Source: Methanosarcinaceae archaeon (lineage in GTDB: Archaea > Halobacteriota > Methanosarcinia > Methanosarcinales > Methanosarcinaceae). From it: DNA of 33,745 bases. The position numbers were made by a program, and so were the translations under genes. Shown in pieces: positions 1 through 33,745 of this stretch; positions within the stretch are counted from its first letter, which is position 1; the number at the start of each line of letters is the position of its first letter. The stretch is from positions 1-33,745 of the forward strand of contig JAIOTO010000128.1 of the NCBI GenBank assembly GCA_021106765.1. Reading direction: 5' to 3'. The notes under the pieces are model-generated. The model ran no database searches. It was not told where the DNA came from and worked only from the letters and a program-made list of their open reading frames with translations.

Positions 1-378
1 ATGATAAATTCAGGAGCGGGAGGAGCAGGAACATCGGGAGAAGACAGATCAGGCATGATCAATTCAGGAGCGGGAGGGGCAGGAGCATCGGGAGAAGACA
101 GATCAGGCATGATTAATTCAGGTGTGGGAGAAGCAGGAACATCAGGGGATGAAAGATCAGGCATAATCAATTCAGGGGGGGAAGGAGCAGGAACATCAGG
201 GGATGATAGATCAGGCATGATAAATTCAGGAGCGGGAGGAGCAGGAACATCAGGGGATGATAAATCAGGCATGATAAATTCAGGTGCGGGAGGAGCAGGA
301 ACATCGGGAGAAGACAGATCAGGCATGATCAATTCAGGAGCGGGAGGGGCAGGAACATCAGGAGAAGCTAGATCAGGC
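1..378. repeat. 54-bp in-frame tandem repeat, at least 7 copies
   Basis: Seven consecutive 54-bp units (1-54, 55-108 and so on to 378) differ only by scattered substitutions and encode the 18-residue Pro-rich unit on the minus strand. Units 1, 6 and 7 (counting from the left edge) are nearly identical; units 3 and 4 have diverged most. The array may continue beyond the left edge. There are no spacers, so it is not a CRISPR array. Confidence 0.95.
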
Positions 379-662
379 ATGGCAGATCCAGAAGATTGTG
401 ATCCAGATATCTTGGAAGCAGGATCTTGGGTTCCCGTAGAAGGAGCAAGGAACATTTGTTCGATATCATCTAGGCGCTTACTTATTGCAAGCACCGTCCC
501 ACGAAGTTCGTCTAATCCGTCATTTGATGGAACTCGCTCAGATCCAGACCCATCCGCCGCTAATTCGTGTTCAATAAGGTTGCGCACGAACAAGCTCTTA
601 TTCGACATCTCGTCCAGTTTCTCGAACAGTTCATCAGACATACTGATTGTAAGCCTTTTCAT
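1..662 (-). CDS. Ribbon-helix-helix protein with Pro-rich 18-residue repeats (3' end outside window)
   Basis: The minus-strand frame opens with an ATG at 662-660 and stays open to the left edge, at least 220 codons. It begins MKRLTISMSDELFEKLDEMS, then SLFVRNLIEHEL, the strand-helix-helix pattern of ribbon-helix-helix (RHH/MetJ-Arc) DNA-binding proteins. A short helical stretch (LDELRGTVLAISKRLDDIEQ, about residues 48-67) could be a coiled coil. From about residue 95 there are at least seven copies of an 18-residue unit, MPDLSSPDVPAPPAPELI, probably an extended polyproline-II stalk or flexible linker. A near-perfect Shine-Dalgarno (GAGATGATCC) sits 3 nt before the ATG, which supports this start. 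Function of the repeat part is unknown; the unseen C terminus might carry another domain. The gene follows mtxH on the same strand but has its own TATA-like sequence, so it may be transcribed alone. The plus-strand open frame over the same bases is an artefact. Confidence 0.85.
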   Translation of the reverse strand, partial: MKRLTISMSDELFEKLDEMSNKSLFVRNLIEHELAADGSGSERVPSNDGLDELRGTVLAISKRLDDIEQMFLAPSTGTQDPASKISGSQSSGSAMPDLASPDVPAPPAPELIMPDLSSPDVPAPPAPEFIMPDLSSPDVPAPPAPEFIMPDLSSPDVPAPSPPELIMPDLSSPDVPASPTPELIMPDLSSPDAPAPPAPELIMPDLSSPDVPAPPAPEFI

Positions 663-688
663 ACAGGATCATCTCGCACATACGTAAG

Positions 689-717
689 CATACATATGTA
701 TGAACTTATACATAAAA
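689..717 (-). promoter_or_regulatory. Promoter region of the RHH gene with a 14-bp perfect palindrome
   Basis: On the minus strand a TATA-like sequence (TTTTATGTATAAG, 705-717) lies about 45 bp before the RHH start. Directly downstream of it is a perfect palindrome CATACATATGTATG (689-702). RHH proteins commonly bind short inverted repeats over their own promoter, so this could be an autoregulatory operator. That is inference from position and symmetry only. Confidence 0.45.
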
Positions 718-738
718 TATTCCTTTGGGTATGATCGT

Positions 739-1671
739 TCATAATAACCGATTTGAAGGGTGAGAATACGATGCCACTATACCAAGATCCGAATTGGCTT
801 CGTTGATCATAATATCAGACATTGATGCCAGTGGGAATATGTATGATGCATTTTCAATGGGACCATACAATATGAAATCTCCTCCGGCCGCCTGTTGAAG
901 GCAGGTGGAACCAACATCACACACATTATAAACAAGAGGATCTACCTTTCGCTTGTCCTGAAGCCATTTCCAGGAAGAGGGAGCATTATGGATCCCTGAC
1001 CCCACCGGGTAACCCCATTTAGCCTTGGCGGTTAGCGTCATTCGCAGAGCAATACCTGCCCCATTACCCATTGGCGTGATGCTTGGATCGATCAACATAT
1101 TTGTAATACCACATTGTCTTGCAATATCAATAAGCCCCCCATCAAGCACATTCCCGCCATTGTCAAGTAGATCCATCCTCCCATTTAGCGAAGAATCAGT
1201 GGCATTGAAGGCAAGCAATATAGAACTATCAACATCCGAAGTCCTTAGTGCCTCACGCTCATCCTCTTTAATGCTCATGTTGATAGAATTATAGATCACC
1301 TTGTCTGCAAGACCAATATCACTAACATATTCTGCTGCACGCATTCGAACATTGGGATCAGGTGAATCGATTATTAGTGGTGAGTCTGATATAGATGATA
1401 TAAAATCGATATAGTTTAATATACATTTTGAAGTATTTCCAAAAATGTGTATAATTGAGGGGTTACCAGTTTCATCTGCATTGGAATCCTGAACATGTAC
1501 CAGATCCTCTGCAGCCGACCTATCAAAGACCCCTGCATTCGCATCATCCACGATACTGTGCCCCTCATAGAAGATCGTACCCGCAAGCACAGTAGGAAGT
1601 TCACCTGGCTGACCACCGATCTTCACACCCGCAATGTTAACTATTTCCTGTTCTTTTTGAAATTTGAACAT
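739..1671 (-). CDS. mtxH: MtxH, MtrH-like methyltransferase subunit
   Basis: The 310-residue product opens MFKFQKEQEIVNIAGVKIGG and continues QPGELPTVLAGTIFYEGHSIV, which matches the start of MtrH, the subunit that moves the methyl group from methyl-tetrahydromethanopterin to the corrinoid of MtrA. The MtrH-type TIM-barrel motifs LIDPSITPMGNGAG and PVGSGIHNAPSSW are present, and the length is normal for MtrH. The gene is not in an mtrEDCBAFGH operon; it follows mtxA and mtxX, the arrangement known as mtxXAH in Methanosarcina. It is probably a soluble corrinoid-linked methyltransferase acting on a C1 carrier; the real substrate is not known. A Shine-Dalgarno (GAGGT) lies 7 nt before the ATG. 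The 54-nt gap to mtxA contains a TATA-like GTATATAC, so a secondary promoter is possible. Confidence 0.85.
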   Translation of the reverse strand: MFKFQKEQEIVNIAGVKIGGQPGELPTVLAGTIFYEGHSIVDDANAGVFDRSAAEDLVHVQDSNADETGNPSIIHIFGNTSKCILNYIDFISSISDSPLIIDSPDPNVRMRAAEYVSDIGLADKVIYNSINMSIKEDEREALRTSDVDSSILLAFNATDSSLNGRMDLLDNGGNVLDGGLIDIARQCGITNMLIDPSITPMGNGAGIALRMTLTAKAKWGYPVGSGIHNAPSSWKWLQDKRKVDPLVYNVCDVGSTCLQQAAGGDFILYGPIENASYIFPLASMSDIMINEANSDLGIVASYSHPSNRLL

Positions 1672-1725
1672 AATAAAACCTCATGACACATGCAAAGTAT
1701 ATACGCTTAAAGAACCAGAAAGCAC

Positions 1726-2328
1726 TCATTCTGAATCAACATCACACACGATCCCCAACGTTGTATCGATCATCAGACCATCTGAAACGATAATGTCACC
1801 AGATGCCACATGATCAAATGATCGTCGTTTTCCAGACCTCTTGATGACCATAGGTACTTCATCAAAGACATCTCCTTTGGACATATAGGCATCCACGATA
1901 CGACGGATCATTACTGTATCTGTCAGGCCGATCCTCTCGATGATCTCTACCTGTGCCTGGAATCGGGCGATCATATTCTGATCTAAATTCTCAATGAATG
2001 GAATGGCACCTTCAGAACCAATGATCCTACCCTGATGATCGATCCCATTACTGTGGAGCGCCACGAAAGTGTGTCCTGCCAAATGGCCTTTTGATTCAGA
2101 ACCACAGACCAGAACGTACCTGATGTTCGAATTTGATATAATGTTAAGGACGATCTTCTCAGCACCAAGGTTCTCAGTCTTGCAACTACCCCATATCGCA
2201 GCCCCACCATACGGCTCCAGAATGCTTGCAAGAGTCACCACCGCAATATGAGAATCCAACTGTCCAGAATAACAATCTCCTTTCGCAACAGGCCAGTTTG
2301 GTGCCACAGTTTCCATAATATCCCTCAT
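1726..2328 (-). CDS. mtxA: MtxA, soluble MtrA-like corrinoid protein
   Basis: The 200-residue product shows the MtrA signature: NWPVAKGDC near the N terminus, KTENLGAEKI, SNSNIRYVLVCGSESKGHLA, and GRIIGSEGAIPFIENL. The histidine of KGHLAG (H82) corresponds to the cobalt-ligating histidine of MtrA. Energy-conserving MtrA is anchored by a C-terminal membrane helix. Here the C terminus (DGLMIDTTLGIVCDVDSE) has no such helix, so the protein should be cytoplasmic. It probably carries the methylated cobamide for MtxH. The start overlaps the stop of mtxX by ATGA, which implies translational coupling; GGATGATCA just upstream serves as ribosome-binding site. An internal ATG at codon 5 is an alternative start. 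Confidence 0.85.
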   Translation of the reverse strand: MRDIMETVAPNWPVAKGDCYSGQLDSHIAVVTLASILEPYGGAAIWGSCKTENLGAEKIVLNIISNSNIRYVLVCGSESKGHLAGHTFVALHSNGIDHQGRIIGSEGAIPFIENLDQNMIARFQAQVEIIERIGLTDTVMIRRIVDAYMSKGDVFDEVPMVIKRSGKRRSFDHVASGDIIVSDGLMIDTTLGIVCDVDSE

Positions 2329-3173
2329 TGATCATCCTTATATTTCATGTTTACCAGTGCACTGGCCAACATGATCGCCCAAGTATAATTCCCGCTAACA
2401 CGTGAGGTATCTACAAAAACATGTTTGTCCATCAGGACAGGTGCACCTATACCCACCCCTCCGCCCAAGAACACAAGTGTTCGGAAGATGAGATTTCCAG
2501 ATATACCATCAGGTGCAATTATTAGGTTAGATTCCCGGATAGCATCTTCTATCAGTATCGTATAATGACACGCATCAACACCCATTTCCCTGACACGTTC
2601 GGTCACAGTATCCGCATCCAACAGAGTACGGTCCACCGTCTCATCCCTTCCAAGATCACCCCACCTTCCACCAGACAATATACCAACAGCAGGTTCGATG
2701 CCGAACTTGCGGATACATTCAGCACCAAGCCGGATCAACTTTATCTTGTCCTCAATGTTATTGCCCTCATCGATCCCGACCGGTGCGAGGAAGAACGGAT
2801 GTCCCTGATCGGTTAGGAGAAACGCCATGCGGTACAGTCGTTCCATGCCCAGGACAGATATTAGATGAGATAATGTGGCTGATGCTTTTGCATTTCCGCG
2901 CACCGAAGCGTCAACGTATCCATTCACAAGAAGGTCACCTAGCACAGTCTCAGGATCATTTGTATCCACGACTTCAAGAGAGGTCCCGAACTTATCGATC
3001 GCATCCTTGTTGCCAACAAGAATTACCTCTGCGTAGCCTGCCGAATGTGCATCCTCCGCACTATACAGCATATCTGCCGTGGGTTCACGTACACCAATAG
3101 CAACCCTCGCCCTGTTGGAAAGCGCTTTCTGTTCAATAATATTCAGCAAATCTGCCATAGTACTGGAACGCAT
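2325..3173 (-). CDS. mtxX: MtxX, methanogenesis marker protein 4 (phosphotransacetylase-like fold)
   Basis: The protein matches MtxX/methanogenesis marker 4, a family restricted largely to methanogens and distantly related to phosphate acetyl/butyryltransferases. Visible motifs include [48 protein letters not shown] and [20 protein letters not shown]. The open frame extends upstream to an ATG at 3221, but that would add the hydrophobic stretch MFVFLLFILIIVQVGS, which is encoded by the AT-rich promoter region. The ATG at 3173 ([10 protein letters not shown]) is preceded by AGGTAGGT and lies about 25 nt after the expected transcription start, so it is preferred. A start at 3158 (MADLL) is also possible. 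The function in the mtx system is unknown; it is the first gene of mtxXAH. Confidence 0.8.
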
Positions 3174-3257
3174 TGAACCTACCTGTACAATTATTAGAAT
3201 GAACAGAAGAAACACAAACATTATATTACTTTTCCCTCCTATGTAGGTACGATCACA
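3174..3257. promoter_or_regulatory. Divergent promoter region between mtxX and rfcL
   Basis: This 84-bp gap separates two divergent operons. The sequence TTATATTACT at about 3220-3229 can serve as TATA box for rfcL (ATG 3258, about 30 bp away, so a very short leader), and its complement AGTAATATAATG serves as TATA box for mtxX if that gene starts at 3173. The AT-rich stretch also explains the hydrophobic pseudo-extension of mtxX. Confidence 0.5.
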
Positions 3258-4739
3258 ATGGCATCAATCGAATGGGTTAAAAAATACAGACCAAACGCAC
3301 TCTCGGAGATCGTGGGCAATAAGAAAGCAGTTGAATCCCTGAAAAAATGGGCTGAAGAATGGCAAAATGGTATACCTGATAAAAAAGGGATCATACTTCA
3401 TGGCCAGGCCGGTATTGGAAAAACCTCAGCTGCGCATGCCCTTGCCAGCGACCTGGGGTGGGAGACCATCGAAATGAACGCAAGCGACCAGAGAACAGCA
3501 TCGATCATCGAGAAGATCGCTGGTTCTGCTTCACAAATGAGCTCATTGACCGGAACCAGTTCCAAGCGGCTGATCATCCTTGATGAGGCAGATAACATGC
3601 ACGGTAATGCGGATCGTGGCGGGAAACGTGCTATAGGCAATATCATTAAGAACACTGACCAGCCCATACTGCTCATTGCAAACGACCTGTATAGCATGAC
3701 CACATCGATACGATCACTTTGTGAAGTGGTCAAATTCAATACAATACAAAGTCGCTCCATGATCCCGGCACTGAAAAACATCTGTGTCGAAGAGGATATC
3801 ATGTGTGGCGTAGGCGTCATAGAGAAGATAGCGGAAATTTCCGGTGGTGATCTGAGGAGTGCTGTGAAAGACCTACAGGCTGCTGCAATTGGCAGAAGTG
3901 AGATCAACGTGGAGGATGTCACCACAGCTGAGAGAGATACAAAGGAATCTATCTTTAAGGTACTTGCAAAGATATTCAAGAGCACCGACCCGGTCGCAGC
4001 CCTTCATGCGACATATAGTCTTGATGAGACGCCAGAGGATCTGATCCAATGGATCGATGAAAATCTCCCGATCCAGTATCAGGAAGGGAAGGAAGGGATT
4101 GATAGTGACATAATCCAGGGGTACCGGAATCTCTCACGTGCAGATATTTATCTCGGACGGGTGAAGAAACGGCAGAACTACAGATTATGGAGATATGCAG
4201 GCATTCTCATGACGTGCGGCACCGTGACTGCCAAGTCACACATCCATCGCGGCTTTGTCAAGTATCAGCCCCCTTCTATCTGGAGAAAAATGGGACAACT
4301 TCGTGCGAAACGGAATATGAGGGACAATGTTGCTTCAAAGATAGGACAACACTGCCATAAACCTATACAGCAAACACGTATCGAACTTATTAAGATGTAT
4401 GGGATGATGCTGAAGGATGAAGACTATGCTGTGAACGTTACAACAAACCTGAAGCTGGACGTAGATGAGATCGTATTCCTCACCGGGGGCAAGAAGGTCA
4501 CAAAGAAGATACAGAAGATATATGATAGTGCACGCTTACAGATAGAGGAAACTGCATCTTCTGACATCAATGTGTTCTTTAAAACTGGTAAAAATGACAA
4601 GGGACAGATGAAAAAACAGACAGGATTTGATCAAATCCCTGACAATGCAACATCGAATGCAATGATCGATAAGATCGGGGATACGAGTACACCCACAAGA
4701 CAAAAAAAGAAACCGCAGAAGACATTGTTTGATTTCTGA
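3258..4739 (+). CDS. rfcL: Replication factor C large subunit (clamp loader)
   Basis: The 493-residue AAA+ protein starts with the RFC box MASIEWVKKYRPNALSEIVG. Walker A is GQAGIGKT (residues 49-56); Walker B is LIILDEADNM (around 106-115). The segment ISGGDLRSAVKDLQAAA is sensor 2. The C terminus, after a Lys-rich linker, is QKTLFDF (487-493), a canonical PCNA-interacting peptide. It loads the PCNA sliding clamp together with the small RFC subunit, which is not encoded here. The length fits archaeal large subunits. The gene stands alone and is transcribed divergently from mtxX. The basic, low-complexity linker before the PIP box (KQTGFDQ to TRQKKKP) is typical of the family. Confidence 0.95.
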   Translation: MASIEWVKKYRPNALSEIVGNKKAVESLKKWAEEWQNGIPDKKGIILHGQAGIGKTSAAHALASDLGWETIEMNASDQRTASIIEKIAGSASQMSSLTGTSSKRLIILDEADNMHGNADRGGKRAIGNIIKNTDQPILLIANDLYSMTTSIRSLCEVVKFNTIQSRSMIPALKNICVEEDIMCGVGVIEKIAEISGGDLRSAVKDLQAAAIGRSEINVEDVTTAERDTKESIFKVLAKIFKSTDPVAALHATYSLDETPEDLIQWIDENLPIQYQEGKEGIDSDIIQGYRNLSRADIYLGRVKKRQNYRLWRYAGILMTCGTVTAKSHIHRGFVKYQPPSIWRKMGQLRAKRNMRDNVASKIGQHCHKPIQQTRIELIKMYGMMLKDEDYAVNVTTNLKLDVDEIVFLTGGKKVTKKIQKIYDSARLQIEETASSDINVFFKTGKNDKGQMKKQTGFDQIPDNATSNAMIDKIGDTSTPTRQKKKPQKTLFDF

Positions 4740-4755
4740 TCAATATCCCTTTTAA

Positions 4756-5224
4756 CAAGTTTGACAGTCAAAATTAATATAAGTGTCCTTAGATGTTGAT
4801 TTGACTAAAATGCAACAAAAACTAAGAACATACGAAATAGTTCCTAACACCAATATCCTTTCTGATTGGAACCATCCTGACCGTTGAAAAACTCTATGAT
4901 ATCCTTGATTTTCCAAATGTTTTGCTAAACAAAAAAAACATGGAATTGATATCAACAAACTACTGAAAGCTCTTGTGAGCTATTAACCTCACAGACAATT
5001 TTAGCATCAAAAAGCACATGAATGGATAAAACGTGATGAGTTGTTTGAACTATTTTATCTTGTAGATTCAGCGAAAGAACTCTTTATCGAGTTCTTGAAA
5101 CGATTGGTGCAAATCGAGAAGAGATCATATCAGACATCCAGGATATCCTGACTGAAAAATGAAAATTTGGATTTGAAAAAGAAGACATTCTCTTTAGAAA
5201 AAGGTAAAAACTGTCAAACTTGGG
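4756..5224. mobile_element. Internally deleted insertion sequence with terminal inverted repeats
   Basis: The ends are inverted repeats: CAAGTTTGACAGT at 4756-4768 and its reverse complement ACTGTCAAACTTG at 5210-5222 (followed by GG). The hexamer TTTTAA flanks both sides (4750-4755 and 5225-5230) and could be a target-site duplication. The interior holds a frameshifted 5' part of a transposase gene, and the 3' part is missing, so the element is a non-autonomous relic of about 470 bp. A related end sequence occurs at 32812. Confidence 0.7.
4810..5205 (+). pseudogene. Decayed transposase, N-terminal part (IS1634-like)
   Basis: Several plus-strand frames, joined across indels and stops, give a coherent transposase N terminus: KTLYDILDF, then KHGIDINKLLKALVSY, LTDNFSIKK, AHEWIKRDELFELFYL, then YRVLETIGANREEIISDIQD with ILTEK, a TGA, and KFGFEKEDILF. 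The phrases 'kALVSYkLTdNFSI' and 'yRvLEtIGeNREEIIsDIQd' match transposases of IS1634-type elements that are common in Methanosarcinales, from memory of that family. At least three frameshifts and two stops are needed, and the catalytic part is absent. It cannot be functional. Confidence 0.7.
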
Positions 5225-5246
5225 TTTTAAGCAGTATGGAAGATAG

Positions 5247-5329
5247 CTGAGCGGGCAGGGAGTGGGGGGTATTCTAAAAGAATATAGCCCGCTCAGTAAT
5301 ATATATTATAAATGTATTTATATAAATAC
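5247..5329. other. G-rich nested hairpin followed by a 16-bp palindrome
   Basis: A perfect 10-bp stem CTGAGCGGGC (5247-5256) pairs with GCCCGCTCAG (5287-5296). Inside the loop is the G-rich tract 5253-5269 and a second small hairpin, TATTCT-AAA-AGAATA. Shortly downstream lies the perfect palindrome GTATTTATATAAATAC (5314-5329). The stretch 5330-5540 up to the grpE promoter shows no convincing gene. The hairpin is more GC-rich than its surroundings and could be a small RNA, a terminator or another element end. Confidence 0.45.
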
Positions 5330-5540
5330 TTTATGCTATGATTATTATGATTATTGTAATGTCCGTCGCATTATGCGGATGAGCCTGGGAACACAGAGAG
5401 TAATATCAATACAGATCACATATCTGAAAATAATGTAGTCGCACTCGAACATTCCCGATATTAGTGGTATCATTTGGTGGCATCGGTTTGTTTGGGACAT
5501 AATACAGAAGCCCCGTTTAGAACTGTTTTTGAGGGGATAC

Positions 5541-5550
5541 TTATATATAG
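5541..5550 (+). promoter_or_regulatory. TATA box of grpE
   Basis: TTATATATAG sits 74 bp before the grpE ATG, predicting a leader of about 50 nt. A CCCC/GGGG pair (about 5511 and 5532) brackets the region just upstream, which may be incidental. No CIRCE-like element (TTAGCACTC-N9-GAGTGCTAA) was seen. Confidence 0.5.
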
Positions 5551-5623
5551 AACTACAAACAATCAACAATTCCTACATACGTTACAACCTTACCGCTTAT
5601 CAACTATGGCGGAGACATAAGTG

Positions 5624-6172
5624 ATGGCTCATAAACGAAGTAAAATGTCTGATACAACAGACGGCGAGTCTGAGAAGACTGACCAAACTGTACCTGAAGC
5701 GACTGAGGATCCACAGGATGAGGAGATCGCACAACTGAAAGATCAACTTATGCGCAATCGTGCGGAGTTTGAGAATTTTAGGAATCGAAGTCTTAAGGAG
5801 AAAGAAGAATATCTCAAGTTTGCGGTCGAAAAGATAATGATGGATCTGCTTGAGGTTGGTGATAATTTCGAACGCGCCCTGGTATCTGCCAGAAAGGCAA
5901 ATGATGCCGATTCGGTTATAGAGGGCGTGGAGATGGTGTTCAAGCAATTCAACTCCATCCTTGAGAAGGAGGGGGTTCAGAAGATGGAATGTAAGGGAGA
6001 GGAATTCGATCCACATCTACATGAAGCAATGATGTATATTGAGAGCAATGAACATCCCGGGGACACCATCATAGAAGTGTGCAAACCTGGTTATGAGATG
6101 AACTCAAAGGTCATACGTCATGCAATGGTGACAGTGGCAAAGAACCAGAACAAAAGCGACAAGGATAAATAA
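5624..6172 (+). CDS. grpE: GrpE, nucleotide exchange factor of DnaK
   Basis: The 182-residue protein has an acidic N-terminal tail (MSDTTDGESEKTDQTVPEAT), a long coiled coil (EIAQLKDQLMRNRAEFENFRN through RSLKEKEEYLKFA) and the C-terminal beta domain with the GrpE signature VIEVCKPGYEMNSKVIRHAMV-type ending (here IIEVCKPGYEMNSKVIRHAM). It releases ADP from DnaK. The ATG at 5624 follows GGAG by 9 nt; the GTG directly before it and the ATG at 5645 are alternative starts. It heads the grpE-dnaK-dnaJ cluster, a bacterial-type chaperone set acquired by some mesophilic archaea. Confidence 0.95.
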   Translation: MAHKRSKMSDTTDGESEKTDQTVPEATEDPQDEEIAQLKDQLMRNRAEFENFRNRSLKEKEEYLKFAVEKIMMDLLEVGDNFERALVSARKANDADSVIEGVEMVFKQFNSILEKEGVQKMECKGEEFDPHLHEAMMYIESNEHPGDTIIEVCKPGYEMNSKVIRHAMVTVAKNQNKSDKDK

Positions 6173-6212
6173 AGTTCAGGTTTGCAGTACAGATGATCCA
6201 ATTAACAGATAA

Positions 6213-6222
6213 CATATAAAAT
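6213..6222 (+). promoter_or_regulatory. TATA box of dnaK
   Basis: CATATAAAAT in the 76-bp gap after grpE predicts a start site near 6240 and a very short leader. A Shine-Dalgarno GAGGT at 6237-6241 precedes the ATG at 6249. dnaK may therefore be transcribed independently as well as from the grpE promoter. Confidence 0.45.
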
Positions 6223-6248
6223 ATAACTATATACAAGAGGTAATAAAA

Positions 6249-8111
6249 ATGGGAAAGATACTGGGTATTGATCTAGGGACTACCAATTCATGCATGGCTG
6301 TTATTGAAGGTGGTAAACCTACTGTTATTCCGAATGCTGAAGGGGGCAGGACAACACCATCCGTTGTAGGATTCTCCAAAAAAGGAGAGAAACTTGTCGG
6401 ACAGGTAGCAAAGAGACAGATGATCGCAAATCCTCATAATAGTGTAAGTTCAATCAAACGACACATCGGTGAAGGCGATTACAAGGTCACCCTCAATGAA
6501 AAGGAACACAACCCACAGGAGATTTCAGCAATGATCCTTCGCAAATTGAAGGACGATGCCGAAGCATATCTCGGTGAGACGATCACACAGGCAGTTATCA
6601 CTGTTCCTGCCTATTTCAATGACTCACAAAGGCAGGCTACCAAGGATGCAGGAAAGATCGCCGGCCTTGAGGTCATGAGGATCATTAACGAGCCCACATC
6701 CGCATCCCTTGCGTATGGACTTGACAAAGAAGAGGGAGAGCACAAGATCCTGGTCTACGATCTGGGTGGCGGAACCTTTGATGTTTCCATCCTGGAACTG
6801 GGAGAGGGTGTGTTTGAAGTACTGTCAACCGCTGGAGACACACATCTTGGCGGAGATGACTTTGATGACAGGATCGCGAACTTCGTGTCAGAGGAATTCA
6901 GGAAAGAGGAGGGTATTGACCTTTCTGGCGACAAGGCTGCAATGCAGCGTCTCAAGGATGCCGCAGAGAAAGCAAAGATAGAATTGTCCGGCGTCGGCAC
7001 CACCAACATCAACCTGCCCTTCATCACCGCAGATTCCAATGGTCAACCAAAACACATAGATATCGATCTCACCAAAGCTAAGTTCGAGAAGATGACCGAT
7101 GACCTGGTAGAGAAGACGCTCACAGCAATGAAACAGGCACTGAGTGATGCAAAATTAAAACCAGGTGACATCGAAAGGATCCTGCTCATTGGCGGGTCCA
7201 CCAGAATACCTGCTGTTGCCCAGACTGTGAAGAAGTTCATAGGCAAGGATCCATACAAGAACATCAACCCGGATGAAGCGGTCGCTATTGGTGCAGCTAT
7301 TCAGGCAGGTGTGCTTGGAGGAGAAATACACGACGTGCTCCTGCTGGACGTTACCCCTTTGACCCTGGGTATCGAAACCCTTGGAGGTGTCGCCACACCA
7401 CTGATCGAGAGGAACACCACGATCCCAACAAAGAATAGTCAGATATTCTCAACTGCGGCAGATAACCAACCGTCTGTGGAGATCCACATACTGCAGGGAG
7501 AGAGAGGGATTGCCTCTGCGAACAAATCTCTTGGTAGATTCATGCTCGACAACATCCCGCCTGCACAGCGTGGCATACCACAGATCGAAGTCACCTTTGA
7601 CATCGATTCCAATGGAATTCTCCATGTCAATGCAAAGGATATGGGAACCGGAAAGGAACAATCCATATCCATACAGAAACCTGGTGGACTGTCCGATGAG
7701 GAAATTGACCGCATGGTAAAGGATGCGGAGGCCCATGCCGAAGAGGACAAGACCAAGAAGGAAGAGGTCGATGTCAGGAATACTGCGGAATCCCTCGTGA
7801 GCGCTGCTGAGAAAACGCTGAAAGAGGCGGATGATGTGGCTACCGATGAACAGAAGTCCAAGATCGAAGCTGCGACCTCTGAACTGAAGGAATCCCTTGA
7901 AGGTACCGACATCGAGGCCATCAAGAGTAAGACCGAAGCGCTTCAGCAGGCTGTATATGATGTGTCTGCAGCAATGTACCAGAAAGCACAGGAAGAAGCT
8001 GCGGCTGCGGCCGAGTCCTCGGAGAAAACAAGCGAATCCGCTGCTGGAGAGGATTCATCTGATGAGGAAGTCGTTGATGCCGATTATGAAGAAGTCAACG
8101 ACGACAAATAA
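6249..8111 (+). CDS. dnaK: DnaK, Hsp70 chaperone
   Basis: This is a full-length 620-residue Hsp70. The N-terminal ATPase domain starts [18 protein letters not shown] and includes [14 protein letters not shown] and [12 protein letters not shown]. The interdomain linker [12 protein letters not shown] leads into the substrate-binding domain ([20 protein letters not shown]). The Ala/Glu-rich helical lid ends in an acidic tail with [12 protein letters not shown]. It is very similar to bacterial DnaK and binds unfolded polypeptides in an ATP-driven cycle with DnaJ and GrpE. Nothing in the sequence suggests damage. Confidence 0.98.
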
Positions 8112-8195
8112 ATCCACCCGAAAGGAAAAGAACTATATGTGCAGGACTATTGATATGTCCTGTACAGCATAATATCAAAGCCTACGAGATCTTCC

Positions 8196-9389
8196 ATGAC
8201 AACTAAACGAGATTACTACGAGATACTTAGCATTTCAAAGGATGCAAAGGATCCCGAGATAAAGAAAGCATACCGAAAGCTTGCCATGAAATTCCATCCT
8301 GACAAGAATAAAGAACCGGATGCAGAAGAGAAGTTCAAGGAGATCTCAGAGGCCTATGCGGTACTGTCAGATGCTGATAAACGTGCACAGTACGATCAAT
8401 TTGGACATGCTGGTATCGATGGTCGATATTCCACAGAGGACATATTCAGGAACGCTGATTTTGGTGGCTTTGATGATCTGGGAGACATTCTTGGAAATAT
8501 ATTTGGCGGGTTTGGAGGGGGGTTTGGCGGTGGACGACGTGCGAACCGTGGCCCTCAAAGAGGATCAGACCTACGTTATGACCTTGAGATCGATCTAAAA
8601 CAGGCAGCTTTTGGAGATAAGATCACGATCAATGTACCACGGACAATGAACTGTGAGACATGCGATGGAACCGGAGCCAAAGCGGGCACCAGGCCATCAA
8701 CGTGTTCCAAGTGTGGCGGCAGTGGTCAGATCACACACTCACGAAGAACACCGTTTGGGAATTTCATGACGACGACAACGTGTGACCAATGTCATGGGAA
8801 AGGACAGATCATACAAACGCCCTGTCCTGCCTGCCGGGGTACGGGAATGACAAAGAAGGTCCATAAGATAGCTGTCGCGATCCCAAAAGGTACAGATACC
8901 GGTATGCGCATGAGGATCGGCGGAAAAGGCGAAGCTGGCAGCCCAGGTGCCCCGGCCGGAGACCTGTACGTGGTCATCCATGTCAAACCACACAAACACT
9001 TTGAACGATATGGTGATGATATTATATACGAGATGCCCATCACTTTCACACAGGCATCCCTGGGCGATAACGTTATGGTCCCCACACTGCACGGTAAAGT
9101 AAAGATGAACATCAAGGCAGGCACACAGACCCATTCAGTACTGCGTCTCAAAGGTAAAGGTATGCCCCATCTCCACGGTCATGGACAGGGAGACCAACTT
9201 GTAAAAGTGATCATACAAACACCAATAAAACTCAATGGTGAACAGAAACGCCTACTTGAAGAATTCGATAAAATGACCGGGGGTAGTGCCTATGGAAAAA
9301 AGGGTAATAAAGGAGTCTTTGACAAGATGAAAGACATATTTTCCTCATTATTTTCTTCACGTATTATTCCAGCACTTTTTTTATCTTGA
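8196..9389 (+). CDS. dnaJ: DnaJ, Hsp40 co-chaperone
   Basis: The 397-residue type I DnaJ has a J domain (residues 4-69) with the HPD triad at 34-36. A Gly/Phe-rich region follows ([16 protein letters not shown]). The zinc domain has four motifs: [24 protein letters not shown] and CPACRGTG. The C-terminal substrate-binding domains end in [19 protein letters not shown]. The ending [15 protein letters not shown] is more hydrophobic than usual and borders the tnpB remnant, so the last residues may have been altered by an insertion or deletion. It stimulates DnaK ATPase. The start is preceded by ACGAGATC. Confidence 0.97.
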
Positions 9390-9409
9390 AATATCCATAC
9401 AATGCCTGA

Positions 9410-9532
9410 GACATCGATGCTGCGATCAATATACCCTATTTGAACATCATAGGACTACGGGAAGAACCTGTGGAGTCACAGATGTGGGTCTGGACAAAGA
9501 AACGGGAAGCCATCCGTTTTAACGAATGGTAG
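9410..9532 (+). pseudogene. C-terminal fragment of a TnpB (IS200/IS605-type)
   Basis: An uninterrupted 40-codon frame reads DIDAAINI, then GLREEPVESQMWVW and KKREAIRFNEW, then TAG at 9530-9532. 'RDxNAAINI' followed by a short variable tail ending '-EAxxFN-' is the standard C terminus of TnpB/OrfB of IS200/IS605 elements. A hairpin, CCATCCGTT/AACGAATGG with one mismatch (9511-9529), overlaps the end, as expected for the right end of such an element. The rest of tnpB is absent. Confidence 0.65.
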
Positions 9533-9551
9533 TTCATCCGGACATGCAACG

Positions 9552-9561
9552 TTTATATATG
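9552..9561 (+). promoter_or_regulatory. TATA box of the HTH regulator (leaderless transcript predicted)
   Basis: TTTATATATG is centred about 27 bp before the ATG at 9583. Archaeal transcription starts about 25 bp after the TATA box, so the mRNA probably begins at the start codon. This decides the start: the in-frame starts further upstream lie within or before the TATA box. Confidence 0.6.
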
Positions 9562-9582
9562 GGCAAATGTGTATTTACATAT

Positions 9583-10098
9583 ATGAGGGAATTAGGTAAT
9601 AAAGTATTCAGTGCACTTGGAAGCGATACCAGGATCAAGATGCTTGAGATCCTCAGTGAGGAGGAGGTACACATCTCTGAACTTGCAAGGAAAATTGGCA
9701 TATCGGTGCCAGTTGCGGCCAAGCATGTTAAAATACTGGAAGAGGCACAACTGATCGAGCGCAGGGTGTTCGGCAAGACGCATGTACTAAAACCTAACAG
9801 GAATAATATCTATATTGCTATGGATTCATTTGCCCCGACCAAGACAATAGAAGTGGAGAAGGGAACAACACTGCTTGATGCTCTCAGAGGTGTCACTGCT
9901 GTCAAGGTGAAGAAAAAAGGTGATCGGGAACTGATTATCTCAACGGATGGAGACGAAGGGCTGTATGTCTATGAGATCAATGGTAAGATATCAGAGCAGA
10001 CCGTCGATAATTGTGTGTTGGATGATGATTCTGTGATCGAGTGGAAAAAATTGGAGCCGGTGACTAAGATCAAACTGGATATACATGTTAAAAAATAG
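9583..10098 (+). CDS. ArsR-type winged-helix regulator with a DUF4430-like C-terminal domain
   Basis: The product is 171 residues. Residues 1-70 form a winged helix of the ArsR type: VFSALGSDTRIKMLEILSEE, then ISELARKIGISVPVAAKHVK and ILEEAQLIERR. There are no obvious metal-binding cysteines. Residues 80-171 do not belong to that fold; TIEVEKGTTLLDALRGV, LYVYEINGK and DDSVIEWKKLE resemble the beta-grasp/SLBB-like DUF4430 (cobalamin-related) domains, so a small ligand could be sensed there. The target genes are unknown; the nearest candidates are the radical SAM operon downstream or the chaperone operon upstream. Confidence 0.75.
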   Translation: MRELGNKVFSALGSDTRIKMLEILSEEEVHISELARKIGISVPVAAKHVKILEEAQLIERRVFGKTHVLKPNRNNIYIAMDSFAPTKTIEVEKGTTLLDALRGVTAVKVKKKGDRELIISTDGDEGLYVYEINGKISEQTVDNCVLDDDSVIEWKKLEPVTKIKLDIHVKK

Positions 10099-10252
10099 TC
10101 ATTTCCCATCACATGTCCATCCTTTTTAGATCAATTTACATGATCCTTTGTATTTTGCATAAGCACATCCCGTCTTCGTCCAGAGGGATAGATCTCTAAA
10201 TATGCTTGCTGTTGGGGGACCGGTTAATACTTTCACTGCGCTTGGTGTGTGG

Positions 10253-10260
10253 TTATATAT
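10253..10260 (+). promoter_or_regulatory. TATA box of the radical SAM operon
   Basis: TTATATAT is centred 26 bp before the ATG at 10283, which predicts a leaderless or nearly leaderless mRNA. The 184-bp gap 10099-10282 contains nothing else recognisable. Confidence 0.55.
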
Positions 10261-10282
10261 CTATGAGTCCCATCATTGACCA

Positions 10283-11431
10283 ATGAGTGTTAGTGTTGAG
10301 AAATTAACGAACGGACATCATCGTACGCTTTCTGAGCGAATGCAGTTCTTGTCCTCTGGTACAAAATACGATAGTTGCAACCAGAGCGCAGTCTGTCATG
10401 CATTTGGTCCGGACGGGCGCTGCATTCAGTTGTATAAAACACTACTGACAAATTACTGTGCCGGAGAATGCGCATACTGTCCAAATCGATGTGAACGGGA
10501 TGTACCGCGGGTCTCTCTGACTCCTGAAGAGATCACCAAGATCACCTGGTCGTTCTACCGTAAGAATGCGATCGAGGGTCTGTTCCTGTCGTCCGGGATA
10601 ATCGGGGATGCAGAGATAACGTCCCAGAAACAGCTGGAAGTTGTGCAGCTTCTCAGGCAGCAGGGATTTACTGGTTACATACATGTTCGTATGATGCCGG
10701 GCACACCGAAGTATATCCTTGAACAGATCGCGGACCTTGCCAATAAGTTCGGGGTGAACGCAGAGACCACGAGTTCAATCAACTATTCGGAGATCTGTCC
10801 GAACTTTGATTACAAGAACGATGTACTGCAGCGGCTCAAGTGGACGCGTGACCTGATCCGGGAAAAAAGGCGTGAATATCGCGGGACAGGACATATCGTT
10901 GGTGCCAATGATACCCAATTTGTAGTGGGGGCCGTGGACGAACCGGACCGGGATATCATCAGGACGGTCAACAAGTTCATGGACAAGTATGCTCTTAGAC
11001 GACCGTATTTTATGAGTTTTGATCCGATTCCCGATACACCCCTTGAGAATGGATCACCATCTCCGAAATGGCGTGAGCAGCGCCTTTATCAGGCATCTTT
11101 CCTGTTGAAGGATTACGGACTAATGCACAAGGACCTTGAGGATGTGTACAATGATTCAGGGAATCTGATGAATACGGACCCAAAGCTGGAACTTGCCAAT
11201 ATGCATCCTGAACGGTTCCCGGTTGATATCAATTCTGCGAGTATGGATGAACTCCTTCTGGTGCCCGGGATCGGTCCGGTGAGTGCTAACAGGATCATCC
11301 ATTCACGACCGATCGGGTCTGAGGAGGAACTTGCAAGAATGGGTGCTGTTGTTTCCAGGGCAAGTCCATTCATTGATCTTAATGGGGTCAGGCAGACGAA
11401 TCTTGCATCATTCACCGGGGGATACTCATGA
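10283..11431 (+). CDS. Radical SAM protein with C-terminal HhH, putative DNA repair/modification
   Basis: The 382-residue protein carries the radical SAM cluster motif CAGECAYC (C59, C63, C66), in the family setting TNYCAGECAYCPNRCERDVP. Other family motifs are GLFLSSGI, HVRMMPGTP and NAETTSS. The C-terminal part (from about residue 312) holds helix-hairpin-helix DNA-binding sequence: VDINSASMDELLLVPGIGPV then SANRIIHSRPI. This matches the family described as a putative DNA modification/repair radical SAM protein that is usually paired with a DUF4130 protein. That partner follows with a 4-nt overlap (ATGA), as expected. The protein should use a 4Fe-4S cluster and SAM to generate a 5'-deoxyadenosyl radical acting on nucleic acid; the reaction is not known. 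Confidence 0.88.
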   Translation: MSVSVEKLTNGHHRTLSERMQFLSSGTKYDSCNQSAVCHAFGPDGRCIQLYKTLLTNYCAGECAYCPNRCERDVPRVSLTPEEITKITWSFYRKNAIEGLFLSSGIIGDAEITSQKQLEVVQLLRQQGFTGYIHVRMMPGTPKYILEQIADLANKFGVNAETTSSINYSEICPNFDYKNDVLQRLKWTRDLIREKRREYRGTGHIVGANDTQFVVGAVDEPDRDIIRTVNKFMDKYALRRPYFMSFDPIPDTPLENGSPSPKWREQRLYQASFLLKDYGLMHKDLEDVYNDSGNLMNTDPKLELANMHPERFPVDINSASMDELLLVPGIGPVSANRIIHSRPIGSEEELARMGAVVSRASPFIDLNGVRQTNLASFTGGYS

Positions 11432-12261
11432 TCATAGTTTTCAAACCCACTGTGGATGGTGTACTCCTTGCCTGTGGATCACTTGCAGACCATCCGGGAT
11501 CCACACTCATGGTTGCAAAGGATGGTCGGCAGTTGAAAGAAAAGCTCCGGTTTTCAGGAATCGAGGATCAGATTGTCAGGGTGGGTTTTGATCCATCAAC
11601 AAACACATCCCGACTGCTCAAAAATGTCTTCACCAATACGTGGACACGAATATCACCTCTTGACCCGGGTCCGTTGAAATACATTGATCTTGTGCTCAGG
11701 CATGGTGATGCTGATCCGGAGGATCTGGTACGGTTACTGTGGTCCTGTAACGGGGATGTGAATGCCATGTACTCAAAAAAGACCCGGATCTCACTGCGAT
11801 ATTACAATTATATGCGTGAAGTGACCCGTAGTTGGCAACGATTGTGTATGTTCTCACGCCCTTCATTTACCAATGGTCTCCTTTTTGCAGAGGTAGATTC
11901 TCCTCATGAGATCTCCGATATATTTTGTAGATGGCTTGCAAGAAAAAATCCGGATGTTCCGGTGGCGGTGGTGACAGATGGTACTGCCTGGATAGGTAAT
12001 GGGGAATTCGTGGGTCTCGAACATTTCACAACGATCAGCGCTGCGTTCGTCGAAAATCTGCAGGGTTCAGCAGATGATGAAGGGATCGATGAACTATGGG
12101 ACGTATACTACGATTCCCAGATGATCGAGAAACGCCGGAATCGGGGTCTTGCAAAGAAAATGCAACCCCTGGGTTCGAGTACTCTAAGCAAAATGGCCCG
12201 GCGGGACAGGTATAAGGTGGAGCGTGGGATTTCCAGCTGTACGCTTGATGGATTTATTTGA
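11428..12261 (+). CDS. DUF4130 protein, partner of the radical SAM protein
   Basis: This 277-residue protein overlaps the radical SAM gene by 4 nt. Its C-terminal region carries the DUF4130 pattern 'DELWDVYYDSQMIEKRRNRG' followed by LAKKMQP, and upstream RLCMFSRPSFTNGLLFAEVD. In many bacteria the same domain is fused to uracil-DNA glycosylase and encoded beside the radical SAM gene, which links it to DNA base metabolism. The last 30 residues (SSTLSKMARRDRYKVERGIS) are basic and differ from the usual ending known to me. No catalytic motif is recognised. It probably forms a complex with, or acts on the same lesion as, the radical SAM protein. Confidence 0.8.
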   Translation: MIIVFKPTVDGVLLACGSLADHPGSTLMVAKDGRQLKEKLRFSGIEDQIVRVGFDPSTNTSRLLKNVFTNTWTRISPLDPGPLKYIDLVLRHGDADPEDLVRLLWSCNGDVNAMYSKKTRISLRYYNYMREVTRSWQRLCMFSRPSFTNGLLFAEVDSPHEISDIFCRWLARKNPDVPVAVVTDGTAWIGNGEFVGLEHFTTISAAFVENLQGSADDEGIDELWDVYYDSQMIEKRRNRGLAKKMQPLGSSTLSKMARRDRYKVERGISSCTLDGFI

Positions 12262-12282
12262 ACATTGGACAGGAGATTATGC

Positions 12283-14385
12283 ATGAACGAACTGCAGGAG
12301 ATTCCCCGTATTGGCGAAAAGATGGCCCAACGTTTCATCACACATTTTGGGTCAGAGGAATGTGCTCTCGATGCGATCCTTGGAGGAGATGTCGCAAGCA
12401 TTTCTGGTGTGGAGGGTGTTGGTCAACGATATGCCATCTCGCTGGTCCATGAGGTGCGAGCAAAGGTTGAAGGGGTGACATCATCTGATTTCCTGAGAAC
12501 AAAGGAGGCTATGGACCTGTACGAGCGCTTGCTCGACCTCATGAAGGACTTTGCTCATAGTCGATATGCAAAAGATAAGCTCCATGTATATATTCCCTAT
12601 CCCGCAGAACGTATGGATCTGATCGACAATATCCGCGCGTCGGTATCGGACTACATAGGGATCGCCAGTAAATTACATGATGACGATGAGTTCATATTCC
12701 TCCTGACCCGGCTTCGAAGGCTCGATAAGAGCTACGTCTTGTCTAAGATCCGTCATCGCTGTATACTGACCACCGACAGTGAACAATTTGAAGAGGCACG
12801 ACGTCGGTTCAGTAATGTCATTGACGTACAGCTCGCGAGCAGTCTGGGCGAGTTTGTTGATGTGGCAAGGGGGTATTCGCACGTGATCGCAACAGGTGAT
12901 CAATGTATAGATTTTGAACTTCCTGAAGACATTGATCCGGAGTTCATTCCCGACATTCAGACGGTTGAAGATTGGCATGTTGTCCCGGAACTCGAGATCG
13001 CCTTCTTTGCCAGGAACCTTGAGGTTATCGAATGTGCACTCAAGATCGTAAGTACCCTGCGTACGAATAGTGTGTCATTCATGGAAGATATTAGTGATGA
13101 AGATCTGGATATTCTTACCAAAACCCTTTCACTGATCGATGGGGATGGGGACGTACAGCAGGGATTCGATCCGGCGATCGACCGTCTGTCGCACATAATC
13201 GAAAATACTGACAAATGCGTTGCGGACATTGTGCGGGATACGAACATAAAACTGGATGTTCTCCTGCAGGAGAGCAAGCTGACCCTGAGCGGTCAGGACA
13301 TGCTCAGAATGATGGACGGTAAGGTCCAGGTTCAGGATCTGATATCAAAAGAGTTGTACCATTCATATCATTCTTTGATAAATACATCTATGGATGAGAT
13401 CTCAGCAAATCTGGGGCTAAAAGGATCGGAAACTCTGTTGATCGGATCTTTTTTCCCTGACGAGATCACCTCGCCTCTGGAGATCGATCATAATCAGTTG
13501 CATACCTTGAAGCAACAGATGATGCATAAGATCCACATGATGAAAATAGGGCATAAGAGAAAGATATCAACGATACTAAGTGACTATCATGATGTCGTAA
13601 TAAAGCTGATCAGTGAGGTCCTGGATTTCGATGTGGGGTTTGCCATTGGATGTTTTGCAAATGAGTTCGACATGTCACTTCCGAACCTGATATCGGGAAC
13701 AGGGATCGGTTTTGTGAATGCCCGGAACCTTTTCATAAGGTCCCGCCACGGGAACGTGGTCCCCATAGATTATTCGGTAGGTGGCACGTCCCTGGCTCCC
13801 AATGGTGCTGATAATCCTGTAGTACTGTTGAGTGGCGTGAACTCCGGGGGCAAGACCTCAATGCTCGAGTTGATCGCACAGTGCATCATACTTGCACACA
13901 TGGGATTTCCGACACCAGCTGAACATCTCGAACTAGGACTGACCGAAGGATTGTATTATTTTGGAAAATCGAAAGGGACTCTGGATGCTGGCGCGTTCGA
14001 GACTACCCTCACGGACCTGTCAGTGGTTGCTGATGGTGCGAGCAAAGTGGTCCTTGTGGATGAACTTGAGTCCATAACTGAGCCAGGTGCTTCGGCAAAG
14101 ATCATTGCTGGCATGTTGGAATTCCTGTCCGAGAGCAACGATAGTATGGCTGTGTTCGTATCCCATCTATCTGAATTAATATTGGAGAACACACAATGCA
14201 ATATTCGGGTGGACGGTATCGAGGCCGATGGTCTGGATGAGGAACTGAACCTCATAGTCGATAGAAATCCCAGATATAATTATGTAGCAAAGAGTACTCC
14301 CGAATTGATCGTACAACGCCTGTCACAAAAGACCAGTGGGAATGAGCAGACTTTTTACAAAAGGCTGGGTGAAAAGTTCCACTGA
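12283..14385 (+). CDS. HhH-MutS-like ATPase
   Basis: The product has 700 residues. Two helix-hairpin-helix units (LQEIPRIGEKMAQRFITHFG and ISGVEGVGQRYAISLVHEV) form the N terminus. The middle is largely helical and resembles the MutS core/lever. The C-terminal MutS ATPase has Walker A GVNSGGKTS (about 518-525), Walker B KVVLVDELES (around 593) and a late motif AVFVSHLSEL. It lacks the N-terminal mismatch-recognition domain of MutS1 and the C-terminal Smr nuclease of MutS2, so it is an archaeal MutS-related branch of unknown specificity. AGGAG lies 7 nt before the ATG at 12283. It follows the DUF4130 gene by 21 nt, so the three genes form one transcription unit. Confidence 0.85.
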   Translation: MNELQEIPRIGEKMAQRFITHFGSEECALDAILGGDVASISGVEGVGQRYAISLVHEVRAKVEGVTSSDFLRTKEAMDLYERLLDLMKDFAHSRYAKDKLHVYIPYPAERMDLIDNIRASVSDYIGIASKLHDDDEFIFLLTRLRRLDKSYVLSKIRHRCILTTDSEQFEEARRRFSNVIDVQLASSLGEFVDVARGYSHVIATGDQCIDFELPEDIDPEFIPDIQTVEDWHVVPELEIAFFARNLEVIECALKIVSTLRTNSVSFMEDISDEDLDILTKTLSLIDGDGDVQQGFDPAIDRLSHIIENTDKCVADIVRDTNIKLDVLLQESKLTLSGQDMLRMMDGKVQVQDLISKELYHSYHSLINTSMDEISANLGLKGSETLLIGSFFPDEITSPLEIDHNQLHTLKQQMMHKIHMMKIGHKRKISTILSDYHDVVIKLISEVLDFDVGFAIGCFANEFDMSLPNLISGTGIGFVNARNLFIRSRHGNVVPIDYSVGGTSLAPNGADNPVVLLSGVNSGGKTSMLELIAQCIILAHMGFPTPAEHLELGLTEGLYYFGKSKGTLDAGAFETTLTDLSVVADGASKVVLVDELESITEPGASAKIIAGMLEFLSESNDSMAVFVSHLSELILENTQCNIRVDGIEADGLDEELNLIVDRNPRYNYVAKSTPELIVQRLSQKTSGNEQTFYKRLGEKFH

Positions 14386-14423
14386 TAGATGCGTCAATAT
14401 GGATTTTAGTTTGTCGAAAGTGT

Positions 14424-14999
14424 TCAGAGCACACCTTTTGTGCTTTTTATATCTTTGCCTTCGATCTTCACGGCACGGCGTAATCCATATGCAAAAGCCT
14501 TGAACAGTGCTTCTATCTGGTGATGGTCGTTATCTCCTTTAACACTAATATGCAGGTTCATCATCGCATTATCCGTCAGGGATTCAAAAAAGTGCTTTAC
14601 CATCTGTGTATTGAACTCGCCGACCCGTGGTGAGCTAAAATCTGCGTTCATCATCAGATAGCTACGTCCTCCAAGATCAAGTGCTACTTCTGCAAGGGCT
14701 TCGTCCATTGGGATACGTGCTTCACCAAAACGAACAATGCCGGTCTTATCGCCAAGTGTTTTTTCAATTGCCTGACCCAGAACGATTCCAACGTCTTCGA
14801 TAAGGTGGTGTTCGTCAACATTGAGATCTCCCCTGGCATTGATCACCAGATCAAAATAACCGTGACGTGCGAAGGATGTTAGCATGTGGTCGAAGAAACC
14901 GATACCTGTGTTGATGTCAGATGAGCCACTCCCGTCAAGGTTCAATTCCATGCGGATGTCGGTCTCACTGGTCTTGCGGGATATTTTTGCTTTTCTCAT
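14424..14999 (-). CDS. hisB: Imidazoleglycerol-phosphate dehydratase
   Basis: The 191-residue protein removes water from imidazole glycerol phosphate in histidine synthesis. It shows the two internal repeats with the metal-binding motifs [13 protein letters not shown] and [11 protein letters not shown], then the second-half equivalents ([15 protein letters not shown], and [20 protein letters not shown]). The length is that of a monofunctional archaeal/plant-type HisB without the phosphatase domain. It lies 32 nt downstream of hisA. It converges with the MutS-like gene, from which it is separated by only 38 nt. Confidence 0.97.
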
Positions 15000-15031
15000 G
15001 AGGAACCATCACGTTGATCTATAGTTCAGTT

Positions 15032-15766
15032 TTAATCACTGATAATATTTATTGCTTCTGCAAGTGTGAACTTATGTGTATAGAGTGCACTCCCGACCAC
15101 AACGCCTGCTGCACCTGTACCTTTCAGTACCACGATGTCATCCAGGGTTGTGACACCACCGGATGCGATTACCGGTATGTGCACTGATCGCACAAGCTTG
15201 CGGGTGGGATCCGGATTGACACCTTCCATGAGTCCCTCGGTATCTATGTTCGTGTACAGGATACTCCCAGCTCCAAGTTCTTCGAATCGTATCCCCATCT
15301 CAACGGGCGTGTGTTCGGACTCCCTGGTCCAGCCTTCAATGGAGATCTTTCCATTCTTAGAGTCCAATGCCACATTTATGTGCTTATTTCCGAATTCATC
15401 TGCCAGTCGTTTGATCAGGGCGGGATCCCTGAGTGCGGCGGTACTCAGGATAATCCTGTCAACACCGGTAGACAGCAGTGTGGCAGCATCTTCGAAGGAA
15501 CGTATCCCTCCCCCTACCTGTATGAATACTCCCAGTGGTTTGCATTTCTGTACGATCTTCTCTACAATAGGAGCGTTCTTACGTTCTCCCTCAATGGCAC
15601 CATCCAGATCGATAAGGTGCAATATCCTTGCACCCTGTGATACCCAGTCAAGGGCAACCTTAACGGGATCATCGATAGAAACCATCTCGCTACCAGGTAC
15701 TCCCTGCACCAATTGTACACATTTGCCGCCCCGCATATCCACCGCAGGGATCACTTCAAAAGTCAT
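15032..15766 (-). CDS. hisA: ProFAR isomerase
   Basis: This 244-residue (beta-alpha)8-barrel isomerises ProFAR to PRFAR. Key motifs are IPAVDMRGGKCVQLVQG with the catalytic Asp at the end of strand 1, HLIDLDGAIEG, IQVGGGIRSFEDAATLLSTG, ILYTNIDTEGLMEG (second catalytic Asp) and IASGGVTTLDDI. AGGAGATAT, 8 nt before the ATG, overlaps the end of hisG, which fits coupled translation. Confidence 0.97.
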   Translation of the reverse strand: MTFEVIPAVDMRGGKCVQLVQGVPGSEMVSIDDPVKVALDWVSQGARILHLIDLDGAIEGERKNAPIVEKIVQKCKPLGVFIQVGGGIRSFEDAATLLSTGVDRIILSTAALRDPALIKRLADEFGNKHINVALDSKNGKISIEGWTRESEHTPVEMGIRFEELGAGSILYTNIDTEGLMEGVNPDPTRKLVRSVHIPVIASGGVTTLDDIVVLKGTGAAGVVVGSALYTHKFTLAEAINIISD

Positions 15767-15790
15767 AGTATCTATATCTCCTGCGTATTC

Positions 15791-16645
15791 TCAGGGCATC
15801 ATTCGTTCGATGGGGACTACAAGGATATCTGAGGCACCTGCCTGTTTGAGTCGGTTCACGGTCTTAAAAACATCATTATTATCAATGACTGCATGCACTG
15901 CCGATGTATCCGTTTTGGATTCGACCTTCATTACGGTAGGTCCGGCAAGTCCCGGTAGGATATCCTTGACCATATCCAGTTTGTCAGAAGGTACATTCAT
16001 CATCAGGTATCGTTTGCCTTTTGCATGCAGGACACTTTCCATTGCTGTTCTTATGTGGTGTACTTTCTCGTTGTTGTCCATAGTATCCCGGTTCGCGATG
16101 AGGTACACGGATGATGAGAAAACTTCCTCGATCTTCTTCAGATGATTCATCATCAGGGTAGTGCCTGAACTGGAGATGTCAACAATGGCATCGGCAATTC
16201 CGACATGTGGTGTCATCTCACAGGCACCACTCACCTTGATCACGTCTATATTGATACCCATATTCTCAAAATATTTTGTTGTAATATGTGGAAATTCGGT
16301 AGCAACACGCATACCTTCGAGTCCTTCTGCTGAATTGATATGCGACTCGTCGGGAACCGCAAGAACAAGATCGGCTCCGCCGAACTGAAGATCCAGCATC
16401 ACCTCAACGTTAGCTTCTGTTTCGGCGATCAGGTCAAGCCCAGTCACTCCAACATCCGCAGCACCATCTTGTATATATTCTGGAATATCAGCGGCCCTTG
16501 CGAGCAGAAATGTGATCTCTGGATCGTTTGTTTTTGCGAAAAGCTTTCGTTTTGATCCTTCGAGGACGGGCAACCCCGCTTCCTTGAAGAGATTGACTGT
16601 TGGATCGTGGAGTCTTCCTTTGTTTGGAATTGCGATGCGTATCAT
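15791..16645 (-). CDS. hisG: ATP phosphoribosyltransferase, long form
   Basis: The 284-residue protein catalyses the first step of histidine synthesis. It begins MIRIAIPNKGRLHDPTVNLF and has AADVGVTGLDLIAE, DLVLAVPDES, ATEFPHITTKYF, ACEMTPHVGIADAIVDISSS and the PRPP-type stretch SSGTTLMMN. It is the long, hexameric form with a C-terminal ACT-like regulatory domain (from about residue 212), which allows histidine feedback inhibition without HisZ. It is the first gene of hisG-hisA-hisB. Confidence 0.97.
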   Translation of the reverse strand: MIRIAIPNKGRLHDPTVNLFKEAGLPVLEGSKRKLFAKTNDPEITFLLARAADIPEYIQDGAADVGVTGLDLIAETEANVEVMLDLQFGGADLVLAVPDESHINSAEGLEGMRVATEFPHITTKYFENMGINIDVIKVSGACEMTPHVGIADAIVDISSSGTTLMMNHLKKIEEVFSSSVYLIANRDTMDNNEKVHHIRTAMESVLHAKGKRYLMMNVPSDKLDMVKDILPGLAGPTVMKVESKTDTSAVHAVIDNNDVFKTVNRLKQAGASDILVVPIERMMP

Positions 16646-16694
16646 ATTGTGGCCCTTCTGACTGCAAATTACCTTTTGGGTGACTTGAACTTAT

Positions 16695-16704
16695 CTTTTA
16701 TATA
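16695..16704 (-). promoter_or_regulatory. TATA box of the hisGAB operon
   Basis: On the minus strand TATATAAAAG is placed about 50 bp before the hisG ATG, predicting a leader of roughly 25 nt. Confidence 0.5.
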
Positions 16705-16806
16705 TTGGTCTGATGTTCTCAAATACTGTTATCGCATATAAGGTTTAATAAAGTATGTTTTTCTGTCATATCGGTCGTATGTGGAGCAGATCATGAATGA
16801 GTGAAT

Positions 16807-16855
16807 ATTACTGACAGTAATTAATTTGAACTCAGATAGTAATTAATATATATAA
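16807..16855 (+). promoter_or_regulatory. metK promoter with palindrome and direct repeats
   Basis: The probable TATA box (TTAATATATATAA, 16843-16855) predicts a leader of about 80 nt before the metK ATG. Upstream is ATTACTGACAGTAAT (16807-16821), a 7-bp inverted repeat around one base. The decamer AGTAATTAAT occurs twice (16816-16825 and 16838-16847), 22 bp apart, or two helical turns. These could be operator half-sites. The leader 16870-16957 contains a small direct repeat (TGATCTAT twice) but no recognised SAM riboswitch. Confidence 0.4.
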
Positions 16856-16957
16856 CTCCTTACTCATATAGGGTAATTCTAGTGTTCAATATGTGTTTGA
16901 GTTTATGATGATCTATAATGATCTATGATATCAAATACGGGATATGAGGTCTGAACG

Positions 16958-18157
16958 ATGCGAAATATAATAGTTGAGGAACTGGTACAAACCCCAGTGG
17001 AAAAACAGCAGATCGAGCTTGTGGAGCGCAAAGGTGTGGGACATCCGGATAGTATATCCGATGGCCTGGCAGAGGCTGTCAGCCGTGCCCTGTGCAAGGA
17101 ATATATCAAGAAGTGTGGTACCGTACTCCATCACAATACGGACGAGACCCAGATTGTAGCTGGTAGGTCCAATCCCCAGTTCGGCGGAGGAGAGATCATA
17201 AAACCTATCTACACATTGCTGGTAGGGCGGGCTACAAAGGAGTTCGATGGTGTTGAGATCCCGGCAGAAGCGGTTGCTCTTTCTGCAGCACGCGAATACC
17301 TGAAAAATACGATTGTTGATCTTGATCCTGATCTTGATATGATCCTCGATTGTAAGCTTGGAACCGGTTCATCTGATCTGCGCGATGTATTCAACAGGGA
17401 GAGTGTTCCAATTGCAAATGACACGTCATTTGGTGTGGGTCATGCGCCTTTTTCAGAGCTTGAACAAATAGTATACAATACCGAAAGAGACCTGCTAACC
17501 GATCTCAAGAAAAAAATTCCGGGTATCGGTGAAGACATCAAGGTCATGGGTATGAGGAACAATGACGATATCGTCCTGACCATTTGCTGTGGTATGGTCG
17601 GCAAACATGTTGATGATATGGATCATTACATCAGTATCAAGGAAGAGATGCAGGATTATGTACTTGATATTGCAGGCAAGTACACTGGCAGGAGCGTTGC
17701 TGCACATATTAATGCTGCAGATAATATAGACGCTGGTGTCGAAGGTGTCTTCCTGACGGTCACCGGCACTTCGGCTGAGATGGGCGATGATGGTTCAGTG
17801 GGACGTGGGAATCGTTGCAATGGCCTGATAACGCCTAACCGACCGATGAGCATGGAAGCTACCAGTGGTAAGAACCCAATAAACCATATTGGAAAGGTCT
17901 ACAACCTCATGTCCACCCAGATGGCAAAGGATATTGCCAGTGCAGTACCGGGGATACATGATATATATGTACGCCTGCTATCACAGATAGGCAAACCGAT
18001 CGATCAGCCTCTTGTTGCCAGTGCCCAGATCATTCCCGTAGAAGGTGTGAGCTTTAACACGGTAGAGGATGATGTGGCAGCTGTGATGGATGACTGGCTC
18101 TCCAATACAACAAAGATCACGGAAATGGTGATCAATGGAGAACTGGATACTTTCTGA
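16958..18157 (+). CDS. metK: S-adenosylmethionine synthetase, archaeal type
   Basis: The 399-residue protein belongs to the archaeal methionine adenosyltransferase family, which is strongly diverged from bacterial MetK. It shows [20 protein letters not shown] near the N terminus, [47 protein letters not shown] and [20 protein letters not shown]. It makes S-adenosylmethionine from ATP and methionine, supplying among others the radical SAM enzyme encoded in this window. An AGGTCTGA lies just before the ATG. Confidence 0.97.
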
Positions 18158-18335
18158 TGCTCAACCCGATGTACACTATCTTATGCAATAATTGTGGATG
18201 TGTGAGGATGCACTTTTTGGTGTATTATTCACATCATCTCTTATCTTTGGCGAAAAGGATAAGTAACATTATGTGTATGGAAGGGATGCGTCTCATGTAT
18301 ATGAGATGTGAGCACGCTGTAAATTTGACCACGGT

Positions 18336-18442
18336 CCCGCCTTAACTCAGTGGTAGAGTGCGCGGCTGTAGTATGGTTCATGTGACTTGTCACATACCGC
18401 GCAGGCACCGCGATGTCCCCGGTTCGAGTCTGGGAGGCGGGA
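18336..18442 (+). tRNA. tRNA-Tyr (GTA) with 35-nt intron
   Basis: The acceptor stem CCCGCCT (18336-18342) pairs with AGGCGGG (18435-18441), followed by discriminator A. C1:G72 is the identity pair of archaeal tRNA-Tyr. The D arm is ACTC/GAGT, the anticodon stem CGCGG (18361-18365) pairs with CCGCG (18408-18412), and the anticodon GTA is at 18368-18370. The T arm is CCCGG-TTCGAGT-CTGGG. An intron interrupts the anticodon loop after G37. CCA is not encoded. Confidence 0.92.
18372..18406 (+). other. Intron of tRNA-Tyr at position 37/38
   Basis: The 35 nt between G37 and A38 must be removed to restore a 7-nt anticodon loop. The intron has its own perfect hairpin, ATGTGAC-TT-GTCACAT. The position is the canonical one for archaeal tRNA introns cut by the EndA splicing endonuclease at a bulge-helix-bulge. 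The exact cut sites could shift by a base. Confidence 0.85.
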
Positions 18443-18515
18443 TCATATATATCATGACTCGTACCAACAGATATATATACAAATTTGCATATTATGATGC
18501 TGCTCAAACAGCAAT

Positions 18516-18588
18516 GTCCGAATAGTGTAGAGGCCTATCATGGAGCCCTGTCGAGGCTCCGACCCGGGTTCGAATCCCGGTTCGGGCG
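18516..18588 (+). tRNA. tRNA-Asp (GTC)
   Basis: The acceptor GTCCGAA (18516-18522) pairs with TTCGGGC (18581-18587) with one G-T wobble; the discriminator is G, as usual for Asp. The anticodon stem GGAGC/GCTCC encloses a loop with GTC, and the T arm is CCGGG-TTCGAAT-CCCGG. A TATA-like TGCATATTAT lies about 25 bp upstream. CCA is not encoded. Confidence 0.93.
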
Positions 18589-18604
18589 TAATCTGTCTTT
18601 TTAT

Positions 18605-18636
18605 CCGGTGTGAAAACCGGAATACATCCTTTTTTA
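18605..18636 (+). terminator. Terminator after tRNA-Asp
   Basis: A 5-bp stem CCGGT/ACCGG (18605-18609, 18616-18620) is followed by a T-rich stretch ending in six T (to 18636). A further run of five T precedes the stem. Archaeal termination relies mainly on T tracts, so this is a reasonable end for the tRNA transcript. Confidence 0.5.
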
Positions 18637-18714
18637 CCAATTTTGTCCCTTTTGTACAATTCCTATATAACTAAATTCGGAACTCCACTGCTCGTAATTC
18701 TACAATTAGGCAAA

Positions 18715-18849
18715 TTAAGGCTTTACGCCCAGCTGCGGGATGTGTCGCAGATATGCATCCTTTAGCTCATCGATTGAAATGTGATCGTAATGATCTACGG
18801 CGGCGTGCCGCAAGTCACCGCGCAACTCATGGATGAAGTCATGGGACAT
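18715..18849 (-). pseudogene. C-terminal remnant of a tyrosine recombinase/integrase
   Basis: A 44-codon minus-strand frame (ATG 18849) reads MSHDFIHELRGDLRHAAVDH, then YDHISIDELKDAYL and RHIPQLGVKP. 'ELRGD-(A)VDHYDxIxxxELxxAYLxHIPxLG' is, from memory, the ending of many archaeal XerC/D-like integrases. In the same frame a TAG lies one codon before the ATG, and no recombinase core (R-HxxR-Y) is found upstream, so this is a fragment. Its place beside two tRNA genes fits the remains of an element that integrated at a tRNA. It could alternatively be a short expressed orphan, since GAGATC stands before the ATG. Confidence 0.55.
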
Positions 18850-19003
18850 GTTCTATAGATCTCTAGGGGATCGGATATTTATGTATCCGAAAGCCAACGG
18901 AATCGAACTATTAAAGTTATAATTTGTAATGATTAATTGTAAGTACACATAACTTCAATTAACATATGTTCATTTTTATCGTATGAAATTAGAGAGATAC
19001 AAC

Positions 19004-19195
19004 ATGAGTGAAAACACAACCATATCAACAACAAAAGTAGTTAGAGACAGGCTGAAAAGCTATGGTCAGAAAGGTGAGACCTATAGTGACATTCTAAACC
19101 GCCTTATGGATTATGTCAACATGGATGAATTCATGGACCGTATGTATATACGACTGGAAGAAAAAGATCAGTTTGTCTCACTCAATGAAATTTGA
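19004..19195 (+). CDS. Antitoxin-like small protein of a RelBE/VapB-type pair
   Basis: The 63-residue product (MSENTTISTTKVVRDRLKSY through EKDQFVSLNEI) has the form of archaeal antitoxins: a short N-terminal strand ('TTISTTKVVRDRL'), then helices ('GETYSDILNRLMDYV'). AGAGAGAT precedes the ATG at 19004 by 7 nt; an in-frame ATG at 18983 would add 7 residues and is less likely. The gene ends 12 nt before the toxin start. Because the toxin gene is broken (next entry), the antitoxin may be on its way to loss, or may act on toxins encoded elsewhere. Confidence 0.75.
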   Translation: MSENTTISTTKVVRDRLKSYGQKGETYSDILNRLMDYVNMDEFMDRMYIRLEEKDQFVSLNEI

Positions 19196-19207
19196 TTGTG
19201 ATATAAA

Positions 19208-19492
19208 ATGAAATACTATGTGAATATCCATAGAAGAGTACAGAAATATCTGAATGCATTGGATATCGAGACGAAAAAATGACTTGTCGAAGGGTTGAGG
19301 CCACTGACAAACGATCCTTTGTCCCATGATGTTAAAAAACTGAAAGGAACAAAAGGTCGGCAGGATCTATATCGCTTACGAATAGGTGATTTTAGAGCAA
19401 TATTTTCTATTGAAAACGATACCGTGTATGTCCTTGAAATTATAACTCGATGAAAAGGATATGGATGGATTGAACCGTGTTTGGCCTTATGA
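19208..19492 (+). pseudogene. RelE-like toxin with two in-frame TGA stops
   Basis: The frame from ATG 19208 reads MKYYVNIHRRVQKYLNALDI then ETKK, TGA at codon 25 (19280-19282), then LVEGLRPLTNDPLSHDVKKL, KGTKGRQDLYRLRIGDFRAI, FSIENDTVYVLEIITR, TGA at codon 82 (19451-19453), KGYGW and a final stop at 19490-19492. 'KKLKG...LYRLRIGDFRAIFSI-(E)NDTVYVLEI' is the RelE/ParE core, with the catalytic-type Arg residues retained. Apart from the two TGA codons there is no frameshift, so the inactivation looks recent. Confidence 0.8.
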
Positions 19493-19516
19493 TCATGATA
19501 AAAAAACTGATTCGTG

Positions 19517-19671
19517 TTACTCGGTATCGAAACTGCTGGCTTCGGTCGATTCATAGTCACCGTAAATCATATACATCAATTGATCGTGCTGGACGGTGAG
19601 CTCAGCGATATCATGATCAGACCGTGCAGAATTGCAGATTCGAGAGTATAAGATATATCAGGAACATGCAT
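19517..19671 (-). other. Possible decayed small gene
   Basis: On the minus strand a 47-codon open frame ends at 19517 with DHDIAELTVQHDQLMYMIYG then DYESTEASSFDTE, which looks like real protein. Just upstream, in another frame, an ATG at 19671 follows a strong AGGAGAGG and begins MHVPDISYTLESAILHGL. Joining the two needs one frameshift. The ending resembles the 'DxLVYxLYG' ends of some restriction enzymes, but this is weak. From 19672 to 19887 I see only very short frames and the nfnA ribosome-binding site. Confidence 0.3.
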
Positions 19672-19887
19672 GATATTTCCCTCTCCTTTATTTTGTTATC
19701 ATTATCTCTTGTTCTCAAGCCTTTCTTTTATGGTTTTGAGCATTGGTTCCGAATGTCATTCCTCCACTCCCCATCATTGCCATGATTCTGGTGGCACTGA
19801 AAAGATACTAATAACATGAGTATTTTGAATAAACCAATATTGAACTTGACCAATCCGTTATTCCAAACCTAAAAAAAAAGTGATCAC

Positions 19888-20745
19888 ATGTCATACAAGA
19901 TTCTTGAGAAACGTGAAATGGTGCCAAATGTACACCTGATAAAGGTCGATGCGCCGGATGTTGCGAAGGCTGCAAGAGCGGGACAGTTCATCATCCTGCG
20001 TATCGATGAGGAAGGGGAACGTATTCCTCTGACGATCGCGGACTATGATGTGGAAGAGGGGTCTGTCACCATCATTTTCCAGGAGATGGGGAAGACCACA
20101 AAACAGCTCGGTACATTGTCGTGCAGCGATGATCTGCAGGATTTCGTGGGGCCGCTGGGACATCCTGCAGATGTTCGCAATCTGGGCACTGTGGTCCTGG
20201 TTGGCGGTGGTATTGGGATCGCACCGATCCACCCGCAAGCAAAGGCATACCGTGAGGCTGGCAACAGGGTCATCTCCATCATAGGGGCCAGGAATGAAGG
20301 ACTGTTGATCCTGGAAGATGAGATGCGGGCCAGGAGCGATGAATTATACGTTGCTACCGATGATGGTTCCAAAGGACATCATGGTTTTGTTACTGATATC
20401 GTCAAGGAGATCCTGGATGGTGACGAGGAAGAGGTCGCACGGATCGTGGTGATCGGACCGCCGATCATGATGCGTGTGGCAGCCGGCGTGATCGCACCGT
20501 ATGATGTGGAGACCATTGTGAGCCTCAATCCTATCATGATCGATGGGACCGGCATGTGCGGAGGGTGTCGTGTTTCTGTAGGAGGCAAGACGAAGTTCGC
20601 ATGTGTGGACGGTCCCGAATTCAATGCAAAGGATGTGGACTTTGACCTCCTGATGAGCCGGTTATCCCTGTATCGGGATGAAGAGGGGCAGGCACTTGAA
20701 AATTACAACAAATGTTGCAGTGGAAGTGATTGCAAATGTCAGTGA
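19888..20745 (+). CDS. NfnA/SudB-like FAD/NAD(P) and [2Fe-2S] subunit
   Basis: The 285-residue protein belongs to the ferredoxin-NADP reductase family subunit known as NfnA, SudB or sulfide dehydrogenase beta. The FAD-binding beta-barrel has AGQFIILRIDEEGERIPLTI, and the pyridine nucleotide part has VVLVGGGIGIAPIHPQAKAY. The [2Fe-2S] site is DGTGMCGGC (C224, C227) with C239 in KFACVDGPEF; an Asp five residues before the first Cys is the usual fourth ligand in this family. The C terminus ends CCSGSDCKCQ, a Cys-rich tail. With NfnB it should pass electrons between ferredoxin and NAD(P)H, possibly by bifurcation. AAAGTGATCAC directly before the ATG is a near-perfect Shine-Dalgarno. Confidence 0.88.
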   Translation: MSYKILEKREMVPNVHLIKVDAPDVAKAARAGQFIILRIDEEGERIPLTIADYDVEEGSVTIIFQEMGKTTKQLGTLSCSDDLQDFVGPLGHPADVRNLGTVVLVGGGIGIAPIHPQAKAYREAGNRVISIIGARNEGLLILEDEMRARSDELYVATDDGSKGHHGFVTDIVKEILDGDEEEVARIVVIGPPIMMRVAAGVIAPYDVETIVSLNPIMIDGTGMCGGCRVSVGGKTKFACVDGPEFNAKDVDFDLLMSRLSLYRDEEGQALENYNKCCSGSDCKCQ

Positions 20746-22109
20746 GGCAGCCAATGCCTGTGCAGGACCCACAGGAACGTAACAGCAACTTCAACGAGGT
20801 TGCTCTTGGATATACAGAAGAACAGGCTGTGCTGGAAGCCGGACGGTGTCTTGAGTGCAAGAACCCAAAATGTATGGAGGGCTGTCCGGTAAACATCGAC
20901 ATTCCGGGATTCATCTCAAAGATCAAGGTTAGGGACTTTGACGGTGCTATCGCAAAGATCAAGGAAACGAATGCTCTCCCTGCAATATGCGGTCGGGTAT
21001 GTCCTCAGGAGGAACAGTGCGAGATACTCTGCATCCTGGGTAAGAAGAGCGAACCCATTGCTATTGGTCGCCTTGAACGGTTCTGCGCGGATCATGAACG
21101 TGAGACGAACGTGGAGAAAAGACCGGTAGCCGAGCCCAGCGGCAAGACCGTCGCAGTGGTCGGAGCCGGACCAGCCGGACTGACAGTGGCTGCTGATCTT
21201 GCAAGGGTAGGGCATTCTGTTACCATCTTCGAATCACTCCATGAAGCCGGAGGTGTACTGATCTACGGTATTCCCGAATTCAGGTTGCCCAAGTCCATTG
21301 TGAAGGAAGAGATCGATTTCATAACGAAACTGGGTGTTGATGTCAAGGTGAACTATGTCATAGGACGCATCAAGACCCTGAATGAACTCCGTGACGAGTT
21401 CGATGCTATCTTCATAGGAACCGGTGCAGGGCTTCCGAAGTTCATGGGTATCGAGGGCGAGAACCTGAACGGTGTGTACTCTGCCAACGAGTTCCTCACC
21501 CGTGTGAACCTGATGAAAGCCTACCGTTTCCCCGAATACGATACGCCCATCAAACCGGGCAAACGTGTTGTCGTTGTCGGTGGCGGAAATGTGGCCATGG
21601 ATGCTGCGCGATGCGCCCAGCGTCTGGGTGCGGATGAGGTGACAATTGTCTACCGCCGGGGGGATGAGGAACTGCCTGCACGACGTGAGGAGATCGAACA
21701 CGCAAAGGAAGAGGGCATCGTGTTCCGCCTGCTCAACAATCCTGTGCGCATCGTTGAAGGGGAAAATATGACCGTAGCGGGTGTTGAATGTATCAAGATG
21801 GAACTTGGCGAGCCGGACGGATCCGGGCGAAGACGTCCTGTCCCCATCGAGGGATCAGAGCACCTTATTGATGCTGATATCTTTATTGTAGCCATCGGCA
21901 CATCCCCCAACCCAATCATATTCACAGGTTCAGAGGGGCTGGAGCGATCTGAATGGGGCACCATTGTCGTGAACGAGGATGGTATGACATCCATCGAGGG
22001 AGTATGTGCCGGCGGTGATGTGGTAACAGGTGCAGCCACAGTTATCAGTGCCATGGGTGCAGGTAAACTGGCGGCTGAGACCATCAACACTTATCTCATG
22101 GACAACTGA
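20736..22109 (+). CDS. NfnB/SudA/GltD-like flavoprotein
   Basis: The 457-residue protein is the partner of the preceding gene. It starts with two 4Fe-4S motifs (CLECKNPKCMEGCPVNIDIP; ICGRVCPQEEQCEILC). An FAD site VAVVGAGPAGLTVAADLARV and an NADPH site VVVVGGGNVAMDAARCAQRL follow, and the protein ends GGDVVTGAATVISAMGAG. Such proteins are annotated either as glutamate synthase small subunit or as NADH-dependent ferredoxin:NADP oxidoreductase; the adjacent NfnA favours the latter. The ATG at 20736 overlaps the nfnA stop by 10 nt and is preceded by GGAAGTGATTG, so the upstream TTG is not needed. A terminator-like hairpin follows. Confidence 0.9.
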   Translation: MSVRQPMPVQDPQERNSNFNEVALGYTEEQAVLEAGRCLECKNPKCMEGCPVNIDIPGFISKIKVRDFDGAIAKIKETNALPAICGRVCPQEEQCEILCILGKKSEPIAIGRLERFCADHERETNVEKRPVAEPSGKTVAVVGAGPAGLTVAADLARVGHSVTIFESLHEAGGVLIYGIPEFRLPKSIVKEEIDFITKLGVDVKVNYVIGRIKTLNELRDEFDAIFIGTGAGLPKFMGIEGENLNGVYSANEFLTRVNLMKAYRFPEYDTPIKPGKRVVVVGGGNVAMDAARCAQRLGADEVTIVYRRGDEELPARREEIEHAKEEGIVFRLLNNPVRIVEGENMTVAGVECIKMELGEPDGSGRRRPVPIEGSEHLIDADIFIVAIGTSPNPIIFTGSEGLERSEWGTIVVNEDGMTSIEGVCAGGDVVTGAATVISAMGAGKLAAETINTYLMDN

Positions 22110-22134
22110 TCAGGGAATAATCCAGTCGTCGATC

Positions 22135-22158
22135 GGCAGAGATATTCGTATCTCTGCC
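22135..22158 (+). terminator. UUCG-capped 10-bp hairpin after nfnB
   Basis: GGCAGAGATA (22135-22144) pairs perfectly with TATCTCTGCC (22149-22158) around a TTCG tetraloop, one of the most stable RNA loops. It lies 25 nt after the nfnB stop and 43 nt before the next start. A pyrimidine-rich tract (ACTCTTCTTCTTTGA) follows, but without a true T run. It may end or protect the nfnAB mRNA, or belong to the leader of the next gene. Confidence 0.6.
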
Positions 22159-22201
22159 TGAACTCTTCTTCTTTGACGGTTTTAGCCATAGGCTATCGAT
22201 C

Positions 22202-24331
22202 GTGCCTAATTCGCACAAAAGTGTTAAATCAACTCCCACTCCTCTTTACCACATGAAAAAAAAGAGCGGATCATTCTCACCAATAAGAGAAACTTCCAAC
22301 ATGACTCACCGTCCGATGAAAAAAGGGAAACAGTTGAACAAACTGCCACAACCCAAACGAGCACATCCTCCACAACAATCAAGAAAGAACACACCATTCA
22401 GGCCTTCATCTGTCGAAGAGCATATCTTCTGGTGTGATCGTTGTAATGTTGCTCTGATCGGGAATAAATGTGGCATATGTGGTCAGGACGGATCACGACT
22501 TGACCTGTCAGCACCTGGTGATGTACGATTCTGTTCACCTTACGAACGAGGGGTACTTGCGCAGCAATTGTTATCAGCATACAATTGTGATCCCATTGGC
22601 GAAAGGATAGTCCTTCTCAACAAGATCCCGGGCGATGACAGGACCGATGAGGTCATTGTGGATGGTCTGGTTTTCGGAGTACTCTATTTTGACCTGCGAT
22701 CGATGGATTTCCGTTTTAAACCATCTGCTGATGGTGCTGCTATCCTTGTTCCACAGACCGACCGCAGGACCGTTGTGCTGGAGAAGACCAGATCCCACTT
22801 AAGCGGTAAGAAAGTTCGTTGCGAACATATCCGGGAACATTCTTCCGACATTCGCAAAGGAGATCCGGTGCTCGTGGTATCAGGTGATCTTGTGGGTGTT
22901 GGATTTTCTTATATTGATAGCATCACCATCGACTCATCCGGCAATGACACGGATGCTGTAAAGGTCAGAAAGGTCAGAAAAGGGGTTTTACAATTGAACC
23001 CAACGATCGCGAGCATGGGTGATGTGATAAAGGCGAACCTGACATATCTACAAAGACTCGGAAAGGACGCAATGAACACGGTGAAGGGTATTGCAAACCA
23101 ACCAGCACACCGCGATCTTGAGGTCCATGTTTCGTTCAGTGGTGGGAAGGACAGCCTCGTGGTCCTGGACCTGGCACTCAGTGCTCTTAAGAAACGATCG
23201 GTACAGGCCTTCTTCCTGAACACGGGACTCGAGTTCCCGGAGACTGTGGACTTTGTCCATCATTTCTGTGAGCATCACGGAGTCGATCTGGTAGAAGAGG
23301 GCTCAGGTACTGCCTTCTGGGATCACGTTGATAGTTTCGGCCCGCCAGCCAAGGATTTCAGATGGTGCTGTAAGATATGCAAGCTCGCACCGGCCAACGT
23401 GGTCATTGAAGACTGCAGGAATAAAGGTACTGTTTGTCTTACAGTGGACGGAAAGCGGAAATACGAGTCGTTCTCACGGTCAAAGATCTCGTCCAGCGAG
23501 ATGAATCCCTTTGTACCGGAACAGTTGAATATCTTCCCGATCCGTAACTGGCGTGCCATCGAGGTCTGGTTGTACATCTACTGGAGGGGAATGGAGTACA
23601 ATCCACTCTACGACATGGGTTTTGAGCGTGTAGGTTGCTACCTGTGTCCATCGTCACTGACTTCGGAGTACCAGCGATTGGGCGAGATCCATCCTGAAAT
23701 GTACGAACAGTGGAACAGTTACCTTCTTCGCTGGGCCAAAAAACATGGCCTCTCCAGGGAGTATGTTAAGCACGGGTTCTGGCGCTGGAGAGAGCTTCCT
23801 GCGAAGATGATAAAACTCGCAGAACATCTCAATGTTGACACAAGGCCCAGGCAGACAGAAAGTTCGTTCAGCATACGTGTTACCTCGGGATCATCCCCCT
23901 GCAAAGATGGAAGCTTTTCGGCGGAGGGGGTTGTGGAAGGGGTCACGCTCAATGAAGCTGCAGCAGTGATGAATGTTCTTGGCCACACCGTACATTCCAA
24001 TGAACTGGGCATGGTGTTGGTCAAAACTCCCAGGGCTAGTATCAAAATATTCTCCACAGGGGCCATAAAGGTCACAGGTGCAACAAAGGATGCAGCATTA
24101 TCCGCTTTCAACGATGCTGCGGTAGAGCTGCTGCGTGTGAACAAATGTACTGAATGTGGGATATGCCTGAAAGCCTGTCCTATCGATGCTATCGAGATCG
24201 GTGGAAAGCACGGTTCCCTTTTTATCAGGGATTCGTGTATACAATGTGGTAAATGCACTGAGGCATGCGTTGTGATAAAATATTCTGATAAACTTCTTCC
24301 GGATATTTTGGAACATTGTGGACTTCCATGA
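22202..24331 (+). CDS. PAPS reductase-like protein with zinc ribbon, PUA and ferredoxin domains
   Basis: The 709-residue protein has four parts. First, a basic disordered N terminus is followed by a Cys4 zinc ribbon (C78, C81, C90, C93). Second, a PUA-like domain carries HIREHSSDIRKGDPVLVVSG. Third, a PAPS-reductase/ATP-pyrophosphatase domain has the PP-loop SGGKDS (313-318), WCCKICKLAP and GCYLCPSSLTSEYQ. Fourth, a C-terminal ferredoxin carries CTECGICLKACP (C649-C659) and CIQCGKCTEAC (C679-C689). PUA and PP-loop domains together suggest RNA thiolation or another nucleotide-activated sulfur transfer rather than sulfate assimilation. The GTG at 22202 lacks a good Shine-Dalgarno; ATGs at 22253, 22301 or 22316 are possible starts since the first 70 residues are low complexity. 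Confidence 0.82.
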   Translation: MPNSHKSVKSTPTPLYHMKKKSGSFSPIRETSNMTHRPMKKGKQLNKLPQPKRAHPPQQSRKNTPFRPSSVEEHIFWCDRCNVALIGNKCGICGQDGSRLDLSAPGDVRFCSPYERGVLAQQLLSAYNCDPIGERIVLLNKIPGDDRTDEVIVDGLVFGVLYFDLRSMDFRFKPSADGAAILVPQTDRRTVVLEKTRSHLSGKKVRCEHIREHSSDIRKGDPVLVVSGDLVGVGFSYIDSITIDSSGNDTDAVKVRKVRKGVLQLNPTIASMGDVIKANLTYLQRLGKDAMNTVKGIANQPAHRDLEVHVSFSGGKDSLVVLDLALSALKKRSVQAFFLNTGLEFPETVDFVHHFCEHHGVDLVEEGSGTAFWDHVDSFGPPAKDFRWCCKICKLAPANVVIEDCRNKGTVCLTVDGKRKYESFSRSKISSSEMNPFVPEQLNIFPIRNWRAIEVWLYIYWRGMEYNPLYDMGFERVGCYLCPSSLTSEYQRLGEIHPEMYEQWNSYLLRWAKKHGLSREYVKHGFWRWRELPAKMIKLAEHLNVDTRPRQTESSFSIRVTSGSSPCKDGSFSAEGVVEGVTLNEAAAVMNVLGHTVHSNELGMVLVKTPRASIKIFSTGAIKVTGATKDAALSAFNDAAVELLRVNKCTECGICLKACPIDAIEIGGKHGSLFIRDSCIQCGKCTEACVVIKYSDKLLPDILEHCGLP

Positions 24332-24424
24332 AAAACGACCAATCGGGAGTGAGTATTAATAATGTGTCATCCCTAGTACTATTATATAATACATATAATC
24401 CATATGATTCAATAATCCATTAAG

Positions 24425-24471
24425 ATATAGTATTCAGCATACTATATTCATACTCTGTTATTCGACAGAGT
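24425..24471 (+). promoter_or_regulatory. Two tandem hairpins in the leader of the AI-2E-type gene
   Basis: ATATAGTAT (24425-24433) pairs with ATACTATAT (24439-24447) around TCAGC. Immediately after, ACTCTGT (24452-24458) pairs with ACAGAGT (24465-24471) around TATTCG. The second ends 15 nt before the ATG at 24487, near where ribosomes would bind. A TATA-like TATTATATAATA lies upstream around 24380-24391. The pair may be a regulatory leader or the terminator of the upstream gene. Confidence 0.4.
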
Positions 24472-24486
24472 GTATGCGGGTGTTCA

Positions 24487-25545
24487 ATGACTGATAACAG
24501 ACAGGATGGTATATCCCAAATCATATCCCATAAGTGGAAGGTGTTGACAGCATTAGCTCTTTTCATACTTGTTGTTTTAATGTTCATTGTCCTGTTACCC
24601 CTGGCCGATGGTATCATTCTTGGATTGGTGTTTGCTTACATTTGCCGTCCTATATATCTTGCATTGAACAGATATCGGCATTTCGGTGCGTTTGTTGCAA
24701 CAATGTTCATAGTAACACCCATGGTACTCATCATCGGCATCGGTCTGTTCGAGATCTCACATCAGATCATATGGGTGATCGATCATCAGGGATATGTCAT
24801 AGAAATACTTTTTGATTATGTACGCATCGTCGCCCCGGACATGTATACTGATCAGATCACAGGACTGATATGGGATTATTCGCTGTCTGTCCTTCCTCTG
24901 ATCGGTAAACTGGGTTTTGTGTCCTATGCACGTGGTATCAGTATGTTTGCGATCAATCTTCTGATATCTATATTTGTCTGCTATTTCCTTCTTGTGGATG
25001 GAGATCGATTATATAATTCGATCAAGAGGATCATCCCGAAAGGCTCGGAACGATATTTTGACGAATACTGTTCACATTTTGATCAGATACTCGGTGGCGT
25101 TTTCATTGGAAACGCATACGCAGCGTTGTCTGTGAGCAGCCTCTCGGTGATAGTGTTCTACGCGTTTGGTTTTTCACAGATATTGGCCCTAGCGACGCTG
25201 GTATTCATAGCATCGATCATTCCTCTGTTCGCAGGATACATGGTATTGGTGATCCTTGCGATCCTGCGTTATTTTTCTATGGGTCTGGAAAGTGCGTTGG
25301 TGTTCTTTGTCGTGGCATCGATCGTTATTTACGCTCCACCAGAGTTATTCCTCAGACCTTATCTTGCGGGTATCAGATCACACATACATCCAATGTTCAT
25401 AATGGTGGTATTCCTTGGGGGAGCCTTTGTGGGAGGGATCGCTGGTTTCTTTGCCGCTCCGATGTTGCTTGGTAGTATCGTAGCAGCATATCGCGTATAT
25501 GTGAATGAGCTGGATAGACAGGAATCCCTGTCAGAGGAAGACTGA
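24487..25545 (+). CDS. AI-2E family (UPF0118) membrane transporter
   Basis: The 352-residue membrane protein has about eight hydrophobic helices in the family arrangement: two at the N terminus (ALALFILVVLMFIVLLPLAD then GIILGLVFAYI), a third (ATMFIVTPMVLIIGIGLFEI), a long periplasmic-type domain, then the conserved C-terminal set with FDQILGGVFIGNAYAALS, PLFAGYMVLVILAIL, APPELFLRPYLAG and GGIAGFFAAPMLLGSIVAAY. The family contains exporters and Na+/H+ antiporters; the substrate here is unknown. It is flanked by unrelated genes. Confidence 0.9.
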   Translation: MTDNRQDGISQIISHKWKVLTALALFILVVLMFIVLLPLADGIILGLVFAYICRPIYLALNRYRHFGAFVATMFIVTPMVLIIGIGLFEISHQIIWVIDHQGYVIEILFDYVRIVAPDMYTDQITGLIWDYSLSVLPLIGKLGFVSYARGISMFAINLLISIFVCYFLLVDGDRLYNSIKRIIPKGSERYFDEYCSHFDQILGGVFIGNAYAALSVSSLSVIVFYAFGFSQILALATLVFIASIIPLFAGYMVLVILAILRYFSMGLESALVFFVVASIVIYAPPELFLRPYLAGIRSHIHPMFIMVVFLGGAFVGGIAGFFAAPMLLGSIVAAYRVYVNELDRQESLSEED

Positions 25546-25610
25546 ACCTTGAAAAAGGTTAATAAGGATTGGTTCAATTATGACCACAGGATTATTTAAC
25601 AGGTGAACCC

Positions 25611-27518
25611 ATGCAATTATTACTTATCCATTCTGATTATATCGAATATGAGGTAAAGAAAAGTACGCCGGTAGCAGAGACGATCGAAGAGTCTTTCAAG
25701 AAAGGCCGTCTCGAGGAAGCTCTTACCGTTTTCATGGCTGTGGAAAGTTTTGATGAGGCTGATCCCAAGCAGGTGATCGATCGTGCTGTGGCCGAGATCG
25801 AGAAGACCGCAGCACAGGTAAAAGCCAGTAGCATCATGCTTTATCCATACGCTCACCTGAGCTCGGACCTATCCTCTCCCACGGTAGCTGTATCGGTCCT
25901 CAAGGAGATCGAGAAGGTACTATCTGGTAAATATGAGGTCAAGCGTGCACCGTTCGGATGGTACAAGGCTTTCAGAATAAGCTGTAAGGGTCACCCGCTC
26001 TCCGAACTCTCCCGTACTATTCGTCCTGAGGGATCAACAGGAGTACAATCAGCTGTTGAAGACAGAGATGAGAAGGAGGAGGTCGTGTCAGAGGCCCTAA
26101 AGGCTGAGGACACGGCGAAGTCGTACTGGCATGTGCTGACTCCTGACGGTGAACTGCACAGCGCTGAGGATTTCGATTTTACCGGTCATGAGAATCTCCG
26201 GAAGTTCGTGGACTATGAGATCACGAAAGCTCGTGCGGTTGATAAGGCACCCCCGCATGTGGAACTTATGCGCCGGCTTGAGATCGCAGATTATGAGCCA
26301 GGATCGGATTCAGGGAACATGCGATTCTATCCCAAGGGACGGTTGATGAAATCCCTGCTTGAGACCTATGTACTCGACGAGTCTGCTGATATCGGAGCCA
26401 TGGAAGTTGAGACTCCGCTGATGTATGATATGAATCATCCTACTCTGAAGAAGTACCTTGACAGGTTCCCAGCACGTCAGTATTCCATCGAGTCTGACAA
26501 ACGGCACATGTTCCTGCGGTTCGCAGCATGTTTCGGTCAGTTCCTGATGAACCATGATATGACCATATCATACCGGAACATGCCCCTGAAGATGGTGGAA
26601 CTTACCAGATACAGTTTCAGGAAGGAGCAGCGCGGTGAGCTTGTGGGCCTGCGGCGATTGCGTGCTTTCACCATGCCGGATATGCACACGTTGTGTGAGG
26701 ATATGAATGATTCCATGTTCCAGTTCTCTGAACAGTACAATATGTGCATCAATGTGTTGAAAAAGATAGGTATCGATATACCGGATTTTGAGGTAGCGAT
26801 CAGGTTCACACGGGATTTCTATGAAGATAATGGGGAGTTCATAACCGACCTTGCAAAGAAGGTCGACAAACCCGTCCTTATAGAAATGTGGGATAAGAGG
26901 TTCTTCTATTTCGTCCTAAAGTTCGAGTTCAATTTCGTGGATGCTCTGGCGAAAGCGAGTGCGTTGTCCACAGTGCAGATCGATGTAGAAAATGCAGAAC
27001 GATATGATATAAATTATATCAATGACAGCGGCGAGGCAAAACATCCTATCGTGCTGCATTGTTCTCCAAGCGGATCCATCGAGCGTTGTATCTATGCTCT
27101 TCTTGAGAAGGCTGCGATGGATACTGAGAACGGTAAGGTTCCCATGCTGCCGTTATGGCTGTCCCCTACACAGGTACGCATTATTCCTATAGCAGAGGAA
27201 CATATGGGATATGCAAAGGATGTCGCATCTCGTCTTCAGTGCCGTGTCGATATCGACGACCGTGATGAATCAGTGGGTAAACGGATCAGGGGAGCCGGCA
27301 GGGAATGGGTCCCGTATGTGATCGTCGTCGGTGACAAGGAAGTTGAGAACGGTACCATCAACGTGACCATCCGCAGCGAGTCAGAACCAAAGAAACCCGC
27401 TAAAATAGAGATGTCTCGTGAGGAACTGGCTACAAGGATCATGTCAGAGACCGAAGGTATGCCGTATCGCAGGTTGCCTCTTGCGCAGTTGTTGTCCATG
27501 TGGCCAAAGTTCTTTTAA
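25611..27518 (+). CDS. thrS: Threonyl-tRNA synthetase, archaeal type
   Basis: The 635-residue enzyme charges tRNA-Thr. The N-terminal domain ([40 protein letters not shown]) is the archaeal D-aminoacyl deacylase-like editing domain, not the bacterial TGS/SAD pair. The class II core has motif 2 ([20 protein letters not shown] then [19 protein letters not shown]) and motif 3 ([16 protein letters not shown]). The anticodon-binding domain starts near [19 protein letters not shown]. The Shine-Dalgarno AGGTGA precedes the ATG by 4 nt. Confidence 0.97.
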
Positions 27519-27540
27519 GTGCCACTTCAAATATGTACTC

Positions 27541-27840
27541 ATGGAAGACCGTGTGAATGATCAGGCATGTGCAGAGATCTACGTATCTGGAAGGGTACAG
27601 GGAGTCTACTATAGAGGCTTCACACAGAGTGTAGCCATGCGTCTGGGCATTGTGGGATATGCTCAGAACCTTCCTGATGGCAGGGTCAAGGTTATTGCTC
27701 AGGGCGATCGGCAGAATGTCCGGGAACTCCTTGATAATTTGAAAATAGGTCCCCGCCTGGCGGATGTTCATGATGTGAATGTACAGTGGCATATACCAGT
27801 GAACACTCTCAACGAGACAGGTTTCAGTATTCGACGATGA
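27541..27840 (+). CDS. acyP: Acylphosphatase
   Basis: The 99-residue protein has the acylphosphatase signature SGRVQGVYYRGFTQ with the phosphate-binding Arg (R25) and GYAQNLPDGRVKVIAQG with the catalytic Asn (N43). It hydrolyses acyl phosphates such as acetyl phosphate. The open frame extends upstream into thrS, but the ATG at 27541, 22 nt after thrS, gives the normal length. It is probably cotranscribed with thrS. Confidence 0.93.
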   Translation: MEDRVNDQACAEIYVSGRVQGVYYRGFTQSVAMRLGIVGYAQNLPDGRVKVIAQGDRQNVRELLDNLKIGPRLADVHDVNVQWHIPVNTLNETGFSIRR

Positions 27841-27963
27841 TCCATACTATAGGGCAAGTGAACTATCGCCGGGATATAATTAGATTACCTGAAGGTTCTG
27901 CTGGTCAGTAGTACTAATCAGGTGATCAGTCATCATAAAATATTCTTATGAACAGGTTACCGA

Positions 27964-28173
27964 TCATTTGTTATGGGTTTCCTCAAACAGTTCGTACTCT
28001 ACTTCAGCAACCTCTTTATCCAGATTGTATATCCCAAGTATTTCCTTTAGTTCGGTGACGCAGTCCATGCAGATATGTGTAGTCCCAATGATCCTGCCTT
28101 CAGCGATCTCCTCTTCGTCTCCACCCTCAATGTCATATTCAGAGCATCTCTTACCACAAAATACACATCCCAT
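27964..28173 (-). CDS. Small protein with two Cys pairs, unknown function
   Basis: The 69-residue acidic protein has MGCVFCGKRC at the N terminus and HICMDCVTEL in the middle (C3, C6, C35, C38), a likely zinc site or rubredoxin-like knuckle. It ends in a Glu-rich helix (KEVAEVEYELFEE). A strong Shine-Dalgarno (AAAGGAGTGGT) precedes the ATG. A TATA-like TTATATATG near 28238-28246 predicts a leader of about 45 nt containing a small GC hairpin (CAGGG/CCCTG). No family was recognised. Confidence 0.75.
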   Translation of the reverse strand: MGCVFCGKRCSEYDIEGGDEEEIAEGRIIGTTHICMDCVTELKEILGIYNLDKEVAEVEYELFEETHNK

Positions 28174-28270
28174 ATAACCACTCCTTTGTTAGACGTTCAG
28201 GGTCCGGCCCTGCATCCATATATCATCTGTGAGATTCATATATAATGTTTACCATCCCGAGGACTTTGCA

Positions 28271-28300
28271 TATAAAGTCGGATAATAATCCGACTTTATA
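28271..28300. other. Perfect 13-bp hairpin
   Basis: TATAAAGTCGGAT (28271-28283) pairs perfectly with ATCCGACTTTATA (28288-28300) around AATA. It sits between the divergent zinc-site gene and the membrane-protein gene, upstream of both promoters. It could be a bidirectional terminator, an operator or an element relic. It also marks the point where base composition becomes AT-rich. Confidence 0.7.
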
Positions 28301-28346
28301 CTTGGACTCTTTACTTTTTACACGGGACATACTTTTAGACAAAAAC

Positions 28347-28356
28347 CTTATAAAAC
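28347..28356 (+). promoter_or_regulatory. TATA box of the membrane-protein gene
   Basis: CTTATAAAAC is centred about 25 bp before the ATG at 28376, with an A-rich BRE-like AAAAACC just before it. The transcript should be leaderless. Confidence 0.55.
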
Positions 28357-28375
28357 AATCCAACGATGTACAATT

Positions 28376-29158
28376 ATGAACATCACGTTTATTCAGAATG
28401 TCACTATTGCCACTATTATTTACACCGTCTTTAATCTGTTTCTAGGCTTTTTTAGGGGAGAAACAATTCTCGCAGATTATATTCTAATGACCCTTGTTAG
28501 TGGACTTCTCCTGGTAGTGGTATATGGATGGCTTTCACAGAGGCTTGAATTTCCTTTAAGGAAGAAGATATTCTTCCTCTGGGCAGCTCTTTTTGTAATC
28601 ATGACTTTCAGCAACATGATTGAATATTACTTTTTCTCAGTAGGCCAGGAGTCAGTAATACTCTCGGAACTGGGAGTTGGTCTTGTAGCAACGTTAATCT
28701 ATGCAATTGTCATAGGCTTCCTGTTTACCTCCGAAGGATCAGGAGGAACACTAACATTTCCAATAAAGAAAATAACAATTGCCTCGATTCTTTACTTTCC
28801 AATATACTTAACATTTGGGGCGCTGATATTCCCATTTGTCGGCCCGTTCTACAATGACCCCTCGCTAGGACTCAACCTCACAATACCGGGCCTTGAGATT
28901 ATCCCACTTCAATTTCTAAGAGGATTTCTTTACGTTCTGGTTCTCATCCCATTCATCTCAATCTTCACGTATGAAAACAGAAGCAAAAAGCAAATGATTC
29001 TTGTACTAACAGCAATGCTTTTTATCCCGGGAGTTTTTATCAGCTTCTTCATACCAGGAGGCTGGCCTGTAGCTCTCAAGTTCTACCACAGTATAGAGAT
29101 TCTGGCCGACTACGTCTTTTTTTCAGCTGTAATTAGTTGGGTGTTTCTGAGGAACTAA
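28376..29158 (+). CDS. Polytopic membrane protein, unknown function
   Basis: The 260-residue product has about seven hydrophobic segments, for example ATIIYTVFNLFLGFF, ADYILMTLVSGLLLVVVYGW, KIFFLWAALFVIMTF, VGLVATLIYAIVIGFLF, ITIASILYFPIYLTFGALIF, FLRGFLYVLVLIPFISIF and MILVLTAMLFIPGVFISFF. No signal peptide, catalytic motif or known family was recognised. The gene is AT-rich compared with the thrS region. It is followed by a hairpin terminator and stands alone. Confidence 0.75.
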   Translation: MNITFIQNVTIATIIYTVFNLFLGFFRGETILADYILMTLVSGLLLVVVYGWLSQRLEFPLRKKIFFLWAALFVIMTFSNMIEYYFFSVGQESVILSELGVGLVATLIYAIVIGFLFTSEGSGGTLTFPIKKITIASILYFPIYLTFGALIFPFVGPFYNDPSLGLNLTIPGLEIIPLQFLRGFLYVLVLIPFISIFTYENRSKKQMILVLTAMLFIPGVFISFFIPGGWPVALKFYHSIEILADYVFFSAVISWVFLRN

Positions 29159-29180
29159 ATAAAAGATGTCGAGAAAAAAA

Positions 29181-29219
29181 GACCTTTTATTAAAAGGTCA
29201 TAATTCTTTTTCATTTCTC
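29181..29219 (+). terminator. Terminator of the membrane-protein gene
   Basis: GACCTTTT (29181-29188) pairs perfectly with AAAAGGTC (29192-29199) around ATT, followed by T-rich sequence (AATTCTTTTTCATTTCTCATTG). It starts 22 nt after the stop codon. Confidence 0.65.
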
Positions 29220-29390
29220 ATTGTTTCTGATCTCATCAACATTGAGTGGGTAATTTTAACGTTCTACAAGCAAATGTTCGCAATTGTAGATCATCTCCCT
29301 ATACAATCCTCTAAATTACGAGGTGGTATTTTTGCTCATGTGATTGCGATTTGCATTCGTTCTTTGAACTCGATGACGATTGAAAGATAG
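29220..29390 (+). other. Possible transposase C-terminal remnant
   Basis: A plus-strand frame ending at 29390 reads INIEWVILTFYKQMFAIVDH, LPIQSSKLRGGIFAHVIAIC, IRSLNSMTIER. The pattern 'IE-(F/Y)K...DHLP....GGI-AHVIAI' recalls the C-terminal part of IS4-type transposases, but no DDE residue or element end is visible and the identification is weak. The rest of 29391-29537 is AT-rich with no gene. Confidence 0.25.
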
Positions 29391-29537
29391 ATATAAATAA
29401 ATAAATTTAGTTACCCACACGAAGTTAAAGAGAAACTTATTTTTTAAAAAAAAATGAATCGGAATGCATTTAAATCCTTGGTGGCAGATTAACTGAGTTT
29501 AACCTGCTCGATGGTGACGATACTTTCATAAATGTGT

Positions 29538-30692
29538 TCAAATTCTATAATCGAGATAGTTTTTCTCAACCCATTCGAAAAAGGATGCTTCTATTAACAT
29601 TTTATTTCCTGCGTCCTTTCGAGCTTGTGTATTTGACGAACCATAACCAACTGTAAAATAGTTTTCTTCTCCCAGTTGCAAATTTAGGAGGGCTAACACA
29701 TCTGAAGAGGTTTCGCGAATCCAACTTGCTCCAGTTACGTCATCAAGTCGGGCACTTAGCAACATTAACAGACCAAAACTGTTTTTCGAAGCTTTGCGTT
29801 TCACATAGTCTATCAATAGTTCATCAGTGTTATTTTTTACTTCCATTGATCTATTTTGGGATTCAGGTTTATAAAATATAATTTCCTTATCATTAATAGA
29901 TACGTTAGAATGTACCGTTTTTTCTTGTATTGGTCTTAGCGTGTCCATTGTAGGATCATATTCAGGATTTTGACCTTTGATAGCACAAAGAGCTTTATGA
30001 GCAGCTTCCTGTTCAGCTTCTATTGCTGAATTCCAAGGCATAGTAGTTATTTTATGTGTTACTCCCTCCAAAGTTATAGAAAAGGGAATTTCGTCTGTAA
30101 ATTGGAATATGATTGAGTGATCGGGCCCTCCATTTCGGGGTGCGGTGGGGATGAACTTACCTATTTCTTTATTAGAAATATTATCGATTTTTCTAATATC
30201 ATTCAAGAACTTGCTTTTGTAATCTTTTGACGGATCAAATATCCCCTCTTTTGATAATTTATCCTGTTTTGTTATGGCAAATTCTATAAATTTACGAACT
30301 ATGGGAGAACATTTATCTAAACCATTCGTTTTAAACGCAGCTCCAATTAAAGCTTCCACTATTTCTGCTAAATCTTTATCTTGTAGAGAACATGTCAAAT
30401 CTGATGAAGTTAAAATACTTGGAATACTCAAATAATCTGCAAATGCTTTGATAGTAGACTCTTTATGAATTGTGTTTTTGCAAGATGTGATATCTCCACT
30501 TGTTTCCCAACCTTTGCTTATCAAATAGTCGTATAAATGTATGTCAATTACTCGATCACCATACAGGGCGAGTTGTTCAAACTTTGCTGTACCGCCGCAT
30601 GATCGGGGACGAATAGCAATTTCGAACAACTGAGGTTCATGTTCAAGTAGAAAAAACTGTTGAATTTCGGTTAAATCTGTCATGTTATCCAT
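29538..30692 (-). CDS. RNase III-like protein with one or two dsRNA-binding domains
   Basis: The 384-residue protein has the RNase III layout. The signature region is KFEQLALYGDRVIDIHLYDY (37-56) and the second catalytic motif is DLAEIVEALIGAAF (107-120). Against E. coli RNase III, E38 and D45 correspond to E39 and D46, but E41 is replaced by Ala42 and D114 by Glu110; E117 is Glu113. A dsRNA-binding domain follows (about 158-240) with KSKFLNDIRKI, GGPDHSIIFQF and EAEQEAAHKALCAIKG. A second, weaker one (about 292-378) ends FTVGYGSSNTQARKDAGNKM. It is AT-rich and lies in the accessory zone. It may be a dsRNA-processing or antiviral nuclease, or a catalytically altered dsRNA binder. The ATG at 30683 is an alternative start. 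Confidence 0.75.
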   Translation of the reverse strand: MDNMTDLTEIQQFFLLEHEPQLFEIAIRPRSCGGTAKFEQLALYGDRVIDIHLYDYLISKGWETSGDITSCKNTIHKESTIKAFADYLSIPSILTSSDLTCSLQDKDLAEIVEALIGAAFKTNGLDKCSPIVRKFIEFAITKQDKLSKEGIFDPSKDYKSKFLNDIRKIDNISNKEIGKFIPTAPRNGGPDHSIIFQFTDEIPFSITLEGVTHKITTMPWNSAIEAEQEAAHKALCAIKGQNPEYDPTMDTLRPIQEKTVHSNVSINDKEIIFYKPESQNRSMEVKNNTDELLIDYVKRKASKNSFGLLMLLSARLDDVTGASWIRETSSDVLALLNLQLGEENYFTVGYGSSNTQARKDAGNKMLIEASFFEWVEKNYLDYRI

Positions 30693-30720
30693 GACACTTC
30701 TATAATATATATAGTTGATG

Positions 30721-30734
30721 TAAAAATATATATG
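30721..30734 (-). promoter_or_regulatory. TATA box of the RNase III-like gene
   Basis: On the minus strand CATATATATTTTTA lies about 35 bp before the ATG at 30692. A second TATA-like CTATATATATTATAG (about 30698-30712) is too close for that ATG. Confidence 0.4.
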
Positions 30735-30800
30735 TGTACATTTAGTGATTGATACTAATAAACCACTAGTATTTAGTTTCCATCATTGCAGTTCGAACTT

Positions 30801-31093
30801 TTAAGAAAAGTATATGTTTATAGTTTTAGGAACTTTCATGAACAGATCACGATTAATTACCATATTCCCTCCAAAGACTAAAGTAGTATCCTTGCGCCTT
30901 TGGGATGTGCCTATGACTTCTTCAAAAGCTTCGTTCATGCAGACGTTCTTATCCCAGGATCTGGTCCAGGGGTTTCAGGAACTCCAACATGATAATCCCC
31001 ATTAGGCTGGAGATAGTAGCCAGCAATCGCATTGATGAAACTGCCTTCATGATATTTCCCTATGAAGTGCGAAGCATCGGTGCACCAACCGCC
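30801..31093 (-). pseudogene. Decayed gene fragment, possibly glycosyltransferase-like
   Basis: Two overlapping minus-strand frames read like one protein broken by a frameshift near 30975. The first (31093-30938, 52 codons, after a TAA) reads GGWCTDASHFIGKYHEG, SFINAIAGYYLQPNGDYHVG, VPE. The second reads NPWTRSWDKNVC, MNEAFEEVIGTSQRRKD, TTLVFGGNMVINRDLFMKVP, ending at a TAA at 30801. 'FGGNMVINRDLF' resembles a motif in family 2-type glycosyltransferases. In the first frame, sequence upstream of the TAA (LQYCAPVGARTAVL) also looks coding. The identity is uncertain; the decay is clear. Confidence 0.45.
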
Positions 31094-31148
31094 TTAGAGC
31101 ACCGCTGTACGAGCACCTACCGGAGCGCAGTACTGCAGTGCGTCAATT

Positions 31149-31330
31149 CCCCCCCCCGCAAGACGCTCTTTCTTCCGGTGGCCCTTCCACTCCCCGTGCA
31201 ACAACAAACAACACAGGGTTTGGGAGTGGTGGTCGGGTAGAATCCTCATATGTTCTGCGTTTTCTTCCCCCAAGCTCTTTAATTGTGCGACACCGCCCGT
31301 AGCACTGCGGAGACAGCTAGGGCGGTGTCG
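31149..31330. other. GC-rich structured island
   Basis: Within AT-rich surroundings this stretch holds a run of nine C (31149-31157), an 8-bp inverted repeat CCACTCCC/GGGAGTGG (31187-31194, 31222-31229), and a perfect 11-bp stem CGACACCGCCC (31288-31298) with GGGCGGTGTCG (31320-31330). The loop of the last contains an additional TAGC/GCTA pairing. It could be a structured RNA or the end of a mobile element. No gene is recognised on either strand, though minus-strand fragments (HGEWKGHRKKERLAGG) look like former coding sequence broken at the C run. From 31331 to 31479 nothing is recognised. Confidence 0.45.
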
Positions 31331-31479
31331 TCAATATGTCCTTATCCTAAGGATATACCTTACTTTGCTCCTTTTTGAGTGTTTTGGAGTAATTGAAGCG
31401 GTACTGATGCTGTTTATTTAGTGGAAGTAAGATAATGTCTTAACTACATTTTAAAAATAGCCATTTAAGCACCATCTAA

Positions 31480-31660
31480 CCTTAAATTTGGTACACAACA
31501 TGTTTTGTGTATCATATATGTTACAAAAATGTGTTTATATATCATATAGCCTTGAATTTAGTATACAACATGTTTTGTGTATCATATATGTTACAAAAAC
31601 GTGTTTATATATCATATAGCCTTGAATTTAGTATACAACATTTTTTGTGTATCACATATC
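31480..31660. repeat. 70-bp tandem repeat, about 2.6 copies
   Basis: Units start at 31480, 31550 and 31620. The unit begins CCTTGAATTTAGTATACAAC and contains TTTTGTGTATCATATATG and GTGTTTATATATCATATAG. Copies 1 and 2 differ at a few bases; copy 3 breaks off after about 40 bp at the end of the fic gene. The repeat is very AT-rich and includes an imperfect inverted repeat around ACATGT. No spacers are present, so it is not CRISPR. Confidence 0.9.
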
Positions 31661-32762
31661 AGACATCTTCAGTGATATCCATCAACGTCCTAAATGCGTA
31701 AATTGTAGGGCGTCTGCCTCTACCTTTCCTGATGATAGTAATTATATCATTTTGAGCCATCTCTTTTAAAAGACGTACAGCACTCATTCTTGGAATACCT
31801 GATTTTTCTATAAACATTGATGTATTAAATATTGGTGATGAAAAAATAGTATCTATAGCAGATATTGAATATTGTGAATGAGTAATTTCGGGGATTGTTT
31901 CTTTCATTTCATCATAGTGACGAAGGATCTTTTTTGCTTTATCACAATTATCCTGCGACTGTTCAATTATTGCATTCAGAAAAAAAGATATCCAGCTATC
32001 CCAATCCCCATCTCTGGAAATACCTAGAAGTGCATTGTAATAATTATCTCGCTCTTTTTCAAGATATGAACTCAAATAAAAAGCAGGTCTTGATATCAAA
32101 CCTTTTGAATAAAGTATAAGAGGAATTAACATCCTCCCAATTCTCCCATTACCGTCTCTAAATGGATGAATTAGTTCAAACTGCCCTTTCAAAACGGCAA
32201 GCTGTACGAGAGGGTCTTTATCGTCACTATGGAGATACCATTCCCACCCTGAAAGCGCATCTGGAACCATGGAGGGAACCGGAGGTACAAAAGTTGCTTC
32301 TTCAATCGGTGAACCCGGAGATGCAATGTAATTTTGAATGCGCCTGATTTCACCAGGTTCTTTATCCCTACCACGTACATTCGCAAGTAAAATACGGTGA
32401 AGTTCACGAATCATGTTAATATGAATGGGTCTATCTTTCAACAACGATTCGGCACTATAAAGTGCTTTACGATAATTAAGAACTTCATGAATATCATCAC
32501 GCCTCTCAAAAAGCCCCTCCTCTTTGGGATCAGCTTCATATTCTAATACTTCTTCAACAGAAGCTTGTGTGCCCTCTATTCTAGAAGAAGAGACGGCTTC
32601 CCTTGTAATCAGAGGTGAAAGAAGAACATTTGGATTGATAATTCCTTGCATAATTCCATCATATCTTCCAAGTGAAACACTTGCTTTTCCAATCAAATTG
32701 GCATGTGCGGCCCAGTCTATACAATCTAAGGGTAGACTCATTGGCTCATAAGGTTTCGGCAT
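31659..32762 (-). CDS. Fic domain protein (class II-type AMP/NMP transferase)
   Basis: The 367-residue protein has the complete Fic motif HPFRDGNGRIGR (199-210), with the catalytic His199. The N-terminal inhibitory helix carries SSRIEGT (S59-E63-G64), the (S/T)xxxE(G/N) pattern whose Glu blocks productive ATP binding, so activity should be self-restrained. The N-terminal Fic_N part (DCIDWAAHANLIGKASVSLG) and a C-terminal winged helix (FIEKSGIPRMSAVRLLKEMA) complete the common bacterial/archaeal form. It probably modifies a host protein with AMP or another nucleotide. GGTGTGATCC before the ATG is an excellent Shine-Dalgarno. The stop overlaps the 70-bp repeat. Confidence 0.93.
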   Translation of the reverse strand: MPKPYEPMSLPLDCIDWAAHANLIGKASVSLGRYDGIMQGIINPNVLLSPLITREAVSSSRIEGTQASVEEVLEYEADPKEEGLFERRDDIHEVLNYRKALYSAESLLKDRPIHINMIRELHRILLANVRGRDKEPGEIRRIQNYIASPGSPIEEATFVPPVPSMVPDALSGWEWYLHSDDKDPLVQLAVLKGQFELIHPFRDGNGRIGRMLIPLILYSKGLISRPAFYLSSYLEKERDNYYNALLGISRDGDWDSWISFFLNAIIEQSQDNCDKAKKILRHYDEMKETIPEITHSQYSISAIDTIFSSPIFNTSMFIEKSGIPRMSAVRLLKEMAQNDIITIIRKGRGRRPTIYAFRTLMDITEDV

Positions 32763-32811
32763 TTGTGGATCACACCCCTCTTTATTATCTTATGATTTAT
32801 TAAAGTTAGTA

Positions 32812-32836
32812 CCCAAGTTTGACTGTAAAACTTGGG
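32812..32836. other. 9-bp hairpin resembling an insertion-sequence end
   Basis: CCCAAGTTT (32812-32820) pairs with AAACTTGGG (32828-32836). The stretch CCCAAGTTTGACTGT differs by one base from the reverse complement of the right end of the element at 4756-5224. It lies 50 bp upstream of fic. From 32837 to 32977 there is only a 24-codon plus-strand frame (from 32900) of no known identity. Confidence 0.5.
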
Positions 32837-32977
32837 ATAAATGCTTCAAAATAGCGAGTTTAAAATCGAGAGGGCATCAAAGTATGTCACCACGGACTAT
32901 GTTCTCGAAAAATAGGGTATTTCAACGTGGGTGCATGAGAATTATTCCTCATACTAAATTACCCATCATCTGATTGA

Positions 32978-33745
32978 TCAAACACCCTTTGTTATTTCAT
33001 CTGTAATCAATTCCGCCTGCTTAAGCACTGTTTCTGTAGCGAGTGCTTGCATGTCTGGTGGATAGCCATATTGTCTTAATGTCCGTTTTACAATTACTTT
33101 TAATTTGGCCCTGACACTTTCTTTAATTGTCCAGTCTATAGATGCGTTTTGTTTGATTTTTTCAAATAGAACAACAGCTAATTCCCGTAGCTTCTCCTTT
33201 TGCATCAATTCTCTTGCACTGTCATTATCTGCAATTGCTGTGTAAAATGCGTATTCAAATCCAGACAACCCCATCTCATGAGGTTCTTTGTCCATTCGAT
33301 TTATCTCTTTACTGAGTTCAATCAATTCTTCAATAACTTCAGCCGCAGTTATAACTTTGTTATGATATTTCTTGATGGAACCTTCCAGCATTTCCATTAA
33401 TGATCTGCTTTGGACCAGATTATTTTTTACACGGGCTTTTATTTCATCGTTAAGCAACTTTTTCAGGACTTCCATAGCTATATTTTTGTGTTCCATATTC
33501 CTGACTTCTAAAAGAAAATCTTCGGATAATATGGAAATGTCCGGTTTTTTAATTCCTGCGGCATCAAACACGTCTACCACTTGTTCGGTAACAAGAGCTT
33601 GATCAATAACTTGTCTGATTGCGGTTTCAATCTCCTCGTCTGTTTTACCTGTTCCAGTGCTGTCAAATTTAACAAGTCTGGATTTTATCGCTTGATAGAA
33701 CGAAATTTCGTCCTTTACATCCATTGCCTGCTCGTGTGGAATGGC
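32978..33745 (-). CDS. hsdR: Type I restriction enzyme R subunit, C-terminal part (5' end outside window)
   Basis: The frame runs off the right edge: the residues AIPHEQA precede the first internal Met (33724). At least 255 residues are visible. EISFYQAIKSRLVKFDSTG, then RQVIDQALV, DVFDAAGIKKPDISILSEDF, then LKKLLNDEIKAR and LVQSRSLMEMLE match the helical C-terminal domain (DUF3387-like) of HsdR, which couples the translocase to the HsdM/HsdS methylase core. The nuclease and helicase motifs lie outside the window. Whether hsdM and hsdS accompany it cannot be seen; downstream (left) is fic, not an hsd gene. Confidence 0.85.
   Translation of the reverse strand, partial: AIPHEQAMDVKDEISFYQAIKSRLVKFDSTGTGKTDEEIETAIRQVIDQALVTEQVVDVFDAAGIKKPDISILSEDFLLEVRNMEHKNIAMEVLKKLLNDEIKARVKNNLVQSRSLMEMLEGSIKKYHNKVITAAEVIEELIELSKEINRMDKEPHEMGLSGFEYAFYTAIADNDSARELMQKEKLRELAVVLFEKIKQNASIDWTIKESVRAKLKVIVKRTLRQYGYPPDMQALATETVLKQAELITDEITKGV

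Follow-up and report, generated by a model that had tools for sequence, protein, structure and literature searches.

Structure of the locus

The window analysed here is the whole 33,745-nt contig of a Methanosarcinaceae genome. It carries on its minus strand an RNase III-like gene, the features of which are collected in Table 1. To the right of the gene lie a full-length fic gene of SoFic type and, running off the contig, the C-terminal end of a type I HsdR. The local GC content at the gene was 35%, compared with 41–54% over 20–28 kb, in agreement with the AT-rich setting near fic and hsdR described in the first-pass annotation.

A 70-bp tandem repeat (2.7 copies, 93% match) was found directly downstream of fic, at 31473–31659. 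At the contig end, an ORF on the minus strand (3–662) is built from repeats of a PDLSSPDVPAPPAPEFIM-like unit; it probably encodes a repetitive protein at which the assembly stopped. A search with Rfam over the whole window found no family except a tRNA.

Table 1. Coordinates of the RNase III-like gene, its parts and a nearby shared stretch in the window
Feature	Position	Strand	Basis
RNase III-like gene, 384 aa	29538..30692	-	ORF, stop codon 29538-29540; 44-58% identity to five full-length orthologues
RNase III nuclease domain, residues 7-148	30249..30674	-	PF00636; AlphaFold helices; Foldseek
First signature FEQLALYGDRVID, residues 38-50	30543..30581	-	Alignment to E. coli RNase III; invariant in six orthologues
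Second signature AEIVEALIG, residues 109-117	30342..30368	-	Alignment to E. coli RNase III; six orthologues
dsRBD 1, divergent, residues 158-238	29979..30221	-	hhalign; model helix-strands-helix
Linker, residues 245-287, predicted disordered, motif QEKTVHxxxSIxxEELIF	29832..29960	-	pLDDT <50; motif conservation
dsRBD 2-like C-terminal domain with extra helix, residues 293-379	29556..29816	-	Model H-EEE-H; hhalign
Debris: two stretches with ~90% identity to a contig from a different genus (G070)	30788..31066		blastn

Identity and predicted fold

The protein matched the Pfam RNase III profile PF00636 above its cut-off (E 8.9e-8; 33.3 bits versus 27). It also matched the NCBIfam RNase III model TIGR02191 (E 3.1e-12), at 46.5 bits, below the equivalog cut-off of 166.25 bits. 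A profile of the six family sequences matched the RNase III of Campylobacter in the PDB (3n3w) with an E-value of 2e-11, spanning the nuclease domain and the dsRBD. Both the curated profile and the family profile thus place the protein in the RNase III superfamily. It is a distant RNase III, and the match is well beyond chance.

An AlphaFold model of the monomer was built from 34 aligned archaeal sequences. Its mean pLDDT was 81, and the nuclease helices were mostly at 87–98 by blocks, with the paired-helix fold of RNase III. A Foldseek search against the PDB placed RNase III and Dicer-like entries at the top (E 2.9e-4 and 6.9e-4), with DCL3 as the top match. The TM-scores by target length were 0.69–0.74 for isolated nuclease domains, with 0.74 for that of 3n3w. 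The RNase III identity assigned in the first-pass annotation was borne out by these profile and fold matches.

The dsRNA-binding domains were more divergent. The Pfam search that recovered the nuclease domain gave no match to the dsRBD model PF00035. On the other hand, hhalign aligned residues 152–243 with the dsRBDs of archaeal RNase III (96.8%, E 2.9e-10), which supplies the C-terminal dsRBD typical of class 1 RNase III. In the AlphaFold model this first dsRBD was weaker than the nuclease domain, and its strands were weak.

Residues 293–368 were modelled as a helix, three strands and a helix (pLDDT 78–92 by blocks), and hhalign matched the C-terminal domain to dsRBD over 39 columns (86–87%, E about 4e-6). 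Profile comparison thus clearly backs the first dsRBD, and this 39-column match with the model moderately backs a second. The dsRBDs proposed earlier were therefore retained, on profile–profile comparison and the model instead of a Pfam match.

Orthologues, a fusion and a remnant

Full-length orthologues were found in five other genomes (G045, G074, G159, G165 and G152). The distribution was sporadic: including the window's own, 6 of the 186 Methanosarcinales genomes carried a full-length gene. Our literature search found no paper on this family of archaeal genes; arCOG05836 of Thermococcales has been named as a distant homologue of RNase III (PMC8416519).

Two further loci held parts of the gene. 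In G070 only the C-terminal part survives, and the stretch that matched is interrupted by one stop codon. In G081, residues 1–242 make up a canonical RNase III with 72% identity to that of L031, and about residues 247–411 match the linker and C-terminal domain of the window family. An apparent remnant of the helix of dsRBD 1 was present at the joint. The linker motif was kept in the orthologues and in this fusion. The fusion protein was modelled without an alignment, which gave a mean pLDDT of 35.5, too low for use.

The active site

Alignment to E. coli RNase III equated A42 with E41, D46 with D45, E110 with D114 and E113 with E117. The first signature carries A42 and D46 together with E39 (E38 in E. 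coli), and the second carries E110 and E113. The first-pass annotation had called an alanine at 42 and a glutamate for aspartate (Glu110), and both calls were correct by this alignment.

In E. coli numbering, the residues are E38, A41, D45, S65, T100, E114 and E117. At the four acidic positions of Rnc (E41, D45, D114 and E117) the protein therefore reads A, D, E and E, and two further acidic E. coli positions, E65 and E100, are lost to Ser and Thr. E39, A42, D46, E110 and E113 were identical in all six orthologues, although only 96 of the 384 residues were invariant overall.

Mutual exclusion of E41 and E114 in archaeal RNase III

The domains of 140 archaeal RNase III proteins were extracted and compared with that of E. 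coli, and positions 41 and 114 were counted in 137 domains (archaeal plus E. coli). E114 was never found alongside E41 (0 of 63 domains, E. coli included). Among the 74 domains without E41, 56 had E114 and 14 had Thr114. Of 138 archaeal rows that cover the position, 134 have D45; E117 is present in all 138.

Fisher's test on this exclusion was extreme, with the qualification that the rows are related. On a domain tree built without these columns, the E114 type formed three separate clades on the best tree, and the well-supported branches forced only two changes. With so few clades and forced changes, the pattern was not significant on phylogeny alone: the kinship-corrected test had too few independent changes.

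From these counts, the glutamate seems to have moved from 41 to 114 instead of being lost. Glutamate is one methylene longer than aspartate.

In E. coli RNase III, MgA is bound by E41 and E117 and MgB by D45 and E117, and D114 makes no direct contact with Mg (PMC9291653). The E41A and D114A mutants retain weak activity in excess magnesium, and activity is abolished by changing E117 to K, A or Q (PMC8708148). Mini-III of B. subtilis, which carries Ala41 and Thr114, cleaves dsRNA (PMC4357697). Taken together, the metal-ligand roles, the mutants and the Ala41 of Mini-III suggested that Glu114 may replace Glu41 as the ligand of MgA.

The first-pass annotation had also raised the possibility of a dsRNA binder that no longer cuts, which might also act by sequestering RNA. 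The mitochondrial ribosomal protein mL44 is reportedly a relative of RNase III that turned catalytically dead, and mitochondrial large-subunit chains, probably mL44, were among the Foldseek matches. Replacement of E41 by Ala also fits such a protein, as the E41A enzyme of E. coli is weak in activity and low in binding (PMC8708148).

Several observations argue the other way. D45 and E117 are intact, E114 was gained as a matched change, and the site is invariant despite the fast evolution of the family. The two substitutions also occur together, as a matched pair, in other groups of archaeal RNase III, Mini-III works with Ala41, and in G081 the C-terminal module sits on a fully canonical RNase III. 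A dead enzyme is therefore not favoured, and we regard it as quite improbable.

RNase III-like genes in archaea

RNase III has been stated or cited to be absent from archaea or only rarely held by them (PMC8708148, PMC3432209, PMC3510493, PMC5303251), and some mesophilic Euryarchaeota are reported to have gained it by HGT (PMC4571572). At E 1e-3, TIGR02191 matched in 103 of 186 Methanosarcinales genomes, about ten of these only through a dsRBD, and in 150 of 394 genomes of the phylum. With about half of the Methanosarcinales and over a third of the sampled phylum genomes matching, the premise of rarity in archaea fails for this lineage, taking the matches as RNase III-like genes by sequence. 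Such genes are common in the sampled order and phylum, with at least three active-site designs.

Other combinations were seen among these proteins. In L113 (302–1546), an RNase III-like domain with Arg41 and Glu114 is fused behind an AIR carboxylase domain of PurE type (PF00731), and L105 and L115 likewise contain RNase III-like ORFs, of 306–419 aa. Another conserved family of RNase III-like proteins, about 200–244 aa long (L084–L091, L093 and L099) and found in several Methanosarcinales families, has an N-terminal extension and the Ala41 and Thr114 of Mini-III. The same pair of residues is present in the RNase III-like proteins of one genus (L052, L055 and L056), and among solved structures the L052 protein matched Drosha best (E 1e-19).

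In genus g8, where many genomes are of 4–5 Mb, an RNB-domain exoribonuclease carries a dsRBD at its C-terminus, an unusual pairing (L094, 1808–3601; L095, 1602–3395). Both PF00773 and PF00035 were found in the L094 protein.

Horizontal transfer and neighbourhood

Compared with G045, G159 and G152, the window gene had a pS of 0.46–0.48. In the same genomes that of ThrRS was 0.80–0.86, and that of MAT 0.71–0.83 where measured. Between G045 and G159, which belong to different families, the gene pS was 0.29 and the ThrRS pS 0.80. The dN showed the opposite order: 0.32 for the gene and 0.15 for ThrRS between the window and G045, and 0.29 and 0.22 between the window and G152.

A gene pS far below those of ThrRS and MAT, with a dN above that of ThrRS, points to a recent move and fast protein change. 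By these measures the gene is recently transferred and fast-evolving, and the horizontal gain that the first-pass annotation thought possible is supported. In blastn comparisons, the DNA similarity ended about 10–120 nt from the ORF ends in most pairs. This indicated that what moves is essentially one gene. Misbinning was considered as the source of the apparent transfer for G159 and rejected, since a cytochrome-like gene on the same contig shares 61–65% identity with genes from the family to which G159 belongs.

An active enzyme with housekeeping duties in the processing of rRNA or mRNA, apart from any conflict with foreign elements, would parallel what bacterial RNase III does. Against such a role, the full-length gene is sporadic, its low synonymous divergence between families marks recent transfer, its protein changes fast and its neighbours are not conserved. 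More widespread RNase III-like genes are also present in the same archaeal order, a point in favour of this role. On balance we consider it unlikely.

No fixed neighbours accompanied the orthologues. G045 had contractile-injection-like genes and a transposase in this neighbourhood, and G074 had transposase-like fragments. The G081 locus carried repair genes, UvrA-like and related ones; surface-polysaccharide-like genes were present in G165, and G159 held genes of ClpB-, FHA- and kinase-like type. Neighbours outside the profile scans were named by eye. A defence operon was rejected, as the neighbours differ in all full-length copies and at the fusion locus. Downstream of the G159 orthologue, L195 (10706–14959) encodes a 1417-aa protein without a Pfam match at E 0.01; its start resembles a GHKL ATPase by eye.

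The window and G070 (L023, 9273–16604) share, in the same order, the C-terminal region (80%) and stretches of 52 bp and 240 bp (~90%). These probably go back to a single accessory island that passed between genera and of which they are the remains.

The AT-rich accessory DNA, the transposase genes near several copies and the spread between families would also suit cargo or an anti-host factor of a mobile element, which might, for example, cut host antisense RNA to protect the element. Against this reading, the homology is limited to the gene itself, with no shared element around it, and no relatives were found in the viral contigs, plasmids and phages searched. A role for the element instead of host defence is considered unlikely.

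Proposed mechanism and role

The gene is best explained as a mobile RNase III of Methanosarcinales that travels as a single gene and whose product most likely still cleaves dsRNA, with E110 proposed to stand in at the metal site; we give this reading a probability of about two in three. The small number of clades behind the exclusion, the loss of the acids at 65 and 100 and the weak modelled strands of dsRBD 1 count against it. As in other RNase III, two subunits would pair through the nuclease domain, and the duplex would be held by the two dsRBD-like domains on the flexible linker. Each active site would cut one strand by metal catalysis with D46 and E113. E110 would replace the missing glutamate at 42 as the ligand of the first Mg2+, as the mutual exclusion of E41 and E114 suggests.

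The mobility and rapid change of the gene make a defence role plausible. PADLOC defence models gave no match to the protein at E 0.01. Tentatively, and at less than even odds, the enzyme may be an accessory one that destroys dsRNA or sense–antisense duplexes of mobile elements or viruses. A more specific version, which we hold to be rather doubtful, is a single-gene, horizontally spreading immunity factor of methane-cycling archaea that senses and cuts dsRNA, with an alternative metal site in which glutamate 41 is replaced by a glutamate at 114, a design widespread in archaeal RNase III-like enzymes.

A functional exchange of E41 and E114 would amount to a natural experiment in rebuilding the metal site of RNase III, and would caution against labelling such proteins as dead. 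The mobility of the gene and its swappable C-terminal module make a dsRNA-targeting function in archaea directly testable.

Comparison with known systems

With bacterial class 1 RNase III (Rnc of E. coli, Aquifex and Campylobacter), the window protein shares the nuclease fold, the GD and EA signatures, D45, E117 and a following dsRBD. It differs in having Ala for E41 and Glu for D114, in the loss of E65 and E100, in a second dsRBD-like domain on a disordered linker, and in a profile score that falls far short of the equivalog cut-off.

Mini-III (MrnC of B. subtilis) has in common the GD motif with Ala41 and the retained D45 and E117. On the other hand, it is without a dsRBD and has Thr114, whereas the window protein has two dsRBD-like domains and Glu114; of the Mini-III features, Ala41 agrees.

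The single-domain archaeal RNase III-like proteins (for example L006, L016 and L020; about 145–175 aa) share the non-acidic 41, Glu114, D45 and E117. They have no dsRBDs, are far more widespread than the window gene, and form separate clades on the domain tree. The canonical RNase III of Methanosarcinaceae (for example L031 and L030) and the G081 fusion share the RNase III domain and a dsRBD, and G081 also the same C-terminal module. Unlike the window protein, they keep the standard site, E41 with D or N at 114.

Plant RTL2 and DCL3/4 carry two dsRBDs after RNase III. This is the same domain order as in the window protein; these are eukaryotic proteins, and no specific kinship is claimed. The window gene encodes an RNase III variant that is conserved and mobile, with two dsRBD-like domains, a probably rebuilt metal site and, most likely, activity on dsRNA.
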